The notes under the pieces: model-generated
What the model saw: the letters and a program-made list of their open reading frames with translations, nothing else
Database searches by the model: none
What the model was told of the DNA's origin: nothing
Source of the DNA: an uncultured Flavobacteriaceae bacterium
Lineage (GTDB): Bacteria; Bacteroidota; Bacteroidia; Flavobacteriales; Flavobacteriaceae
Assembly (NCBI GenBank): GCA_947493535.1
Contig: CANLRK010000002.1
Span: 124,001 to 188,000, forward strand
DNA: 64,000 nt
Direction of reading: 5' to 3'
Shown: piece by piece, positions 1 through 64,000 of the stretch
Position numbering within the stretch: the first letter of the stretch is position 1
Layout: every line of letters starts with the position of its first letter
Made by a program: the position numbers and the translations under genes

Positions 1-489
1 AGTTTCATTTGTGAGCTTGTATGTGTGCCTTGCTGCACCTGATATACAGGGCTTTAAAACGGTTTTTGTCCACCCTAATTGTTTATGTAGTTCTTTTAAG
101 TTGGTTTGTGTTCCTTTTTTTATGAAATGAGTTTCACATACAGGAACTCCTTGTTCTTTAAGATCGTTTAAATAATGTTTGTCAATATTCCAGTTAATTA
201 TTTTTGCAGAATTTAATAAAGTTGTTTGAGTACTTACGCTAGTTAACCATTTATTGAATTCTTCAAACCGATCGAAATAATCCCAAGTGGTTCTAAAAAG
301 AACATATTTTGTGGTGCTCCAATCAAAATCTGGGTCGCTCCAACTTTTTCGCTCAGCTTTTAGTCCTTCTTTTCTTAAAGCTTCTATTACCAATTGATCT
401 TCTAATAAAATGTTATCTATATATGTATCGGTTTCTTTAGGGGCTACATACCTATCTTCAGTTAATACTACAATATCAAATTTTGTCAT
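1..489 (-). CDS. ATP-grasp family protein, 3' part outside window
   Basis: The reading frame starts at an ATG at 489 and runs leftwards out of the window; 163 codons are visible without a stop. The first 85 residues look like the pre-ATP-grasp part of RimK/glutathione-synthetase-like ligases, including FRTTWDYFDRFEEF at about 66-79. NIDKHYLNDLKEQGVPVCET (about 101-120) matches the N..K..L...G.P...T stretch that opens the ATP-grasp fold, and K146 in VLKPCISGAAR looks like the ATP-binding lysine of the glycine-rich loop. Such proteins usually join an amino acid or peptide to a carboxylate using ATP; the substrate cannot be told because the catalytic C-terminal half is missing. It is divergent from icmF. 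Confidence 0.75.
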   Translation of the reverse strand, partial: MTKFDIVVLTEDRYVAPKETDTYIDNILLEDQLVIEALRKEGLKAERKSWSDPDFDWSTTKYVLFRTTWDYFDRFEEFNKWLTSVSTQTTLLNSAKIINWNIDKHYLNDLKEQGVPVCETHFIKKGTQTNLKELHKQLGWTKTVLKPCISGAARHTYKLTNET

Positions 490-626
490 TTTGGCGTTTT
501 AATTTATCAAGTAAAGATAAAAAAAGACTTTAGTTAATATTGTTACTGATATACTTGATTTTTGTACTTGAAATTTTTTAAGTTTTGCGTAAATTGCGAA
601 CCCTTAATGATAAGATTTTAGTACAG

Positions 627-3600
627 ATGATACAAGCAACACCATATACCCCTAAACATAAAATTCGTATTGTAACTGCAGCCGCTTTATTTGATGGCCA
701 CGATGCTGCAATAAACATCATGCGTAGAATTATTCAAACTACCGGAGTAGAGGTAATTCACTTAGGGCATGACAGAAGTGTTGATGAAGTAGTAAATTGT
801 GCAATTCAGGAAGATGCTAATGCTATAGCAATAACCTCATACCAAGGCGGACATAATGAGTATTTTAAATACATGTACGATTTGCTAAAGGAAAGAGGTG
901 CTGGCCACATAAAGATTTTTGGAGGCGGAGGTGGAGTAATACTTCCTTCTGAAATTAAGGAGTTGATGGATTACGGAATTACACGTATTTACGCACCTGA
1001 TGATGGCCGTGAAATGGGCTTGCAAGGTATGATTAATGATTTGGTAGAAAAATCTGACTTTGCTATTGGTGATACCTTAAACGGAGAAATAGATAAACTT
1101 GCAACCAAAGAAATTGGTGCTATTGCTCGTGTGATTTCATCAGCAGAAAACTTTCCTGAAGTTGCAAAAGCTACCTTAGAGAAAATTCATCAACAAAATA
1201 AGGGTTCTAAAACTCCAGTTTTAGGAATTACAGGAACTGGTGGAGCGGGTAAATCATCTTTGGTAGATGAGTTAGTCCGTCGTTTTTTAATTGATTTTCC
1301 AGAGAAAACTATCGGGTTAATTTCGGTAGATCCTTCAAAAAGAAAAACAGGAGGCGCGTTATTAGGTGACCGTATTCGTATGAATGCCATAAACAATAAA
1401 CGTGTTTACATGCGTTCGTTAGCAACGCGCCAATCAAACTTAGCCTTATCAAAATATGTAAATGAGGCTGTTGAGGTGCTAAAAGCAGCAAAGTTTGATT
1501 TAATTATTTTAGAAACTTCTGGTATTGGGCAATCTGACACAGAAATTATAGAGCATTCTGACACGTCGTTGTATGTAATGACTCCTGAATTTGGTGCGGC
1601 TACACAATTGGAAAAAATAGACATGCTAGATTTTGCTGATTTGGTAGCTATAAACAAATTTGATAAGCGAGGTGCTTTAGATGCATTAAGAGATGTAAAA
1701 AAGCAATACATGCGCAATAATAATTTGTGGGATGTTCATATGGACGATATGCCAGTGTTTGGAACTATAGCCTCTCAATTTAATGATCCTGGAATGAATT
1801 CATTATACAAATCTATCATGGATAAATTGGTAGAAAAGTCTGGGGCAGATTTAAAATCCTCATTTGAAATAACAAAACAAATGTCTGAAAAGATATTTGT
1901 AATTCCTCCAAGTCGTGTACGCTACTTATCTGAAATAGCAGAAAACAATAGAAGTTATGATGCTAAAGCATCAGTTCAAAAAGAAGTAGCTCAAAAACTT
2001 TACGGAATTTATAAAACAATTGAAACCGTAGTTGAAGCAAAAGTTACATTAGATAAATCAGGAATTGATAGTGAATCTGTTGCTTCGGTTTCAGAAGAAA
2101 ACAAAGATTTTTTACGTTTACTGATAGCACAGTTTGATCGTGTAAAAATGGATTTAGATCCGTATAACTGGGAAGTAATTACTGGTTGGGATGAGAAAGT
2201 AAACAAGTACAAACAGCCTGTTTACTCCTTTAAAGTACGCGACAAAGAAATAAAAATACAAACACATAGTGAATCATTATCTCACACTCAAATAGCAAAA
2301 GTTGCGCTACCAAAGTATTCTGCTTGGGGTGATATTTTAGGTTGGTGTTTGCAAGAAAATGTACCAGGAGAGTTCCCGTACGCTTCAGGACTGTATCCGT
2401 TTAAACGTACAGGAGAAGATCCTTCACGTATGTTTGCTGGAGAAGGAGGGCCTGAACGAACCAATAAACGGTTTCATTATGTAAGTGCTGGTATGCCAGC
2501 GGCGCGTTTGTCTACGGCATTTGATTCGGTTACGTTATATGGTAACGACCCAGATTTACGTCCGGATATCTATGGGAAAATTGGTAATGCGGGGGTGTCT
2601 ATTTGCTGCTTAGATGATGCTAAGAAATTATATTCAGGATTTGATTTAGCAGATCCGATGACCTCTGTTTCTATGACAATTAATGGACCAGCGCCAATGT
2701 TGTTAGGATTCTTTATGAACGCAGCTATAGATCAGCAATGTGAGAAATATATAAAAGAAAATGGTTTAGAAGCTGAGGTTACTAAAAAGATAGAGAAAAT
2801 ATATAAAGATAAAGGCATAGTTCGCCCTGAGTACCAAGGTGAACTACCAGAAGGAAATAATGGTTTGGGATTATTTTTGTTAGGGGTAACAGGAGATCAA
2901 GTGTTGCCAGCTGAAGTATATCAAGAAATTAAAACAGCAACCTTAAGCGCTGTAAGAGGTACGGTTCAAGCTGATATTTTAAAAGAAGATCAAGCTCAAA
3001 ACACATGTATTTTTTCTACAGAATTTGCCTTGCGTTTAATGGGTGATGTGCAAGAGTATTTTATTGAAAAGAATGTGCGTAACTTCTATTCTGTATCTAT
3101 TTCGGGTTACCATATTGCAGAAGCAGGAGCTAATCCTGTAACACAATTAGCCTTAACCCTAGCCAACGGATTTACTTATGTGGAATATTATTTAAGTAGA
3201 GGAATGGATATTAATAAGTTTGGGCCAAACTTATCATTTTTCTTCTCTAATGGTATTGACCCTGAATATGCTGTAATTGGTCGTGTTGCTCGTAAGATAT
3301 GGGCAAAAGCCCTAAAGTATAAATACGGAGCCAATCCAAGAGCTCAAATGTTAAAGTATCATATTCAAACATCTGGCCGTTCTTTACATGCTCAAGAAAT
3401 AGACTTTAACGATATCCGTACTACTTTACAAGCCTTATATGCTATTTATGATAATTGTAATTCATTACACACCAATGCGTATGATGAAGCAATTACTACT
3501 CCAACAGAAGCATCTGTACGTAGGGCTATGGCAATACAATTAATTATCAATAAAGAGTTAGGGTTAACTAAAAATGAAAACCCTATTCAAGGATCATTTA

Positions 3601-4049
3601 TTATTGAAGAGTTAACTGATTTAGTAGAAGAGGCCGTATTAGCAGAGTTTGACCGTATTACAGAAAGAGGGGGGGTGCTTGGTGCCATGGAAACCATGTA
3701 TCAACGTTCAAAGATACAAGAAGAAAGCTTGTACTACGAAACTTTAAAGCATAATGGTAAATTTCCAATTATTGGTGTAAACACCTTTTTAAGTAAAGAT
3801 GGTTCACCAACAGTAACACCAGATGAGGTAATACGAGCTACAGAAACTGAAAAGCAATATCAAATTAACATGCTGAATGATTTACATGCAATGCATGATA
3901 CTACAGCTATGTTGAAAGATTTACAGAGAGCAGCTATTAATAATGAAAACATTTTTGAAAAACTCATGGATGTATGTAAAGTAGCTTCTTTAGGTCAAAT
4001 AACCAATGCGCTTTTTGAAGTAGGAGGACAGTACCGTCGAAATATGTAA
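627..4049 (+). CDS. icmF: Fused acyl-CoA mutase with G-protein chaperone (isobutyryl-CoA mutase type)
   Basis: A single 1140-aa chain carries all three modules of IcmF: a B12-binding domain at about 5-140 with FDGHDAAIN as the cobalamin-binding DxHxxG-like loop, a MeaB-like GTPase at about 195-410 with P-loop GTGGAGKSS (about 203-211), and a C-terminal radical mutase domain at about 540-1140. The family uses adenosylcobalamin to interconvert isobutyryl-CoA and butyryl-CoA, while the GTPase part handles cofactor loading and repair. The frame stays open to a TTG at 585, but family members begin close to the TPYxPKHK segment, so the ATG at 627 is preferred. No cobalamin riboswitch is visible upstream. 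A terminator follows directly, so it is monocistronic. Exact substrate (isobutyryl versus pivalyl or isovaleryl CoA) is not resolved. Confidence 0.93.
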
Positions 4050-4071
4050 AAACACAAGTTATACAAGTAAG

Positions 4072-4101
4072 AAAAGCAACCTGTAGTTAGGTTGCTTTTT
4101 T
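4072..4101 (+). terminator. Rho-independent terminator after icmF
   Basis: Perfect 11-bp stem AAAAGCAACCT / AGGTTGCTTTT with a 6-nt loop, followed by T residues. Confidence 0.9.
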
Positions 4102-4181
4102 GTTTCTGTAATTTAAATTAAAGAGTTGTTTTTGTAGGTAACCTAATAATTACAGTATTTTAGTAGAAAATAAAAGCAATA

Positions 4182-5336
4182 ATGGTATCAGCAATAGGGC
4201 ATTATGTAACCGCAATAGTATGTATAATTACAGCATTTGTAATACATCGAATTTATTTTAAAGAGAAAAAAAGAGATGCTTCTGCTGTATCTTTGCAAGG
4301 AATCAAATGGTTTGGTTTAGCTATATTCTCTTGGGGATTAGGAGCGTTAATCAATATTATTCTCCTGTATGTTGTAGGTTTAGAAGAGAATCATAAACTA
4401 ATTGTCAGTTTAGGGGTATTGTTTTCGTTGTTTAATTCGTTGTTTATCCTCATGTCACTACCTTCTATAGAACATTCTGGTAAACGAAACTTGGTAATTA
4501 AAATTATTGAGCAATTTACGGCAAAAGAGGTGTTTGTAATATTTTTGGCGGTATTTGCCATGATTGCCTCAGTGTTTTTAGTGGCTTTTTACAATAACAA
4601 TCTTGATGCCTCTAGCAATAGTGTTATATGGCTGATAGATATACCTATTTCATTAGTAGTGGCTTTTTCATTATTGAATGAACTTAACAAAGCTTTTAGG
4701 AATAGAGGTATGCGGTTTATGTACTTACCAACAGTTGCGTTATTTGTTTTAATTGTTATAGCAGTATTGCATAGGATTGTACCTGATAACCAAGCTGAAA
4801 AAATAATGCAATTAAGCAGTTGGGGTTTTATTGGGGTGTTAACGGCATTATCATTTAAATTCTTATTTGTGCTATTATTTACCATCTTATTATATAGTTG
4901 GAAATTGTTAGCTGAAACAGAGGAACGACAAACTGAATTTATAAAACAGCAAAAACAAACTAAAAAACTAGAAAAAGAAAAAGAAGTCTTGACGTTAGCT
5001 AACGAAAGTCATTTAGACACAATTAAGCATTTAAAAAACGAGTTAACAAAGCGCAAAAAGAAGTATAAAAAGTTAAAAAAATCTTCTAAAGTTAAATTGT
5101 CATCTAGGCAAACTGAAGTGCTAGCTAATCTTGGGCTTTGCGGGGCAACTATGTCGTATACCGAAATAGCAGAAGCAATGCATATTGGGGTAGATGGATT
5201 TCAGGCTCATATTTATCAAATAAAAAAGGCCTTAAATATTTCTGGAACCGATGGAAAAGAACAATTAATAGCCTATGCCATTGAAAATAATTTATTAGGC
5301 AAAGCAACTATAAGTTCTAATCAAGCCACTACTTAA
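4182..5336 (+). CDS. Seven-helix membrane protein with coiled coil and C-terminal LuxR-type HTH
   Basis: A 384-aa protein of unknown function. Seven hydrophobic helices are visible at about 4-24, 43-66, 73-93, 115-138, 146-167, 181-200 and 213-240. They are followed by a lysine/glutamate-rich coiled coil (about 243-300) and then a helix-turn-helix of LuxR/GerE type at about 303-370, opening with KLSSRQTEVLANLG. The layout suggests a sensor in the inner membrane whose cytoplasmic tail binds DNA directly, with no separate kinase. I infer this from architecture only; the ligand and target are unknown. No phosphorylation domain is present. It stands alone between two terminator-like structures, upstream of a symporter gene. 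Flavobacteria do have other 7TM-plus-HTH proteins of unstudied function, so it may belong to a known but undescribed family. Confidence 0.8.
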   Translation: MVSAIGHYVTAIVCIITAFVIHRIYFKEKKRDASAVSLQGIKWFGLAIFSWGLGALINIILLYVVGLEENHKLIVSLGVLFSLFNSLFILMSLPSIEHSGKRNLVIKIIEQFTAKEVFVIFLAVFAMIASVFLVAFYNNNLDASSNSVIWLIDIPISLVVAFSLLNELNKAFRNRGMRFMYLPTVALFVLIVIAVLHRIVPDNQAEKIMQLSSWGFIGVLTALSFKFLFVLLFTILLYSWKLLAETEERQTEFIKQQKQTKKLEKEKEVLTLANESHLDTIKHLKNELTKRKKKYKKLKKSSKVKLSSRQTEVLANLGLCGATMSYTEIAEAMHIGVDGFQAHIYQIKKALNISGTDGKEQLIAYAIENNLLGKATISSNQATT

Positions 5337-5352
5337 GTAAGTACTTAAGTAG
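5329..5352. repeat. Perfect 11-bp inverted repeat at the end of the 7TM-HTH gene
   Basis: Arms CTACTTAAGTA and TACTTAAGTAG are separated by AG. The left arm contains the stop codon of the preceding gene. No T tract follows, so it is not a standard terminator. It could be an operator in front of the symporter gene or an RNA hairpin. Confidence 0.6.
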
Positions 5353-5437
5353 TTTAGTAAGTAAAAATAAATAGTGCGTAAGCTTTTGATTTTTAGGAGT
5401 TGTTTACAATTTAGCAACAATTAAAAATTAAGATGTT

Positions 5438-7000
5438 ATGAAAACAATACTTACTAGTGTTCTAGTGTTTTTTTTCCCTTTTCTAGTACAAGCACAACAA
5501 AGAACAATAGGTTTAGATGAAAAAATAAACCAGTTTTTTTCTGATGCTACAGGGTGGTTTCCTGCAGTGATGTTTGCACAAATTCCAATAACAGAAAATG
5601 TAGGTATACCATGGGTGCTTATTATCTTAATTTTTGGAGCGGGCTATTTTTCCATTTATTTTAAAGGAATAAATTTTAGAGGTTTTTTTACCGCTATCAA
5701 TGTGGTAAAAGGAAAATACGATACTGTAGAAAATCAAGAACAACAAGACGATATTCTTCAAACTATTAAAGTAGAGGGAGCTGGAGAGGTTTCTCATTTT
5801 CAGGCTTTAACAGCAGCGCTTTCTGCAACAGTTGGTTTAGGAAATATTGCGGGCGTTGCTATTGCGTTATCTATAGGTGGAGCTGGTGCTACTTTTTGGA
5901 TGATATTAATAGGGTTATTAGGGATGGCCTCAAAGTTTGTAGAGTGTACGTTGGGGGTAAAGTATAGAGAAATTGCTGCAGACGGAACTGTATTTGGTGG
6001 ACCTATGTATTATCTTAAAAAAGGATTAAGTGAAATTGGATTTGAAAAAGGAGGAAAAATATTAGCTGTCACTTTTGCTATAATGTGTGTAGGAGGCTCA
6101 TTTGGGGGAGGGAATATGTTCCAGGTAAATCAAGCGTTTAAATTATTTGAATATGTAACAGGAGGCGAACAAAGTTTTATGTACGGAAAAGGGTGGCTTT
6201 TCGGGTTAGTAATGGCTGTGTTAGTTGGGGTAGTAATAATAGGAGGTATAAAAAAAATAGCTAAGGTTACCGATAAAATAGTACCGGTGATGGTAGTAGT
6301 TTATGTACTTGCTGTAATTACAATTTTAACAATGAATTATAAAGAAATTCCAACAGCTTTTATGAAAATTATTAACGGAGCCTTTAGTCCGATTGGTGTT
6401 GTAGGAGGTTTTGTAGGAGTATTGGTGCAAGGGTTTCAGCGTGCAGCATTTTCAAATGAAGCAGGAATAGGGTCTTCGGCAATTGCACATTCTGCAGTAA
6501 AAACTAAATATGCAGCCAGTGAAGGATTAGTAGCTTTATTAGAACCTTTTATAGATACAGTTATAGTATGTACTATGACAGCTTTAGTGCTAATAATTAC
6601 AGGACAGGTAACAGCTGGGATGAGTGTAAGTAATGAACAAGGAGCCATTTTAACAGCTAAAGCACTAGAAAGTGGTATAGCATGGTTTCCATATGTTTTA
6701 GCTATTGCAGTAGTGTTATTTGCGTTTTCTTCAATGATTTCATGGTCTTATTATGGATTTCAAGCATGGTCTTATTTGTTTGGTAGAGATAAAAAAACAG
6801 GTAATGTTTATAAAATTATTTTTTGCATGTTCACCGTAATTGGTGCCGCAGCAAGTTTAGGAGCGGTTATAAATTTTTCAGATGCTTTAGTATTTGCAAT
6901 GATGGTGCCTAATATGATAGGTTTAGTTTTATTGGCACCTAAAGTAAAGCAAGAACTACACAGGTATCAAAAAGCAATTAAAAGCAAATTATCTGCATAG
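5438..7000 (+). CDS. Sodium:alanine symporter family (AGCS) transporter
   Basis: A 520-aa polytopic membrane protein. An N-terminal hydrophobic segment ending in VQAQQ looks like a signal peptide, which is common for flavobacterial members. The family hallmark ATVGLGNIAGVAIA lies at about 129-142, and FGGPMYYLKKGL (about 187-198) and FQRAAFSNEAGIGSSAIAHS (about 331-350) are also typical. AGCS proteins import alanine or glycine together with sodium across the inner membrane. About 100 bases separate it from the 7TM-HTH gene, and a 24-base palindrome lies between them. No terminator was recognised downstream; the next gene is the cysteine-rich peptide. Confidence 0.92.
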   Translation: MKTILTSVLVFFFPFLVQAQQRTIGLDEKINQFFSDATGWFPAVMFAQIPITENVGIPWVLIILIFGAGYFSIYFKGINFRGFFTAINVVKGKYDTVENQEQQDDILQTIKVEGAGEVSHFQALTAALSATVGLGNIAGVAIALSIGGAGATFWMILIGLLGMASKFVECTLGVKYREIAADGTVFGGPMYYLKKGLSEIGFEKGGKILAVTFAIMCVGGSFGGGNMFQVNQAFKLFEYVTGGEQSFMYGKGWLFGLVMAVLVGVVIIGGIKKIAKVTDKIVPVMVVVYVLAVITILTMNYKEIPTAFMKIINGAFSPIGVVGGFVGVLVQGFQRAAFSNEAGIGSSAIAHSAVKTKYAASEGLVALLEPFIDTVIVCTMTALVLIITGQVTAGMSVSNEQGAILTAKALESGIAWFPYVLAIAVVLFAFSSMISWSYYGFQAWSYLFGRDKKTGNVYKIIFCMFTVIGAAASLGAVINFSDALVFAMMVPNMIGLVLLAPKVKQELHRYQKAIKSKLSA

Positions 7001-7093
7001 TATTATTATAATTGATTTCGTAAATTTATATTATAGAATGCATCTTTTTAAATAAGTTTTCGTCTATTATATGAATAGTAAAATAAATGAATT

Positions 7094-7198
7094 ATGAAAA
7101 CAGATAAAAATTGTACTTGTACATGCGAAAATTGTAAAAATGGACAATGCCAAAACTGCACTTGTGAAAGTTGTTCATGCTCAGGGTGTAATTGTTAA
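7094..7198 (+). CDS. Metallothionein-like cysteine-rich peptide (34 aa)
   Basis: A short frame from ATG 7094 to TAA 7196-7198. Of 34 residues, 11 are cysteine (7, 9, 11, 14, 19, 22, 24, 27, 29, 32, 34), all in CxC or CxxC spacing apart from one wider gap, with no aromatic residue. This pattern is what metal-thiolate cluster peptides such as metallothioneins show, so zinc, copper or cadmium binding is inferred. It is too short for routine gene calling and may be unannotated in relatives. It lies 45 bases upstream of a SigZ-type sigma factor gene in the same direction, with an RNA hairpin between, so the two are probably co-transcribed. No experimental homolog is known to me. Confidence 0.6.
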   Translation: MKTDKNCTCTCENCKNGQCQNCTCESCSCSGCNC

Positions 7199-7211
7199 TA
7201 GATTAAAAAAA

Positions 7212-7241
7212 ACTTCTCTTCTTTTTAATAAGGAGAGGAGT
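7212..7241 (+). promoter_or_regulatory. Hairpin covering the ribosome binding site of the sigma factor gene
   Basis: CTTCTCTTCT (7213-7222) can pair with AGGAGAGGAG (7231-7240): ten pairs including two G-U, plus one closing A-T pair, with loop TTTTAATA. The right arm holds a strong Shine-Dalgarno sequence, AGGAG, eight bases before the ATG at 7244. No T tract follows, so it is not a terminator. Strong Shine-Dalgarno sequences are rare in Bacteroidota. Confidence 0.6.
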
Positions 7242-7243
7242 AA

Positions 7244-7795
7244 ATGTTTGTTATGACCAGCAAAGAACTTTGGGAATTATATCATATAGATATTAAGCGC
7301 TTCATTTTTAGTAAAGTAAAAAATGAACAACTAGCTAATGATCTTACACAAGAAACATTTCTAAAAGCTCATATAAATCTTAATAAATTAAAAGATTTAA
7401 CAAAAGCCAAGCAATGGCTATTTTCTATTTCTCGTAACCTGATATATGATTATTTTAGAAAGAATACAGTTTCTGTTGCCATTGATGAAAATATGATGAG
7501 TGAATCCCTTTCTCAAGAAACGGAACACACAGCTCAAGATTGTTTACTAGGCATCATTAAAAACTTACCCAAAAAATACCGTGATCCGTTGTTTTTATCT
7601 GATGTTAAAGGAATGAAACAAGCAGCTGTGGCAGCACAATTAGGTTTAGCATTGCCTACAGTAAAATCGCAAATTCAACGAGCAAGAAAGTTAATAACTC
7701 AAGGATATATGGAATGCTGTGATTACAAATTGAATGATGATGGTTTTCTCATAGGTGAAGTTCAGGAAAAGGAAAATTGTAAAGTATGTAATTAG
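7244..7795 (+). CDS. sigZ: RNA polymerase sigma-70 factor, SigZ family
   Basis: A 183-aa ECF-type sigma factor. Region 2 lies at about 8-75 (ANDLTQETFLKAH; WLFSISRNLIYDYFRK) and region 4 at about 105-155 (KYRDPLFLSDVKGMKQAAVA; LPTVKSQIQRARKL). Beyond region 4 is the SigZ-type tail with cysteines 158-159 in ECCDY and 179/182 in ENCKVCN, which looks able to bind a metal or react with oxidants. No anti-sigma factor gene is adjacent; the cysteine-rich peptide gene precedes it. The start at 7244 is supported by the purine-rich ribosome binding site; ATG 7253 is an alternative. Its stop overlaps the end of the convergent glyoxalase gene by four bases. Target promoters are unknown. Confidence 0.88.
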   Translation: MFVMTSKELWELYHIDIKRFIFSKVKNEQLANDLTQETFLKAHINLNKLKDLTKAKQWLFSISRNLIYDYFRKNTVSVAIDENMMSESLSQETEHTAQDCLLGIIKNLPKKYRDPLFLSDVKGMKQAAVAAQLGLALPTVKSQIQRARKLITQGYMECCDYKLNDDGFLIGEVQEKENCKVCN

Positions 7796-8169
7796 TTAAT
7801 ACGCCACGGAGGGTTAATTCTGTTTTCTCCAGCATGGTAAATGATAATTTTATGTCCGTCAGGATCATATAAGCTAGCTTCATACCAAAGCCATGACTGT
7901 AGAGTAGGTTTAGAACTAAAAACTATTCCTTTTTCCATCAGCTCATTTACTGTAGTTTCAATATTAGCTACTTCAAAATAAATAGTAATATTGTTTTCCT
8001 GTTTAAGTTTTTCAATATGATGAACTGAAAAAGTACTAGTGCCATTGGGGCATAACAATCTTGCATATCTAGGTAATGCGTTTACAATTAGTTGCAAACC
8101 TAGTTTTTGATAAAAAGCTACCGATGCTTTAACATCAGTAGCTGTTATGGTAAGCTGATTTAAATTCAT
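7792..8169 (-). CDS. Glyoxalase/bleomycin resistance (VOC) family protein
   Basis: A 125-aa VOC-fold protein starting MNLNQLTITATDVKAS, with the two beta-alpha-beta-beta-beta modules expected of the family and the closing YEASLYDPDGHKIIIYHAG. VOC proteins include glyoxalases, dioxygenases and antibiotic-binding proteins; the substrate here is not identifiable. The frame is open further upstream to 8256, but the ATG at 8167-8169 overlaps the TGA of the MFS gene as ATGA, which indicates translational coupling and fixes the start. The transporter-VOC pairing suggests a role in handling a toxic small molecule, which is inference. Confidence 0.85.
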   Translation of the reverse strand: MNLNQLTITATDVKASVAFYQKLGLQLIVNALPRYARLLCPNGTSTFSVHHIEKLKQENNITIYFEVANIETTVNELMEKGIVFSSKPTLQSWLWYEASLYDPDGHKIIIYHAGENRINPPWRIN

Positions 8170-9380
8170 GCTTTTTCTATTGATGTTTTTAAGCGTTGTT
8201 TTAATATAAATAGCAAGCTCATACATGCCAAGGCTAATATACTTACCACATACCAAGTATTAGTATAGCCAAAATTTTCTATAAGTTGCATACCTCCATT
8301 GTGGCCAAAAATATGAGCTACTGAAAAAGAAATACTGTATAAGGCCATATATTCACCTTGATTACCTTTTTTAGAACGATCCATAGCAAATGCATTGGAG
8401 AAAGGAAAAGCTATCATTTCGCCAAAAGTTACAAATATCATACTAATGATAAGTATTCCTACCCAAGAAGTAGTAGTTAATATAAAAAAGCTTAAACCAG
8501 TTAAGGTAGCACCTATTAACATTAGTCCAGACTTTGAATGTTTACTGTTTTCTAGCCATTTTACTAAAGGCATTTCAAGCAAGAAAATAAGGAATCCATT
8601 CATTCCTAAAATAACACCTATTTCTAATTCATTTAGAGTAAAAACGTCTTTATAAAAAAGAGGAATTGTAGAAAAAAATTGTAAAAATACCACACCGAAT
8701 AATGACATGGCTATAAGGAAAATCCAGAAAATTTTATCTGAATAAGCAGATGTTGGATTGGTTACTTTTTCTTCGGTTTCAATAACTTTAGCCTTTTTAG
8801 GGTTTAGCACATTAAGAAGTAAAAGAGCAGCCAACATACAAGTAATACCATCAACCCAAAATAAACCTCCGTAACTCAAATAGGTGATAATGAATCCTCC
8901 AATAGCTGGTCCTGCAGAAAATCCTAAATTAATAGCCAAACGAATTAAGGTTACCGAGCGCGTTTTATTTTCAGGTTTACTATAAGCACTTAAGGCAACA
9001 AACATAGCTGGTCTAAAGCTGTCTGCTACTACCATTACTAAAAAAATACCAATACAAAAACTAACAAAGGAAGTAAGTTGTTGTAGGCCTATGAATAATA
9101 TTCCTGTAAAAAATAAACTGAACAGCATTACTTTGTAATACCCTATTTTGTCAGTTAATTTTCCTCCAAGCCATGAGCCTATTACTGAACCTAAACCAAA
9201 AGCCGACATTATCCAACCTACATTGCTTATAGAAAAGTGTAAACTTTCTGTTAGGTATAAGGATAAAAACGGAATTACCATAGTACCAGCTCTGTTTATT
9301 AAGGTAATAAGGGAAAGCCACCAAACTTCTGTAGAGAGACCTTTGAAAGAGTCGATATAATTAAAATATATTTTTTTCAT
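8166..9380 (-). CDS. MFS transporter (multidrug-type)
   Basis: A 404-aa protein with twelve predicted membrane helices. The MFS motif A is clear between helices 2 and 3: GSWLGGKLTDKIGYYKV (about 68-84). RAGTMVIPFLSLYLTE near the N terminus and the overall length resemble MdtH-like drug exporters. The substrate is unknown. It is the first gene of a two-gene unit with the VOC protein, joined by a 4-base ATGA overlap. Confidence 0.88.
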   Translation of the reverse strand: MKKIYFNYIDSFKGLSTEVWWLSLITLINRAGTMVIPFLSLYLTESLHFSISNVGWIMSAFGLGSVIGSWLGGKLTDKIGYYKVMLFSLFFTGILFIGLQQLTSFVSFCIGIFLVMVVADSFRPAMFVALSAYSKPENKTRSVTLIRLAINLGFSAGPAIGGFIITYLSYGGLFWVDGITCMLAALLLLNVLNPKKAKVIETEEKVTNPTSAYSDKIFWIFLIAMSLFGVVFLQFFSTIPLFYKDVFTLNELEIGVILGMNGFLIFLLEMPLVKWLENSKHSKSGLMLIGATLTGLSFFILTTTSWVGILIISMIFVTFGEMIAFPFSNAFAMDRSKKGNQGEYMALYSISFSVAHIFGHNGGMQLIENFGYTNTWYVVSILALACMSLLFILKQRLKTSIEKA

Positions 9381-9443
9381 TAGTTGTATAGTCTTGTTGT
9401 GTGATAATTATAAAATTGTTGTTACTTAGGGGAGTATAAAAAT

Positions 9444-9473
9444 AAAACGCCCAACTGAAAAGTTGGGCGTTTT
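9444..9473 (-). terminator. Strong symmetrical Rho-independent terminator
   Basis: Perfect 13-bp stem AAAACGCCCAACT / AGTTGGGCGTTTT with loop GAAA and U runs on both strands. It lies upstream of the leftward MFS gene, so it does not end that gene. It is best explained as the end of the leftward small unit at 9496-9582. Confidence 0.85.
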
Positions 9474-9495
9474 TATATTGTATTAATTTATATCG

Positions 9496-9582
9496 TTATT
9501 GAAATAACAAATAAACACAATAGCCCAAACTTCTTTTACGAGAAGTATAACAGACCCTTTTATTTACTTGTTTAATTTTCAT
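9496..9582 (-). CDS. Possible small protein or small RNA gene (28 codons)
   Basis: A leftward frame from ATG 9580-9582 to TAA 9496-9498 encodes 28 residues beginning MKIKQVNKRVCYTSRKR, with a very basic first half and a hydrophobic end (GYCVYLLFQ). It sits between a consensus TAGCTTTG promoter box at 9604-9611 and a strong terminator at 9444-9473, giving a predicted transcript of roughly 150 nt. The unit may make a peptide, or the RNA itself may be the product. I recognise no homolog. Evidence is positional; coding potential in so short a frame is weak. Confidence 0.4.
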   Translation of the reverse strand: MKIKQVNKRVCYTSRKRSLGYCVYLLFQ

Positions 9583-9603
9583 TGTTAAAAATATTTCTAA
9601 TTA

Positions 9604-9611
9604 CAAAGCTA
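9604..9611 (-). promoter_or_regulatory. Flavobacterial -7 box TAGCTTTG
   Basis: Reads TAGCTTTG on the minus strand, an exact match to TAnnTTTG, about 20 bases before the small frame at 9582. No TTG at the -33 position was found, which lowers confidence. Confidence 0.5.
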
Positions 9612-9633
9612 TATATTTTTGTCTTTTAAAATG

Positions 9634-9641
9634 TATTTTTG
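9634..9641 (+). promoter_or_regulatory. Flavobacterial -7 box TATTTTTG for the DUF1684 gene
   Basis: Exact TAnnTTTG match 16 bases before the ATG at 9658. It would give a leader of only about 12 bases. Confidence 0.55.
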
Positions 9642-9657
9642 AGTTAAATTTTATCTA

Positions 9658-10260
9658 ATGAAGTATATTTTTTTACTAGTAAGCCTTGTCAGCTTTACGG
9701 TTTCGGGACAAAATAAAGCAATAATAAATGAAGTTAAAAAGCATCAAGAGGAACAAAATATGCTTTTTAAGACTAAGGAAACCTCTCCTTTAAAAGAGGA
9801 AAATAGAAAAGCTTTTACAGGTTTAGATTTCTTTGATATAAACTTAAAGTACAGGGTTAAGGCAACATTGCAACGCACACCACAAGCAAGTTTTTTTAAG
9901 ATGAAAACAACCACGAGTCGTGTTTCTGAAGAACGAGTTTACGGAGTTGTTACGTTTGTACTTGAGGGGAAAGAGCATAAATTAAACGTATACCAAGGAA
10001 AACAATTAATGACTCAAAAGGGGTATGAAGATTATTTGTTTTTACCTTTTTTTGATAAAACAAATGGTTATAGTACTTATGGAGGTGGAAGATATTTAGA
10101 TTTAAGAATACCAGATGGAAACACTATAATTATCGATTTTAATAAAGCTTATAACCCATACTGCTCATACAACGAACGTTACTCGTGTCCAATTGTTCCT
10201 AATGATAATTATGTAAATGTTCTTATAGAAGCAGGGGTTAAAGCGTATAAAAAATACTAA
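9658..10260 (+). CDS. DUF1684 family exported protein
   Basis: A 200-aa protein with a signal peptide (about 1-17, ending FTVSGQ). The C-terminal half carries the DUF1684 signature: YLFLPFFDKTNGYSTYGGGR at about 121-140, YLDLRIPDG, then IDFNKAYNPYCSYNERYSCP with two conserved cysteines at about 160-179. The function of DUF1684 is unknown; members are exported in Bacteroidota. Probably co-transcribed with the DUF3667 gene four bases downstream. Confidence 0.88.
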   Translation: MKYIFLLVSLVSFTVSGQNKAIINEVKKHQEEQNMLFKTKETSPLKEENRKAFTGLDFFDINLKYRVKATLQRTPQASFFKMKTTTSRVSEERVYGVVTFVLEGKEHKLNVYQGKQLMTQKGYEDYLFLPFFDKTNGYSTYGGGRYLDLRIPDGNTIIIDFNKAYNPYCSYNERYSCPIVPNDNYVNVLIEAGVKAYKKY

Positions 10261-10264
10261 GGAT

Positions 10265-11161
10265 ATGACTAGGCAACGTAGAAAGAGAATAATTTGTGCA
10301 AATTGTAATCAACAATTAAAAGATGAAATGAATTATTGCTTTAATTGTGGTCAAGAAAATCATATAAAAAGAGTATCTCTAAAAATGATTTTATCTGATT
10401 TTACAGCTACGTATTTCTCTTTTGAATCTAAATTATTTGTTTCGTTAAAATACTTGCTAACTCGTCCAAGTTTTCTTTCATCAGAATATTTAAACGGTAA
10501 AATGGAATCGTATCTTAAGCCAATACGTATGTATATTTTCATCAGTTTTGCATTCTTTTTATTTAATGGTCTGGTAGGAGAAAAAGCAGCTATTGGCGAT
10601 TTAAATTTACAGAAAGATGGTGAGCCTATAGCGGTTGAAGCCGTACAAGAAGAGCTACAAAAAGAACTTCAAGAAGAAGGGGTTTCAACTACTGGTAATG
10701 AAGCTCTTTTTGCAAGTGCAGATGAAGTGTTTAACGGAAAATTTAAAAAAATATTAGCCAATGATAGGGAATTGAATGCTTTTAAAGCATTTGTAATGTC
10801 TAAATTACCGTGGTTATTGTTTTTTTTAATACCAGTTTTGGGTAGTTGGTTTTTTCTTTTCTTTTATCGAAAAAAATATTTTTATGTAGATCATTTAGTG
10901 TTTGTATTGCACTTACAATCGTTTTTATTTGTGCTATTAATAGTAAGCACCTTGTTAAATGTCATCTTTTCAATAGATGTTACCGCCTTAATGTTTTTGT
11001 GCTTCCTGATATACGGTTACATCGCCTCCAAACGATTTTATAACAGAGGGAAAATAAGTACGTTTATTCGATTAGTTTTAATAGGGAGTGTACATTTAGT
11101 TGTAAGTACTTTATTTGGTTTGGTTTTCTTGTACTTAACCATAAATTCGTACAATATTTAA
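10265..11161 (+). CDS. DUF3667 family membrane protein with N-terminal zinc ribbon
   Basis: A 298-aa protein. The N terminus has a CANC...CFNCG zinc ribbon (about 11-30), followed by the conserved DUF3667 block with TRPSFLSSEYLNGKMESYLK (about 75-94). Hydrophobic helices lie at about 98-112, 180-200, 209-232, 234-255 and 265-290, so it is an inner-membrane protein. A charged, glutamate-rich stretch at about 118-150 separates the first helix from the rest. Function unknown. Its end overlaps the end of the convergent fluC gene by four bases. Confidence 0.85.
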   Translation: MTRQRRKRIICANCNQQLKDEMNYCFNCGQENHIKRVSLKMILSDFTATYFSFESKLFVSLKYLLTRPSFLSSEYLNGKMESYLKPIRMYIFISFAFFLFNGLVGEKAAIGDLNLQKDGEPIAVEAVQEELQKELQEEGVSTTGNEALFASADEVFNGKFKKILANDRELNAFKAFVMSKLPWLLFFLIPVLGSWFFLFFYRKKYFYVDHLVFVLHLQSFLFVLLIVSTLLNVIFSIDVTALMFLCFLIYGYIASKRFYNRGKISTFIRLVLIGSVHLVVSTLFGLVFLYLTINSYNI

Positions 11162-11529
11162 ATTTTATTTGCTAGATACATACCTAAGAATACAGCTAAA
11201 AAACCAATAATAAAGCTGCTGATGCTATATAAAGCAAAAGATGAAAAATCACCAGATTTTAAAAAGTTATGATTCTCATAAGCGAATGTTGAAAAAGTAG
11301 TAAAACCACCACAAAAACCTGTAGCTAGTAATAAGGTTTGATTTTGATTAAAAACATTTCCTTTAGCTGCAATACCTAAAATTATTCCAATTAGTAATGA
11401 CCCTATAATGTTAGCGGCAAAAGTTCCATAAGGTATTCCGTTTAGAGGAGAGTTTAGTGTTTTACTAAGTAAATAACGTAAAACACTACCAATGCCGCCA
11501 CCAATAAAAACTAAAAATAATGCTTTCAT
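11158..11529 (-). CDS. fluC: Fluoride channel FluC (CrcB)
   Basis: A 123-aa protein with four membrane helices. FluC hallmarks are GGGIGSVLRYLLS near the N terminus, the asparagine in GTFAANIIGS, and the pore segment GFCGGFTTFSTFAYEN. Two copies form an antiparallel dimer that exports fluoride from the cytoplasm. The frame is open to 11586, but the ATG at 11529 starts the family-typical MKALFLVFIGGG, and the longer start would lie inside the terminator of the upstream gene. No fluoride riboswitch was found upstream. Confidence 0.92.
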   Translation of the reverse strand: MKALFLVFIGGGIGSVLRYLLSKTLNSPLNGIPYGTFAANIIGSLLIGIILGIAAKGNVFNQNQTLLLATGFCGGFTTFSTFAYENHNFLKSGDFSSFALYSISSFIIGFLAVFLGMYLANKI

Positions 11530-11568
11530 ACATTGAGTTATCAATAAAGAGTGGGCAAGATATAAAAA

Positions 11569-11604
11569 AAATCCTCGTAGTAACATGTGTTTTTACGAGG
11601 ATTT
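11569..11604 (-). terminator. Terminator after the SRPBCC/GyrI-like gene
   Basis: 11-bp stem AAATCCTCGTA / TACGAGGATTT with a 14-nt loop. The long U run is on the minus strand, so it ends the gene at 11630-12670 and separates it from fluC. Confidence 0.85.
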
Positions 11605-11629
11605 ACTCTCTTTACAGTTTTATATTTTA

Positions 11630-12670
11630 TTACTTTACAGGGTAGTGTATTTCTGTTTCAATTTCTTCTGGTTTAACACTTTCAGGGTCGTTGAGGTACA
11701 GTTCCCAAATAGCACCATTTTGTTCAAGTGTATTAGCTTTTAGGTACTTGTCAATAGCCATATGTGCTTCCATATCGCCACTTCCATAAGGACCGTATTT
11801 ACTAATCATTACATTACGTCCGGCAGGTAACATAACTTTTTCCATACCTTCATCTAAAGGAATATCTTTTTTTACGACCAATCCAATATAAAATTCTGCT
11901 TGGTTGTTTTCTTCATCCCATTTAGTAAAAATTGAGCCAGGAATATAATCTTCAGTAGTTAAGTTTTGTGCAGCAGCATGCTTGCCAGCTTTTGGCATAA
12001 ACTCCATAAATAATTTGGTCATTGCCTCATGATCTATGGTTGTTGATTGCTTATACCCAATAAATTGTTGTGCTTCTTGAGTAATATCCATAATACCGCC
12101 TAAACTAAAATTAGGTTCAGGTTTTGGCGGGTTATTTTTCATTTCTTCTAGTATTACACCATCAAGTTTATTCAAACCGTTTTCAAGCATAGGAGCTAAC
12201 ATTTTTTCCATTCCGCCAGAAATTGCTCCAAAAAATTTAAATACAAAAGGGATTTCATCTGCTTTCATTCCCCAAGTAACATTAGTACCTTCTTCTTGCT
12301 CTTCAAGTGTCCAGTAAACGTCACTAGGTTCATAATCACCAAATTGAATTTTTTGGTCAATAGATTTATTTTCTTCTAAGGCAATGGTTTTCATGTTCCC
12401 AGGTCCATCTTTAGCCGTCCAACTATATGATCCTCCAACACCTGAAGTTTGCTCAGGGTAGTTCGCTTCAATTGTAGGGTCTTCATCATACCATGGCCCC
12501 CAAGCTTCCCAGTTTTTAAAGTCGTTTATATTATTAAAAATAACATTAGCAGGTGCTTTAATTAATTTTGAGCGCTTTACATCATAATTGTTAGGTTGCA
12601 TGGCAACATAAATAAGGGTTCCTATAATAACTAGAAGTAGTAAAAAAAATAGGTACTTGATAATTTTCAT
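11630..12670 (-). CDS. SRPBCC family protein with GyrI-like C-terminal domain
   Basis: A 346-aa protein with one N-terminal membrane helix (about 5-24). An SRPBCC (START-like) hydrophobic-ligand domain follows at about 30-170, with LIKAPANVIFNNINDFKNWE. A GyrI/AraC-effector-binding-like domain lies at about 195-345, with MISKYGPYGSGDMEAH and IWELYLNDPESV. Both domains bind small molecules in other families; the ligand is unknown. The membrane anchor suggests it works at the inner membrane. Single gene with its own terminator. Confidence 0.8.
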   Translation of the reverse strand: MKIIKYLFFLLLLVIIGTLIYVAMQPNNYDVKRSKLIKAPANVIFNNINDFKNWEAWGPWYDEDPTIEANYPEQTSGVGGSYSWTAKDGPGNMKTIALEENKSIDQKIQFGDYEPSDVYWTLEEQEEGTNVTWGMKADEIPFVFKFFGAISGGMEKMLAPMLENGLNKLDGVILEEMKNNPPKPEPNFSLGGIMDITQEAQQFIGYKQSTTIDHEAMTKLFMEFMPKAGKHAAAQNLTTEDYIPGSIFTKWDEENNQAEFYIGLVVKKDIPLDEGMEKVMLPAGRNVMISKYGPYGSGDMEAHMAIDKYLKANTLEQNGAIWELYLNDPESVKPEEIETEIHYPVK

Positions 12671-12794
12671 AATTTTTGAGTTTAGTTAATTAGTCTGTTG
12701 GTTTTTATAAAAGCTAAATATAATAAAATTAAGATTTCTTTTTCTTCCATAGATTAATTACTTTTAGGCGAAATAAAAATAAAAATAGTTTACA

Positions 12795-14852
12795 ATGAAA
12801 GTAAAACCAATTTTAGGTTTAGCATTAGCCTCAACGATATTAATTTCTTGTGGTAAAAACAACGAAAAGAATACTGAAAAAGTAAAAGATGCAGTAGAGA
12901 CTGTTAAAAAGGAAGCTGCAACTAGCTTTGATTATACGGTAGAGCAATTTGCCGATATTAAGGTGTTACGCTATAAAATACCTGGGTTTGATGCCTTAAC
13001 ATTAAAAGAGCAAAAGCTAGTGTATTATCTTACTCAAGCGGGCTTAGAAGGACGTGATATTATGTGGGATCAGAACTATCGTCATAACCTAACCATTCGT
13101 AAAGCGTTAGAAAATGTGTATGTAAATTATAGTGGAGATAAAACAACAGCCGATTGGAAAAATTTTGAAATTTACTTAAAGCGAGTTTGGTTTTCTAACG
13201 GAATACATCATCATTATTCGAACGCTAAAATCACCCCTAGTTTTAGCCAAGCTTACTTAGAGAGCTTGTTAAAAGAAACTAACACAACATTAGCTGGCGA
13301 AGCTTTAGAGGTACTGTTTAACACTGCAGATGCTAAAAAAGTAAACTTAGCCAAAGGAATTGATAATGTAGCAGCAAGTGCAGTAAATTTTTACGGACCT
13401 AATGTAACTAATGCCGATGTTATTTCATTTTATGAAAACAAAAAATCACCAGATGCATCTAAACCACTTTCATTCGGACTTAACTCACAATTGGTTAAAG
13501 AAGATGGAATATTGAAAGAGCGTGTATATAAATCTGGTGGATTATACGGTGCAGCCATTGATAAAATTATTGAATGGTTAGAAAAGGCACAGGGAGTTGC
13601 AGAAAACAAAGCACAAGCAGATGCTCTAGCCTTATTAATTGAATATTATAAAACAGGTGACTTACAAACTTGGGATGATTATAATGTGGCTTGGACAGCT
13701 GCAACCGAGGGTAATATTGATTATATTAATAGTTTTATAGAAGTGTATAATGACCCATTAGGTTATAGAGGTTCTTATGAAACTATTGTGCAAATTAAAG
13801 ATTTTGACATGTCACAAAAAATGTCAGTATTATCAGAAAATGCGCAATGGTTTGAAGATAATTCTCCGTTAATGGATGCACACAAGAAAAAAGATGTAGT
13901 AGGGGTAACCTATAAAGTAGTTAATGTTGCTGGCGAGGCAGGAGATGCTTCTCCAAGTACACCAATAGGTGTTAATTTACCAAACGCAAACTGGATTCGT
14001 GCTGCTGTAGGAAGTAAATCAGTTTCTTTAGGAAACATTATTAGTTCTTATGCTAATGCTGGTGGTTCTGGTAGGTTAAAAGAGTTTGCTCATGATGAAG
14101 AGGAAATTGCTTTAGAAGAGAAATATGGGCAATTAGCTGATAAGCTGCATACTGCATTACACGAAGTAATTGGTCATGCATCAGGGCAATTAAATCCAGG
14201 AGTAGGAGAAACAAGAGAAACACTTAAAAATTATGCCTCTACATTAGAAGAAGGTAGAGCTGATTTAGTAGGGTTATACTATTTATATGATTCAAAGCTA
14301 CAAGATTTAGGTTTGGTAGAAGATTGGGAAAAAGTCGGTAAAGCTGCTTATGATGGTTATATCCGTAATGGTTTAATGACACAGTTAATTCGTTTAGACT
14401 TAGGAGATGATATTGAAGAAGCACACATGCGTAATAGGCAATGGGTTTCTGCTTGGGCTTATGAAAAAGGAAAAGAAGCTAATGTAATAGAAAAAGTAGT
14501 TCGTGATGGGAAAACGTATTTCAATATTAACGATTACAAAAAACTACATGAGTTGTTTGGAGAATTATTGCGCGAAACACAACGCATCAAATCTGAAGGA
14601 GATTTTGAAGCTGTTCAGGCCTTAGTAGAAGGTTATGGTGTTAAGGTTGATCAAGATGTTCATAAAGAAGTGTTAGCTAGAAACGCTCAATTTAAAGATG
14701 CGCCATACAGCGGATTTGTAAACCCAGTATTAGTACCATCAACTAATGATGCAGGAGATATTACAGGATTCACTATAACGCAACCTAAAACTTTTGCAGA
14801 ACAAATGTTAAATTACGCAAAAAAGTATAGTAATTTGCCAGCTGTAAATTAG
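12795..14852 (+). CDS. Peptidase M49 (dipeptidyl-peptidase III-like) lipoprotein
   Basis: A 685-aa zinc peptidase. The N terminus is a lipoprotein signal with lipobox LISC (Cys19). The M49 zinc motif HExxGH is present as HEVIGH at 456-461, and the third ligand is expected in LEEGRADL at about 484-491. M49 enzymes cut dipeptides from short peptides. The lipid anchor means it acts in the periplasm or on the outer membrane, unlike the cytoplasmic eukaryotic DPP III. Flavobacterial homologs have sometimes been mislabelled as dihydrofolate reductase. Ends in a strong terminator. Confidence 0.88.
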   Translation: MKVKPILGLALASTILISCGKNNEKNTEKVKDAVETVKKEAATSFDYTVEQFADIKVLRYKIPGFDALTLKEQKLVYYLTQAGLEGRDIMWDQNYRHNLTIRKALENVYVNYSGDKTTADWKNFEIYLKRVWFSNGIHHHYSNAKITPSFSQAYLESLLKETNTTLAGEALEVLFNTADAKKVNLAKGIDNVAASAVNFYGPNVTNADVISFYENKKSPDASKPLSFGLNSQLVKEDGILKERVYKSGGLYGAAIDKIIEWLEKAQGVAENKAQADALALLIEYYKTGDLQTWDDYNVAWTAATEGNIDYINSFIEVYNDPLGYRGSYETIVQIKDFDMSQKMSVLSENAQWFEDNSPLMDAHKKKDVVGVTYKVVNVAGEAGDASPSTPIGVNLPNANWIRAAVGSKSVSLGNIISSYANAGGSGRLKEFAHDEEEIALEEKYGQLADKLHTALHEVIGHASGQLNPGVGETRETLKNYASTLEEGRADLVGLYYLYDSKLQDLGLVEDWEKVGKAAYDGYIRNGLMTQLIRLDLGDDIEEAHMRNRQWVSAWAYEKGKEANVIEKVVRDGKTYFNINDYKKLHELFGELLRETQRIKSEGDFEAVQALVEGYGVKVDQDVHKEVLARNAQFKDAPYSGFVNPVLVPSTNDAGDITGFTITQPKTFAEQMLNYAKKYSNLPAVN

Positions 14853-14873
14853 TATAAAGCATATTGTTTAGTT

Positions 14874-14904
14874 AAAGGCGTTTAATTTTTAAACGCCTTT
14901 TTTT
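14874..14904 (+). terminator. Terminator after the M49 peptidase gene
   Basis: 12-bp stem AAAGGCGTTTAA / TTAAACGCCTTT with a 3-nt loop and a T run. The following 150 bases up to plsC hold no recognisable gene; a near-match promoter box TACTTTTA is at 15001-15008. Confidence 0.88.
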
Positions 14905-15051
14905 GTATTTTAACTATAGTCATATTAGCAGTTAATTGTATGTTACTATGCACGCGTAACGATTAAATGGTTTATTACAGGAATTAAGAAGGATATTTCC
15001 TACTTTTATCGGCTAATTTTAGTATTTTATATAAGAAGGGTTTAGTGTACA

Positions 15052-15780
15052 ATGAAGATATTAAGTTACCTGCTTTCACCAGTTTTTGGACTTTCATTTT
15101 TTTTGATTCTTTTAGTCTTTCATCCGCTACAATGGATAAGCAATAATGTATTTGGTTTTACAACTTTTCAAAAAATAGTTAACCTTATGAATTTTTGCTT
15201 GGTAAAAAATTTATTGTTGTTAGGTATTCGAGTAAAGGTAGATAATCAGCATAAATTACCAGAAAATGTTACGCTTATTTTTGTAGCTAACCATCAGAGT
15301 TTGTTTGATATATCTCCAATATCTTGGCACTTCAGAAAACACAAGCCAAAATTTGTGTCAAAAAAAGAGCTAGGTAAAGGAATTCCGAGTGTATCTTATA
15401 ACCTAACACATGGCGGAGCTGCTTTAATCGACAGAAAAAATGCAAAATTAGCACTAGTAGAGCTGGGGAAATTTGCTAAACGTATTAATAAAAATAATTG
15501 GTCAGCAGTAATATTTCCAGAAGGGACTAGAAGTAAGAACGGAAAGCCTAAAAGGTTTTCTGCTAACGGATTAAAAATGCTAACAAAATATAATCCAGAG
15601 GGCTATGTAGTACCATTAACTATAAACAACTCATGGAAAGTATTTAAATATGGAAACTTTCCTTTTGGAATAGGAAGTCCTATAACAATAAAAACACATG
15701 CGCCAATAGCTGTAAAAGCGTTGCCTTTTGAAGAATTATTGGCAACAGTAGAACAAGCAATTATAAACGATATAAACTAA
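15052..15780 (+). CDS. plsC: 1-acyl-sn-glycerol-3-phosphate acyltransferase
   Basis: A 242-aa PlsC-family protein. The acyltransferase motifs are clear: NHQSLFDI (about 83-90; the NHx4D catalytic pair) and FPEGTRS (about 158-164; phosphate binding). An N-terminal hydrophobic segment anchors it to the inner membrane. It adds the second acyl chain to lysophosphatidic acid in phospholipid synthesis. The acyl-ACP desaturase gene follows by four bases, so the pair probably forms one operon for membrane lipid composition. Confidence 0.9.
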   Translation: MKILSYLLSPVFGLSFFLILLVFHPLQWISNNVFGFTTFQKIVNLMNFCLVKNLLLLGIRVKVDNQHKLPENVTLIFVANHQSLFDISPISWHFRKHKPKFVSKKELGKGIPSVSYNLTHGGAALIDRKNAKLALVELGKFAKRINKNNWSAVIFPEGTRSKNGKPKRFSANGLKMLTKYNPEGYVVPLTINNSWKVFKYGNFPFGIGSPITIKTHAPIAVKALPFEELLATVEQAIINDIN

Positions 15781-15784
15781 ATAG

Positions 15785-16765
15785 ATGTCTATAAATAACA
15801 TAAGAAAAGAAGTAATGCAAACACTCGAAAAAAATATCGATGCGTTTGTAGAAAAATTTTTGATTCCTGTTGAAGAAATTTGGCAGCCAACAGATTTTTT
15901 ACCCAATTCACAAAAGGATACTTTTATTGATGAGGTAAAAGAAATTCAAGAAATATCTAAAGAGTTGGATGATGATTTTTGGGTAGTAATGGTAGGAGAT
16001 ACTATTACTGAAGAGGCATTACCAACGTATGAATCATGGTTGTTAGATTTGGATGGTGTACAGCAAGACCCTGATAATGGATGGGCAAAATGGGTTAGAG
16101 CATGGACAGCAGAAGAAAATCGTCATGGCGATGTGTTAAACAAGTACTTATATTTATCTGGAAGGGTAAATATGAGAGAAGTAGAAATGTCTACCCAGCA
16201 TTTAATAGCAGATGGTTTTGATATAGGAACATCTACAGATCCGTATAAAAACTTTGTGTATACTAGTTTTCAAGAATTAGCAACCTATATTTCACATAAT
16301 AATGTGGCAAAAATTGCCCGTAAAAAAGGGCATAAAGCACTAGCAAAAATGTCTAAAATTATTGCTGGAGACGAAATGCGTCATCATATAGCGTATACTG
16401 ATTTTGTAAAAGAAATATTTAAAATAGACCCTAGTGAAATGATGCTGGCGTATTATTATATGATGAAAAATCAGATAATAATGCCAGCTATGTATCTAAG
16501 AGAGTCTTTTGCAGAAAAAGCTTCTGTTTTTGATCGTTTTTCTATTGTAGCTCAACGTGCAGGAGTTTATACAGGATTTGATTATGTAGACATTATGAAA
16601 AAACTTAATACTATTTGGGAAATTGATAAAATGACAGGGTTGACTGCAGAAGCAGAGAAAGCAAGAGAATATTTAATGAAACTACCAGATCGTATGTATC
16701 GTTTAGCTGAAAGAGCCGTTATACCTGATACTGCTTATAAGTTTAAATGGATGAATCCGATGTAA
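15785..16765 (+). CDS. Acyl-ACP (stearoyl-ACP type) desaturase
   Basis: A 326-aa soluble di-iron desaturase. The iron ligands are in EENRHGD (about 116-122) and DEMRHH (about 197-202), matching the two ExxH motifs of the plant-type acyl-ACP desaturase family. WVRAWTAEENRHGDVLNKYL is characteristic. It introduces a cis double bond into ACP-bound fatty acids using oxygen and ferredoxin. It lies directly after plsC, which supports a shared role in adjusting membrane fluidity. Confidence 0.9.
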   Translation: MSINNIRKEVMQTLEKNIDAFVEKFLIPVEEIWQPTDFLPNSQKDTFIDEVKEIQEISKELDDDFWVVMVGDTITEEALPTYESWLLDLDGVQQDPDNGWAKWVRAWTAEENRHGDVLNKYLYLSGRVNMREVEMSTQHLIADGFDIGTSTDPYKNFVYTSFQELATYISHNNVAKIARKKGHKALAKMSKIIAGDEMRHHIAYTDFVKEIFKIDPSEMMLAYYYMMKNQIIMPAMYLRESFAEKASVFDRFSIVAQRAGVYTGFDYVDIMKKLNTIWEIDKMTGLTAEAEKAREYLMKLPDRMYRLAERAVIPDTAYKFKWMNPM

Positions 16766-16780
16766 GAAGTATATAAACAA

Positions 16781-16814
16781 AAAACGCCTTAACTTTTTAG
16801 TTAAGGCGTTTTTT
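16781..16814 (+). terminator. Terminator between the desaturase and a convergent small gene
   Basis: Perfect 14-bp stem AAAACGCCTTAACT / AGTTAAGGCGTTTT with a TTTT loop and U runs in both directions. It can serve both flanking genes. Confidence 0.9.
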
Positions 16815-16815
16815 G

Positions 16816-17004
16816 TTAACTGTATATGAAAGATTTTAATGCGTATAGTAAAATAAAAAATACCAATAAACCAATAAGTACCCAATAGCTACCTTTATAA
16901 TATTTTTTATGCAATTTTAAATCTTTTCTATACGACCATATCATTACGCCAACAAAAGCTAAGAAAAATAAAAGAGCAAAAATAAGTTGTCCGGTAGTAA
17001 ACAT
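16816..17004 (-). CDS. Small two-helix membrane protein, conserved in flavobacteria
   Basis: A 62-aa protein with hydrophobic helices at about 5-24 and 41-58 joined by a basic loop (SYRKDLKLHKKYYKGS). The sequence looks like a small conserved flavobacterial protein of unknown function. A competing frame on the same strand (16703-16885) has no such organisation. It runs convergent to the desaturase and divergent from the MazG-like gene. Confidence 0.65.
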   Translation of the reverse strand: MFTTGQLIFALLFFLAFVGVMIWSYRKDLKLHKKYYKGSYWVLIGLLVFFILLYALKSFIYS

Positions 17005-17063
17005 AAATAAATTGTTATTTTTATGCGAAATTAATTAAAGTAAATCATTTAAATACCAATACA

Positions 17064-17456
17064 ATGAAAAAATATACCGATGCTGTTACTGAGTTTCATA
17101 CTGCGTTTAAAATAGGCCACAGTGAAACCCCAAAAGCAAATTTAGGCGAAGCTAAAAATACGCTACGTTATAACTTAATGAAAGAAGAAAATGAAGAGTA
17201 TTTAGAGGCAGCTCAAAATGATGATATAGTTGAGGTGGCTGATGCTTTGGGTGACATGTTATATATTTTATGTGGTACCATGATTGAGCATGGGCTGCAA
17301 GATAAAATAGCAGCGGTTTTTGATGAAATTCAAGCAAGTAATATGAGTAAGTTAGGGGATGATGGCGAACCAATTTATCGTGAAGATGGAAAAGTGTTAA
17401 AAGGACCGAATTATTTTAAACCGAATATTTCAAAAATTTTAAATAACAAAAACTAA
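17064..17456 (+). CDS. MazG-like nucleotide pyrophosphohydrolase
   Basis: A 130-aa all-alpha NTP pyrophosphatase. The metal-binding pattern ExxE...ExxD is seen in KEENEEYLEA (about 40-49) and EVADALGDMLYI (about 56-67). The family hydrolyses nucleoside triphosphates or related compounds to monophosphates, cleaning the nucleotide pool; the exact substrate is unknown. The terminator stem begins at its stop codon. Confidence 0.82.
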   Translation: MKKYTDAVTEFHTAFKIGHSETPKANLGEAKNTLRYNLMKEENEEYLEAAQNDDIVEVADALGDMLYILCGTMIEHGLQDKIAAVFDEIQASNMSKLGDDGEPIYREDGKVLKGPNYFKPNISKILNNKN

Positions 17457-17481
17457 AAAAGCGGCATTAAGCCGCTTTTTT
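17455..17481 (+). terminator. Bidirectional terminator between the MazG-like gene and ilvE
   Basis: 11-bp stem AAAAAAGCGGC / GCCGCTTTTTT with loop ATTAA. It overlaps the stop codon of the MazG-like gene and also faces the end of ilvE. Confidence 0.88.
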
Positions 17482-17496
17482 AGTTTTTATAATGTG

Positions 17497-18558
17497 TTAT
17501 ATTTTTTGTGTCCAGCCAAAAATATCTTCAGCTTCGTTATACTGTATAGCTAGTAATTGTTCTTTTAACATTGTTGAGTAGGCATTCTCTAATTTTGGTA
17601 AGTCATAATGATCATCTTTATAACCTACTCCAGTAATAGGAACAATAACAGCTGCAGTACCTGTTCCAAATACTTCTTTTAGGTTACTAGTTTTAGCGGC
17701 TTCAATAACTTCGGTAACGCTAACTTTTCGTACTTCAACTTGTATCCCTTCTTTTTCTGCTAAGGCAATAATACTCTTACGGGTAACACCGTTTAAAATT
17801 CTTTCATCTGTAGGAGCGGTAATTAGTTTATCTCCAATTCGGAAAAACACATTCATAGTACCAGCTTCTTCTAAATACTCATGCGTAGAGTTGGTCCAAA
17901 TAATTTGCTGATATCCTTCTTCATTAGCTTTTTGTGTTGGGTAAAATTGTGCGGCATAATTACCTGCCGCTTTTGTAGCACCAACACCTCCATTTGCTGC
18001 TCTTGAATAGTGATCAGAAATTTTTACTTTCACATCTCCACCTTTATAGTAAGCTTGTACTGGAGTACAAATAATCATAAATTTATATTCTGTTGCTGGG
18101 GCAGCAGAAACACCAGCTTGTGTAGCAAAAATAAACGGACGGATGTATAATGAATTTCCTTTACCTGGCACTACCCATTGACTATCCATTTGTAATAAGG
18201 TTTTTAACCCATTCATGAAAACTTCTTTTGGTACTTCGGGCATGGCTAATCTTTTAGCAGAAAAGCAAATGCGTTTCCAGTTTTCTTCAGGACGAAAAAC
18301 CCATACATCATTATTAGTATCTTTATAAGCTTTCATTCCTTCAAAAGCTGCCTGGCCGTAATGAAAAACACGAGCAGAAGGGTCTAGCTGTAAAGGTTGG
18401 TATGGAGTAATTTCAGGTTGTTGCCACTTACCATCTTTAAAGTCACAAAAAAACATATGGTCACTATAAACAGTACCAAATGTTATGTTATCTAAATTGA
18501 TTCCTTCAAATTTAGATTGATTAATTTTTGTGATTTTAATGTCAGTTGTCATCGTCAT
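17497..18558 (-). CDS. ilvE: Branched-chain amino acid aminotransferase
   Basis: A 353-aa class IV PLP aminotransferase. FHYGQAAFEGMKAYK (about 65-79) is a family hallmark, the PLP lysine is in GATKAAGNYAAQF (about 199), and YLEEAGTMNVFF (about 231-242) carries the cofactor-binding glutamate. It swaps the amino group between glutamate and the keto acids of leucine, isoleucine and valine. The first ATG (18558) and a second two codons later are both plausible. A TAAATTTG promoter box lies about 35 bases upstream. Monocistronic. Confidence 0.93.
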   Translation of the reverse strand: MTMTTDIKITKINQSKFEGINLDNITFGTVYSDHMFFCDFKDGKWQQPEITPYQPLQLDPSARVFHYGQAAFEGMKAYKDTNNDVWVFRPEENWKRICFSAKRLAMPEVPKEVFMNGLKTLLQMDSQWVVPGKGNSLYIRPFIFATQAGVSAAPATEYKFMIICTPVQAYYKGGDVKVKISDHYSRAANGGVGATKAAGNYAAQFYPTQKANEEGYQQIIWTNSTHEYLEEAGTMNVFFRIGDKLITAPTDERILNGVTRKSIIALAEKEGIQVEVRKVSVTEVIEAAKTSNLKEVFGTGTAAVIVPITGVGYKDDHYDLPKLENAYSTMLKEQLLAIQYNEAEDIFGWTQKI

Positions 18559-18591
18559 TGTCGTCGGTTTTTATAGTTGTGCGAATTTAAT

Positions 18592-18599
18592 CAAATTTA
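18592..18599 (-). promoter_or_regulatory. -7 box TAAATTTG for ilvE
   Basis: Exact TAnnTTTG on the minus strand, 33 bases before the ilvE start. No convincing -33 TTG was seen. Confidence 0.45.
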
Positions 18600-18683
18600 A
18601 ATTTTTTAACTACTAATTATTCGTTAATTTGTAAGCATAAGGAAACGCCTTATTTTATAAGGGAAAATAAACGAATAAAAGCT

Positions 18684-19343
18684 TTGAAAAGAGAGATAAT
18701 TATAACATCAGACGGATCGTCATCAATAAATTTACCAGAATGGAATGAGCAATATCATTCTAAAAAAGGAGCAATTCAAGAAGCTTACCACGTGTTTATC
18801 CGTATGGGATTAGACTTATTTGCTAATGATATTTCGGTTTTAGAGATTGGATTCGGAACAGGATTAAACGCTTTTATTACATATTTAGAAAGTGAACGAC
18901 GAAAGTTAAAGATAACATATACAGGTGTAGAGGCCTATCCGGTACTTATGGAAGAGGTAGTAAAATTGAATTATGTAGAGCAATTAGAAGCTGAAAAGTT
19001 CGCACATCAATTTGAGAAAATGCATGCCGTTTCATGGGAAGAAAGTTGTGAGATTTCCGATACGTTTTCTATTATAAAACGAAAACAACTTTTTGAAAAT
19101 ATCACAGATGAAAATAGCTTTGATTTAATATATTATGATGCTTTTGGTTCTCGAGTGCAACCAAGTTTGTGGGAGGAAAGTATTTTTGAAAAAATGTATG
19201 TAGCATTAAAAAAAGGAGGTGTTTTGGTAACCTATGCAGCCAAAGGAAGTGCGCGTAGAGCTATGCAAGCTGTAGGTTTTACCGTTGAACGTTTAGAAGG
19301 ACCTCCTGGAAAGAGAGAAATGTTACGGGCTAGAAAACTTTAA
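18684..19343 (+). CDS. mnmD: tRNA 5-methylaminomethyl-2-thiouridine methyltransferase
   Basis: A 219-aa SAM-dependent methyltransferase of the MnmD (DUF752) family. The SAM-binding glycine motif is VLEIGFGTGLNAF (about 53-65), and LIYYDAFGSRVQPSLWEE (about 151-168) is the family-specific catalytic block. It makes the last methylation of wobble uridine-34 in certain tRNAs. The bifunctional MnmC oxidase domain is absent, as usual for stand-alone MnmD. It starts at a TTG (18684); no ATG is available before the conserved N terminus. The SDR gene follows closely. Confidence 0.88.
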   Translation: MKREIIITSDGSSSINLPEWNEQYHSKKGAIQEAYHVFIRMGLDLFANDISVLEIGFGTGLNAFITYLESERRKLKITYTGVEAYPVLMEEVVKLNYVEQLEAEKFAHQFEKMHAVSWEESCEISDTFSIIKRKQLFENITDENSFDLIYYDAFGSRVQPSLWEESIFEKMYVALKKGGVLVTYAAKGSARRAMQAVGFTVERLEGPPGKREMLRARKL

Positions 19344-19353
19344 ACTAATAGTG

Positions 19354-20256
19354 ATGAAAATTTTAGTAGCTGGAGCAACGGGCTTGGTAGGAAAGAAGTT
19401 GGTTGAAGTATTACTAGCCAACCACCACCAAGTAAACTATTTAACCACTCGAAAGTCAGCTATTACTACGCTTGAAAATTGTAAAGGATTTTATTGGAAT
19501 CCAAATAACAAAGAAATTGATCCGAATTGCATTGTAGGTGTAGATAAAATTATAAACTTAGCTGGAGCTAGTATTGCAAAAAGATGGACTAAAGCTTATA
19601 AAAAAGAAATTTTAGCTAGTAGGGTGGATTCTTGCGCTACATTATACCAATTGTTGCAAACAAATACGCATAAAGTAACCCATATTATTTCTGCAAGTGC
19701 TATAGGGGTTTATAAACACTCTTTTACAAAATTATATAAGGAAGACAGTAATTGTTTAGGAACTGGTTTTTTAGCAACAGTAGTACAACAATGGGAAGCT
19801 GCTATTGATAATTTTAAAGATATAAACATTCCTGTATCCAAAGTGCGTATAGGATTAGTGTTGGCTGGAGCAAATAGTGCACTTCAACAACTTCAAACAC
19901 CCATAAAGTATGGATGTGGTACAGTTTTAGTAACAGGGAATCAGTATGTAAGTTGGATTCATATAACAGACTTAACTAAATTATTACATCACATTTTATT
20001 AAATGATAACTATGGTGTTTATAATGCAGTTGCTCCCAATCCTACTAGAAATAAAACACTAACAAAACAAATTGCTCAACAACTCAACAGACCTTTATTC
20101 TTACCTAATGCACCTAAGTTTTTTTTAAAATTACTATTAGGAGAAATGCATCATTTGTTATGTGATAGTCAAAAAGTTTCTTCTGAAAAAATTCAAAGTG
20201 CAGGATTCCAGTTTCGATATAAGCACATAAATGATGCATTGACAGATCTTCTGTAA
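19354..20256 (+). CDS. TIGR01777 family NAD(P)-binding epimerase-like protein
   Basis: A 300-aa extended-SDR protein. The Rossmann glycine motif GATGLVGKKL is at the N terminus, and INLAGASIAKRWTKAYK (about 69-85) is characteristic of the YfcH/TIGR01777 group. The C-terminal DUF1731-like part includes PKFFLKLLLGEM. Its biochemical role is not established. GTG at 19351 is in frame just before the ATG at 19354; the ATG is chosen. It is separated from mnmD by only ten bases. Confidence 0.85.
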   Translation: MKILVAGATGLVGKKLVEVLLANHHQVNYLTTRKSAITTLENCKGFYWNPNNKEIDPNCIVGVDKIINLAGASIAKRWTKAYKKEILASRVDSCATLYQLLQTNTHKVTHIISASAIGVYKHSFTKLYKEDSNCLGTGFLATVVQQWEAAIDNFKDINIPVSKVRIGLVLAGANSALQQLQTPIKYGCGTVLVTGNQYVSWIHITDLTKLLHHILLNDNYGVYNAVAPNPTRNKTLTKQIAQQLNRPLFLPNAPKFFLKLLLGEMHHLLCDSQKVSSEKIQSAGFQFRYKHINDALTDLL

Positions 20257-20282
20257 AAGAATAATTATTTTTTAATGACAAA

Positions 20283-20314
20283 TTGGCATTTTAATAGAAA
20301 TGGCAATACTTTTG
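20283..20314 (+). promoter_or_regulatory. Promoter of the grpE-dnaJ operon
   Basis: TTG (20283-20285), 21 bases, then TACTTTTG (20307-20314), an exact fit to TTG-N17-23-TAnnTTTG. GGCAA and TTGCC form a short inverted repeat around the -7 box. Confidence 0.65.
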
Positions 20315-20357
20315 CCACCTTGTTTACACCAAGAGAAATTATATATATAGTAACCTA

Positions 20358-20891
20358 ATGAGTACAGAAGAGATACAAAACGAAGAGATAAAAGATCAAG
20401 TAGAAGATCAAAATCCTGAAACAGAAAAAGCAGAAGAGTTATCTGTAGAAGATAAACTAACTCAAGAGTTAGCAGCAGAAAAGGATAAGTTTTTGCGTCT
20501 TTTTGCTGAGTTTGAAAACTATAAACGAAGAACGTCAAAAGAACGAATTGAACTATTTAAAACAGCAAGTTCTGATGTGATGCAAGCTATGTTACCAGTT
20601 TTGGACGATTTGGAGCGTGCTTGGGTTGAAATAGAAAAAAGTAATGATGAAAATTTAATTAAAGGAATTGAGCTGATAAGCAACAAACTAAAAACTACTT
20701 TAAAAGATAAAGGTTTAGAGCAAGTTAAAGTTGAGCAAGGCGATGAGTTTAATGCAGATTTTCATGAGGCAATTACACAAATACCAGCCCCTTCAGATAA
20801 ATTGAAAGGGAAAATTATTGATGTAATTGAAAACGGATATAAATTAGGCGATAAAATTATACGTTTCCCTAAAGTAGTTATAGGGCAATAA
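20358..20891 (+). CDS. grpE: Nucleotide exchange factor GrpE
   Basis: A 177-aa GrpE. An acidic, glutamate-rich N terminus (about 1-40) leads into the long coiled coil with LRLFAEFENYKRRTSKER (about 47-64). The C-terminal beta domain ends with IENGYKLGDKIIRFPKVVIG. GrpE releases ADP from DnaK so the chaperone can let go of its client. It is followed by dnaJ 33 bases downstream; dnaK is not in the window, as is common in flavobacteria. Confidence 0.95.
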   Translation: MSTEEIQNEEIKDQVEDQNPETEKAEELSVEDKLTQELAAEKDKFLRLFAEFENYKRRTSKERIELFKTASSDVMQAMLPVLDDLERAWVEIEKSNDENLIKGIELISNKLKTTLKDKGLEQVKVEQGDEFNADFHEAITQIPAPSDKLKGKIIDVIENGYKLGDKIIRFPKVVIGQ

Positions 20892-20924
20892 AACTATCGG
20901 TTAATTTTTTTGAATTATAAAACA

Positions 20925-22040
20925 ATGGCAAAACAAGATTATTACGAGGTACTTGGTGTTTCTAAAGGAGCTACTGCACAAGAAATAAAAAAAGCTTATA
21001 GGAAGAAAGCAATAAAATATCATCCAGATAAAAACCCTGGAGATAAAGAAGCTGAAGAAAATTTTAAAGCTGCTGCAGAAGCCTATGAAGTATTAGGTAA
21101 TGAAGATAAAAAAGCAAAGTATGACAGGTTTGGTCATGCTGCTTTTGAAGGAGGAGCCGGAGGCCAAGGAGGTTTTGGAGGCATGAATATGGACGATATC
21201 TTTAGCCAATTTGGCGATATCTTTGGTGGCGGAGGCTTTGGTGGTTTCGGCGGTGGAGGTTCACGCCAACGTCGTGTTAAAGGAAGTAACTTGCGTATTA
21301 GAGTGAGCTTAACTTTGGAAGAAGTAGCTAATGGCGTTGAGAAAAAGGTAAAGGTTAAACGTAAAGTTCAAGACTCAGCAACCACATATAAAACTTGTAC
21401 AACATGTAATGGATCTGGGCAAGTAACTCGTGTAACTAATACTATTTTAGGGCGTATGCAAACCGCTGCACCATGTAACACTTGTGGTGGTGCTGGGCAA
21501 CAAATAGATAAAAAAGGAGTTGGGACTGATGCGCACGGATTAAAAATAGAAGAAGAAACGGTATCAATTAAAATACCAGCAGGTGTTGTAGATGGGATGC
21601 AATTAAAAGTCTCAGGAAAAGGAAATGATGCTCCTGGCAATGGTGTTCCGGGTGATTTATTAGTAGCTATTCAAGAGCAAGATCATCCGAGTTTGAAGAG
21701 AGAGGGGGATAATTTACATTACGATTTGTATATAAGTATTTCTGATGCTATTTTAGGAATTTCAAAAGAAATAGAAACAGTTACGGGTAAGGTTAGAATA
21801 AAGTTAGACGCAGGAATTCAATCAGGAAAAATTTTGCGTTTAAGAGGAAAAGGTATCCCAAGTATAAACGGTTATGGTAGAGGAGATTTGTTAGTACACG
21901 TTAATGTATGGACTCCACAAGAGTTGAACAAGGAACAGAAAGAGTTTTTTAAGAAAATGCAAGCACATGAAAATTTTGTTCCTAACCCAAAGGAAAACGA
22001 TAAATCGTTTTTTGATAAAGTAAAAGATATGTTTTCATAA
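20925..22040 (+). CDS. dnaJ: Molecular chaperone DnaJ
   Basis: A 371-aa type I Hsp40. The J domain at 1-70 has the HPD motif in [10 protein letters not shown], and a Gly/Phe-rich linker follows at about 75-120. The central zinc region carries only two CxxCxGxG motifs, CTTCNGSG and CNTCGGAG, where most bacterial DnaJ proteins have four; flavobacterial DnaJ commonly looks like this. Two C-terminal substrate-binding beta domains follow. The ATG at 20925 gives the standard [15 protein letters not shown] start; a TTG five codons earlier is rejected. Confidence 0.95.
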
Positions 22041-22053
22041 TGAAGCATGTAGC

Positions 22054-22094
22054 ACATAAAAAACCTCGAAAGTAACCTTCGAGGTTTTTTATGT
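22054..22094 (+). terminator. Very strong terminator after dnaJ
   Basis: Perfect 17-bp inverted repeat with core AACCTCGAA / TTCGAGGTT, 7-nt loop AGTAACC and a T-rich right arm. Confidence 0.92.
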
Positions 22095-22173
22095 TTATAA
22101 TAATAAAAAAACTAATAGTGTTTTTGTAACAATTTTAGGTTTCAGAACACCAACAGATAAACTAATTTATTTT

Positions 22174-23100
22174 ATGGATAATCTTCTTGTTGCTGAAAAT
22201 ATCGTTAAAACCTATGGCGATTATACAGCATTAAATAATGTGTCATTAACTGTCCCTAAAGGAAGTATTTTTGGACTTTTAGGACCTAATGGGGCTGGAA
22301 AAACCTCATTTATTAGAATTATTAATCAAATTACGATGCCTGATAGTGGTTTAGTAACTTTAGATGGAAAGCCATTAGAGCAAAACCACGTACAGGATAT
22401 TGGATACTTACCAGAAGAACGTGGTTTATACAAATCAATGAAGGTAGGAGAGCAAGCATTATATTTGGCACAGTTAAAAGGGTTATCAAAAAATGAAGCT
22501 AAACAACGCCTAAAATATTGGTTTGATAGGTTAGAAATTGGAGATTGGTGGAATAAAAAGGTACAAGAATTATCTAAAGGAATGGCACAGAAAATACAAT
22601 TTGTAGTTACTGTGTTACATCAGCCTAAATTATTGATTTTTGATGAGCCTTTTAGTGGTTTTGATCCAATAAACGCAAATTTAATTAAAGATGAAATATT
22701 AAAGTTGCGTGATGATGGAGCAACAGTAATTTTTTCAACACATAGAATGGAATCTGTTGAGGAATTGTGTGATCATATTGCCTTGATAAACAAATCAAAT
22801 AAAATATTAGACGGAAAATTAATCGACATTAAAAAGCAATTTAAATCTAACACATTTGAGGTGGGGGTGAGTGCTTATAATGGGACAGATTTGAGAAGTT
22901 TATTAGAAACAAAATTTAGTGTGTCTGACGCATCTTTCAAATCAATTCACGACGATTTAAAAGTGAAAATAAAAATAGATGCATCGAGTACTCCAAATGA
23001 GTTGTTGTCGTTTTTAACTAATCAAGGACAAGTAAATCATTTCTCTGAAGTTATACCTTCAGCAAATGACATTTTTATTCAATCTGTTCAAAACAACTAA
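22174..23100 (+). CDS. ABC transporter ATP-binding protein (ABC-2 / Nat type)
   Basis: A 308-aa ABC ATPase. Walker A is GPNGAGKT (about 38-45), the signature is LSKGMAQK (about 138-145), Walker B is LLIFDEP (about 159-165), and the switch histidine is in FSTHRMES. The C-terminal extension (about 215-308) matches the accessory domain of sodium-exporter NatA-like proteins. The permease gene begins 13 bases after its stop. The exported substrate is unknown. Confidence 0.9.
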   Translation: MDNLLVAENIVKTYGDYTALNNVSLTVPKGSIFGLLGPNGAGKTSFIRIINQITMPDSGLVTLDGKPLEQNHVQDIGYLPEERGLYKSMKVGEQALYLAQLKGLSKNEAKQRLKYWFDRLEIGDWWNKKVQELSKGMAQKIQFVVTVLHQPKLLIFDEPFSGFDPINANLIKDEILKLRDDGATVIFSTHRMESVEELCDHIALINKSNKILDGKLIDIKKQFKSNTFEVGVSAYNGTDLRSLLETKFSVSDASFKSIHDDLKVKIKIDASSTPNELLSFLTNQGQVNHFSEVIPSANDIFIQSVQNN

Positions 23101-23113
23101 TCTTCCTGTAGCA

Positions 23114-24433
23114 ATGAATCATTTACCACTTATTATAAAAAGAGAATACTTAAATAAAGTAAAAAACAAATCTTTTATTATCATGACGTTCGTTAGTCCG
23201 TTAATTATGATATGTTTAGGTTTGTTAATTGGTTTTTTAGCCAATTTAAATAAGAATAAAGAACGTATTATTGATGTAGTAGACGAGTCGGGTTTTGCTA
23301 ATGAAATTTTTACAGATACTACTTCAGCAACAAAATATCGTATTTTAACTAATGTAGATTTAGCACAGGCTAGAACAGATGTTGAAGAGCAAGAGCATTA
23401 TGGTTTGTTATATATGCCAAAAGTTGATAGTGTAAGTCAGTTAGAAGAAAACGTAAAGTTTTACTCGAAAGATACTCCATCGTTAACTTTAATAGCCGAT
23501 TTAGAATCGAAAATTGAAAAGCGATTAACTGATATCAACTATAAAAATAAAGGCTTTAATATTGATAAAATAAAAGAAGCTAGAGTTAGAGTAAATATTA
23601 ATCAAGAAAGTTATTCAGGTGAAAAAACATCAAAATTAAGTGGTGGATTAAAGCTAGGCTTTGGTATGGTTGCAGGGTATTTGTTGTTTATGTTTATCAT
23701 TATTTATGGTAACATGATAATGCGTAGTATTATAGAAGAAAAAACTAGTAGAATTATAGAAGTTATTATTTCGTCAGTAAAGCCAATGCAGTTAATGTTA
23801 GGTAAAATTTTCGGAACTTCATTAGCAGGAATTTCACAGTTTGTAATTTGGGTATTAGTATTAGGAATTTTATCTACTATTTTATCAGCTTTTTTTGGCG
23901 TTAATATGGCTGAAATGAATTCTGGTCCTCAACAAGAAATGGTTGCAGAGGCAATGAAAAATGGTGACGTGCAACAAAAAATAGGAACATTATTAAATGA
24001 AATTTACAGCTTGCCATTAGCAAACCTAATAGTTATGTTTTTATTGTTTTTTATTGGTGGATTCTTATTGTATAGTTCACTATACGCAGCAATAGGTGCA
24101 GCTGTTGATAATGAAACGGATACACAACAGTTTATGATGCCTATTATGGTACCATTAATTTTAGCGGTTTATGTAGGTGGGTTTACGGTGTTAGAAGACC
24201 CTCACGGAACTGTAGCACAAGTTTTTTCATTTATACCATTTACTTCGCCTGTAGTAATGCTTATGCGTATTCCTTTTGGTGTGCCAATGTGGCAACAAAT
24301 AGTATCAGTTGTGTTATTATTTGCTACATTTATGGCAACCGTTTGGTTTGCTTCTAAAATTTATCGTGTAGGAATTCTTATGTATGGTAAAAAACCAAGC
24401 TATAAAGAAATATATAAATGGTTAAAGTACTAA
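23114..24433 (+). CDS. ABC-2 type permease (NatB-like)
   Basis: A 439-aa membrane protein. One helix is near the N terminus (about 23-43), a large extracytoplasmic domain follows (about 45-180), then five to six helices occupy about 185-425. IIEEKTSRIIEVIISSVKP (about 213-231) is the conserved cytoplasmic motif of NatB-like permeases. The frame is open from 23066, which would overlap the ATPase gene, but the ATG at 23114 gives the family-typical MNHLPLIIKREYL. It pairs with the ATPase just upstream; the mscS gene starts on the very next base. Confidence 0.88.
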   Translation: MNHLPLIIKREYLNKVKNKSFIIMTFVSPLIMICLGLLIGFLANLNKNKERIIDVVDESGFANEIFTDTTSATKYRILTNVDLAQARTDVEEQEHYGLLYMPKVDSVSQLEENVKFYSKDTPSLTLIADLESKIEKRLTDINYKNKGFNIDKIKEARVRVNINQESYSGEKTSKLSGGLKLGFGMVAGYLLFMFIIIYGNMIMRSIIEEKTSRIIEVIISSVKPMQLMLGKIFGTSLAGISQFVIWVLVLGILSTILSAFFGVNMAEMNSGPQQEMVAEAMKNGDVQQKIGTLLNEIYSLPLANLIVMFLLFFIGGFLLYSSLYAAIGAAVDNETDTQQFMMPIMVPLILAVYVGGFTVLEDPHGTVAQVFSFIPFTSPVVMLMRIPFGVPMWQQIVSVVLLFATFMATVWFASKIYRVGILMYGKKPSYKEIYKWLKY

Positions 24434-25273
24434 ATGGAAGAACTTAAATCCTTTTTAAACTATAATATAGAGTTTGGTAAGAATATTCATATTACCGTAA
24501 AGCAGTTACTATTAGTTTTACTAGTTTTTGTTGCAGCTACTATTGTCTTACGAATAATTAAAAAGATAGTTGTACGAAAGTTGGATGAAGATGATAAGCT
24601 AAAGTTTAACTCAGTATTTTCGTTTTCAAAGTACTTTATATATATAGTGGTAGTGTTAATCACCTTTGATAATATGGGGATTAACGTTACAGCAATTTTT
24701 GCTGCTTCAGCTGCTTTACTAGTGGGTGTTGGTTTAGCATTACAAACTTTTTTTCAAGATATTATTTCGGGGGCATTTATTTTAATAGATAAATCGGTTC
24801 ATGTAGGAGATATTATTGAGCTAGAAGGTAAAGTTGGTCGCGTAACAGAAATAAGATTACGTACAACACGTGCGGTAACCATAGATAATAAAGTATTGGT
24901 AATACCTAACCATAAGTACCTTACATCAACTTTATACAATTGGACAGAAAACGGTGTGCTAACACGCGAAAGTGTAACTGTAGGTGTTGCCTATGGAAGT
25001 GATTTACAATTGGTAAAGAAGTTACTTTTAGATGTAGCTATGAATCATCCTAAAGTAATTAAAAAACCAGAACCTTTGGTGTTGTTTACGGAGTTTGCAG
25101 ATAGCGCATTAAACTTCAAATTAATTTTCACACTTAACAATAGTTTTGAAGCTTCCATTCCTAAAAGTGATATTAGATTTGAAATAGATAAAGTATTTAA
25201 AGAAAACAATATAAAAATACCTTTTCCACAACGAGAGGTATATGTTAATAAAGTAAATATTGAGGAAAAATAA
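24434..25273 (+). CDS. Small-conductance mechanosensitive channel (MscS family)
   Basis: A 279-aa MscS-type channel. Three helices lie at about 18-40, 58-78 and 85-115, the last being the pore helix with AASAALLVGVGLALQTFF. FQDIISGAFILID and the beta domain motif VGDIIEL follow. Such channels open under membrane tension and release solutes during osmotic downshift. The start codon directly follows the stop of the permease gene, so it is in the same operon; a terminator follows. Confidence 0.92.
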   Translation: MEELKSFLNYNIEFGKNIHITVKQLLLVLLVFVAATIVLRIIKKIVVRKLDEDDKLKFNSVFSFSKYFIYIVVVLITFDNMGINVTAIFAASAALLVGVGLALQTFFQDIISGAFILIDKSVHVGDIIELEGKVGRVTEIRLRTTRAVTIDNKVLVIPNHKYLTSTLYNWTENGVLTRESVTVGVAYGSDLQLVKKLLLDVAMNHPKVIKKPEPLVLFTEFADSALNFKLIFTLNNSFEASIPKSDIRFEIDKVFKENNIKIPFPQREVYVNKVNIEEK

Positions 25274-25309
25274 AAAACCTTTGTTAATTTAAAACTAACA
25301 AAGGTTTTT
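25273..25309 (+). terminator. Terminator after mscS
   Basis: 14-bp stem AAAAACCTTTGTTA / TAACAAAGGTTTTT with a 9-nt loop. Confidence 0.88.
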
Positions 25310-25382
25310 ACCCCAAAAAAACTTACTTAATCTATAACTTCTTATAGACTATTGTAAATATACAATGAAGCTTTAATTTATG

Positions 25383-25404
25383 AAATACCCAATATTGGGT
25401 ATTT
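25383..25404. promoter_or_regulatory. Perfect 22-bp palindrome upstream of the sigma-54 activator gene
   Basis: Arms AAATACCCAAT and its exact complement meet without a gap. The core TACCCAA-TA-TTGGGTA has the 7-2-7 geometry of NarL-type sites. It lies 146 bases upstream of the start at 25550 and 74 bases beyond the preceding terminator. The rest of the 276-base gap shows only a weak TATCTTTA promoter-like box near 25510. Confidence 0.45.
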
Positions 25405-25549
25405 TTCGTAATCACCTTAGTAGTACGTCTATAAAAATATACCGTTTGTCAAAATTCCTTAAAAATGCATTTTATAAGTTAGGTTTATGGCTTAAATAAT
25501 TTAATAATGTATCTTTAAAAACGAAACCGTTATAATCAAATAAATAAGC

Positions 25550-26713
25550 ATGTCAAAAATATTAATAATTGAAGATGAAGCAGCTATTAGAAGAGTGCTA
25601 GTAAAAATACTTTCAGAAGAAAACAAATCGTATCAAGTAGATGAAGCTGAAGACGGGTTGGTAGGGATGGAAAAAATAAAAAATAATGATTATGATTTGG
25701 TGCTTTGTGATATTAAAATGCCCAAAATGGATGGTGTAGAAGTGCTTGAAGCCGTTAAAAAAATAAAACCAGAAACAGCTATAGTAATGATTTCTGGTCA
25801 TGGTGATTTAGATACCGCAGTAAATACAATGCGTTTAGGAGCCTTCGATTATATTTCAAAACCGCCAGATTTGAATAGATTATTAAATACGGTTCGGAAT
25901 GCTCTAGATAATACCGAGCTGGTAGTAGAAAATAAGCGCTTAAAGAAAAAAGTTTCTAAAAAATATGAAATGATTGGTGATAGTCCTGCTATTGCGCATA
26001 TTAAAGAAATGATTGATAAAGTTGCTACAACAGATGCTAGAGTGTTTATTACAGGGCCTAATGGTACAGGGAAAGAGCTTGTTGCTCATTGGATTCATCA
26101 AAAAAGTGAACGCTCAAAAGGGCCAATGATAGAGGTTAACTGTGCAGCTATTCCTTCAGAATTGATAGAAAGTGAATTATTCGGGCATGTAAAAGGGGCG
26201 TTTACGTCGGCTAATAAAGATAGAGCAGGTAAGTTTGAAGCAGCTAATGGGGGTACTATTTTTCTTGATGAAATAGGAGACATGAGTTTACCTGCACAAG
26301 CAAAAGTATTGAGGGCTTTACAAGAAAGTAAAGTGCAACGTGTAGGTAGTGATAAAGACATTAAAGTAGATGTAAGAGTTATAGCAGCTACCAATAAAGA
26401 CCTTAAGAAAGAAATAGCCGATGGAAATTTCAGGGAAGATTTATACCATCGTTTAGCGGTTATATTAATTAAAGTACCAGCGCTAAATGATAGGAGAGAA
26501 GATATTCCGTTATTAATTAATCATTTTGCTGCTAAAATAGCTGAAGAGCAAGGTATAGCTGTTAAGTCGTTTTCAAAAAAAGCTACTCAATTATTACAAG
26601 AGTATGATTGGACTGGAAACATTAGAGAGTTACGTAATGTGATAGAACGATTAATTATATTAGGAGGAAAAGAAATTTCTGAAAAAGATGTAACCCTTTT
26701 TGCAAGTAAGTAA
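25550..26713 (+). CDS. Sigma-54-dependent response regulator lacking a DNA-binding domain
   Basis: A 387-aa NtrC-like protein. The receiver domain (about 1-120) has acidic residues E8 and D9 and phosphoacceptor D54 in LCDIKMPKMDG. The AAA+ domain (about 140-370) has Walker A GPNGTGKE, Walker B GTIFLDEIGDM and the arginine finger region. The sigma-54 contact loop reads GAFTSA instead of GAFTGA. The protein ends about 10 residues after the AAA+ lid, so the Fis-type HTH of NtrC is missing. It presumably activates RpoN promoters from solution or through a partner. No histidine kinase gene is adjacent, so it is an orphan regulator. Confidence 0.88.
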   Translation: MSKILIIEDEAAIRRVLVKILSEENKSYQVDEAEDGLVGMEKIKNNDYDLVLCDIKMPKMDGVEVLEAVKKIKPETAIVMISGHGDLDTAVNTMRLGAFDYISKPPDLNRLLNTVRNALDNTELVVENKRLKKKVSKKYEMIGDSPAIAHIKEMIDKVATTDARVFITGPNGTGKELVAHWIHQKSERSKGPMIEVNCAAIPSELIESELFGHVKGAFTSANKDRAGKFEAANGGTIFLDEIGDMSLPAQAKVLRALQESKVQRVGSDKDIKVDVRVIAATNKDLKKEIADGNFREDLYHRLAVILIKVPALNDRREDIPLLINHFAAKIAEEQGIAVKSFSKKATQLLQEYDWTGNIRELRNVIERLIILGGKEISEKDVTLFASK

Positions 26714-26737
26714 TACTTGTTTAAAAAATATTTAAAA

Positions 26738-26777
26738 CAATAAAAAACTCCAACTGTCTGGTTGGAGTTTTTTATTG
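26738..26777 (+). terminator. Bidirectional terminator
   Basis: 17-bp stem with core AACTCCAAC / GTTGGAGTT and loop TGTCTG. It lies between the convergent activator and GNAT genes and has T runs both ways. Confidence 0.9.
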
Positions 26778-27380
26778 TTATGATTTCTTTTCAAACTTAG
26801 GCTTGTTTTTGGTGTCGTAATGTAAAAACCACATGGTCGAACCATCTGGCATAGTCCATTCATGGTAAATATCAAAACCATATCGACGGTAAACAATCAT
26901 GTTTTTTCTAATCGAGGTTTCTGCATAAATAGGTAATTGCTTTTCGTGTGCATCTGTATAAACAGCATCTCTCATATCTCCCATAGTTCCTGCCTGATTT
27001 CCTCTAGCGTTTGGGTCAACTGCAGTAAACTCCCAATACATATATTTTTCATTTTTCGGGCGTTTACTTTGAATATATTTTTGTCGTTTAGCTATGGCTA
27101 AGGCCTTAGAAATTCCTGAAATTCCAAAAGCAAACTTTAAGTCATCAATAAAATCACTAAAAGTTGTTTTGTTATTTTTAGGGTCAATTTCATAACATAC
27201 AGCAACACCAGATTTGTTACTGGCAACATATAACCCTTTTTTCTTTACAGCATTTTTATAAATGTAAGCACCCAATTTTTTATACCGTAAGTCACGTTTA
27301 GAGTCTTGTTTTACTAAATGATTTCCAGCAGGAATTACTTTAAAAGCTTCTGTAATAATTTTGATTATATTTTCTGACAT
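26778..27380 (-). CDS. GNAT-like acetyltransferase family protein
   Basis: A 200-aa protein. The middle carries WEFTAVDPNARGNQAGTMGD (about 116-135), which resembles the beta4 and acetyl-CoA loop of GNAT folds, and the end has LPIYAETSIRKNMIVYRRYG (about 149-168), the usual closing strand-helix of that fold. The canonical Q/RxxGxG/A loop is not perfect, so activity is uncertain. Substrate unknown. It is divergent from ppk2 and ends in a shared terminator. Confidence 0.65.
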   Translation of the reverse strand: MSENIIKIITEAFKVIPAGNHLVKQDSKRDLRYKKLGAYIYKNAVKKKGLYVASNKSGVAVCYEIDPKNNKTTFSDFIDDLKFAFGISGISKALAIAKRQKYIQSKRPKNEKYMYWEFTAVDPNARGNQAGTMGDMRDAVYTDAHEKQLPIYAETSIRKNMIVYRRYGFDIYHEWTMPDGSTMWFLHYDTKNKPKFEKKS

Positions 27381-27501
27381 TCGAAAAGGATTTTTAAAAA
27401 CCGAAAGATATTAAAATTTAATATATTTATAGGACTTAAATAGTGGATAAAACCTAAAAAGACAACAGTACTAAAGTATCTTTTTAAAACGATAAACTTA
27501 T

Positions 27502-28377
27502 ATGAAAAAAGTTAATATAGAAGCGTATCAAATTACTCATAAAACACAATTATCTTCTCATAACACTTGTGTTGTACTTGAAAAGGATGAAAAAGTTAAA
27601 AAAGAACTCAAAAAAGTAAGGAAAAAATTAAGTAAGCTACAAGATACGCTTTATGCACATGGAAAGTACGGCGTACTAATATGTTTGCAAGGAATGGATA
27701 CTGCAGGAAAGGATAGCTTGATACGAGAAGTTTTTAAAGAATTTAATACTCGTGGTATAGTGGTACACAGCTTTAAAGTTCCTACAAGTTTAGAATTGAA
27801 ACATGATTATTTGTGGCGTCATTATATAGCGTTGCCAGCACGAGGGAAGTTTTCAGTTTTTAATCGTACACACTATGAAAATGTGTTGGTTACACGAGTG
27901 CATCCTGAATATGTTTTAGGAGAAAATTTACCCGACATACATTCTGTTGAAGATATTACTGACGAGTTTTGGGAAAGTCGTTTTGAGCAAATACGTAATT
28001 TTGAGAAACATATTACAGAAAATGGTACTATAATATTTAAATTTTTCTTAAATATAAGTAAGAGCGAACAGAAAAATCGGTTATTGCGAAGGATAGCACT
28101 TAAAGAGAAGAACTGGAAATTTTCTCCAGGAGATTTAAAAGAGCGCAAATTGTGGGATGATTATCAGTTTTGTTATGAAGATATGATTAATCGAACATCG
28201 TCTGTTAATGCCCCATGGTATGTAATACCTTCAGATCATAAGCCTTCAGCAAGGTACTTGGTTGCAAAAATAATATATGAAACTTTGAATGGTTATAAAG
28301 ATATTCAAGAGCCAGAATTGAGCGATGAAATTAAAGCAAATCTAGATACATATAAAAAAGAATTAGAACAAGAATGA
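27502..28377 (+). CDS. ppk2: Polyphosphate:nucleotide phosphotransferase, PPK2 family
   Basis: A 291-aa PPK2. Walker A is GMDTAGKDSLI (about 68-78), the arginine in FNTRGIVVHSFK is typical, and Walker B lies in FNRTHYENVLVTRVHPE (about 118-134). These enzymes transfer phosphate between polyphosphate and nucleotides in the cytoplasm. Length and motifs fit the single-domain short PPK2 groups; whether it prefers AMP, ADP or GDP cannot be read off. Its TGA overlaps the next ATG (28374-28377), so translation is coupled to the M28 peptidase gene. Confidence 0.9.
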   Translation: MKKVNIEAYQITHKTQLSSHNTCVVLEKDEKVKKELKKVRKKLSKLQDTLYAHGKYGVLICLQGMDTAGKDSLIREVFKEFNTRGIVVHSFKVPTSLELKHDYLWRHYIALPARGKFSVFNRTHYENVLVTRVHPEYVLGENLPDIHSVEDITDEFWESRFEQIRNFEKHITENGTIIFKFFLNISKSEQKNRLLRRIALKEKNWKFSPGDLKERKLWDDYQFCYEDMINRTSSVNAPWYVIPSDHKPSARYLVAKIIYETLNGYKDIQEPELSDEIKANLDTYKKELEQE

Positions 28378-29768
28378 AAATACACGTATTTCTTATAGTA
28401 TTGTTTTTCAATACAATTGTTTTTTCACAAGTTGAAGACCAACAAATGTTAAAACAAATTTATAATACATCTTTAACAAAAGGAAAATCTTATCAATGGC
28501 TAGATTACTTGTCTAATACTATCGGAGGTAGATTATCAGGCTCATATAATGCAGAAAAAGCAATAGAGTATACTAGAGAACAGTTAGATTCTTTAGGGTT
28601 GGATAGAGTATGGCTGCAACCCGTTATGGTGCCTAAATGGATTAGAGGAGCTAAAGAATATGCTTACTTTGAAACAAATCCTGGAATTACCACTTCCGTA
28701 CCTATTTGTGCTTTAGGAGGCTCTGTAGCTACCCCATTAGGAGGGTTAAAAGCTGAGGTGATTGAGGTTGAAAAATTTGAAGAGTTGGATAGTTTAGGAT
28801 ATGAAAAAATTGCAGGAAAAATAGTTTTTTATAATCGTCCAATGCAAGCCGATTTGATAAGTACCTTTAATGCATATGGAGGGTGTGTTGAGCATCGATA
28901 TAAAGGTGCAGAAAAAGCAATAAAGTACGGAGCTGTTGGTGTATTGGTCCGTTCTTTAAGTTTACGTTTAGACGATTTTCCGCATACAGGATCTATGACA
29001 TATGGTAACACTCCTATATCTAAAAGAATACCAGCAGCAGCAATAAGTACAAATGGTGCGGAATTGCTTAGTGCTATGCTAGAGTTAAACCCAAAAGTAA
29101 AGTTTTATTTTTCTCAGCATTGTAAACAACTAGCTGATGTACAATCGTATAACGTTATAGGCGAAATTACCGGAACAACATATCCTGATAAAGTAATGGT
29201 TGTAGGAGGGCATTTGGACTCATGGGACTTAGGAGATGGCGCACATGATGATGGTGCGGGTGTAGTACAATCTATGGAAGTGCTTCGGTTATTAAAAAAG
29301 ATTAATTATAAACCAAAACATACCTTACGAGTTGTATTATTTATGAATGAAGAGAATGGTTTACGCGGAGGGAAAAAATACGCTAAAGTAGCTAATGAAA
29401 AAGGAGAAAATCATGTGTTTGCATTAGAAAGTGATGCAGGAGGATTTACCCCTAGAGGTTTTTCTTTTGACTGTACCGATGAAAACTTTGATAAAGTTCT
29501 TACCTGGAAAGCATTATTTAAGCCTTATTTAATTCATTACTTTGAAAAAGGAGGTAGTGGCGCAGATATTGGACCATTAAAGGGAGACAATGTGTTATGT
29601 GGCTTGCGTCCAGATTCGCAACGTTATTTTGATCATCATCATGCAGCTAACGATACTTTTGAACATGTAAATAAACGTGAGTTAGAGTTGGGGGCAGCAA
29701 CTATGGCAGCTTTGGTGTATTTATTTGATAAATATGAGGTGATCCAAAACAATCCTGTTCGTCAATAA
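28374..29768 (+). CDS. Exported M28 family aminopeptidase
   Basis: A 464-aa protein with a signal peptide (about 1-18, ending VFSQ). A PA-like insert lies at about 120-245. The M28 zinc ligands are visible in GGHLDSWDLGDGAHDDGAG (about 278-296), in MNEENGLRGG (catalytic glutamate, about 324-333) and in DHHHAANDTF near 421-430. It should remove N-terminal residues from peptides outside the inner membrane. The 4-base overlap with ppk2 is unusual given the unrelated functions. Confidence 0.92.
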   Translation: MKIHVFLIVLFFNTIVFSQVEDQQMLKQIYNTSLTKGKSYQWLDYLSNTIGGRLSGSYNAEKAIEYTREQLDSLGLDRVWLQPVMVPKWIRGAKEYAYFETNPGITTSVPICALGGSVATPLGGLKAEVIEVEKFEELDSLGYEKIAGKIVFYNRPMQADLISTFNAYGGCVEHRYKGAEKAIKYGAVGVLVRSLSLRLDDFPHTGSMTYGNTPISKRIPAAAISTNGAELLSAMLELNPKVKFYFSQHCKQLADVQSYNVIGEITGTTYPDKVMVVGGHLDSWDLGDGAHDDGAGVVQSMEVLRLLKKINYKPKHTLRVVLFMNEENGLRGGKKYAKVANEKGENHVFALESDAGGFTPRGFSFDCTDENFDKVLTWKALFKPYLIHYFEKGGSGADIGPLKGDNVLCGLRPDSQRYFDHHHAANDTFEHVNKRELELGAATMAALVYLFDKYEVIQNNPVRQ

Positions 29769-29792
29769 AGCTATTAAATTAAAATATTGAAA

Positions 29793-29819
29793 TTGTTTGT
29801 GTGATATCATGTACATTTG
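29793..29819 (+). promoter_or_regulatory. Promoter of the MATE gene
   Basis: TTG at 29793-29795, 16 bases, then TACATTTG at 29812-29819. This exact box overlaps the longest possible start codon (29817) and so argues for a start at 29841. Confidence 0.6.
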
Positions 29820-29840
29820 CATTTCAAAAATAAATTAGCT

Positions 29841-31211
29841 TTGAACCTTACAACTTACACAAAAGAATTCCGATATAATTTAAAGCTTGCTTATCCTGTA
29901 ATTTTAGGAATGGTTGGCCATACGCTTGTAGGGTTGATTGATGATATTATGGTAGGTAAAATAGGAACTGCAGAGCTTGCTGCAGTATCCTTAGGGAATA
30001 GTTTTTTATTTATAGCTATGTCATTAGGTATAGGTTTCTCCACAGCTATCACACCTCTTGTAGCAGAAGCTGATGGAGAAGGAAATATAGCTAAAGGGAA
30101 GGCGGCATTTAAGCATGGGTTGTTTTTATGTACGCTTTTGGGACTTAGTTTGTTTGGGGTAATACTACTGTTAAAACCGTTAATGTATCATATGAAACAG
30201 CCTCCAGAGGTTGTAGAGCTAGCTATACCGTATTTAGAAATAGTAGCCTTTTCACTAATCCCAATGATTATGTTTCAGGCTTTTAAACAGTTTTCTGATG
30301 GTTTGTCACAAACAAAGTATGCTATGTGGGCAACCTTATTGGCTAATGTTATTAATATAGCGCTTAACTATATTTTAATTTATGGTAAATTAGGCTTTCC
30401 AAAATTAGGAATTGTTGGTGCGGCAATAGGAACATTAATTTCTAGAATTGTAATGCTACTGTTTATATGGTTATTATTGAAATCTAAAAAGAAATTTCAA
30501 CCATACGTAACCCAGTTAAACTTTGCTATCATACAGAAATCAGTAGTTAATAAGATCATTTCTTTAGGAGTTCCATCTGCTTTACAAATGTTTTTTGAGG
30601 TAGCTATTTTTACTGCTGGAATTTGGCTTTCTGGTGTGTTAGGTAGTAATGCACAGGCTGCTAATCAAATAGCTTTAAAATTATCATCCCTAACATTTAT
30701 GGTTGGTATGGGATTGAGTGTGGCAGCAATGATTAGAGTAGGAAATCAGAAAGGCTTGCAAAACTTTAAGGAATTAAGAAGAGTAGCTTTTTCCATATTT
30801 TTATTAACCATTTTTATCGAAATAATTTTTGCGTCTATATTTGTTGCCTTTCATAATATATTTCCTGACTTGTTTGTAAACTATAATAATATAGCCGATT
30901 TATCTAACACTATAGAAGTAGTTAAAATAGCTTCAACTTTGTTATTAATAGCAGCTGTATTTCAAATTTCTGATGGTGTACAAGTAGTTGTTTTAGGGGC
31001 TTTACGTGGTTTGCAAGATGTTAAAATACCAACAGTACTTATCTTTATTTCATATTGGGTGGTAGGTTTTCCGATAAGTTATTATCTTGGGTTGCACACA
31101 GATTTTAAAAGCTCTGGAGTGTGGTTAGGGTTATTAGCTGGACTTTCAGTAGCGTCAATATTATTGTTTGTCCGATTCAACTACATTACTAAAAAATTAA
31201 TTAATAAGTAA
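29841..31211 (+). CDS. MATE family efflux transporter
   Basis: A 456-aa protein with twelve helices in two repeats. LKLAYPVILGMVGHTLVGLI near the N terminus, DDIMVGKIGTAELAAVSLGN, and the second-half counterpart GVPSALQMFFEVAIF mark the family. It exports organic cations or drugs using sodium or proton gradients. The start is taken as TTG 29841 (NLTTYTKEFRYNLKLAYP), because a promoter box covers the longer TTG start at 29817 and homologs begin here. A small acidic protein gene and a PAP2 gene follow closely. Confidence 0.9.
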   Translation: MNLTTYTKEFRYNLKLAYPVILGMVGHTLVGLIDDIMVGKIGTAELAAVSLGNSFLFIAMSLGIGFSTAITPLVAEADGEGNIAKGKAAFKHGLFLCTLLGLSLFGVILLLKPLMYHMKQPPEVVELAIPYLEIVAFSLIPMIMFQAFKQFSDGLSQTKYAMWATLLANVINIALNYILIYGKLGFPKLGIVGAAIGTLISRIVMLLFIWLLLKSKKKFQPYVTQLNFAIIQKSVVNKIISLGVPSALQMFFEVAIFTAGIWLSGVLGSNAQAANQIALKLSSLTFMVGMGLSVAAMIRVGNQKGLQNFKELRRVAFSIFLLTIFIEIIFASIFVAFHNIFPDLFVNYNNIADLSNTIEVVKIASTLLLIAAVFQISDGVQVVVLGALRGLQDVKIPTVLIFISYWVVGFPISYYLGLHTDFKSSGVWLGLLAGLSVASILLFVRFNYITKKLINK

Positions 31212-31219
31212 ATATTATT

Positions 31220-31447
31220 ATGGAGTTACCAAAGTTTTTATTAGGTGATAATACCGATTTTCCTGACGCTATTTTTGTAATACACACAGCTTTCCCTAGG
31301 TTTATTATTAATTTGGCAGATGATGAAATAGAATGGTTGGAAGATTTTGATAAAGATGATGCTGAAGAACTGTTAACGGAAGCCGAAATATGTATTAAAG
31401 AAGCTACCGAGTTTTATGATAAAGAAATAGCACTTTACGAAGAGTAG
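31220..31447 (+). CDS. Small acidic protein, flavobacterial hypothetical
   Basis: A 75-aa, strongly acidic protein (for example NLADDEIEWLEDFDKDDAEE at about 31-50) with no membrane helix or signal peptide. I know of no function. It sits between the MATE and PAP2 genes with gaps of 8 and 2 bases, so it is almost certainly expressed with them. Confidence 0.75.
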   Translation: MELPKFLLGDNTDFPDAIFVIHTAFPRFIINLADDEIEWLEDFDKDDAEELLTEAEICIKEATEFYDKEIALYEE

Positions 31448-31449
31448 TT

Positions 31450-32022
31450 ATGGAGCAATTACTGCAGTTAGATAAAGAGTTGTTTTTATATCTTAACGGG
31501 TTAGGAACCACAACTTTTGATGGTTTTTGGATGTTTATTACTGGTAAATGGAACTCAATACCTTTATATGCATTACTGTTATTTTTATTATATAAAAAAA
31601 TGGGGTTGAGATATACAGGTCTTATAGTTGTAGTTGTGATTTTGATGATTGCAGGAACAGATCAATTGGCAAACTTATTTAAGAAAGTACTTTTTTTACG
31701 TCCACGCCCTTGTCACGAAGCAAGTATAGCTGAAATAATGCGTTTAGTAAAATCGTATTGCGGGGGGAGCTATGGATATTTTTCTGCTCATGCAGCTAGT
31801 TCAATGGCTTTAGCTGTTTTTTTAGGAAAGTTGTTGCAACCTTACTACAAGTATGCGGTTGTTTTATTGCTAGTATGGGCTTTGTTTGTAGGGTATAGCA
31901 GAATATATATTGGCGTGCATTATCCAGGAGATGTTATAACAGGAATGTTTTTTGGAGTGCTAATTGCTAATTTAGCAGCTAAATTGTTAGATGTATTGCG
32001 TAATAAGTTTTTGGTTACTTAG
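31450..32022 (+). CDS. PAP2 family membrane phosphatase
   Basis: A 190-aa protein with five to six helices. The three PAP2 motifs are present: KVLFLRPRPCHE (about 78-89), FSAHAAS (about 113-119, replacing the usual PSGH) and RIYIGVHYPGDV (about 153-164). Members remove phosphate from lipids such as phosphatidic acid, PG-phosphate or undecaprenyl pyrophosphate. Here the substrate is not known. Last gene of the MATE unit. Confidence 0.9.
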   Translation: MEQLLQLDKELFLYLNGLGTTTFDGFWMFITGKWNSIPLYALLLFLLYKKMGLRYTGLIVVVVILMIAGTDQLANLFKKVLFLRPRPCHEASIAEIMRLVKSYCGGSYGYFSAHAASSMALAVFLGKLLQPYYKYAVVLLLVWALFVGYSRIYIGVHYPGDVITGMFFGVLIANLAAKLLDVLRNKFLVT

Positions 32023-32024
32023 GC

Positions 32025-32423
32025 TTAGTTGTAATAAGTTTTAAATATTTGAAGTAATACGTCCGGCGGAATGTTATTGTTTTCATACAATTGCATTACT
32101 TCTAATGTTTTTTCAATTGCTAAAATGTTTAATCCCATTTTTAACCCTAGTTGATGTATGTTTTTGAGTTCTTGAGTGCTAATATTTTGATCAACATTCA
32201 TAAGTAATAATAATCTGTGAAACTGTACAATTCGTTGGCTTTCGTGTTTGATATTAATGTGTGGAAATGGTTTTTTTAGTAAATTATCAAAAGCTGTTTC
32301 ACCAATACCTATTTGTTTAGCAATAGCTTGTAAAAAGTTGTATTCTGCAGTGTTAATACCTTCATTAGCTTTTGCAAAAGCAATTAATTGGCTTAAAGCA
32401 CTTAGTTTTTCTTCATAACTCAT
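32025..32423 (-). CDS. TerB-like helical protein
   Basis: A 132-aa all-helical protein. The N-terminal half, MSYEEKLSALSQLIAFAKAN then EYNFLQAIAKQIGIGETAFD, resembles the TerB/DjlA-N helical fold. No metal-binding residues of TerB are obvious, so the resemblance is structural at best. The ATG at 32423 is preferred to the longer start at 32459, because the longer one would fall inside the sucC terminator. It follows sucC in the same direction. Confidence 0.65.
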   Translation of the reverse strand: MSYEEKLSALSQLIAFAKANEGINTAEYNFLQAIAKQIGIGETAFDNLLKKPFPHINIKHESQRIVQFHRLLLLMNVDQNISTQELKNIHQLGLKMGLNILAIEKTLEVMQLYENNNIPPDVLLQIFKTYYN

Positions 32424-32444
32424 GCTACTAATATAATAAATAAA

Positions 32445-32473
32445 AAAAGCCCAAACCACAGGTTTGAGCTTTT
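32445..32473 (-). terminator. Terminator after sucC
   Basis: On the minus strand AAAAGCTCAAACC pairs with GGTTTGGGCTTTT (one G-U), loop TGT, followed by a U run. Confidence 0.85.
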
Positions 32474-32496
32474 GTATATTTATGTAAAGAAAAAGA

Positions 32497-33690
32497 TTAA
32501 GCTAATACAGCTTTTACTTTATCTGCAGCTTCTTTAAAAGCAGTTGCAGAAAGTACATCTAATCCTGAGTTGTCAATTAATTCTTTAGCAATATCTGCAT
32601 TTGTTCCTTGTAAACGAACAATGATAGGAACGTTAATTGCATCTCCCATATTTTTGTATGCATCTACAACACCTTGTGCAACACGATCACAACGTACAAT
32701 ACCTCCAAAAATATTAATTAAGATAGCTTTTACATTAGGGTCTTTTAAAATTATTCTAAAAGCTTCCTCAACACGTTTAGCATCAGCAGTACCACCAACA
32801 TCTAAGAAGTTTGCAGGCTCACCACCAGACATTTTAATTAAGTCCATAGTAGCCATTGCTAATCCTGCTCCGTTAACCATACATCCTACGTTTCCATCAA
32901 GATCAACATAGTTTAAACCTAAAGCATTCGCTTCAACTTCAATTTCGTTTTCTTCTCTTAAATCACGCATTGAAGCATAATCTTTACGACGGTATAATGC
33001 ATTATCGTCAATAGTAACTTTTGCATCAACAGCCATAATTAAATCATCAGAAGTTTTTAATACTGGGTTAATTTCAAATAAAGAAGAATCAGACTCTACG
33101 TATGCTGTGTATAAAGCAGCAACAAACTTTGTCATTTCCTTAAAAGCTTTTCCAGATAAGCCTAAGTTAAAGGCTATTTTTCTTGTTTGGAAAGGTAATA
33201 ATCCTGTTGCTGGATCAATCTCTTCAGTAAAAATTAAGTGAGGTGTTTTTTCGGCAACTTCTTCAATATCCATACCACCTTCGGTAGAATACATAATCAT
33301 GTTTTTTCCAGTAGCTCTGTTTAATAAAACTGACATGTAAAACTCACTTGTTTCACTATCTCCTGGGTAGTAAACATCTTCAGCTACTAATACTTGGTGT
33401 ACTCTTTTTCCTTCTGCTGAAGTTTGCGGAGTAACTAAGTCCATCCCTATAATTTGTCCAGCAATCTCCTTTACTTGGTCTAAGTTTTTAGCTAACTTAA
33501 CACCTCCACCTTTTCCACGACCACCTGCGTGAACTTGTGCTTTAATAACGTGCCAACCTGTCCCGGTATCTTCCGTTAATTTTTTTGCTGCAGCTACAGC
33601 TTCATCAGCAGTTTGTGCTACAATACCTCTTTGGATTCTTACCCCAAAACTGTTTAATATTTCTTTACCTTGATATTCGTGTAAATTCAT
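32497..33690 (-). CDS. sucC: Succinyl-CoA synthetase (ADP-forming) beta subunit
   Basis: A 397-aa protein with an ATP-grasp domain at about 1-235 (MNLHEYQGKEIL; KAQVHAGGRGKGGGVKLAKN at about 50-69) and a CoA-ligase domain at about 240-395 (NGAGLAMATMDLIKMSGGEP; INIFGGIVRCDRVA). It joins with SucD to convert succinyl-CoA to succinate while making ATP or GTP in the citric acid cycle. sucD is not adjacent, which is common in flavobacteria. A TACATTTG promoter box lies 30 bases upstream. Confidence 0.97.
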   Translation of the reverse strand: MNLHEYQGKEILNSFGVRIQRGIVAQTADEAVAAAKKLTEDTGTGWHVIKAQVHAGGRGKGGGVKLAKNLDQVKEIAGQIIGMDLVTPQTSAEGKRVHQVLVAEDVYYPGDSETSEFYMSVLLNRATGKNMIMYSTEGGMDIEEVAEKTPHLIFTEEIDPATGLLPFQTRKIAFNLGLSGKAFKEMTKFVAALYTAYVESDSSLFEINPVLKTSDDLIMAVDAKVTIDDNALYRRKDYASMRDLREENEIEVEANALGLNYVDLDGNVGCMVNGAGLAMATMDLIKMSGGEPANFLDVGGTADAKRVEEAFRIILKDPNVKAILINIFGGIVRCDRVAQGVVDAYKNMGDAINVPIIVRLQGTNADIAKELIDNSGLDVLSATAFKEAADKVKAVLA

Positions 33691-33719
33691 AATGTACTTG
33701 TTATCTTTTTAAAGCTTCA

Positions 33720-33727
33720 CAAATGTA
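33720..33727 (-). promoter_or_regulatory. -7 box TACATTTG for sucC
   Basis: Exact TAnnTTTG on the minus strand, 30 bases before the sucC start. The -33 element is not clear. The rest of the 180-base gap up to the kinase gene holds a weak ATGTGT/ACACAT hairpin at 33781-33798. Confidence 0.55.
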
Positions 33728-33871
33728 AAAATAACAACGTAATAAACAGTGCTCAAATCCATTTTATTTTAGATATTAATATGTGTTTTTTTACACATGG
33801 TTATGAACATGTACTGTGTACTATTAAAATAGAACAATCAAAATAGGTGTTTTTGTGCTAAGAGTGATTAG

Positions 33872-35623
33872 TTATTTAAGTATTACAGGAAGGTTGATAT
33901 TTATTTTAGTTCCTTTATTTTTGGCTGAGCTTATACGTATTTCTCCGTTTAAACTTTTTATGCGTGATTGTATTAAATCTAAGCCTACACCACTTTTTAA
34001 ATTGGTGTTTAATGTGTCAAAACCGATACCATTATCTTCAATTTCAATTTGAAGGTTTTGGTTTGTGAAGTTTACTTTAATGTTAGTAGATGTTGCTTTA
34101 CTGTGTTTAATAATATTATTAATTATTTCTTGTATAATATTAAATATTTTAATTTCTAAATCTTGTTCTAAACGCGGTATTCTTGTGTTTGTGTAAAAAC
34201 TAAAGTGTAATGCATCATTAGAATATTTTTCACATAAATCTTGAATAGCTGTTTCAATACCAAATTTTATAAGCACAGCTGAGATTAATTTGTGAGATAA
34301 ATCTCTAACCTTATCAGAAGCTTCATCAATAATACGCTGTGATTTTTCTAGTTCTTCAATAGGTTGATTGCTTTTCTTCTTAACAACTTGTAAGTGCATG
34401 TTGGCAGATGAAAGTAAAGCACTAACACTGTCGTGTAGTGTTTGCGCTATGTATTTTCGTTCTTTTAGGCGCCCATCTAAGGTAGCAGTAATTACTTTGT
34501 TTTGATTTTGTTCACGTAACTTTTGCAATTGTTGCTCTTGATTAAGCTCTTTTTGTATAAGTTTAAGTTCAAGGTTTTTGGCTTTTAAATTACTGTTACG
34601 GTATAAGAAAGCGGCTAATAATAGTAGGGCAATGGCAGTTATTGCAGAAATACCTAATATTAGTTGAGTTTTTTCTTTTTTTTCAATCTCTATTTTTGTT
34701 TTAGCAATTTCTTCTTGTCTTGCTTTATCTTGGTTGTATTTTGCTTCAATTTCTTCTAAGGTTTTATTAGAAGTCATTTCTAAATACAATACGTTTAGCT
34801 GATGAGATAAGCTTAGATACTTGTTGGCGTCCTCGTGTTTTTTTTGAATAGTGTAAATGTGAGCTAAGTTAGCATAGTTAATTTCTTTATAGCGAAGTAT
34901 TTTTACATTAGTGGTATCTTTTAATAAAGGGAGCATCTCAAGATAATTTTGCTCTGCTTGGGCATATTTTTCTTGATAAATATGGGTTACTCCCAAATTT
35001 ATTTTTACTCCAATAATAGAGAGTGTGTCATTTAATTTTTGGTAGTATTCAATAGCTTTTTTTCCGGCACTTTCCGCATCATTAAAAGAGGATATGTATG
35101 AGTACATACCCGTTAAGTTAGCGTAGGTTTTAGCAAAAATATCTTCAGTGCCAGAAATATTTTTAAAATGGGTTAATACATAATTAAAATGGTCAAATGC
35201 GGCATTTCGTTTATCTAGCGCTACCTCTACTTTTTGCGCTAAATAACTTTGTTTAGTGTAGTCGGTAAGGTTTAATGATCCAATGTCAAAATATACATTA
35301 GCTAGAGCTAGTGAATCATTAGTTTTTTCGCAAAGAGTTTTGGCTTTATTATAGTATGCTAAAGCAATAGGGTAGTTGTTGTTGCTACTAAAGAGTTCAC
35401 CGATTTTTCGGTTCCATTTTATCTGTAATGCAGTAGATTGGTTTTGAGTAACAGCTTCTAATTGTGCAATAGCTATTTTTAAGGCTTCTTCTTTATTATC
35501 TTGTTCAATAAATGTATTTACAACATTAAAAATGGAGTCTTTTGTGTTGGATTGGGCATGGCTAAGGCTTAAAAAGCTGATTAAAAGCACAATACTAACT
35601 ATGTTTTTTACATAAGAAGGCAT
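33872..35623 (-). CDS. TPR-containing sensor histidine kinase (copy 2)
   Basis: A 583-aa HisKA_3-type kinase. A signal peptide (about 1-23, ending SHAQ) leads to a periplasmic TPR array (about 25-290). A helix at about 322-342 crosses the membrane, a coiled coil follows, and then the dimerisation domain with phosphoacceptor H397 in IAQTLHDSVSALLSSANMHL. The HATPase domain has IQEIINNIIKHSKA (N box), DNGIGFD and SGVGLDLIQSR. It is a close paralog of the kinase just upstream, so the pair arose by tandem duplication. The likely partner is the NarL-type regulator at 37939-38580. The signal sensed is unknown. Confidence 0.9.
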   Translation of the reverse strand: MPSYVKNIVSIVLLISFLSLSHAQSNTKDSIFNVVNTFIEQDNKEEALKIAIAQLEAVTQNQSTALQIKWNRKIGELFSSNNNYPIALAYYNKAKTLCEKTNDSLALANVYFDIGSLNLTDYTKQSYLAQKVEVALDKRNAAFDHFNYVLTHFKNISGTEDIFAKTYANLTGMYSYISSFNDAESAGKKAIEYYQKLNDTLSIIGVKINLGVTHIYQEKYAQAEQNYLEMLPLLKDTTNVKILRYKEINYANLAHIYTIQKKHEDANKYLSLSHQLNVLYLEMTSNKTLEEIEAKYNQDKARQEEIAKTKIEIEKKEKTQLILGISAITAIALLLLAAFLYRNSNLKAKNLELKLIQKELNQEQQLQKLREQNQNKVITATLDGRLKERKYIAQTLHDSVSALLSSANMHLQVVKKKSNQPIEELEKSQRIIDEASDKVRDLSHKLISAVLIKFGIETAIQDLCEKYSNDALHFSFYTNTRIPRLEQDLEIKIFNIIQEIINNIIKHSKATSTNIKVNFTNQNLQIEIEDNGIGFDTLNTNLKSGVGLDLIQSRIKSLNGEIRISSAKNKGTKININLPVILK

Positions 35624-35709
35624 GCGAAAGAAGTGTTGTTAGTTTACTTGTGTAAAGTACTAATTTTTAAGATTAGCAGCAACTAATACGAAATAGTTTT
35701 ATTGAAATT

Positions 35710-37452
35710 TTAAGTGTTAGTAACAGGTAGACTAATTTTTATAAGTGTTCCGTTATTAGCTGAAGATTGAATAGTAAAAATACCATCAAGATTTTCAATA
35801 CGTGCTTTAATTTGGCTCAGACCTATACCTGAGTTTGGGGTTATTTTTGAAGTATCAAATCCTATTCCGTTATCAGTTATACTAATATCTAAAATATTAT
35901 TACTATAATCAATAGCTACAGTAGCTAATGAAGCTTTACTGTGTTTGATAATGTTATTAATGCATTCTTCAATTATATTATGAATTTTTATTTCAAAACT
36001 TTGTTCAAAGCGAGGGATTTTATCATGAGTTTCCAATTCAAACTCTAGTTCGGTATTGCTGTATTTTTCGCACATGTCATATACCGCGTGTTCTAACCCA
36101 AATTTTAATAATACAGCAGAGATTAATTTATGTGAAAGATCTCGTACTTTTTCAGATGCTTCATGGATTATGTGTTGCGATTTGTCGAGCTCTTCAATAC
36201 TGTTTGCACTTTTTTTACGTGCTACTTGTATGTGCATATTAGCAGAAGAAAGAAGAGCGCTTACACTATCGTGAAGAGTTTGTGCAATGTCTTTACGTTC
36301 AATCTCTCTGCCATCTAATGTAGCACTTAATAATTTTTGTTGGTTTTTTTCTTCAAGTAAACGTAAAGTTTTTTGTTGGTTAAGCTCTTGTGTTACAAGA
36401 TTAAAGGCTAAACTTTTTGCTTTAAGCTTACTGTTGCGATACATTACTGTGCCTAAAAGAATAACTATTGCGGAAAACATTCCTGTGCCAATTAATGCAT
36501 ATTGCGTACGCTTTTTGGCTTGGCGTTGTTTTTCGGTTTTTACGGCTTCTTCTGCACGTGCTTTTTCCTCGTTGTATTCTGCCTCAATTGTTCTAATTTC
36601 TATGGCTTTTTGCTTTTTTAATATTATTTCGGAAAGTTTTCTTTCTTTTTGATAGTATTCAAAAGCTTTGGTGTATTTTTTTGTTTTTTTGTAGATATAT
36701 GCTAGGTTAGTTGTAGCATCTTGGACGGTTCCTAGTGCTTTGATGGTTGTAGTGTCTTTAACGTTTTTTATAACTTTTAGATGTGTTTTTTCAGCAGCAT
36801 CATATTTTTTTTGATAAATATAAATAAGTCCTTGATTGTTTAAGGCACCGTTTAACGGAAGTGGGAGTGCTAGTTTATTTTCATAGATATGTATAGCTTT
36901 TGTAATGTAATTTTGTGCGCTGTCAAGTTTATCTAGATCGGCATATAAAAAAGCTAAGTTACTATAAGTTTGAGCCAAATGAATTGCTCCTGAATTTGTG
37001 TTGTTATAATTGGTTATAATGTTTTGATAGTAAAAATCAGCGCTGTCTTTTAATTGTAATGCTTTTGAGGTATGGCGAACATCGTATAGATTTCTATATT
37101 TCTGATTAAATGTTTTTCCAATTTTTAAATAATTTTCCATTACAGCTAATGAATCATGTAAGAAACGATTAGTTGCTAATGCTTTTTTATAATAGTATAA
37201 AGCTTTATTTAGCTCTTGATTTTTATTAAAAATATCTCCAATTAAACTATTCCATTTAGCTTCCTCGTTGCTGTTTTTAGATGTTTTATCTATTTCTTGT
37301 AAAGCTAATTGTAATGCTTTTTCTTGATTGTTTTGAGATAATAGGCTAATTGCTTTTAGGTGTATGCTATCATTTTTAACGGTTTTTTTTTGGGCTGTAG
37401 CCGTTATGAATACCGCAGTTAATAGACATAAAATAAGAAAGTTTTTTTTCAA
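35710..37452 (-). CDS. TPR-containing sensor histidine kinase (copy 1)
   Basis: A 580-aa kinase with the same order as its neighbour: signal peptide (about 1-20, ending ATAQ), periplasmic TPR repeats (about 25-285), one membrane helix at about 318-338, coiled coil, HisKA_3 with H394 in IAQTLHDSVSALLSSANMHI, and HATPase with DNGIGFD and GIGLSQIKARI. The catalytic halves are nearly the same in both copies, whereas the TPR sensory halves differ more. That pattern suggests two inputs feeding one response regulator. It starts 57 bases after a small terminator-like hairpin. Confidence 0.9.
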   Translation of the reverse strand: MKKNFLILCLLTAVFITATAQKKTVKNDSIHLKAISLLSQNNQEKALQLALQEIDKTSKNSNEEAKWNSLIGDIFNKNQELNKALYYYKKALATNRFLHDSLAVMENYLKIGKTFNQKYRNLYDVRHTSKALQLKDSADFYYQNIITNYNNTNSGAIHLAQTYSNLAFLYADLDKLDSAQNYITKAIHIYENKLALPLPLNGALNNQGLIYIYQKKYDAAEKTHLKVIKNVKDTTTIKALGTVQDATTNLAYIYKKTKKYTKAFEYYQKERKLSEIILKKQKAIEIRTIEAEYNEEKARAEEAVKTEKQRQAKKRTQYALIGTGMFSAIVILLGTVMYRNSKLKAKSLAFNLVTQELNQQKTLRLLEEKNQQKLLSATLDGREIERKDIAQTLHDSVSALLSSANMHIQVARKKSANSIEELDKSQHIIHEASEKVRDLSHKLISAVLLKFGLEHAVYDMCEKYSNTELEFELETHDKIPRFEQSFEIKIHNIIEECINNIIKHSKASLATVAIDYSNNILDISITDNGIGFDTSKITPNSGIGLSQIKARIENLDGIFTIQSSANNGTLIKISLPVTNT

Positions 37453-37493
37453 AGAAATGAAAGTTAATTAGAGCAACAAGATACTAAAATAAT

Positions 37494-37521
37494 AAATGCG
37501 TTAATAAAAGTTAACGCATTT
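37494..37521 (-). terminator. Hairpin after the 87-aa gene
   Basis: 11-bp stem AAATGCGTTAA / TTAACGCATTT with a 6-nt loop; the minus strand continues T-rich. Probably a moderate terminator between the 87-aa gene and kinase copy 1. Confidence 0.65.
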
Positions 37522-37543
37522 ATATTATTAAGTTAATAATTAT

Positions 37544-37807
37544 TTATGGACCTAGAGTTCCTGTAGGTTCCCCTTTACGCTTAGAGGTATCATCAGGCTG
37601 ATCAAATTTATATTTGTAAATTTTACTAGCGTTACCATAATTTTTTAAAAAGTTGGTTTCGCCTTTAGCATCAGTGTTAAGGGTGATAAGGTTAGTGCCG
37701 TCTTTTTCGGTAGAAAATACGACGCTAGCGGCTTCAAAAGTATTAAATTCCAAGATGTAATTTCCTTTTTCATCGCATGTAATGCAATAGTCTTTTAATA
37801 AACTCAT
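37544..37807 (-). CDS. Hypothetical 87-aa protein within the two-component cluster
   Basis: A soluble protein without signal peptide or helix, with a beta-rich look (NYILEFNTFEAASVVFS; GTNLITLNTDAKGETNF). Cysteines 8 and 11 form a CITC pair near the N terminus. I recognise no family. It lies between the response regulator and the kinases with a terminator on each side, so it is probably transcribed alone. It is a candidate target or accessory of the signalling system by position only. Confidence 0.6.
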   Translation of the reverse strand: MSLLKDYCITCDEKGNYILEFNTFEAASVVFSTEKDGTNLITLNTDAKGETNFLKNYGNASKIYKYKFDQPDDTSKRKGEPTGTLGP

Positions 37808-37894
37808 TTGTTTTGGTTTTAAAGGTTATTATTTTTTAAACTTATGAATGGTAATTTTTTAAGGTTATTAAATATAGCAAATTAAATAATAAAA

Positions 37895-37919
37895 AAAACT
37901 CCTTAAATTAAGGAGTTTT
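37895..37919 (-). terminator. Terminator after the response regulator gene
   Basis: Stem AAAACTCCTT / AAGGAGTTTT with loop AAATT; a long U run follows on the minus strand. Confidence 0.85.
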
Positions 37920-37938
37920 ATTGGGTGGAGTATAGGTG

Positions 37939-38580
37939 TTATACTAAATCGTTTTTGATAGCATATTTCACTAAGCCAACGGTATTTTTTACATTAAGCT
38001 TTTTCATAATATTTTTCCGGTGGGTGTCAATAGTGTTTATACTAATGGTTAGCTGTTCACTAATTTCTTTGGTTGTGTATTCTTTTACTACCAATTGTAG
38101 TATCTCAAGTTCTCTTTTAGTAATATTAGTTACTGTTTTTTTTGTATTCTTGGTGCTTTCTGAAAAAGCATTAAGCATTTTATCTTTTACCGAGTCACAA
38201 TAGTATTGTTCTCCATTATGTACTTTTCTTATGGCATCGGCAATATTTTCACCTGCGCATTTTTTGGAAAGATAACCGTTTACGCCCAAGTTAAGAACTT
38301 CTTTAATCACTTTAATATCGTCATAGCTAGATAACACAATAATTTTACAAGGAGCTCCTTTTTCTTGAAAATCTCTTAATACATCAATGCCATCTACTTC
38401 GGGCATATTAATATCCATAATTAACACATCGGCTTCGTTTTTTGTTAGTCGCTCGTGTACATTTTCTCCGTTTAATGAAAAGCCGACAACTTCAAAATCG
38501 TCTTCTAGTTTTAAAACTGCCAGTAAACCATCAATAACTATCTGATGGTCATCTATTAGATGTATTTTAATTTTCCCCAT
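37939..38580 (-). CDS. NarL/LuxR-type response regulator
   Basis: A 213-aa regulator. The receiver domain (about 1-120) has phosphoacceptor D54 in VLIMDINMPEVDG and K104 in GYLSKKCAG. The LuxR-type HTH (about 145-210) has ITKRELEILQLVVKEYTTKE and NTIDTHRKNIMKKLNV. It is the probable partner of the two HisKA_3 kinases encoded downstream on the same strand. An 18-bp palindrome (38623-38640) lies upstream and may be an autoregulatory site. It ends with its own terminator. Confidence 0.93.
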   Translation of the reverse strand: MGKIKIHLIDDHQIVIDGLLAVLKLEDDFEVVGFSLNGENVHERLTKNEADVLIMDINMPEVDGIDVLRDFQEKGAPCKIIVLSSYDDIKVIKEVLNLGVNGYLSKKCAGENIADAIRKVHNGEQYYCDSVKDKMLNAFSESTKNTKKTVTNITKRELEILQLVVKEYTTKEISEQLTISINTIDTHRKNIMKKLNVKNTVGLVKYAIKNDLV

Positions 38581-38622
38581 AATTAAAAAAAGTTAATAAA
38601 TTTAGTTTTGATGTGGTAACTA

Positions 38623-38640
38623 ATCACTAAATATAGTGAT
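38623..38640. promoter_or_regulatory. 18-bp inverted repeat upstream of the response regulator gene
   Basis: ATCACTA-AATA-TAGTGAT. It is 43 bases upstream of the start at 38580 and overlaps a promoter-like TATATTTA on the minus strand. The same half sites with the same 4-base spacing recur at 57935-57952. Confidence 0.45.
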
Positions 38641-38707
38641 TTTTTATTGTATTCTCAAAATAGTAATATTTCTTTTAAGTTATTTATATTTTGTTATTTT
38701 AATATAA

Positions 38708-38741
38708 AAAAAATCTGAAAGAAATTCTTTCAGATTTTTTT
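38708..38741 (-). terminator. Terminator after the DUF4293 gene
   Basis: 16-bp stem with core ATCTGAAAG / CTTTCAGAT, almost no loop, and T runs on both strands. Confidence 0.85.
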
Positions 38742-38769
38742 ACGCACTAAAAATAATACTAAGATAGGT

Positions 38770-39180
38770 TTAGCGTAATCGATCAACAGATTTTACAAGA
38801 TCCTCATCCTTTTTAATGGCTTTGTTAGCCAAAACTAATAATACGATAGAAATGATAGGAAGAGTCATCCCAACACCTTTCTCAGAAATTTCACTTTCTC
38901 CAGATGCAGTTATTGAGCAATACACAAACGCTATAAGTAAAATAAAGTTTAATATGATGTTAAGTCGGTTTAAAACAAACTGCGACTTACGGTTTTTGAA
39001 CATAAATATACTTACAACACTAGTTGTTGCTGATGCTAAAAATACAAGTAATGCAAAAGTAGTATCGGCAGCATATACTATAACATCAGTAGTAGTTTTC
39101 CATAAGTGTAATACAAAAGGGAAAACACCAGTAATAATTGCTGCTAAAGCTAAATATAAGGTTTGTATACGTTGTATCAT
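38770..39180 (-). CDS. DUF4293 family membrane protein
   Basis: A 136-aa protein with four helices at about 5-25, 37-60, 70-92 and 103-122, starting MIQRIQTLYLALAAI as DUF4293 members do. Function unknown. The family is typically found beside rho in Bacteroidota, as here, in divergent orientation. The frame is open to 39210, but a TATTTTTG promoter box at 39188-39195 excludes the longer start. The leader before ATG 39180 would be only a few bases. Confidence 0.88.
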   Translation of the reverse strand: MIQRIQTLYLALAAIITGVFPFVLHLWKTTTDVIVYAADTTFALLVFLASATTSVVSIFMFKNRKSQFVLNRLNIILNFILLIAFVYCSITASGESEISEKGVGMTLPIISIVLLVLANKAIKKDEDLVKSVDRLR

Positions 39181-39187
39181 AACAAGG

Positions 39188-39195
39188 CAAAAATA
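39188..39195 (-). promoter_or_regulatory. -7 box TATTTTTG for the DUF4293 gene
   Basis: Exact TAnnTTTG on the minus strand, ending only seven bases before the ATG. It implies a nearly leaderless message. Confidence 0.5.
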
Positions 39196-39350
39196 GGAAA
39201 ACAAATACAAGAAAACACTAAAATAAATTAAAAATTATTAAGTGGTTGTTGCTCAGGGTGTAGCAGTTGTTTTTTAGATTTTTTTCTACAATTAGTAATG
39301 TTCTTTTTTATTTTATAGGTTTATTTTATGTGGTTTAGGAATAAAATATG

Positions 39351-39358
39351 TATACTTG
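39351..39358 (+). promoter_or_regulatory. Likely -7 box TATACTTG for rho
   Basis: Seven of eight matches to TAnnTTTG, giving a leader of roughly 90 bases with two hairpins (39365-39383 and 39403-39420). Confidence 0.4.
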
Positions 39359-39452
39359 CATTAAGGATTGCTTTTTGCAATTCATCTTCATTAGAAAAAA
39401 CATTCCTTTAAGTCAAGGAAAAAGACACTTCAATAAACCTATCCTAATTTAA

Positions 39453-41024
39453 ATGTTAGAAATTTCACAGTTAAAAGAAAAGAAACTTGCTGATTTGCAA
39501 GAGATAGCTAAGGCGCTTCAAATACCAAAGTACAGGACTTTAAAAAAGCTTGATTTGGTTTATAAAATTTTAGATGTTCAAGCAGAATCCACTGAGCTCC
39601 CTAAAAAACAAGTTAAAGCAACAGGTAAAACTGATGATAGTAATCCTGCTGTACCTGCCAAGCAAAAACGCATTAGAGTACAACGCGAACAAGCTGTAGC
39701 TGCCGGTACGGGTTCTAAAAAAGAAGCTATTGCAGCAGAAAGCTCGGAAACTCCTCAAGAAAATAAGCCTAAACAAGAGCGAAAAGAGCAACGTAATAAG
39801 CCACAGCATAAAAATCAGCAGCATAAAAACAAGAAAGATCATAACCAGCGTAAAGGAAAGGATGGTAATAAAGATTTGCGTAATAGGTATAAAGAACCTG
39901 ACTTTGAGTTTGATGCAATTATAGAAAGTGAAGGGGTGCTTGATATAATGCAAGATGGGTATGGATTTTTACGTTCTTCGGATTATAATTATTTATCATC
40001 TCCAGATGATATTTATGTATCACAATCACAAATACGATTATTTGGTTTAAAAACAGGTGATACGGTATTAGGGCAAATTAGACCTCCAAAAGAAGGAGAG
40101 AAGTATTTTCCGTTAATTAAGGTTAATAAAATTAATGGTTTAGCGCCTAACGTAGTGCGTGATAGAGTGTCTTTTGAACATTTAACTCCTTTGTTTCCTA
40201 AAGAAAAGTTTAAATTAGGGGAAAAGCAAAGTACTGTTTCAACCCGTATTATGGATTTATTTGCGCCAATAGGTAAAGGGCAAAGAGCAATGATAGTTTC
40301 GCAGCCTAAAACCGGTAAGACAATGTTGTTAAAGGATTTAGCAAATGCAATTGCAGCTAATCATCCAGAAGTGTATCAAATAGTATTGTTGATTGATGAA
40401 CGTCCGGAAGAGGTTACTGATATGCAACGTAATGTACGTGGTGAAGTTGTAGCTTCTACTTTTGATAAAGAAGCACATGAGCATGTTAAAATAGCAAACT
40501 TAGTTTTAGAAAAAGCAAAGCGTTTGGTGGAGTGTGGTCATGATGTAGTTATATTGTTAGATTCTATTACGCGTTTGGCACGAGCTTATAACACGGTACA
40601 ACCAGCTTCAGGGAAAATACTTAGTGGAGGGGTAGACTCTAATGCGCTACATAAGCCAAAACGTTTTTTTGGTGCTGCAAGAAACATAGAAAACGGAGGT
40701 TCGTTGTCAATTATAGGAACTGCATTAACGGATACTGGTTCAAAAATGGATGAAGTTATTTTTGAAGAGTTTAAGGGTACTGGTAATATGGAGTTACAAT
40801 TAGATAGAAGAATTGCTAATAGAAGAATATTCCCAGCAATAGACTTAATTTCATCTAGCACTCGTAGAGATGATTTATTGCACGATGACACTACGGTTAA
40901 ACGTATGTGGGTTATGCGTAAATATCTGTCAGATATGAATCCTATTGAAGCAATGGAATTTATTAGTGATAGAATAAAAACTACTAAAAATAATGATGAG
41001 TTTTTAATATCTATGAATGGTTAA
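39453..41024 (+). CDS. rho: Transcription termination factor Rho
   Basis: A 523-aa Rho. The SAP-like Rho_N domain (about 1-45) opens with [21 protein letters not shown] long basic, glutamine/lysine-rich insertion at about 50-145 (for example [19 protein letters not shown]) is typical of Bacteroidota. The RNA-binding cold-shock domain (about 150-225) and the RecA-like motor follow, with Walker [11 protein letters not shown] (about 287-296) and Walker [18 protein letters not shown]. Rho is an RNA helicase hexamer that ends transcription at untranslated RNA. The long leader fits possible self-regulation. Divergent from DUF4293. Confidence 0.97.
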
Positions 41025-41044
41025 CTATTTATAGGTGTTATTAT

Positions 41045-41088
41045 AAAAAAGCGCATTCGAGTAATTTAATTCGAATGCGCTTTTTTTT
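41045..41088 (+). terminator. Terminator after rho
   Basis: 16-bp stem with core GCGCATTCGA / TCGAATGCGC, 10-nt loop and a long T run. Confidence 0.9.
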
Positions 41089-41113
41089 ACGTCTTTAATT
41101 TAGGTAACAAAAA

Positions 41114-41143
41114 ATCCTAACCTTTATAGTAAAAGATTAGGAT
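41114..41143 (-). terminator. Terminator after rpsT
   Basis: On the minus strand ATCCTAA pairs with TTAGGAT, extended by CTTT/AAAG, and is followed by a U run. Confidence 0.75.
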
Positions 41144-41171
41144 AAATGTATTTTAAAAAAACAGCGTCTTT

Positions 41172-41423
41172 TTATAAAGAAGCAATATGCTTAGCTAATT
41201 TCGATTTGATATTAGCAGCTTTGTTTTTGTGAATAATATTGTTTTTAGCAATTTTATCAATCATAGAAACAATACCAGGAAATGCTTTTTCAGCTTCTTT
41301 TTTGTCTGTTAACTCACGTAAAGCTTTAATAGCGTTACGAGTAGTTTTATGTTGATATTTATTACGTAATCTTTTAGATTCGTTACTTCTAATTCTTTTT
41401 AATGCTGACTTGTGATTTGCCAT
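41172..41423 (-). CDS. rpsT: 30S ribosomal protein bS20
   Basis: An 83-aa, very basic helical protein. [20 protein letters not shown] at the N terminus is diagnostic for S20, and [16 protein letters not shown] and [16 protein letters not shown] follow. It binds 16S rRNA near the bottom of the 30S body. Its gene lies downstream of the two tRNA-Glu genes in the same direction, an arrangement common in flavobacteria. Confidence 0.97.
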
Positions 41424-41453
41424 TTTCTTGTTGTTTTTTTTAAAATAAAAAAG

Positions 41454-41525
41454 TAGCCCATAGGAGAATCGAACTCCTGTTTCCAGGATGAAAACCTGGC
41501 GTCCTAACCACTAGACGAATGGGCC
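41454..41525 (-). tRNA. tRNA-Glu (anticodon UUC), copy 2
   Basis: A 72-nt cloverleaf on the minus strand. Acceptor GGCCCAT pairs with ATGGGCT (first pair G-U), anticodon stem CCAGG/CCTGG encloses loop TTTTCAT with anticodon TTC, and the T loop is TTCGATT. CCA is not encoded. Identical in sequence to the other copy. Confidence 0.96.
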
Positions 41526-41571
41526 GTAATTTCAATTGAATTTGTGTAGTTGTTCAGCTACTCAAATTTAG

Positions 41572-41643
41572 TAGCCCATAGGAGAATCGAACTCCTGTTT
41601 CCAGGATGAAAACCTGGCGTCCTAACCACTAGACGAATGGGCC
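41572..41643 (-). tRNA. tRNA-Glu (anticodon UUC), copy 1
   Basis: A 72-nt tRNA identical to the copy at 41454-41525, 46 bases upstream of it in transcription order. The same cloverleaf and UUC anticodon are visible and CCA is not encoded. Probably co-transcribed with copy 2. Confidence 0.96.
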
Positions 41644-41721
41644 AATTGTTTTTAATTGCGGGTGCAAAAATACAACTATTTTTGACTATTGCAATAAACA
41701 ATCAAATTTTTTTTAATTTTT

Positions 41722-43206
41722 TTAATACGCCTTTGCAAATAACACTTTTCTGGCTGATGGTTTGCCAGAATAAACGCATGTACCTTGCTCATTTTTAGCA
41801 GTTAAAGGAATACAACGTATGGTAGCTTTAGTTTCTTCTTTTATGCGTTCTTCTGTTTCTTCAGTTCCATCCCAGTGTGCAGCAATAAAGCCTCCTTTAG
41901 TTTCTAATACTTCCTTAAATTCTTCAAAAGTAGTAACTTCAGTTGTGTGATTGTCTCTAAAAGCAGTAGCTTTTTCAAATAAATCATCTTGCATTTGAGT
42001 TAATAATGAATTAATTTTTTCATCAATACCATCAAGATTTTCTAAGAATTTTTCTTTGGTGTCTCGTCGTGCAATTTCTACCTGATTATTTTCTAAATCT
42101 CTAGGTCCTACAACCATTCTTATAGGGTAGCCTTTTAATTCATATTCAGCAAACTTAAATCCAGGGCGCTTTGTTACGTCAGTATCTATTTGTACTCTAA
42201 TATTAAATTTAGCTAGTTCTTTTTTTATCTCATGAGCTTTTGCAAGAAGTACTTCGTTTTGTTCTTCGTTCTTTTTGTTTAAAAACGGGATTATAACAAC
42301 TTGATATGGTGCTAATTTAGGAGGTAATACTAAACCTTCATCATCAGAATGTGTCATGATTAAACCACCTATTAAACGTGTAGATACTCCCCAGCTTGTT
42401 GCCCAAACGTGTTCTTTACCTCCTTCGGCGGTTTGAAATTCAACATCAAATGCTTTAGCAAAATTTTGACCTAAAAAATGTGAAGTTCCAGCCTGTAAGG
42501 CTTTACCATCTTGCATTAAGGCTTCAATAGTGTAGGTGTCATCTGCTCCTGCAAAACGTTCGCTGTCACTTTTGTAACCTTTTATTACAGGCATAGCCAT
42601 CCAATTTTGGGCAAAATCTGCATAAACGCTATGCATTTGTTTTGCTTCAGCTACAGCTTCTTGTTTTGTAGCATGTGCAGTATGCCCTTCTTGCCACAAA
42701 AATTCGCTAGTACGTAAAAATAAGCGTGTACGCATTTCCCAACGTACTACATTTGCCCATTGATTTATTAATAAAGGTAAATCTCGGTAAGATTGAATCC
42801 AACCTTTATAGGTGTTCCATATGATTGCTTCAGAGGTTGGACGTACAATTAACTCTTCTTCTAATTTTGCATCAGAATCTACTATAAGTTTTGTTTTATC
42901 TTCTGGATCAGTTTTTAAACGATAATGTGTTACAACGGCACATTCCTTAGCAAAACCTTCAGCATTTTTTTCTTCGGCTTCAAATAAGCTTTTAGGGACG
43001 AAAATAGGGAAGTAGGCATTTTGATGCCCTGTTTCCTTAAACATTTTGTCTAATTGTTCTTTCATTAGTTCCCAAATAGCAAAACCATATGGTTTAATAA
43101 CCATACAACCTCTTACCCCTGAGTTTTCTGCTAAACCTGCATTTTTAACTAATTCGTTATACCAAAGTGAAAAATCTTCACTTCTTTTTGGTAGTTTCTT
43201 ACTCAT
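41722..43206 (-). CDS. proS: Prolyl-tRNA synthetase (archaeal/eukaryotic-like short form)
   Basis: A 494-aa class II aminoacyl-tRNA synthetase. Motif 2 ([20 protein letters not shown], about 152-171) and motif 3 near [20 protein letters not shown] are visible, as is the anticodon-binding domain at about 290-390. The length and the C-terminal zinc-domain-like end match the ProS type without an editing insertion, which Bacteroidota use. It charges tRNA-Pro. Transcribed towards the tRNA genes; no clear terminator was seen after it. Confidence 0.95.
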
Positions 43207-43308
43207 ATACTGTATTTTGGCACAAAAATTGTGATTAAGTTAAATGTAAAATAGTTTGGGCAAAATTAACTATTTTTATAAGGTTCAACAATTTAATTTA
43301 AAGAGATT

Positions 43309-44289
43309 ATGAAAGATATTTATCATTCTAGAAATAAAACTCTAGTTCTTTTAGGAGGACTGGTAAGTTTTTTAATGGTGTCGTGTGGAAGTTACCAACC
43401 TGCAACTTATGATGACGATGGTATTTATAACTCGTCAACTACAGTTAATGTGCAGAAAGATGTACCGCAAGATGGAACTTCAAGTAATTCAAAGTATTAT
43501 GAAGAATACTTTGGGAGAACAGTGACCGATTATGGCGAAATTGTAGAAGATGAAGTTTTTACAGATGTAGATAGTTATAGCTCCGGAGAAGTTGTTGAAC
43601 AAAACTCTGAAAACACAATAAACAGTTATGCAGCTTGGGAAGATGCAGATGATAATGTAACAATAAATGTGTATAATACTCGCCCGTATTATTACTCTTA
43701 CTGGGGATGGAGACCTTACCGCTATTGGGGTAATTATTATTATGATTGGGCATATTGCGCTCCAAATTGGGGTTGGGGTTGGAACTCATACTACTATAAT
43801 GGATATTATGGAAATCCATATTGGGGTGGTTACTATGGAAACCCATACTATGGTAATTATTATGGATATGGTTATTATGGTAGAAGAAATTATGCCTATA
43901 TAAACGGAAGAAGAAGAGGTTATGCAGCAAATACATATTATGGAAGAAATGCAAATAGAAGAAGTACAATAGGAAGAAGAAGGGCTACAACTCCTAGAAG
44001 AACTACTGCAACAACACCAAGGACTACACCTCGCACTACGCCAAGAACAACACCGCGTACTACACCAAGGACTACACCAAGGACTACACCTCGTACTACG
44101 CCAAGAACAACTCCGCGTACCACGCCAAGAACCACACCTCGTACTACACCAAGGACGACGCCTCGCACTACCCCAAGAACAACTCCGCGAAGTACACCTC
44201 GAAGTACACCAAGGTCAACACCTCGTAGTACATATTCTACGCCAAGGTCAATGCCAAGAAGTTCATCATCACATAGAAGAGGTAGATAA
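43309..44289 (+). CDS. Lipoprotein with aromatic-glycine region and TTPR tandem repeats
   Basis: A 326-aa protein. The lipobox is MVSC with Cys26. An acidic N-terminal segment (about 30-120) is followed by a tyrosine/tryptophan/glycine/asparagine-rich stretch (about 124-200, for example YWGGYYGNPYYGNYYGYG), then a basic region. Fifteen TTPR units and three STPR units follow (about 235-306), with a serine/arginine-rich end. The product is predicted to be lipid-anchored in the cell envelope with a disordered, positively charged tail. Function unknown. Homologs near proS in flavobacteria are sometimes mislabelled as prolyl-tRNA synthetase; this one has no synthetase domain. Confidence 0.8.
   Translation: MKDIYHSRNKTLVLLGGLVSFLMVSCGSYQPATYDDDGIYNSSTTVNVQKDVPQDGTSSNSKYYEEYFGRTVTDYGEIVEDEVFTDVDSYSSGEVVEQNSENTINSYAAWEDADDNVTINVYNTRPYYYSYWGWRPYRYWGNYYYDWAYCAPNWGWGWNSYYYNGYYGNPYWGGYYGNPYYGNYYGYGYYGRRNYAYINGRRRGYAANTYYGRNANRRSTIGRRRATTPRRTTATTPRTTPRTTPRTTPRTTPRTTPRTTPRTTPRTTPRTTPRTTPRTTPRTTPRTTPRTTPRSTPRSTPRSTPRSTYSTPRSMPRSSSSHRRGR
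44011..44226 (+). repeat. 12-bp coding minisatellite (TTPR/STPR)
   Basis: Eighteen consecutive 12-base units encode fifteen TTPR and then three STPR. Synonymous codons differ between most units (ACT ACA CCA AGG, ACA ACT CCG CGT, ACC ACG CCA AGA and so on), so the peptide repeat is kept while the DNA has diverged. Confidence 0.92.
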
Positions 44290-44305
44290 AATATAAATAA
44301 ATTGT

Positions 44306-44343
44306 AAATAGCGCTGCTGAGCAATTAGTAGGGCTATTTTTTT
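44306..44343 (+). terminator. Terminator after the TTPR lipoprotein gene
   Basis: 13-position stem AAATAGCGCTGCT / AGTAGGGCTATTT with one mismatch and one G-U pair, then a T run. Confidence 0.75.
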
Positions 44344-44360
44344 AACTAAAAGTATAGTAT

Positions 44361-45869
44361 ATGAAATATATAGTATTAATAATGAGTTTATGCACTTCTG
44401 TTGTTTTTTCACAAACTATAAATGACGCTATTTTATTTAGTAGCGAACATTCTTTAGGTTCTGCTAGATATAATGCCATGAGTGGTGCATTTGGTGCTTT
44501 AGGAGGAGATTTTTCTGCAATGAATGATAACCCTGCTGGAAGTGCAGTTTTTAAGAATAGTTTAATTAGTGGGAGTTTAATGTATATAAATGCTTCTAAT
44601 GATGCTGCATATTTTGGAACATTAACCAATGAATCGCATGCGAACTTAACGTTAAATCAATTAGGGGGAGCACTGGTGTTTAATAATACCAATGAAAACT
44701 CTGAATGGAAGAAGTTTGTATTGGCTTTAAATTATCAACAGACCCAAAATTATGATAGACAATATTATATTGCAGGGGATGGAACAACTTCAGTTAACTC
44801 GTATTTTTTAAGTCAAGCAAACGGCTTGTATTTTGAAGATATTCAAGCATTACCAGGGGAGTATTTGGAAGATGCTTATTTAGAGATAGGTGAGTACTAT
44901 GGTTTTGATCATCAACAAGCTTTTTTAGGGTACTACGGTGGTGTGATAGACCCTGTAGATGCAGCTGATCCATTAAATACTATGTATGTAGGTACAGCTA
45001 CAATTGATGCTTCAGGTACAGTTCAGCAAGAGTATTTTTACGATCAATATGGAGCCAACTCTAAGTTTAACTTTAATTTGGCTACACAGTATAAAGATGA
45101 TCTGTATTTAGGAGTATCTTTTAACGGGAATTATATTGATATGCAACGAAACTCAAGAATTCACGAATCGGGCTATGATACTGCTTCAGCATTGAATTAC
45201 TTAGTTTTTGATAATTATTTACGCACTACTGGAGGAGGTTTTTCTATGCAGGTAGGTGCTATAGGAAAGGTGGGAGATATTCTTCGTTTAGGGGCTTCTT
45301 TTCAAACCCCAACATGGTATGTGTTAACGGATGAATTGTCGCAACAAATAGATAGTAATTTAGCAGATGTTGATATAGGTTATATTAATGAAAATCAGGT
45401 AAGTGTTTTTGAAGATTACAATTTAAGAACACCAATGAAGTTAACAGGTAGCGCTGCTATTGTATTTGGAAAACAAGGATTATTAAGTGTTGATTATAAT
45501 TATCAGGATTATAATAATATGAAAATGAAGCCTAGTGCAGATTTTAACATGGCTAACGCACAAATTAGTAACACTTTGCAAGGAGCTTCATCGGTTAATT
45601 TAGGAGGAGAATACAGGGTAGACCGTTGGAGTTTAAGAGCGGGGTACCGTTTTGAGGAAAGTCCATATAAAAACAAAAATATTATGGATGATTTAACTGG
45701 GTATTCATTAGGTTTTGGGTATAACTTTGGTCGCACTAAATTTGATTTTGCATATAATCAATCAAAACAAGATGTGAGTCATCAATTATATGAAACAGGG
45801 TTAACCAATCGTGCAAAAATTAACGAGTGTCGTTCAGCAGTTACTGCTTCATTGACATTTAATTTTTAG
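44361..45869 (+). CDS. OmpP1/FadL family outer membrane transport protein
   Basis: A 502-aa beta-barrel protein with a signal peptide (about 1-18, ending VFSQ). LGSARYNAMSGAFGALGGDF (about 32-51) and NDNPAGSAVF (about 55-64) form the conserved N-terminal hatch region of FadL-like porins. Alternating strand patterns continue to the C-terminal ASLTFNF, which ends in phenylalanine as outer membrane barrels do. FadL relatives take up hydrophobic compounds; the substrate here is unknown. The gene order rpsT-proS-FadL-type porin is familiar in flavobacteria. Confidence 0.85.
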   Translation: MKYIVLIMSLCTSVVFSQTINDAILFSSEHSLGSARYNAMSGAFGALGGDFSAMNDNPAGSAVFKNSLISGSLMYINASNDAAYFGTLTNESHANLTLNQLGGALVFNNTNENSEWKKFVLALNYQQTQNYDRQYYIAGDGTTSVNSYFLSQANGLYFEDIQALPGEYLEDAYLEIGEYYGFDHQQAFLGYYGGVIDPVDAADPLNTMYVGTATIDASGTVQQEYFYDQYGANSKFNFNLATQYKDDLYLGVSFNGNYIDMQRNSRIHESGYDTASALNYLVFDNYLRTTGGGFSMQVGAIGKVGDILRLGASFQTPTWYVLTDELSQQIDSNLADVDIGYINENQVSVFEDYNLRTPMKLTGSAAIVFGKQGLLSVDYNYQDYNNMKMKPSADFNMANAQISNTLQGASSVNLGGEYRVDRWSLRAGYRFEESPYKNKNIMDDLTGYSLGFGYNFGRTKFDFAYNQSKQDVSHQLYETGLTNRAKINECRSAVTASLTFNF

Positions 45870-45891
45870 AATTAAACTTAAAAATAAGATT

Positions 45892-45935
45892 AAAGCTTCT
45901 AGTTAACAGTATATTTATTGTTGGCTAGAAGTTTT
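45892..45935 (+). terminator. Terminator after the FadL-type gene, overlapping the end of recQ
   Basis: Stem AAAGCTTCTAG / CTAGAAGTTTT with one G-U pair and a 22-nt loop, then a T-rich run on the plus strand. The stem contains the stop codon of convergent recQ. Confidence 0.6.
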
Positions 45936-47797
45936 ATTTTTGAAGCGTCTAATAGTGAGCGAAGTGCGGTAATTAAATTTTCGCTACTGCACTCCAATTG
46001 TTGTTCTAGCTTGGTTGAAGTCATAGGTTGTTTTTTTAAGAGGGTAATTATTTTGTCGTGCAAAATTATTCCAGACTCTTTTAAAGTGATTTTTTCTGCA
46101 ACACAAAACGAGCAACAACCACAAGGTGTATTTAGGTGTTCTCCAAAGTAACTCAAAAGTAATGTTTCTTTACAAGTAGTGGTGTTTTCAAGATAGTTTA
46201 TTACAGCGTTTAACTGTTCTTTTTTTAAGTTATTTTGTTGTTCTAAATATTTAGAAATTCGGTTAATGGTTTTGTCATCTTCCCGAGGTTCAAGCATAGT
46301 GATACTAATGTCAGAATCAAATAGCTGTAGTTTGATAATTTCATTTTTTTCTAACGCTATTAATTGTTCTTTAATTTCATTTTTAGAAATTCTAGTTTTG
46401 CTATGTATAAAGTTTAGGTCAATTGTAATGGTACTTTCAAAAGCGCCTCCATAACTTCTTATAATAAAGTTAAGTAACGTGTTATGGTGTTTGTGTGTAC
46501 TGATGTATCTAATTAAATTATAGCTATCTACTAAAAAATGAATAGTAGTTTTATGTTTAAATTCTTTAGAAAATTTTAAAACCCCTTGGCGGTCTAGAAA
46601 GGTAATTGCATTTATCGTTTTTGTAATATTAAATTGGTAATGTTTACAAAATTCATAAATATTAAAGTCGTAGTTTATGTGTTCACCTTCTTGGTAAGCA
46701 ATACGTAAATAGCTACATAACTTTTTATAAACATTTTTTAGGTCGGTTTTGTTAGGTAGCGCACTAAATTGTTGGTTTTTTAAGTTAAGAATATCATCAT
46801 TACTTTTTAAAATAATAGCGTAGGCTTTAGTGTTGTCGCGTCCGGCTCTTCCAGCTTCTTGGTAATAGTTTTCAATATTTTCAGTAGGAGTAAGATGAAT
46901 AACTGTTTTAACATCGGCTTTATCAATTCCCATCCCAAAGGCATTGGTTGCCACCATTACCTGTGCTTGGTTGGTACTCCATAATTTAAAATGAAGCTCT
47001 TTTTCGTCAGTAGTTAACCCGCCATGATAATAACTAGCGGTTATACCTTGCTCCTGAAGGAATTCGCTTAATTGCTTCGTTTTTTTTCTGTTTCTAACAT
47101 AAACAATAGAGGGTTGTGTGTTTTTTTTAAGGATTTGGAGAAGCTTAGCTTGTTTGTTTTCTGTATTGAAAACCATATAAGCAAGATTTTTTCTTTTAAA
47201 AGAACCCTTAAATAGTTCAGGTTGATTTAAGTTAAGATTAACTATAATATCATCAATTACCTTTGGTTTTGCACTACCAGTAAGTGCCATTATAGGTATG
47301 GAAGGTATTAAGTCTCTAACTTTTTGTATGTGCTTATAAGCGGGTCTAAAATCATTTCCCCATTGTGATATGCAATGAGCTTCATCTACAGCAATTAAAT
47401 TAATATTAATGTTCTTTAAGCGCTGTAAAACCAACTCAGATTGTAAACGTTCTGGTGATAAGTACATAAACTTATAACTACCGTAAAGACAATTGTTAAG
47501 CTCTCTATCTAAGTCTTGGTAGTTTAATGAACTGTCTAGTGCTATAGCCTTAATTCCTTTTTTTTGTAAGTTTTGTACTTGGTCTTTCATTAAGGCTATT
47601 AATGGAGAAATTACTAAGCATACGCCATCTTGCAACATAGCTGGAATTTGGTAGCAAACCGATTTTCCTCCTCCGGTTGGTAACACAACAAAACTATCTT
47701 TTTGTTGTATTGCAGAATTAATAATTTCTTCCTGAAGTGAACGGAAAGAATGATAATCCCAGTATTTTTTTAATATGTCTAATGGTGTTGTAACCAT
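45899..47797 (-). CDS. recQ: RecQ family ATP-dependent DNA helicase
   Basis: A 632-aa RecQ-type helicase. Walker A is LPTGGGKSVCYQIPAM (about 39-54), the DEAH box is AVDEAHCISQWGNDF, and QAGRAGRDN in the second RecA domain is motif VI. The zinc-binding part has CKETLLLSYFGEHLNTPCGC and CSFC (about 545-568). A short winged-helix-like end follows, but no HRDC domain is seen, so this is the shorter of the RecQ forms found in flavobacteria. It unwinds DNA 3' to 5' in repair. Its ATG overlaps the stop of the upstream ATPase gene by one base (TAATG). Confidence 0.92.
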   Translation of the reverse strand: MVTTPLDILKKYWDYHSFRSLQEEIINSAIQQKDSFVVLPTGGGKSVCYQIPAMLQDGVCLVISPLIALMKDQVQNLQKKGIKAIALDSSLNYQDLDRELNNCLYGSYKFMYLSPERLQSELVLQRLKNININLIAVDEAHCISQWGNDFRPAYKHIQKVRDLIPSIPIMALTGSAKPKVIDDIIVNLNLNQPELFKGSFKRKNLAYMVFNTENKQAKLLQILKKNTQPSIVYVRNRKKTKQLSEFLQEQGITASYYHGGLTTDEKELHFKLWSTNQAQVMVATNAFGMGIDKADVKTVIHLTPTENIENYYQEAGRAGRDNTKAYAIILKSNDDILNLKNQQFSALPNKTDLKNVYKKLCSYLRIAYQEGEHINYDFNIYEFCKHYQFNITKTINAITFLDRQGVLKFSKEFKHKTTIHFLVDSYNLIRYISTHKHHNTLLNFIIRSYGGAFESTITIDLNFIHSKTRISKNEIKEQLIALEKNEIIKLQLFDSDISITMLEPREDDKTINRISKYLEQQNNLKKEQLNAVINYLENTTTCKETLLLSYFGEHLNTPCGCCSFCVAEKITLKESGIILHDKIITLLKKQPMTSTKLEQQLECSSENLITALRSLLDASKIKLLANNKYTVN

Positions 47798-48333
47798 TAA
47801 GAGTATTCAATAACATTTAATATGTAGTTGGCTCTTTCACTAATATCCCCTATAGGTACTTCACATATTTCATAACCATATTTTGTATAGGTGGTTTTTA
47901 GGTGTTCTTGTATTTTTTGAGCCTCTTCAAAACTTTCGTATCGTTCATTGTCTTTTTTAAATATTTTTTTCCAAGCAGGAAACATAAAAACAAAGTCGTA
48001 AACCAATTCTTCAGAAGCTTGAAGTACTTTTGGTTCAGTAGCTACATTAATATAATTATTGTAAGCAATAATATCAGGCAATCCACGATCAATAAACACA
48101 TAATCTTCAGTTATGTTTTCGCAAGCTTTAAATTGTTCAATTCGCCCTGATAGCAGCTTCTGGTTAAATTCATCAGGATTGCTTAAAAACAACTGATCTA
48201 TACCTCTTTTTTGTGCTTCAAGTATAATTTCTCTTGATACTTCTTGAAAGCACGTATAGCCTCTCTTTTCTAATTCTGATAAAATGGTTGTTTTTCCTGA
48301 GCCTGGACTTCCTATTAAAAGAATACGTTTCAT
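47797..48333 (-). CDS. AAA_28-type P-loop ATPase/kinase
   Basis: A 178-aa P-loop protein. Walker A is GSPGSGKTTIL (about 7-17), FQEVSREII follows, and the Walker B-like FIDRGLPDIIAYNNY is at about 97-111. The fold resembles NadR-type nucleoside kinases and the AAA_28 family. The phosphorylated substrate is unknown. The longest frame starts at 48345, but ATG 48333 gives MKRILLIGSPGSGKTT, the expected start. It is translationally coupled to recQ. Confidence 0.78.
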   Translation of the reverse strand: MKRILLIGSPGSGKTTILSELEKRGYTCFQEVSREIILEAQKRGIDQLFLSNPDEFNQKLLSGRIEQFKACENITEDYVFIDRGLPDIIAYNNYINVATEPKVLQASEELVYDFVFMFPAWKKIFKKDNERYESFEEAQKIQEHLKTTYTKYGYEICEVPIGDISERANYILNVIEYS

Positions 48334-48413
48334 GTAATAATGCAATTAATATAAAAAAGCAAATTAACTAATTATGAGCCAATAAAAAACAGTTTAAGAT
48401 GAATAATATGCCT

Positions 48414-48421
48414 TATATTTG
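48414..48421 (+). promoter_or_regulatory. -7 box TATATTTG for the DUF493 gene
   Basis: Exact TAnnTTTG with a TTTA element 17 bases upstream, 24 bases before ATG 48445. It makes the longer TTG start at 48430 unlikely. Confidence 0.6.
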
Positions 48422-48444
48422 CATTTTTATTGAAAGTAATACTT

Positions 48445-48741
48445 ATGAGTACATCTGCAAAATCAGAAGAGTTTTATAAAAAATTGAAGCAACAGTTAGA
48501 GGAAACTACAGTTTTTCCGTCGTTATATTTATACAAGTTTATTGTTCCTACTCAAATTGATAACACAAAAGTAGAATTAGTAGTTGCGAAATTTGATAAT
48601 TTAGGAGCTACGGTTATTACTAAAAAGTCTAAAAACGGCAAATACACAAGTGTATCTATACAAGTAAAAATGCAGTCTGCAAACGCTGTTATTAAAAAGT
48701 ATAAAGAAGTAACCGTAATTGAAGGGATTATTTCTTTATAA
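48445..48741 (+). CDS. DUF493 family protein
   Basis: A 98-aa small alpha/beta protein, MSTSAKSEEFYKKLKQQLEE onward, with FPSLYLYKFIVPTQ and SKNGKYTSVSIQVKMQSANA matching the DUF493 (YbeD-like) family. YbeD-like proteins have an ACT-like fold and no settled function. Followed by the DUF4290 gene 100 bases downstream. Confidence 0.85.
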   Translation: MSTSAKSEEFYKKLKQQLEETTVFPSLYLYKFIVPTQIDNTKVELVVAKFDNLGATVITKKSKNGKYTSVSIQVKMQSANAVIKKYKEVTVIEGIISL

Positions 48742-48841
48742 AAAATTCCTTTACCTCGTATAAAATTATTACTTTGCAAGAGTAATTTATTCCTAAGCAA
48801 CACCTCTTAGTAGGTAAGCCGATAAAAACAGCAAAAACATT

Positions 48842-49492
48842 TTGATAGAAAATATAGAATACAATACCGAGCGTAGCCAATTAATTATTCCTGAATATGG
48901 ACGCCACATACAAAAAATGGTAGATCATGCAGTGGCTATTGAAGATGATGAAGAACGAAACAAAGTTGCCAAGTCTATTATTGATGTGATGGGGAATATG
49001 AACCCGCATTTGCGAGATGTGGCTGATTTTAAACATAAGCTGTGGGATCAACTTTTTATTATTTCCGACTTTAAATTAGAGGTAGACTCTCCATTTGAAA
49101 AACCTTCAAGAGAAGAGTTGTCTGCTCGTCCAGAACGATTGGAGTATCCTCAAAACTTCCCGAAATATCGTTTTTATGGTAATAACATTAAGCGAATGAT
49201 AGATGTTGCATTACGTTGGGAAGAAAGTGATTTGAAACAAGCGTTAATAACAACTATAGCAAATCATATGAAAAAATGTTTCTTAAACTGGAATAAAGAT
49301 ACAGTTGAAGATGCAGTAATTTTTGATCATTTGTATGAGCTATCAAAAGGAGGGATTGATATACGCACAAGTGAAATGGTATTGACCGAGTCACAAACAT
49401 TGCTAAAGTCAAAAAGTCGCCATAGCAATACAAAGGGGAAAAACTATAGCAATAGAAATAAAAACAATTCTAAAAATCGTAAAAGGCACTAA
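48842..49492 (+). CDS. DUF4290 family protein
   Basis: A 216-aa soluble protein. The DUF4290 core runs from about 3 to 175, with NTERSQLIIPEYGRHIQKMV and YPKYRFYGNN-like text (FPKYRFYGNNIKRMI) near the middle. The last 35 residues are a low-complexity basic tail rich in N, K, S and R, possibly nucleic-acid binding. It starts at TTG 48842. It lies just ahead of murA, an arrangement often seen in Bacteroidota; the function is unknown. Confidence 0.88.
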   Translation: MIENIEYNTERSQLIIPEYGRHIQKMVDHAVAIEDDEERNKVAKSIIDVMGNMNPHLRDVADFKHKLWDQLFIISDFKLEVDSPFEKPSREELSARPERLEYPQNFPKYRFYGNNIKRMIDVALRWEESDLKQALITTIANHMKKCFLNWNKDTVEDAVIFDHLYELSKGGIDIRTSEMVLTESQTLLKSKSRHSNTKGKNYSNRNKNNSKNRKRH

Positions 49493-49506
49493 AAAAGTTT
49501 ACTTTA

Positions 49507-50817
49507 ATGGGAACATTTCAAATAGAAGGAGGTCATAAGCTAAAAGGAGAAATCCAACCTCAAGGAGCTAAAAATGAAGCATTACAAATTTTGTGTGCAG
49601 TATTGTTAACTCCAGAAAAAGTAACAATTAATAACATACCTGATATTATTGATATTAATAAGTTAATAAGTTTGTTAGGTAATTTAGGAGTTAAAATTCA
49701 AAAATTAGCTCACGGGTCCTATTCTTTTCAAGCAGATGAGTTAAATTTAAAATATTTAGAGTCGCCAGAATTTAAAAAGGAAGGAAGTTCTTTACGAGGT
49801 TCAATAATGATTGTAGGACCATTGTTAGCACGTTTTGGAAAAGGATATATTCCTAAACCAGGAGGAGATAAAATTGGTCGACGTCGTTTAGATACCCATT
49901 TTGAAGGCTTCATAAAATTAGGCGCTAAGTTTCGTTATAACCGTGAAGAATATTTTTATGGGGTAGAAGCAGAAAAGTTAACTGGAACTGATATGTTGTT
50001 AGATGAAGCTTCGGTAACTGGTACAGCTAACATTTTAATGGCTGCGGTTTTAGCTGAAGGTACTACAACCATATATAACGCAGCTTGTGAGCCTTACATA
50101 CAACAATTGTGTAAAATGCTAAATAGCATGGGGGCTGACATTACTGGTGTTGGGTCTAATTTACTAACAATAACTGGAGTTGATGCTCTAGGTGGATGTA
50201 CACATGCTGTATTACCTGATATGATTGAAATAGGAAGTTGGATTGGTTTAGCTGCAATGACAAAAAGTGAAATTACTATTAAAAACGTAAGTTGGGATAA
50301 CTTAGGTAATATACCTTCTGTTTTTAGAAAATTAGGAATTACACTTGAAAAAAGAGGCGATGATATTTACATACCAGAACATAATGACGGGTATGAAATA
50401 CAAAACTATATTGACGGATCTATACTTACAGTAGCTGATGCCCCATGGCCTGGATTTACACCAGATCTATTAAGTATCGTATTAGTTATAGCTACTCAAG
50501 CAAGAGGAAGTGTATTAATACACCAAAAAATGTTTGAAAGTCGTTTATTTTTCGTAGATAAATTAATTGATATGGGTGCAAAAATTATTTTGTGCGATCC
50601 GCATAGAGCATCTATTATTGGGCATGATTTTAAATCGCAATTAAAAGCAACTACAATGGTTTCACCAGATATTAGAGCTGGAGTTTCATTGTTAATAGCG
50701 GCTTTATCTGCAAAAGGAACTAGTGTTATTCATAACATAGAGCAAATAGATAGAGGTTATGAGCGTATTGATGAACGTTTACGTGCTATTGGTGCTAAAA
50801 TAGTGCGAACAGCATAA
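49507..50817 (+). CDS. murA: UDP-N-acetylglucosamine 1-carboxyvinyltransferase with Cys-to-Asp active site
   Basis: A 436-aa EPSP-synthase-fold enzyme that makes the first committed step of peptidoglycan synthesis, adding enolpyruvate to UDP-GlcNAc. The N-terminal GAKNEALQILCAVLLTPE contains the catalytic-site Lys-Asn pair. The active-site loop reads PGGDKIGRRRLDTH with Asp121 where E. coli MurA has Cys115, the residue attacked by fosfomycin. MurA proteins with Asp at this site are active and naturally resistant. It follows the DUF4290 gene by 14 bases and ends before a large terminator. Confidence 0.95.
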   Translation: MGTFQIEGGHKLKGEIQPQGAKNEALQILCAVLLTPEKVTINNIPDIIDINKLISLLGNLGVKIQKLAHGSYSFQADELNLKYLESPEFKKEGSSLRGSIMIVGPLLARFGKGYIPKPGGDKIGRRRLDTHFEGFIKLGAKFRYNREEYFYGVEAEKLTGTDMLLDEASVTGTANILMAAVLAEGTTTIYNAACEPYIQQLCKMLNSMGADITGVGSNLLTITGVDALGGCTHAVLPDMIEIGSWIGLAAMTKSEITIKNVSWDNLGNIPSVFRKLGITLEKRGDDIYIPEHNDGYEIQNYIDGSILTVADAPWPGFTPDLLSIVLVIATQARGSVLIHQKMFESRLFFVDKLIDMGAKIILCDPHRASIIGHDFKSQLKATTMVSPDIRAGVSLLIAALSAKGTSVIHNIEQIDRGYERIDERLRAIGAKIVRTA

Positions 50818-50831
50818 TTAAAATAATAAGG

Positions 50832-50878
50832 TAGAAACTAAAAAGAAGTACTCAATAAGTGCTTCTTTTTAGTTTCTA
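50832..50878 (+). terminator. Bidirectional 21-bp terminator between murA and the OmpA gene
   Basis: TAGAAACTAAAAAGAAGTACT pairs over its whole length with the segment at 50858-50878 (one G-U), with loop CAATA. The right arm includes the last codons of the convergent OmpA-family gene. Confidence 0.85.
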
Positions 50879-51720
50879 ACCACCTTTAATTCAACTCTTC
50901 TATTTTCTTTTTGAATCTCTATTGTGCTTTCAGGGTAGTCTAACGGACGTGTAAAGCCATAGCCAATATAACTAAGCCTACTAGGTTTAACTCCTCTTTT
51001 AATTAATTGATCATACACGCTTTTAGCTCTTGCTTTAGATAGCTTTAAATTTTCTTCATTAGGCGTTTTTGTTTCGTATTCTTCAATGTCACCACAGCAA
51101 ACATGTCCTTCTATGCATACTGATATATTCGGGTAAGCTTTTAGAATTTTGGCAATACCTTCTATATCTTCAGTAGAAGCTTTAGTTATAGTTGCTGTGC
51201 TAATATGAAAATTGGTATATTGAATTCGAAGTTTTTCACCAACACTAAGCTTAGGCAATTTATTCAAGTAGCGTTGTTTTCTTGTCAAACTTAACATAAC
51301 TGTTTTAGGAGGTTCATAAGAGAGAATAATATCTACTTTCCTATGCTTACTATTTCCTTCTTCAAAAGCAGTATCTGTACTATTAGATTCAAGCTCACCT
51401 AAGCCTTGTTGTGCAATGGCTTTAAAAGTGTAATTGTTTGTAATATAGGTGTAAACAGCTTTAGCTCTTTTTTTTGAAAGCTTATTGTTGTATACATGGT
51501 TGCCAACAAAGTCTGTATAGCCTTTTATGCGTATTTGACGTACCTCTTCAAGTTTTATCGATTTTACAAACTGTTCAATTTGAGTTTTATGAGTTGATGT
51601 AATATTATATTTAGCACTCGCAAAAAACAGTTGTAAACTATCGGGCTTTTTTACCTGAGCAGTAGCAAAAGAGATTGAAATATAATAGCATATAAAAACA
51701 ACTATTTTGTAATAGCGCAT
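50869..51720 (-). CDS. Exported protein with two OmpA-like domains
   Basis: A 283-aa protein with a signal peptide (about 1-21, ending FATAQ). Two OmpA_C-like peptidoglycan-binding domains occur in tandem: the first at about 28-135 with IKGYTDFVGNHVYNNKLSKK, the second at about 165-282 with LSKARAKSVYDQLIKRGVKP and GFTRPLDYPE...NRRVELKV. The second has a double cysteine in EGHVCCGD where GHTDxxG is normal, and a spacer of about ten residues before the LSxxRA helix. It lacks a beta barrel, so it is probably periplasmic and bound to the cell wall. Confidence 0.8.
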   Translation of the reverse strand: MRYYKIVVFICYYISISFATAQVKKPDSLQLFFASAKYNITSTHKTQIEQFVKSIKLEEVRQIRIKGYTDFVGNHVYNNKLSKKRAKAVYTYITNNYTFKAIAQQGLGELESNSTDTAFEEGNSKHRKVDIILSYEPPKTVMLSLTRKQRYLNKLPKLSVGEKLRIQYTNFHISTATITKASTEDIEGIAKILKAYPNISVCIEGHVCCGDIEEYETKTPNEENLKLSKARAKSVYDQLIKRGVKPSRLSYIGYGFTRPLDYPESTIEIQKENRRVELKVVRN

Positions 51721-51806
51721 AGTAATTGTTTTCTGGTAAAATAGTTTGTAGACCTACAATTAGAGAGGTTTAGCCAACAATATAATAAAGTTTTGATTAT
51801 TGATTG

Positions 51807-51814
51807 TATATTTG
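51807..51814 (+). promoter_or_regulatory. -7 box TATATTTG for rimO
   Basis: Exact TAnnTTTG, 17 bases before ATG 51832. It lies inside the longer frame that starts at 51793 and therefore argues for the shorter start. Confidence 0.55.
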
Positions 51815-51831
51815 CAGTCCAAAATTTAGGT

Positions 51832-53133
51832 ATGAGAACGAAATCACTAAAGAAGAATAAAATTAATGTTGTAACCTTAGGCTGCTCTAAAAACGTATAC
51901 GATTCAGAAGTGTTGATGGGGCAATTGAAGGCTAATGGAAAAGAGGTGGCTCATGAAGAGGAAGGAAATGTAGTAGTGATAAATACCTGTGGATTTATTA
52001 ATAACGCCAAAGAAGAATCTGTAAATACCATTTTAGAGTATATGCAGAAAAAAGAAGAAGGAGAGGTAGATAAGGTATTTGTAACAGGTTGCTTAAGTGA
52101 GCGTTACAAGCCAGATTTAGAAAAAGAAATTCCTAATGTAGATCAGTACTTTGGTACAACACAATTGCCACAATTGTTAAAGGCTTTAGGTGCAGATTAT
52201 AAGCATGAACTTATAGGAGAACGTTTAACTACCACACCACAAAATTATGCATATTTAAAAATTGCTGAAGGGTGTGATAGGCCTTGTTCGTTTTGTGCTA
52301 TACCTTTAATGCGTGGTAAACACAAATCTACACCAATTGAAAATTTAGTTACTGAAGCAGAAAAATTAGCTGCTAATGGTGTTAAAGAATTAATACTAAT
52401 AGCTCAAGATTTAACCTATTACGGTTTAGATTTATATAAAAAAAGAAACTTAGCTGAGTTACTAAAAGCCTTAGCGAAAGTAGAAGGGATAGAGTGGATT
52501 AGATTGCATTATGCTTTTCCTACAGGTTTCCCGATGGATGTGCTAGAGTTTATGAAAGAAGAACCTAAAGTTTGCTTTTATCTAGATATACCTTTGCAAC
52601 ATATAGCAGATGATATTTTAAAATCTATGCGTCGTGGAACCACGAAAGAAAAAACTACCAAATTAATTAACGAGTTTAGAACGTTAGTACCAGAAATGGC
52701 TATACGGACTACTTTAATTGTTGGTTACCCTGGTGAGACAGAAGCCGATTTTCAAACCTTAAAGCAGTGGGTGCAAGATATGCGTTTTGAACGCTTAGGG
52801 TGCTTTACTTACTCTCATGAAGAAAACACTCATGCATATAATTTAGAAGATGATGTGCCTCAAGAGGTAAAACAACAACGCGCTAATGAAATTATGGAAA
52901 TTCAATCGCAAATTTCTTGGGAGCTAAATCAAGAAAAAATAGGAAAAACCTATCGATGTATTATAGATCGTAAAGAAGGAAATTACTTTGTTGGAAGAAC
53001 AGAGTTTGATTCGCCAGATGTAGATAATGAAGTGTTAATTGATGCCGAAAAATATTATTTAAAGCAAGGAGAATTTGCAAATATTAAAATTGTAGAAGCC
53101 GAAGATTTTGACTTATATGGAATAGTAGAATAA
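51832..53133 (+). CDS. rimO: Ribosomal protein S12 methylthiotransferase RimO
   Basis: A 433-aa radical-SAM methylthiotransferase. The N-terminal UPF0004 domain has VVTLGCSKNVYDSEVLMGQL with the first cluster cysteine. The radical SAM motif CxxxCxxC is CDRPCSFC at about 147-154, followed by AIPLMRGKHKS. The C-terminal TRAM domain lies at about 370-432. RimO adds a methylthio group to Asp88/89 of ribosomal protein S12. The start is ATG 51832, since the promoter box at 51807-51814 excludes 51793. Confidence 0.95.
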   Translation: MRTKSLKKNKINVVTLGCSKNVYDSEVLMGQLKANGKEVAHEEEGNVVVINTCGFINNAKEESVNTILEYMQKKEEGEVDKVFVTGCLSERYKPDLEKEIPNVDQYFGTTQLPQLLKALGADYKHELIGERLTTTPQNYAYLKIAEGCDRPCSFCAIPLMRGKHKSTPIENLVTEAEKLAANGVKELILIAQDLTYYGLDLYKKRNLAELLKALAKVEGIEWIRLHYAFPTGFPMDVLEFMKEEPKVCFYLDIPLQHIADDILKSMRRGTTKEKTTKLINEFRTLVPEMAIRTTLIVGYPGETEADFQTLKQWVQDMRFERLGCFTYSHEENTHAYNLEDDVPQEVKQQRANEIMEIQSQISWELNQEKIGKTYRCIIDRKEGNYFVGRTEFDSPDVDNEVLIDAEKYYLKQGEFANIKIVEAEDFDLYGIVE

Positions 53134-53147
53134 CGAAAAGTAATCAC

Positions 53148-53178
53148 AAAAAGAGTTTGAGTAATCAAGCTCTTTTTT
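53148..53178 (+). terminator. Terminator after rimO
   Basis: 12-bp stem AAAAAGAGTTTG / CAAGCTCTTTTT with one G-U pair, and a T run. Confidence 0.82.
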
Positions 53179-53247
53179 GTTTTAGTCACAATTTTTAAGT
53201 ACTTACTTTTTAGTAAAATACCCTTATCTTTACCCAAAACACAGCTC

Positions 53248-54831
53248 ATGCCAGTTGAAACAATTTCTTATAAAAACACTAATTATTTTTCATTACTTAG
53301 TTGCAATTATATAGCACAAAAGCCAGATGTTACTATGTTGTATAATCGTTATCCCAGCATGTTAAATTTTAAAGCACAGCTTAAGGAAAAACAACAGTCA
53401 TATTGCAATAGAGCTATGCTGGTAAAGGTGTTAAAAAAACAATATGCACAAGTAACAACTACGCCTCTTGTACAAAAAAATATTCAACTGTTAAATGAAA
53501 ACAATACGTTTACCATTACTACGGGTCATCAATTAAATTTATTTACTGGACCCTTGTATTTTTTTTACAAAATTATTTCAGCTATTAATTTATGTGAAAC
53601 TCTAAAGCAACACTATCCAAAAAATAATTTTGTTCCGGTATATTGGATGGCTACAGAAGATCATGATTTTGAAGAAATCAATCATTTTAATTTTAAAGAT
53701 AATCGAGTTGAATGGCAACGTAGCTTCGGTGGAGCAGTAGGAGAATTATCAACCGAGGGTTTGGAAGAGGTATATAATTTTTTTTCTGATAAACTTGGGC
53801 CAGGAAAAAATGCGAAGTACTTAAAGGAACTTTTTAAAAACGCTTATATAAATCATACTAATTTAACAGAGGCTACACGTTATTTAGTTAATGAATTGTT
53901 TCAGGAGTATGGCTTAGTTTGTATTGATGCAAATGCAGTTGATTTAAAGAAAGAATTTGTTCCGTACATAAAACAAGAGTTGTTAACAGGTGCTACATAT
54001 AAAGAAGTAACAAAAACTATAAACAGTTTTTTTGATAGCTATAAAGTTCAAGTTAACCCAAGAGAAATTAATTTGTTTTACCTTACCAAAGGTAGTCGTG
54101 AGCGAATTGTTTTTGAAAATGGAGTTTATAAAGTTAACACAACTAGTAAGCAATGGACTGAAAAGGAATTGTTAGCACATGTAGAGGAAGTTCCTGAACG
54201 CTTTTCACCTAATGTTTTATTGCGACCTTTATATCAAGAGGTAGTGTTGCCTAATTTATGTTATATAGGAGGCGGAGGGGAACTAGCGTATTGGTTAGAG
54301 TTAAAAAGTACTTTTGAAGCGTTTAATGTAGTCTTTCCGATGTTGCAGTTACGTAATTCGGCGTTAATAATTAATCCTGTGCAACAGAAAAAAATGAATA
54401 AACTTAAATTAAGTACTGAAGAATTGTTTTTAAAGCAAGAGGATTTAATAGCTAAAAAAACAAAAGAATTTTCAAAACTAGCAATAGATTTTTCAAACCA
54501 AAAACAGTTTTTAAAAGAGCAATTTAAGCAGTTATATCGTATTGCTAAAAAAACCGATGCTTCCTTTTTAGGGGCAGTTGCAGCACAAGAAAAAAAGCAG
54601 GTAAAAGGATTAGCTAACCTAGAAAAGCGCTTGCTAAAAGCAGAAAAAAAAGTGTTTTCTGAGCGTTTAAACAGATTTACTACTTTTCAGAATGAATTAT
54701 TCCCGAATTTGAGCTTGCAGGAACGAAATCGAAATTTTTCAGAAATGTATTTAGAATATGGAGATGAATTTATTCCAATACTAAAAGAGAGTTTACAACC
54801 GTTGAGTGATAAATTTACTATAATAACCTAA
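53248..54831 (+). CDS. bshC: Bacillithiol biosynthesis cysteine-adding enzyme BshC
   Basis: A 527-aa protein matching BshC over its whole length. TITTGHQLNLFTGPLYFFYK (about 90-109) and PVYWMATEDHDFEEINHFNF (about 130-149) are the conserved nucleotide-fold signatures, and a long coiled coil lies at about 380-490. It adds cysteine to glucosaminyl-malate in the last step of bacillithiol synthesis, so this organism probably uses bacillithiol as its low-molecular-weight thiol. bshA and bshB are not nearby. It is convergent with the phosphodiesterase gene, with one base between. Confidence 0.93.
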   Translation: MPVETISYKNTNYFSLLSCNYIAQKPDVTMLYNRYPSMLNFKAQLKEKQQSYCNRAMLVKVLKKQYAQVTTTPLVQKNIQLLNENNTFTITTGHQLNLFTGPLYFFYKIISAINLCETLKQHYPKNNFVPVYWMATEDHDFEEINHFNFKDNRVEWQRSFGGAVGELSTEGLEEVYNFFSDKLGPGKNAKYLKELFKNAYINHTNLTEATRYLVNELFQEYGLVCIDANAVDLKKEFVPYIKQELLTGATYKEVTKTINSFFDSYKVQVNPREINLFYLTKGSRERIVFENGVYKVNTTSKQWTEKELLAHVEEVPERFSPNVLLRPLYQEVVLPNLCYIGGGGELAYWLELKSTFEAFNVVFPMLQLRNSALIINPVQQKKMNKLKLSTEELFLKQEDLIAKKTKEFSKLAIDFSNQKQFLKEQFKQLYRIAKKTDASFLGAVAAQEKKQVKGLANLEKRLLKAEKKVFSERLNRFTTFQNELFPNLSLQERNRNFSEMYLEYGDEFIPILKESLQPLSDKFTIIT

Positions 54832-54832
54832 T

Positions 54833-55330
54833 TTATTTTCGTTGCTCTAATTCAATAATTTCCATGTTTTTGATGGTTTCTCCATCAATTTCAAAACGTA
54901 TCATGGTGCGCACTTTATGAAAACCGTGCTTACCAGCGGCACCAGGATTTAAGTGTAAGCATTGTAGTTTTTTGTCAAATTGTACTTTTAAAATATGTGA
55001 ATGTCCGGCAATGAAAATTTTAGGTGGATTTGCAGTAATTTCTTCACGTATGTTTTTATTGTATTTTCCAGGATAACCACCAATATGAGTAATCCAAACA
55101 TCAACTTTCTCACAGTAAAAACGATTGTGTAATGGAAACTCTTGTCTTGCTTCAGTATTGTCAATATTACCGTATACTGCTCGTAAGGGTTTCATCGCTT
55201 TTAGTTTATCGGTTACCTCTAAAGTACCAATATCCCCAGCATGCCAGACTTCATCGGCTTCACGAACGTATTTTAAAATTTGTTCATCGATAAAACTATG
55301 AGTGTCGGATAATAATAATATTTTGGTCAT
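54833..55330 (-). CDS. YfcE/MJ0936-type metallophosphoesterase
   Basis: A 165-aa calcineurin-like phosphoesterase. The metal-binding motifs are ILLLSDTHSF (DxH), VWHAGDIGT (GD), VYGNIDN (GNxD), WITHIGGYPG and FIAGHSH (GHxH). Small members like this hydrolyse phosphodiesters such as bis-p-nitrophenyl phosphate; the natural substrate is unknown. The frame is open to 55405, but the ATG at 55330 gives MTKILLLSDTHS, the expected start. Divergent from truA. Confidence 0.88.
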   Translation of the reverse strand: MTKILLLSDTHSFIDEQILKYVREADEVWHAGDIGTLEVTDKLKAMKPLRAVYGNIDNTEARQEFPLHNRFYCEKVDVWITHIGGYPGKYNKNIREEITANPPKIFIAGHSHILKVQFDKKLQCLHLNPGAAGKHGFHKVRTMIRFEIDGETIKNMEIIELEQRK

Positions 55331-55352
55331 AGAAAATAAAACTAAATAAGAG

Positions 55353-55360
55353 TATCTTTG
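55353..55360 (+). promoter_or_regulatory. -7 box TATCTTTG for truA
   Basis: Exact TAnnTTTG, 65 bases before the TTG start of truA. No clear -33 element. Confidence 0.45.
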
Positions 55361-55424
55361 TGCCTGATTTCTTTTTGTAAAGACAGTACTTTGAGTAGTA
55401 AACACAACAAAAATACAATTATAC

Positions 55425-56174
55425 TTGAGATATTTTATTGAACTTTCATATAACGGTAAAGATTATCATGGTTGGCAAATACAACCTAACGCTATTTCTG
55501 TACAGGAAGTTCTTGAAAAGGCTGTATCTACTTTATTACGAGAAAAAACAAATATTGTAGGTGCAGGTAGAACAGATACAGGCGTACATGCTATTCAAAT
55601 TGTAGCACATTTTGATAGTAAAGATGTGTTAAATGAACAGGATTTTACATATAAGTTAAATGCGTTGCTACCAAAAACTGTTGCCATACAAAAAGTATAT
55701 AGAGTACTTGACGATGCTCATGCACGATTTCATGCGTTAAAACGTTCGTATAAATACAAAATAGTGCAGCATAAAGACCCTTTTTTGTATGAGTTTACAC
55801 ATGTGGTAAAGCAGTCTTTGGATGTGAGTAAAATGAATGAAGCTGCACAAATACTTTTGCAATACACTAATTTTGAATGTTTTTCAAAAGTGAAAACTGA
55901 TGTTCATACGTTTAATTGTACAATAACTCATGCAAAATGGACTCAAGAAAATAATCAACTAGTCTTTACTATTTCAGCCGATAGGTTTTTAAGAAACATG
56001 GTTAGAGCAATTGTAGGAACTCTTTTGGCTGTGGGATTAGGTAAGTTAACACTAAATGATGTTCATGATATAATACGAAGTAAAGACAGAGGAAAAGCAG
56101 GGGTGTCTGTTCCAGCACAAGGGTTGTATTTAACAGAAGTAATTTATCCGAAAGCAATAATTTATGGCAGCTAA
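55425..56174 (+). CDS. truA: tRNA pseudouridine(38-40) synthase TruA
   Basis: A 249-aa pseudouridine synthase. RYFIELSYNGKDYHGWQIQP at the N terminus and the catalytic aspartate in GAGRTDTGVHA (about 46-56) are diagnostic, with FLRNMVRAIVGTLLAVG (about 190-206) near the end. It converts uridines 38-40 in tRNA anticodon arms. It begins with TTG 55425. Its last 11 bases overlap the start of the ABC exporter gene in another frame. Confidence 0.95.
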   Translation: MRYFIELSYNGKDYHGWQIQPNAISVQEVLEKAVSTLLREKTNIVGAGRTDTGVHAIQIVAHFDSKDVLNEQDFTYKLNALLPKTVAIQKVYRVLDDAHARFHALKRSYKYKIVQHKDPFLYEFTHVVKQSLDVSKMNEAAQILLQYTNFECFSKVKTDVHTFNCTITHAKWTQENNQLVFTISADRFLRNMVRAIVGTLLAVGLGKLTLNDVHDIIRSKDRGKAGVSVPAQGLYLTEVIYPKAIIYGS

Positions 56175-57924
56175 TACGTCAAATAAATTTAATTTTAAAC
56201 TATTTAAACGTTTAATGCAGTACACTAAAAAGTATCCAATAACTTTTTATAGTGTACTTATAGCTGCATTATTTTTATCATTTTTTGCTACTGCAAGGCC
56301 ATATTTGTTAAATGAAATTATTACGCATGAATTGTATAATAATGATAAACAAGGTTTATTATTATTAATAGCAATTTTAACTTCAGTTTTGGTACTTGAA
56401 GTAGTTACTCAATTTTTGTTTATTTTTTATGCAAACTGGTTAGGACAATCAATTATTAAAGACATAAGAGTGAAACTCTTTAAGCACATGCTTCATTTTA
56501 AAATGAAATACTTTGATACTAATGCAGTAGGTAAGTTAGTTACCAATGCTGTAAATGATATTGAAAAAATTGCAGAGGTTTTTAGTCAAGGTTTTTTTGT
56601 AATTATTGGCGATTTATTAAAAATGCTTGTGGTAATAATAGTGATGTTAGTTACAAGTGTTAAGTTGTCATTATTTGTCTTTGCAATTTTACCATTTATA
56701 TTTATTGCTACTCGAATGTTTCAGAAAGCCATGAAAGCAGCTTTTAAAGATGTACGTATGCAAGTATCGTCATTAAATACTTTTGTGCAGGAACATGTAA
56801 CGGGTATGAAAATAGTACAGCTTTTTGCTCGTGAGAAAGAAGAATATGAAAAGTTTAAAGGTATAAATGAAAAGCATAAAAAAGCTTGGATTAAAACTGT
56901 ATGGTATAACTCTATATTTTTTCCTATTATAGAGTTAGCGTCATCAATAACTATTGCAATAATATTATGGAACTCTGGTGTAGATGCAGTAATGAATTAC
57001 GACATTTCACAGATTGGAGTAATTGCCATGTTTGTGCAAATGACACAGATGCTTTTTCGTCCATTACGCCAATTGGCAGATAAGTTTAATACTTTACAAA
57101 TGGGAATGGTAGCAGCTAATAGAGTTTTTGAGGTGCTAGACACAAACACTTCTATAGAGGATAATGGAACTTTAGAGGTGAATACAATTAATGGAGTTGT
57201 TGAGTTTAAGGATGTTCATTTTTCATATAAAGAAGGTGAAGAAGTGCTTAAAGGAATATCTTTTAAAGTGAACCCAGGCGAAACAGTTGCTATAGTAGGG
57301 GCAACCGGTGCAGGGAAATCAACAATAATTAATTTGTTAAGTAGGTTTTACGAAATTAATAGTGGTCAAATTTTGCTGGATGGTGTGCCGATTACACAGT
57401 ATAAATTAGAAAATTTACGAGAGAAGATAGCTGTTGTTTTACAAGATGTATTTTTATTTTCGGATTCAATTTTAAATAATATAACACTTAATAATTCTTT
57501 AATTACTCAAGCAGAAGTAGAACAAGCAGCTAAGATTATTGGTGTGGCAGAATTTATAGATAAGTTGCCAAATACATACGCTTATAATGTAAAAGAGCGT
57601 GGGGTTATGCTTTCTACTGGGCAACGTCAGTTGTTAGCTTTTTTAAGAGCATATGTAAGTAATCCAGAAATATTAATATTAGATGAAGCTACATCTTCAA
57701 TTGATTCATATTCAGAACAACTTATTCAAGATGCAACAGAAAAAATAACTAAAAATAGAACTTCAATAGTTATTGCTCACCGATTAGCAACGATTAAAAG
57801 TGCCGATATGATTATTGTTATGGATCAAGGGAAAATTGTTGAAAAAGGAACACATAATGACTTATTGCAAATTGAAAACGGCTATTATAAAAACTTATAT
57901 GAAGTTCAGTTTGTAGAAGTGTAA
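56164..57924 (+). CDS. ABC exporter, MsbA-like permease-ATPase
   Basis: A 586-aa half-transporter. Six helices occupy about 25-310, then the ATPase domain has Walker A GATGAGKST (about 379-387), Q loop VVLQDVFLFSDS and Walker B ILILDEATSSID. The signature motif is LSTGQRQ rather than the common LSGGQ. Two copies would form a lipid or drug exporter in the inner membrane. It overlaps truA by 11 bases, so translation is probably coupled. Substrate unknown; MsbA-like lipid flipping is one option. Confidence 0.9.
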   Translation: MAANTSNKFNFKLFKRLMQYTKKYPITFYSVLIAALFLSFFATARPYLLNEIITHELYNNDKQGLLLLIAILTSVLVLEVVTQFLFIFYANWLGQSIIKDIRVKLFKHMLHFKMKYFDTNAVGKLVTNAVNDIEKIAEVFSQGFFVIIGDLLKMLVVIIVMLVTSVKLSLFVFAILPFIFIATRMFQKAMKAAFKDVRMQVSSLNTFVQEHVTGMKIVQLFAREKEEYEKFKGINEKHKKAWIKTVWYNSIFFPIIELASSITIAIILWNSGVDAVMNYDISQIGVIAMFVQMTQMLFRPLRQLADKFNTLQMGMVAANRVFEVLDTNTSIEDNGTLEVNTINGVVEFKDVHFSYKEGEEVLKGISFKVNPGETVAIVGATGAGKSTIINLLSRFYEINSGQILLDGVPITQYKLENLREKIAVVLQDVFLFSDSILNNITLNNSLITQAEVEQAAKIIGVAEFIDKLPNTYAYNVKERGVMLSTGQRQLLAFLRAYVSNPEILILDEATSSIDSYSEQLIQDATEKITKNRTSIVIAHRLATIKSADMIIVMDQGKIVEKGTHNDLLQIENGYYKNLYEVQFVEV

Positions 57925-57934
57925 ATAGTTGTTT

Positions 57935-57952
57935 ATCACTAATATTAGTGAT
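57935..57952. promoter_or_regulatory. 18-bp palindrome ATCACTA-ATAT-TAGTGAT
   Basis: Perfect palindrome 11 bases after the exporter gene. It has the same half sites and spacing as the repeat at 38623-38640 in front of the response regulator gene. Confidence 0.45.
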
Positions 57953-57953
57953 G

Positions 57954-57979
57954 AAAAATACCTATAATTAGGTATTTTT
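57954..57979 (+). terminator. AT-rich hairpin after the ABC exporter gene
   Basis: 11-bp stem AAAAATACCTA / TAGGTATTTTT with loop TAAT and extra T residues. It works as a weak terminator. It also contains TACCTAT-AA-TTAGGTA, a 7-2-7 arrangement similar to the palindrome at 25383-25404. Confidence 0.6.
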
Positions 57980-58052
57980 TTTAACGATTATATGAGCTAT
58001 ATTTGAATAGTCTACTTTTTTTAACAGTAGGCAAAGTAAGTTTTTTTGGGGT

Positions 58053-58091
58053 AAAAAATCCTGTTGAGATTAATCTTAACAGGATTTTTTT
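58053..58091 (-). terminator. Terminator after cdaA
   Basis: 13-bp stem AAAAAATCCTGTT / AACAGGATTTTTT, extended inward by AGATTAATCT. T runs on both strands. It overlaps the cdaA stop codon. Confidence 0.88.
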
Positions 58092-58875
58092 AATTATCTA
58101 AGTCTTCATGTAATAAGCCGCTAAGTTCATCGGTGTTTTCAAATAATACAAATTCACCGTTTTTTATATAAGAAATTTTCCCAGTTTCTTCAGAAACAAC
58201 TAAAGCTACTGCGTCTGTTTTTTCTGTAATACCAATTGCAGCACGATGTCTTAATCCAAAACGATCAGGAATACTTCTGCTGTTAGAGACGGGGAGTATT
58301 ACACGAGTAGCGGTTATTATATTCCCCTCAACAATAGCAGCCCCATCATGTAGAGGACTGTTTTTGTAGAAAATACTTTCTAAAATAGGTTGAGTAAGGG
58401 CAATATTCATTTCGTCTCCGGTATTTTTAACAAATTCAAGATTGTTTTTTCGTTCAAAGATAAGTAGTACTCCAGTTTGTGTAGTGGCTAATTTATTACA
58501 AGCTCTTATAACAGCAGCGATATTTGCTTTTGACTCTGCTGAACTCTGAGAAAAATTAAGGTTTTTTAATAATTTATTGTTGGTAAAAAATTTACTCGAT
58601 CCAATAAGTAATAAAAACTTACGTATTTCTTGTTGGAAAACTACAATTAAAGCAAATACACCAACACTAATGAATTTTCCTAAAATGTTACTCAATACAT
58701 CCATGTGTAAGGCAACGGTTAGTTGCCAAATCAGATAGATTACTACAATACCAATAAAGATATTAATAGCAACGGTACCTTTTACAAGTTTGTAAACATA
58801 ATAAAGAAGTAATGCCACAAGGGTAATATCTATAGCGTCAATTATGTTGAATTCTAAAAAATTAAGTGTTTCCAA
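58090..58875 (-). CDS. cdaA: Diadenylate cyclase CdaA
   Basis: A 261-aa membrane enzyme. Three helices lie at about 8-28, 33-50 and 55-80, and the DAC domain at about 95-255 has the catalytic motifs DGAAIVEG and RHRAAIG (about 170-220). It condenses two ATP into cyclic di-AMP, which controls potassium and osmotic balance. The open frame reaches 58956, but family members begin ETLNFLEFNIIDA-like, so the TTG at 58875 is chosen. It follows folP and a lipoprotein gene in the same direction, a grouping seen in other Bacteroidota. Confidence 0.93.
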   Translation of the reverse strand: METLNFLEFNIIDAIDITLVALLLYYVYKLVKGTVAINIFIGIVVIYLIWQLTVALHMDVLSNILGKFISVGVFALIVVFQQEIRKFLLLIGSSKFFTNNKLLKNLNFSQSSAESKANIAAVIRACNKLATTQTGVLLIFERKNNLEFVKNTGDEMNIALTQPILESIFYKNSPLHDGAAIVEGNIITATRVILPVSNSRSIPDRFGLRHRAAIGITEKTDAVALVVSEETGKISYIKNGEFVLFENTDELSGLLHEDLDN

Positions 58876-58943
58876 TGTGTTGTACTGTTTGTGTAAAAAT
58901 AGTAAAATATTAAAGAAAAGTGTCCTGTGGTTAACTTGTCTTG

Positions 58944-59456
58944 TTATAACGAACAATTACAATCGGGTAATAACTTTATATTGTAAATAAAAACGTTAGA
59001 ATTAAAATGAATGTTTTTACTTTTTAATTGTTTCGTGTAATTGATAAAAGAAATATAGTTTTTTAAAGTGTTGTTTTCGTCAAAATTCAAATGTATCATT
59101 GTGGGTTTTCCTTCTGCAGCAAATTCAATATATTCTTGTGTAAAAGAAAGTAATTCTTTATTTAAAACTTCTTGGCCTTCAAGAGTGATTTTATTGTCAA
59201 TACTTAAATTTATACTTACGTTAAAAAAGTCTTGATATTTTTCAGCGTGTTTTTTTAAGTGAAATTTTGAATATTCAGTATTAGGAAACTTGTTATATGG
59301 ATTAATAAAAGTATCACTTTTATTAATAGAATGGATAGTGTTTTTTTGAGTAAAAAAGGAATCGGGGAGGTTTTTCAATAATGTTTCTTCAGAAAAAGTA
59401 GTTGATTCGGGAGTGCAAGAGATAAATAGTAAAAGAATTAATATGATTTTTTCCAT
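58944..59456 (-). CDS. Lipoprotein of unknown function between folP and cdaA
   Basis: A 170-aa protein with lipobox FISC (Cys14), so it is probably anchored in the cell envelope. From about 70 to 150 the pattern (NLSIDNKITLEGQEVLNKEL; KPTMIHLNFDENNTLKNYIS) loosely resembles the periplasmic domain of ExbD/TolR proteins; this is a weak similarity judged by eye. It ends in a CNC motif. Its ATG overlaps the folP stop by one base (TAATG), so it is coupled to folP; cdaA starts 68 bases beyond its stop. Confidence 0.7.
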   Translation of the reverse strand: MEKIILILLLFISCTPESTTFSEETLLKNLPDSFFTQKNTIHSINKSDTFINPYNKFPNTEYSKFHLKKHAEKYQDFFNVSINLSIDNKITLEGQEVLNKELLSFTQEYIEFAAEGKPTMIHLNFDENNTLKNYISFINYTKQLKSKNIHFNSNVFIYNIKLLPDCNCSL

Positions 59457-60277
59457 TAAGTAAGGTTGTTTAGTAACTTAACACATTCTACGGCCTCCTT
59501 AACATCATGTACTCGCAAAATTGAAGCACCTTTATATAGCGCTAAAGTGTTTAGTGTTGTGGTGCCGTTAAGTGCATTTTGTGCATCAGTTTTTAGTGTT
59601 TTATATATCATTGATTTTCTAGATAACCCAGCTAAAATAGGTAGATTCAGATGTTTAAATAATTCTAAATTGTTTAGTAATTGAAAGTTATGTTGAGTTG
59701 TTTTTCCAAAACCAAAGCCTGGGTCAATAATTAAATCATTGATGCCAAAACTTCGTGCATGAGCTGTTTTTTCAGAAAAGTACTGTAAAACATCTTGGGT
59801 AACATTATTATAAACTGGTTTAAGTTGCATGCTTTGCGGAGTACCTTGCATGTGCATCATGATGTAAGGTACTTGTAAGCGGGCAACAGTAGTCATCATT
59901 TCTGAATCCATTTCTGAAGCGGAAATATCATTGATAATAGCTCCGCCTTCCTTAATACAAGCTTCTGCTACTACACTCCTAAATGTGTCAATAGATAGTA
60001 ATGCTTCAGGAAAATAGTGCGTAATCTTTTTTACTATAGGTACACTACGTTGCAATTCTTCTTTTTCAGAAATGTGTAGTGCTCCAGGACGAGAACTGTA
60101 AGCGCCAACATCAATAAATGTGGCACTATCATTAAGCATTGTTTCTACCTGTAGCAATACCTCCTTTTCATTACGGTATTTGCCACCGTCATAAAAAGAA
60201 TCAGGAGTTAAGTTTAAAATACCCATTACTTTTGGGCTGCTTAAATCGATGAGTTTTCCTTTACAGTTAATAGTCAT
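59456..60277 (-). CDS. folP: Dihydropteroate synthase
   Basis: A 273-aa TIM-barrel enzyme. VMGILNLTPDSFYDGGKY (about 17-34) and IDVGAYSSRPGA (about 55-66) are the two DHPS signatures, and DPGFGFGKTTQHNFQLL (about 185-201) binds pterin phosphate. It joins p-aminobenzoate to the pterin in folate synthesis and is the sulfonamide target. The frame is open to 60331, but the ATG at 60277 gives MTINCKGKLIDLSSPKVMG, close to the family start. Divergent from the DUF1599 gene. Confidence 0.95.
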   Translation of the reverse strand: MTINCKGKLIDLSSPKVMGILNLTPDSFYDGGKYRNEKEVLLQVETMLNDSATFIDVGAYSSRPGALHISEKEELQRSVPIVKKITHYFPEALLSIDTFRSVVAEACIKEGGAIINDISASEMDSEMMTTVARLQVPYIMMHMQGTPQSMQLKPVYNNVTQDVLQYFSEKTAHARSFGINDLIIDPGFGFGKTTQHNFQLLNNLELFKHLNLPILAGLSRKSMIYKTLKTDAQNALNGTTTLNTLALYKGASILRVHDVKEAVECVKLLNNLT

Positions 60278-60361
60278 AGTTGCTATTTGAATATTATTTC
60301 TATTTAAGGTTGTTATTCCGCAAAAAATCAACGAAATTTACGCAAATTATATCTAGTATCG

Positions 60362-60907
60362 ATGCAAAAAACAGCGAAACAATACAATGAGGTTTTAAAT
60401 ATTTGTAGAACCTTGTTTATTAATAAAATGAAAGATTACGGTAGCGCGTGGCGAATTTTACGCTTACCTTCCTTAACCGATCAAATTTTTATTAAAGCAC
60501 AACGGATAAGAAGTTTACAAGAAAATGCTGAAAGAAAGGTTGATGAAGGAGAAGCATCTGAATTTATAGGTATTATTAATTACTCTATTATGGCATTAAT
60601 TCAGTTGGAAAAAGGTGTGGTTGAACAGCCTGATTTAAATTTAGAAGAAGCCATTGTTTTATATGATAAACAGTTTCAAATAACCAAAGAGTTGATGGAA
60701 GCTAAAAATCATGATTACGGAGAAGCTTGGCGAGAAATGCGTATTGGTTCTTTAACCGATTTGATTTTGCAAAAATTGTTACGAGTTAAGCAAATAGAAG
60801 ATAATAAAGGTAAAACCTTAGTGAGTGAGGGAATAGATGCTAACTATCAAGACATGATAAATTATTCTGTTTTCGCCTTAATTTTATTAAAAGAACAAGA
60901 AGATTAA
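60362..60907 (+). CDS. DUF1599 protein with two repeats
   Basis: A 181-aa helical protein made of two related halves. MKDYGSAWRILRLPSLTDQI (about 22-41) is matched by NHDYGEAWREMRIGSLTDLI (about 118-137). DUF1599 has no firm function; the DYGxAWR and SLTD residues are likely structural or ligand-binding. It is the first gene of a rightward cluster with the DoxX protein, eight bases apart, and lies divergent from folP, a typical Bacteroidota neighbourhood. Confidence 0.9.
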   Translation: MQKTAKQYNEVLNICRTLFINKMKDYGSAWRILRLPSLTDQIFIKAQRIRSLQENAERKVDEGEASEFIGIINYSIMALIQLEKGVVEQPDLNLEEAIVLYDKQFQITKELMEAKNHDYGEAWREMRIGSLTDLILQKLLRVKQIEDNKGKTLVSEGIDANYQDMINYSVFALILLKEQED

Positions 60908-60915
60908 TCCTATTT

Positions 60916-62142
60916 ATGAAAAATATTTTACTATACATTTCACGATTGTTTGTAGGAAGTATTCTAATTGTGTCTGGAGTTGTTAAAGCCAATGATGCTG
61001 TAGGGTTTTCTTACAAATTACACGACTATTTTACCGAAGGAGTTTTAGGAATGGAGTTTTTACAGCCATACACAGTAATGATGGCTGTATTTATTTGTGT
61101 AATTGAAATTGCTTTGGGAGCAGCATTAGTGTTTGGTTTAAAAGCAAAATTAACTACCACATTAAACTTATTAATGATGGTGTTTTTTACGTTTTTAACT
61201 TTTTACTCAGCATACTTTAATAAAGTAACAGACTGTGGTTGTTTTGGTGATGCATTAAAACTAACACCTTGGGAATCTTTTACAAAGGATGTAGTACTAC
61301 TCTTTTTTTCGGTTATTTTATTTGTGTATAGAAAACAAATTTTTCCAAATAAATTATTTGAAGATTTAAAGTATATTTTACCATCTATATTATTCATTAT
61401 TTTGTTTTCAGTTGGAGTAATAGGATGGTGGTTTCCTGTAATTTTTGCAATTTTAATTTATGGGTTAAAATTTATAATTAAGCGTTTTGATAAAAACCAA
61501 TGGCGTTTATTAAGTGTTAGTGTGATAGCCTCTTTGGTATTTATTTTTTACACCTACAATCATTTACCAATTGAAGACTTTAGGCCTTATAAAGTATCGG
61601 CTAATATTATAGAAGGTATGGAAGTAGCGCCAGATGCTTTGCCTGAAATTACTGAGTATAGTTGGAAGTTTAAAGTGAATGGTGAAGAGAAAATATATGT
61701 TACAAAGGGATCGTATCCTGAAGTAAATGGTGACTTTATTGGAGTAGACACTAAAATTATTCAAGAGGCAGAAGCTCCTAAAATACACGATTTTACAATT
61801 GAAGGAGAAAATGACGATACACAATTATACTTGTCTAAAGAAAATGTGTTGGTAGTTGTGGCGTATGATTTTTCCAAGTCAAGTAACGAAGGGTTTAAAG
61901 TTGTAAAAAAAGCAACAGATGAAGCCTTAGCAAAAGGTTACACTGTTTTAGGGTTAACTGCTGAATCAAAGGAAAAAAGAGTTGCTAAAAAAGAGGAATA
62001 TCAACTTGGGTTTGATTTTTATTTCTGCGATGGTACAACTTTAAAAACTATTGTAAGAGCAAATCCTGGAGTTTTTGAAATGGATAGCGCTACTATAAAG
62101 CAAAAATTGCACTGGAAGGATTTAGATCAATTAAAACTATAG
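60916..62142 (+). CDS. DoxX/MauE-like membrane protein (BT_3928 family)
   Basis: A 408-aa protein. The N-terminal part (about 1-140) has four helices of DoxX/MauE type with SRLFVGSILIVSGVVKANDA and the CGCFGD motif at about 112-117. More helices lie at about 150-215. A C-terminal extracytoplasmic domain (about 220-408) contains NVLVVVAYDFSKSS, which looks thioredoxin-fold-like but has no CxxC motif. It is probably involved in envelope redox or disulfide chemistry; this is inference from the MauE similarity. Confidence 0.82.
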   Translation: MKNILLYISRLFVGSILIVSGVVKANDAVGFSYKLHDYFTEGVLGMEFLQPYTVMMAVFICVIEIALGAALVFGLKAKLTTTLNLLMMVFFTFLTFYSAYFNKVTDCGCFGDALKLTPWESFTKDVVLLFFSVILFVYRKQIFPNKLFEDLKYILPSILFIILFSVGVIGWWFPVIFAILIYGLKFIIKRFDKNQWRLLSVSVIASLVFIFYTYNHLPIEDFRPYKVSANIIEGMEVAPDALPEITEYSWKFKVNGEEKIYVTKGSYPEVNGDFIGVDTKIIQEAEAPKIHDFTIEGENDDTQLYLSKENVLVVVAYDFSKSSNEGFKVVKKATDEALAKGYTVLGLTAESKEKRVAKKEEYQLGFDFYFCDGTTLKTIVRANPGVFEMDSATIKQKLHWKDLDQLKL

Positions 62143-62145
62143 GTA

Positions 62146-62784
62146 ATGAAAAAGAGCCTTTTATTATTTATTGTTTTTTGTAGCTTTTTTTCTTTTTCTC
62201 AGAAGAAAAAAATGCGTTGGTCAGATACTTTTGTGGCTAAAGAAAAACCACGAATACCACGAGAAGAGGTAGAAATATTTATTGATGAAGATGAATATTT
62301 AATAACTTTTGAAGCAGGCGATTTTAATGAAGATAAATTAATAGATGCCGTTGCTATTACAGCAAAAAAAGATGAAGTTAGTGCTTATAATAAAGACCAA
62401 ACAAAAACCAAACGTAAGGTTCTTATATTAAAGCGTAATAATGAAGGTAAGTTAGAAAAAATAGCAGAAAACGAAGATATAGTTTACTGTTATTTGTGCG
62501 AATCTCCTTTTGGAAGTCCGTTAACATCTATAGTGTTTTCTGGTAATACGTTTGCAATTGAACATGAAGCAGGTAAAGCTAACCGTTGGGCGCGTATAAT
62601 TACTTTTGAGTATAATTTTGAGCAACAACAATGGCTATTACTTAAAGATGCTTCGTCAATTTATAATATCATGAATAGCAGTGGTTTTCAATCGGATGTT
62701 AAAACTCGTAAGGACTTTGGTAATATTCTTTTTACGAACTATGATGCTTTTTCTTTAGATTTAGTGAAAAAATCAACAGATTAA
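62146..62784 (+). CDS. Exported hypothetical protein
   Basis: A 212-aa protein with a signal peptide (about 1-18, ending FSFSQ). The mature part is mixed charge and beta-rich; AGDFNEDKLIDAVAI (about 57-71) resembles one FG-GAP/calcium-loop repeat, and CYLC at about 113-116 is the only cysteine pair. No family is recognised. Three bases separate it from the DoxX gene and two from the permease gene, so it belongs to the same operon. Confidence 0.75.
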   Translation: MKKSLLLFIVFCSFFSFSQKKKMRWSDTFVAKEKPRIPREEVEIFIDEDEYLITFEAGDFNEDKLIDAVAITAKKDEVSAYNKDQTKTKRKVLILKRNNEGKLEKIAENEDIVYCYLCESPFGSPLTSIVFSGNTFAIEHEAGKANRWARIITFEYNFEQQQWLLLKDASSIYNIMNSSGFQSDVKTRKDFGNILFTNYDAFSLDLVKKSTD

Positions 62785-62786
62785 TC

Positions 62787-63863
62787 TTGTTAAGATATTT
62801 GCTAAATAAAATTGGTTATGCAGTACTAACATTGTTTGGTGTTATAACGGTAATATTTTTTTTATTCAATATACTACCTGGAGATCCTGCTAAAATGATG
62901 TTAGGGCAAACCGAAAATAGTGAACAGGTAAGGGCTATTAAAAAGAAATTTGGTTTTGACCAGCCGTTACATATGCAATACGCTTATTATTTAAATGACT
63001 TATCGCCAATTTCATTTCATAATAAAGACGCAACTAGCTATACTAGCCTTGAAACCGGAAAATATAATTGTATTGAACTATTTTCTATTAGTAATATTAC
63101 CATAGTTATTAAAAAACCATATTTAAGAAATTCTTTTGCGAAACCTGGAAAATCAGTAAGTCAGATAATTTCAGAAACATTACCCAATACTGTTGTTTTG
63201 GCAATAGCTTCAATTTTTATAGCATTATTAATTGGGGTGTTAATGGGAGTTTTTTCGGCTTTATACAAAGACACTTGGGTAGATAAATTGATACAGATAT
63301 TTAGCACTTTAGGTATGAGTGTGCCGTCATTTTTTAGTGCTATATTATTCGCATGGTTGTTTGGTTATGTATTGCATAAACATACCAATTTAGAAATGAC
63401 AGGTAGTTTATTTGAGTTAGATGATTATGGTGAAAATATACAGCTTAAATTAAAGAATATTGTGTTGCCGGCTATAGTTTTAGGAATACGTCCATTAGCT
63501 GTAGTAATTCAATTAATGCGAAATTCGTTGCTTGAAGTTTTTAATCAAGATTATATTCGTACAGCTCGAGCAAAAGGATTATCAGAGTTTGCTATTATAA
63601 AAAAACACGCCATTAAAAATGCAATGAACCCCGTTGTAACTGCTATTTCAGGATGGTTTGCTTCATTGTTAGCTGGGGCTGTTTTTGTAGAGTATATTTT
63701 TAATTGGAATGGTTTAGGAAAAGAAATAGTTGACGCTTTAAATAATTTAGATTTACCAGTAATAATGGGGTCGGTAATTGTAATAGCAAGTATGTTTGTA
63801 ATTATTAATATTTTTGTCGACTTAATTTATGGATGGCTTGATCCTAAAATAAGAGTTAATTAA
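62787..63863 (+). CDS. OppB/DppB-type ABC peptide permease
   Basis: A 358-aa permease with six helices. The N-terminal LLNKIGYAVLTLFGVITVIF and ILPGDPAKMMLGQ are typical of OppB, and the EAA loop is ARAKGLSEFAIIKKHAIKNA (about 254-273). A 60-residue extracytoplasmic insert (about 70-125) follows the first helix. It starts with TTG 62787. The usual OppA, OppC and ATPase genes are not seen within the window; the next gene is a lipoprotein, so the partners must be elsewhere. Confidence 0.9.
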   Translation: MLRYLLNKIGYAVLTLFGVITVIFFLFNILPGDPAKMMLGQTENSEQVRAIKKKFGFDQPLHMQYAYYLNDLSPISFHNKDATSYTSLETGKYNCIELFSISNITIVIKKPYLRNSFAKPGKSVSQIISETLPNTVVLAIASIFIALLIGVLMGVFSALYKDTWVDKLIQIFSTLGMSVPSFFSAILFAWLFGYVLHKHTNLEMTGSLFELDDYGENIQLKLKNIVLPAIVLGIRPLAVVIQLMRNSLLEVFNQDYIRTARAKGLSEFAIIKKHAIKNAMNPVVTAISGWFASLLAGAVFVEYIFNWNGLGKEIVDALNNLDLPVIMGSVIVIASMFVIINIFVDLIYGWLDPKIRVN

Positions 63864-63874
63864 AACAAATAAAA

Positions 63875-64000
63875 ATGAAGAAATATAAATTAGCACTATT
63901 AGTATTGCTAACCTTAGTGTTTAACGCATGTGCTCAACAAGAACGCACAGCTTTTGAAAAAGAAACGTTAGCAGAAAAATTTGAAACTCTTGAAGGAAAA
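63875..64000 (+). CDS. Lipoprotein, 3' part outside window (possibly TlpA-like)
   Basis: The frame starts at ATG 63875 and runs off the window; 42 codons are visible. A lipoprotein signal with lipobox FNAC (Cys19) is followed by AQQERTAFEKETLAEKFETL. Flavobacterial TlpA-like thiol-disulfide reductases start in a similar way, and the nearby DoxX/MauE-like gene would fit, but no catalytic CxxC is within the visible part. Confidence 0.6.
   Translation, partial: MKKYKLALLVLLTLVFNACAQQERTAFEKETLAEKFETLEGK

Follow-up and report, generated by a model that had tools for sequence, protein, structure and literature searches.

A gene for a cysteine-rich, metallothionein-like peptide and a gene for a SigZ-type ECF sigma factor lie together in the window, a 64,000-nucleotide stretch of a contig from an uncultured Flavobacteriaceae bacterium, and many marine bacteria keep the two side by side as a unit. 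The pair is preceded by a conserved and nearly unique promoter-like sequence, and a conserved hairpin separates the two genes. We consider it probable that they form a two-gene, self-controlled metal(loid) defence cassette, and the cassette looks like a minimal self-regulating defence against metal or arsenic. Its features in the window are the following.

7039 to 7044, plus strand: -35 element TGCATC (then TTTTT) of the predicted SigZ promoter, from a pattern in 63 of 64 loci
7061 to 7066, plus strand: predicted -10 element CGTCTA, 33 bases upstream of the ATG of the peptide, part of the only exact promoter match in the window
7094 to 7198, plus strand: gene for the Cys-rich, metallothionein-like peptide (ORF, conservation)
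7212 to 7241, plus strand: intergenic hairpin of 12 pairs, which may terminate transcription in part or mask the start of the sigma gene (folding, terminator scan)
7244 to 7795, plus strand: SigZ-type ECF sigma factor gene (Sigma70_r2 and r4_2 above the Pfam cut-offs; SigZ the best NCBIfam model, under cut-off)
7541 to 7543, plus strand: Cys100 codon, in the linker directly before sigma4, unchanged across 17 clade A sequences, with a Cys pair at this place in clade B
7715 to 7720, plus strand: codons of Cys158 and Cys159, which close the final sigma4 helix (137-159 in the model); both are constant in 17 clade A sequences
7778 to 7789, plus strand: codons of the C-terminal Cys179-x-x-Cys182; both Cys are constant in 17 clade A sequences and lie in a low-confidence part of the model

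A cysteine-rich peptide gene upstream of a SigZ-type sigma factor gene

The first-pass annotation described a 34-residue peptide with 11 cysteines encoded 45 bases upstream of a SigZ-type sigma factor, and both an ORF check and conservation confirmed this. The peptide (MKTDKNCTCTCENCKNGQCQNCTCESCSCSGCNC) contains no aromatic residue and no His, and the 45 bases run from the end of its ORF to the sigma ATG at 7244. TGY makes up 3.2% of the triplets in the window, which puts the chance of 11 in 34 at about 6e-9 before multiple testing; the reality of the peptide is settled by its conservation. Like the SmtA/BmtA-type metallothioneins, it is small and Cys-rich (11 of 34 residues), with CxC and CxxC spacings and no aromatics. 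In contrast to them, it has no His, no metallothionein Pfam model and no match among PDB sequences. SmtA is also longer than this peptide. Searches of Pfam and NCBIfam with the window peptide gave no match at E<=1, a PDB sequence search with the peptide family gave none at E<=10, and no metallothionein model was among the Pfam matches of 19 peptide members at E<=1, so homology to a described metallothionein family was not found in these three collections. The peptide is predicted to bind metal through Cys thiolates.

The genome of the window (G000) has 2.3 Mb, and the relatives used for comparison are Flavobacteriaceae. The cassette is flanked on its 5′ side by an AgcS symporter gene and on its 3′ side by genes for a VOC and an MFS protein, both on the opposite strand. 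As the first-pass annotation had stated, there is no anti-sigma gene among these neighbours. The VOC-fold (glyoxalase-like) gene, at 7795-8169 on the minus strand, is convergent with sigZ and ends just past it; it was ruled out as ArsI/CadI, with an NCBIfam score of 13 of the 116 bits required.

The sigma factor gene has 183 codons. Since its homologues start with 'MTT..', the real start may be the ATG at 7253. The protein has sigma2 and sigma4 regions above the Pfam cut-offs (PF04542, 49.3 bits against 24; PF08281, 50.1 bits against 25.7) and no Pfam match to sigma3, which is the makeup of an ECF sigma-70 factor. Its best NCBIfam models are the equivalog models of Bacillus SigZ, NF007215 and TIGR02959, and it falls below both curated cut-offs (162.5 of 212 and 151.1 of 168.65 bits) and thus outside the equivalog. 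In the tree described below it belongs to the SigZ family in the wide sense, and 'SigZ' is correct as a family name; the earlier identification held at that level and failed at the two curated cut-offs.

Cysteines are found at positions 100, 158, 159, 179 and 182, and all five are invariant in 17 of 17 aligned clade A sigma factors. The last four had been noticed before, and Cys100 had been missed. The sigma factor of the clade A locus L104, from outside this alignment, stops short of the last Cys. Clade B sigma factors have a Cys pair at the linker position, a CC past sigma4 and a CxxC, which is lost in L027; both L027 and L104 retain the peptide with part of the sigma CxxC gone. In the structural model (mean pLDDT 85.4, pTM 0.44), the CC pair closes the last helix of sigma4 and a short strand pair comes next; the CxxC end has low confidence, the tail being poorly modelled. 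A fold search gave ECF sigma factors as best matches over sigma2 and sigma4 and nothing usable for the Cys tail.

Conservation of the pair in flavobacteria

SigZ was found at E<=1e-25 in 32 of 197 genomes (the window's own included), and peptide matches at E<=1 were found in 47 of the 197, many of them weak and within long proteins. Among 30 fetched sigma loci, 25 have a Cys-rich peptide upstream, 19 in clade A (the window included) and 6 in clade B. The five most distant loci (L033-L037) have no Cys-rich peptide within 600 bases, and their sigma factors are without the linker Cys. The clade A locus L026 lies close to a contig end and has a shortened sigma ORF. A further 41 clade A loci (L068-L108) came from a scan of named genomes, covering the best 80 loci of a longer candidate list; they include ones from Kordia, Winogradskyella, Polaribacter, Tenacibaculum and Aquimarina, and some of these genomes duplicate genomes of the 197-genome search. 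The peptide is intact in 40 of the 41 and lies within 129 bases of the sigma match in 39, with that of L073 about 0.7 kb off.

The first-pass annotation had held that its proposal would fall if the small frame were not conserved next to sigZ in relatives, or were conserved at the DNA level without codon bias for cysteine; it has withstood this test. Across the 66 flavobacterial loci (the 25 peptide-bearing and the 41 named ones, which include some genomes twice), an intact Cys-rich ORF was found upstream of the sigma gene in 65, and the remaining locus has stops in both genes. The 53 distinct clade A coding sequences have TGT and TGC mixed in every Cys column with the residue constant (L075, L103 and L106 were omitted from this table because their spacing did not fit). 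The Cys codons thus vary only synonymously, which shows that conservation acts on the protein and not on the DNA.

The 19 clade A peptides of the first set share all 11 Cys and one Gly without exception, with variation at most other positions, and 55 of 58 clade A peptides have exactly the same Cys spacing (exceptions L075, L103 and L106). The clade B peptide differs from that of clade A and has 37-41 residues with 14 Cys invariant in six of six, so that two sigma clades correspond to two different peptides, with 11 and 14 Cys. The 599,563 bases of the loci contain 70 Cys-dense frames. The upstream peptide accounts for 64 of them; two more encode the peptides of L072 and L107, and L116, L117, L119 and L125 have the remaining Cys-rich frames. 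None of the 41 clade A loci read by eye has a metal gene beside the cassette. In the MAG locus L107, at about 2840-3180, peptide and sigma genes each carry an in-frame stop, as if the pair had decayed jointly or the sequence contained an error.

A nearly unique predicted promoter upstream of the peptide

Upstream of the peptide, the pattern TG[CT][AG]TC-16 bases-N[GA]TC was found in 63 of 64 loci, L077 deviating in the -10 element. The spacing is 16 in every matching locus, with 14-18 permitted in the search. A 16-base spacing and CGTC are features of ECF-like promoters. From these sequences we infer that SigZ uses a TGCATC-N16-CGTC promoter. When the 197 genomes were searched for the exact promoter (TGCATCTTTT-N13-GTCT), 18 of the 19 clade A genomes had it in front of the peptide, and the other (G115) had it there with one mismatch. 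Two further exact sites occur in the clade A genomes, one intragenic (G100) and one intergenic (G085), and the other 178 genomes have eight in total.

The intergenic site in G085 precedes a CDF cation-efflux gene (L188:563-1477, minus strand; PF01545, 166 bits), and no other clade A genome was seen with a second exact site between genes. In a genome of the same genus as the window's (G003), a SigZ-type promoter with one mismatch lies some 60 bases ahead of a rhodanese gene (L201:1079-1468, minus strand). These two were the exceptions among 12 non-peptide sites that were opened; the other 10 are intragenic.

When two mismatches were allowed, the 18 clade A genomes with SigZ had 124 sites compared to 98 for the reversed control, so that weak targets are indistinguishable from noise. 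A wider regulon in the window's genome was rejected, since there were four such sites compared to five for the reversed control; of the three away from the peptide, the one that was opened (L202) is intragenic. The SigZ regulon therefore seems to consist of the cassette and an occasional further gene, and weak targets are possible.

Five peptides have no sigZ in the flanks that were read (L041, L048, L058, L059 and L067). The promoter pattern is absent at all five, with 127 bases available for searching at L059, and a degraded promoter is visible at L041. L041 and L048 retain 8 and 10 of the 11 Cys, and they adjoin an Lrp-like gene and its neighbour (by eye), the two genes that come after the cassette at many clade A loci; L041 and L048 look like cassette relics. 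L058, L059 and L067 have kept many Cys without the sigma factor.

A conserved hairpin between the two genes

The hairpin in the window has a minimum free energy of -15.5 kcal/mol (z -3.66) and is terminator-like by scan. The gap between peptide and sigma folds at z < -2 in 56 of 58 loci (median -4.65), compared to 28 of 126 control same-strand gaps in the same loci (median -0.9). A helix of at least 8 pairs is common to both sets (57 of 58 loci and 109 of 126 control gaps), and a helix with a U-rich tail was found in 39 of 58 loci compared to 22 of 126 control gaps. The sequence of the hairpin varies between species while its structure is conserved. The hairpin may act by partial termination or by covering the sigma start, and either would yield more peptide than sigma factor.

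Eleven Cys codons followed by a hairpin and a regulator gene also resemble amino-acid attenuation, in which the Cys-rich ORF would be a leader: ribosomes would stall at the Cys codons when Cys-tRNA is short, the terminator would be prevented from forming, and sigZ would be transcribed. We regard this as very improbable. The 5′ arm of the hairpin pairs with the peptide coding region no better than shuffled arms do (median z +0.54, none of 58 below -2), and a competing pairing as strong as the hairpin is present in one of 58 loci. The exact Cys spacing, kept in all but three of the peptides, and a Cys-rich ORF that follows the sigma gene in the relatives L125 and L215 likewise argue against a leader. 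An attenuator was rejected on the ground that the leader offers no alternative pairing with the terminator arm in the 58 loci.

SigZ relatives in other phyla and their arsenic neighbours

The named-genome scan also yielded, among its best 80 loci, SigZ relatives from other phyla, and the motif TGCRTCYTTTT-N12-GTCT adjoins many SigZ relatives outside the flavobacteria. In 18 genomes behind such loci, 14 motif sites were found in 13 genomes, all at the SigZ locus, compared to none for the control, and five genomes have no exact site; since most of these loci were picked because the motif had already been seen there, the new fact is that there are no other exact sites. A less biased test was a scan of 395 Bacteroidota genomes (the window's own included), in which 15 exact sites were found in 12 genomes, compared to 4 for the reversed control. 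Thirteen of the 15 (12 of 14 without the window) are within 1.5 kb of a SigZ gene, the exceptions being L214 and L221.

Arsenic genes scored above the NCBIfam cut-offs beside SigZ in 9 of the 17 loci whose neighbours were scanned, these 17 having been chosen by eye.

ArsM beside SigZ: L110, L112, L124, L216 and L217 (above cut-off)
ArsI/CadI beside SigZ: L127, L131 and L212 (above cut-off)
ACR3 beside SigZ: L212 (above cut-off)
ArsA and an ArsE-like thioredoxin beside SigZ: L119 (above cut-off)
Under cut-off beside SigZ: ArsM in L121; ArsI/CadI in L126; ArsC and a MIP channel in L134; permeases in L034, L116 and L132

At L119, ArsA is upstream of the motif site, and at L131 a consensus-like promoter site was not found. 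Other neighbours of SigZ agree poorly with a role in metal defence alone: MATE in L208 (by HMM) and, by eye, a PhzF-like gene in L211 and PAP2-like genes in L209 and L210. In the latter two genomes there are two SigZ-type sites 0.8 kb apart (L209/L219 and L210/L220), one before sigZ and one before the PAP2-like gene (by eye), and no metal gene was seen at these sites. The cyanobacterial SigZ genes of L122 and L129 are 3′ of a gene of the DUF2703 kind behind the same motif (PF10865, 93 bits, in L122; by eye in L129).

Cys-rich ORFs that are non-homologous to the peptide partner SigZ in L117, L119, L125, L135, L215 and L218, and in L125 and L215 the ORF is downstream of the sigma gene. These bear on the role of the peptide. 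Rather than being a bulk scavenger, it could mainly regulate SigZ, as a small anti-sigma-like or metal-donor partner that gives metal to the sigma tail, or withdraws it, through direct contact. The strict one-to-one pairing, the correspondence of each of the two sigma clades to a peptide of its own and the tendency of a sigma-less peptide to decay (L041, L048) agree with such a role. However, three of the five solo peptides retain many Cys without a sigma factor, other SigZ genes are partnered by these unrelated ORFs, and arsenic enzymes occupy the same promoter-linked position in relatives. The last two points suggest that the peptide is an output rather than a contact partner, and we consider the regulatory role unlikely.

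No evident metal gene adjoins the plasmid-borne SigZ genes of Vibrio and Priestia. On the Priestia megaterium plasmid (L233, at about 3933-3962, minus strand), TGCATC-N16-CGTC faces an aldo/keto reductase gene that is divergent from sigZ (by eye), a possible target of a Bacillus-type SigZ. This SigZ belongs to the same tree family as that of the window and shares the CC pair and a similar adjoining motif; it differs in being without CxxC and in its aldo/keto reductase neighbour.

Vicinal CC and CxxC are able to form disulfides. The signal could thus be thiol or disulfide stress instead of a metal, with the tail Cys switching when they are oxidized or form adducts with electrophiles, and with the peptide serving as a thiol buffer; the rhodanese gene behind a one-mismatch site in G003 and the aldo/keto reductase faced by the Priestia motif fit this. 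Against it, the neighbours in relatives are specific to arsenic (ArsM, ArsI/CadI, ACR3 and ArsA), and the CxC/CxxC spacing of the peptide is metallothionein-like, which makes a thiol signal quite unlikely in our view.

In a tree of 84 rows, 81 are SigZ relatives that stand apart from three other ECFs (support 98/96); these three rows are the whole outgroup, and two of them are on long branches. Clades A and B group together (99/91), next to a clade of Bacteroidota in which some members are linked to ArsM or ArsI (82/82). The other sigma factors with Cys-rich partners are placed elsewhere. The type of partner (Cys-rich, or arsenic and efflux) changes at least four times on the tree, with partner labels assigned by the author, and a single clade of all Cys-partner sigma factors was rejected (p-AU 0.003) in a topology test made after the tree.

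Over the whole family, it seems to us an even call whether SigZ factors are cross-phylum, one-component sigma factors that each serve nearly a single promoter, with an on-board sensor for As(III) or soft metals. The promoter (TGCRTCYTTTT-N11-CGTCT) would have been kept and the output swapped between an arsenite methyltransferase, an ArsI/CadI enzyme, ACR3, permeases and independently recruited metallothionein-like peptides. On the same reading, the flavobacterial form would be the minimal closed loop, made of the sigma factor, a scavenger peptide and an attenuating hairpin.

Discussion

Metal sensing through C-terminal Cys without an anti-sigma factor is described for CorE, CorE2 and OrbS (PMC8999054, PMC9023288, PMC3107203). 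CorE and CorE2 are sigma factors of Myxococcus xanthus, formerly ECF44 and now partly ECF238, and in the published accounts cited here CorE needs copper to activate its target even when it is overproduced. Like the SigZ of the window, they are ECF factors without an anti-sigma factor, with a Cys-rich C-terminal end and Cys in the linker between sigma2 and sigma4, and they serve metal defence. The cysteine motifs differ: in place of the CXC of the CorE linker, SigZ has one Cys (100) in clade A and a CC pair in clade B, and its tail, CC-X19-CxxC, matches neither C-X4-C-X2-C-X-C nor CC-X3-C-X2-C-X-C of CorE and CorE2 (PMC9023288). CorE controls several copper genes, whereas SigZ seems to serve its own promoter and the metallothionein-like peptide. 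OrbS of Burkholderia cenocepacia (ECF243) has a C-terminal Cys cluster as an on-board metal sensor, as proposed here for SigZ; unlike what is proposed for SigZ, it responds to Fe(II) and is inhibited by the metal. It controls siderophore genes and has the motif C-X2-C-X3-C-X5-C, and the part of PMC9023288 used here makes no mention of a peptide partner. CorE-like control has been suggested in a review for ECF287 and ECF288 from their Cys-rich C-terminal ends, and these groups could include SigZ. By analogy, SigZ would work like CorE, yet without the CorE Cys motifs and from below the SigZ equivalog cut-offs.

The mechanism that we propose for the metal(loid) defence cassette is drawn by analogy with CorE/CorE2 and OrbS. 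With no anti-sigma gene adjoining, the linker Cys and the C-terminal CC...CxxC of SigZ would sense a thiol-seeking metal(loid) directly, as an on-board sensor, and the metal would activate rather than inhibit the sigma factor. Metal-loaded SigZ would engage RNA polymerase and fire essentially one promoter, TGCATC-N16-CGTC, ahead of the peptide and sigma genes; the intergenic hairpin would lead to mostly peptide message and little sigma message; and the peptide would bind metal, strip the sigma factor and shut the loop. The candidate ligands are As(III), Cd(II), Zn(II) and Cu(I). As(III) is a candidate because of the arsenic genes beside family members, and this cross-phylum evidence makes it a leading one; Zn and Cd are candidates because of the single CDF gene behind the promoter. 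The first-pass annotation had named zinc, copper, cadmium and diamide, a list that is extended here by As(III) and, from one genome, by a cation-efflux gene. Its 'compact two-gene switch' is strengthened by the near-unique ECF-type promoter, by the absence of this promoter at the five sigma-less peptides and by the conserved hairpin. The promoter, the hairpin, Cys100 and the arsenic link of the family were not part of that interpretation, which as a whole is partly supported.

A table of a 2023 sigma factor review gives no function for B. subtilis SigZ (PMC10141391), and among the matches listed in a search of the open-access literature we found no report of the pairing, of a SigZ promoter or of a link between SigZ and arsenic. 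SigZ, an orphan sigma factor, now has a candidate promoter and candidate targets, sensor residues and ligands. It is a sigma factor that seemingly serves almost one promoter, and it has been paired repeatedly with unrelated Cys-rich ORFs, as the rejection of a single-clade origin indicates. If the ligand is As(III), the SigZ family would be an arsenic sensor of a kind other than ArsR.
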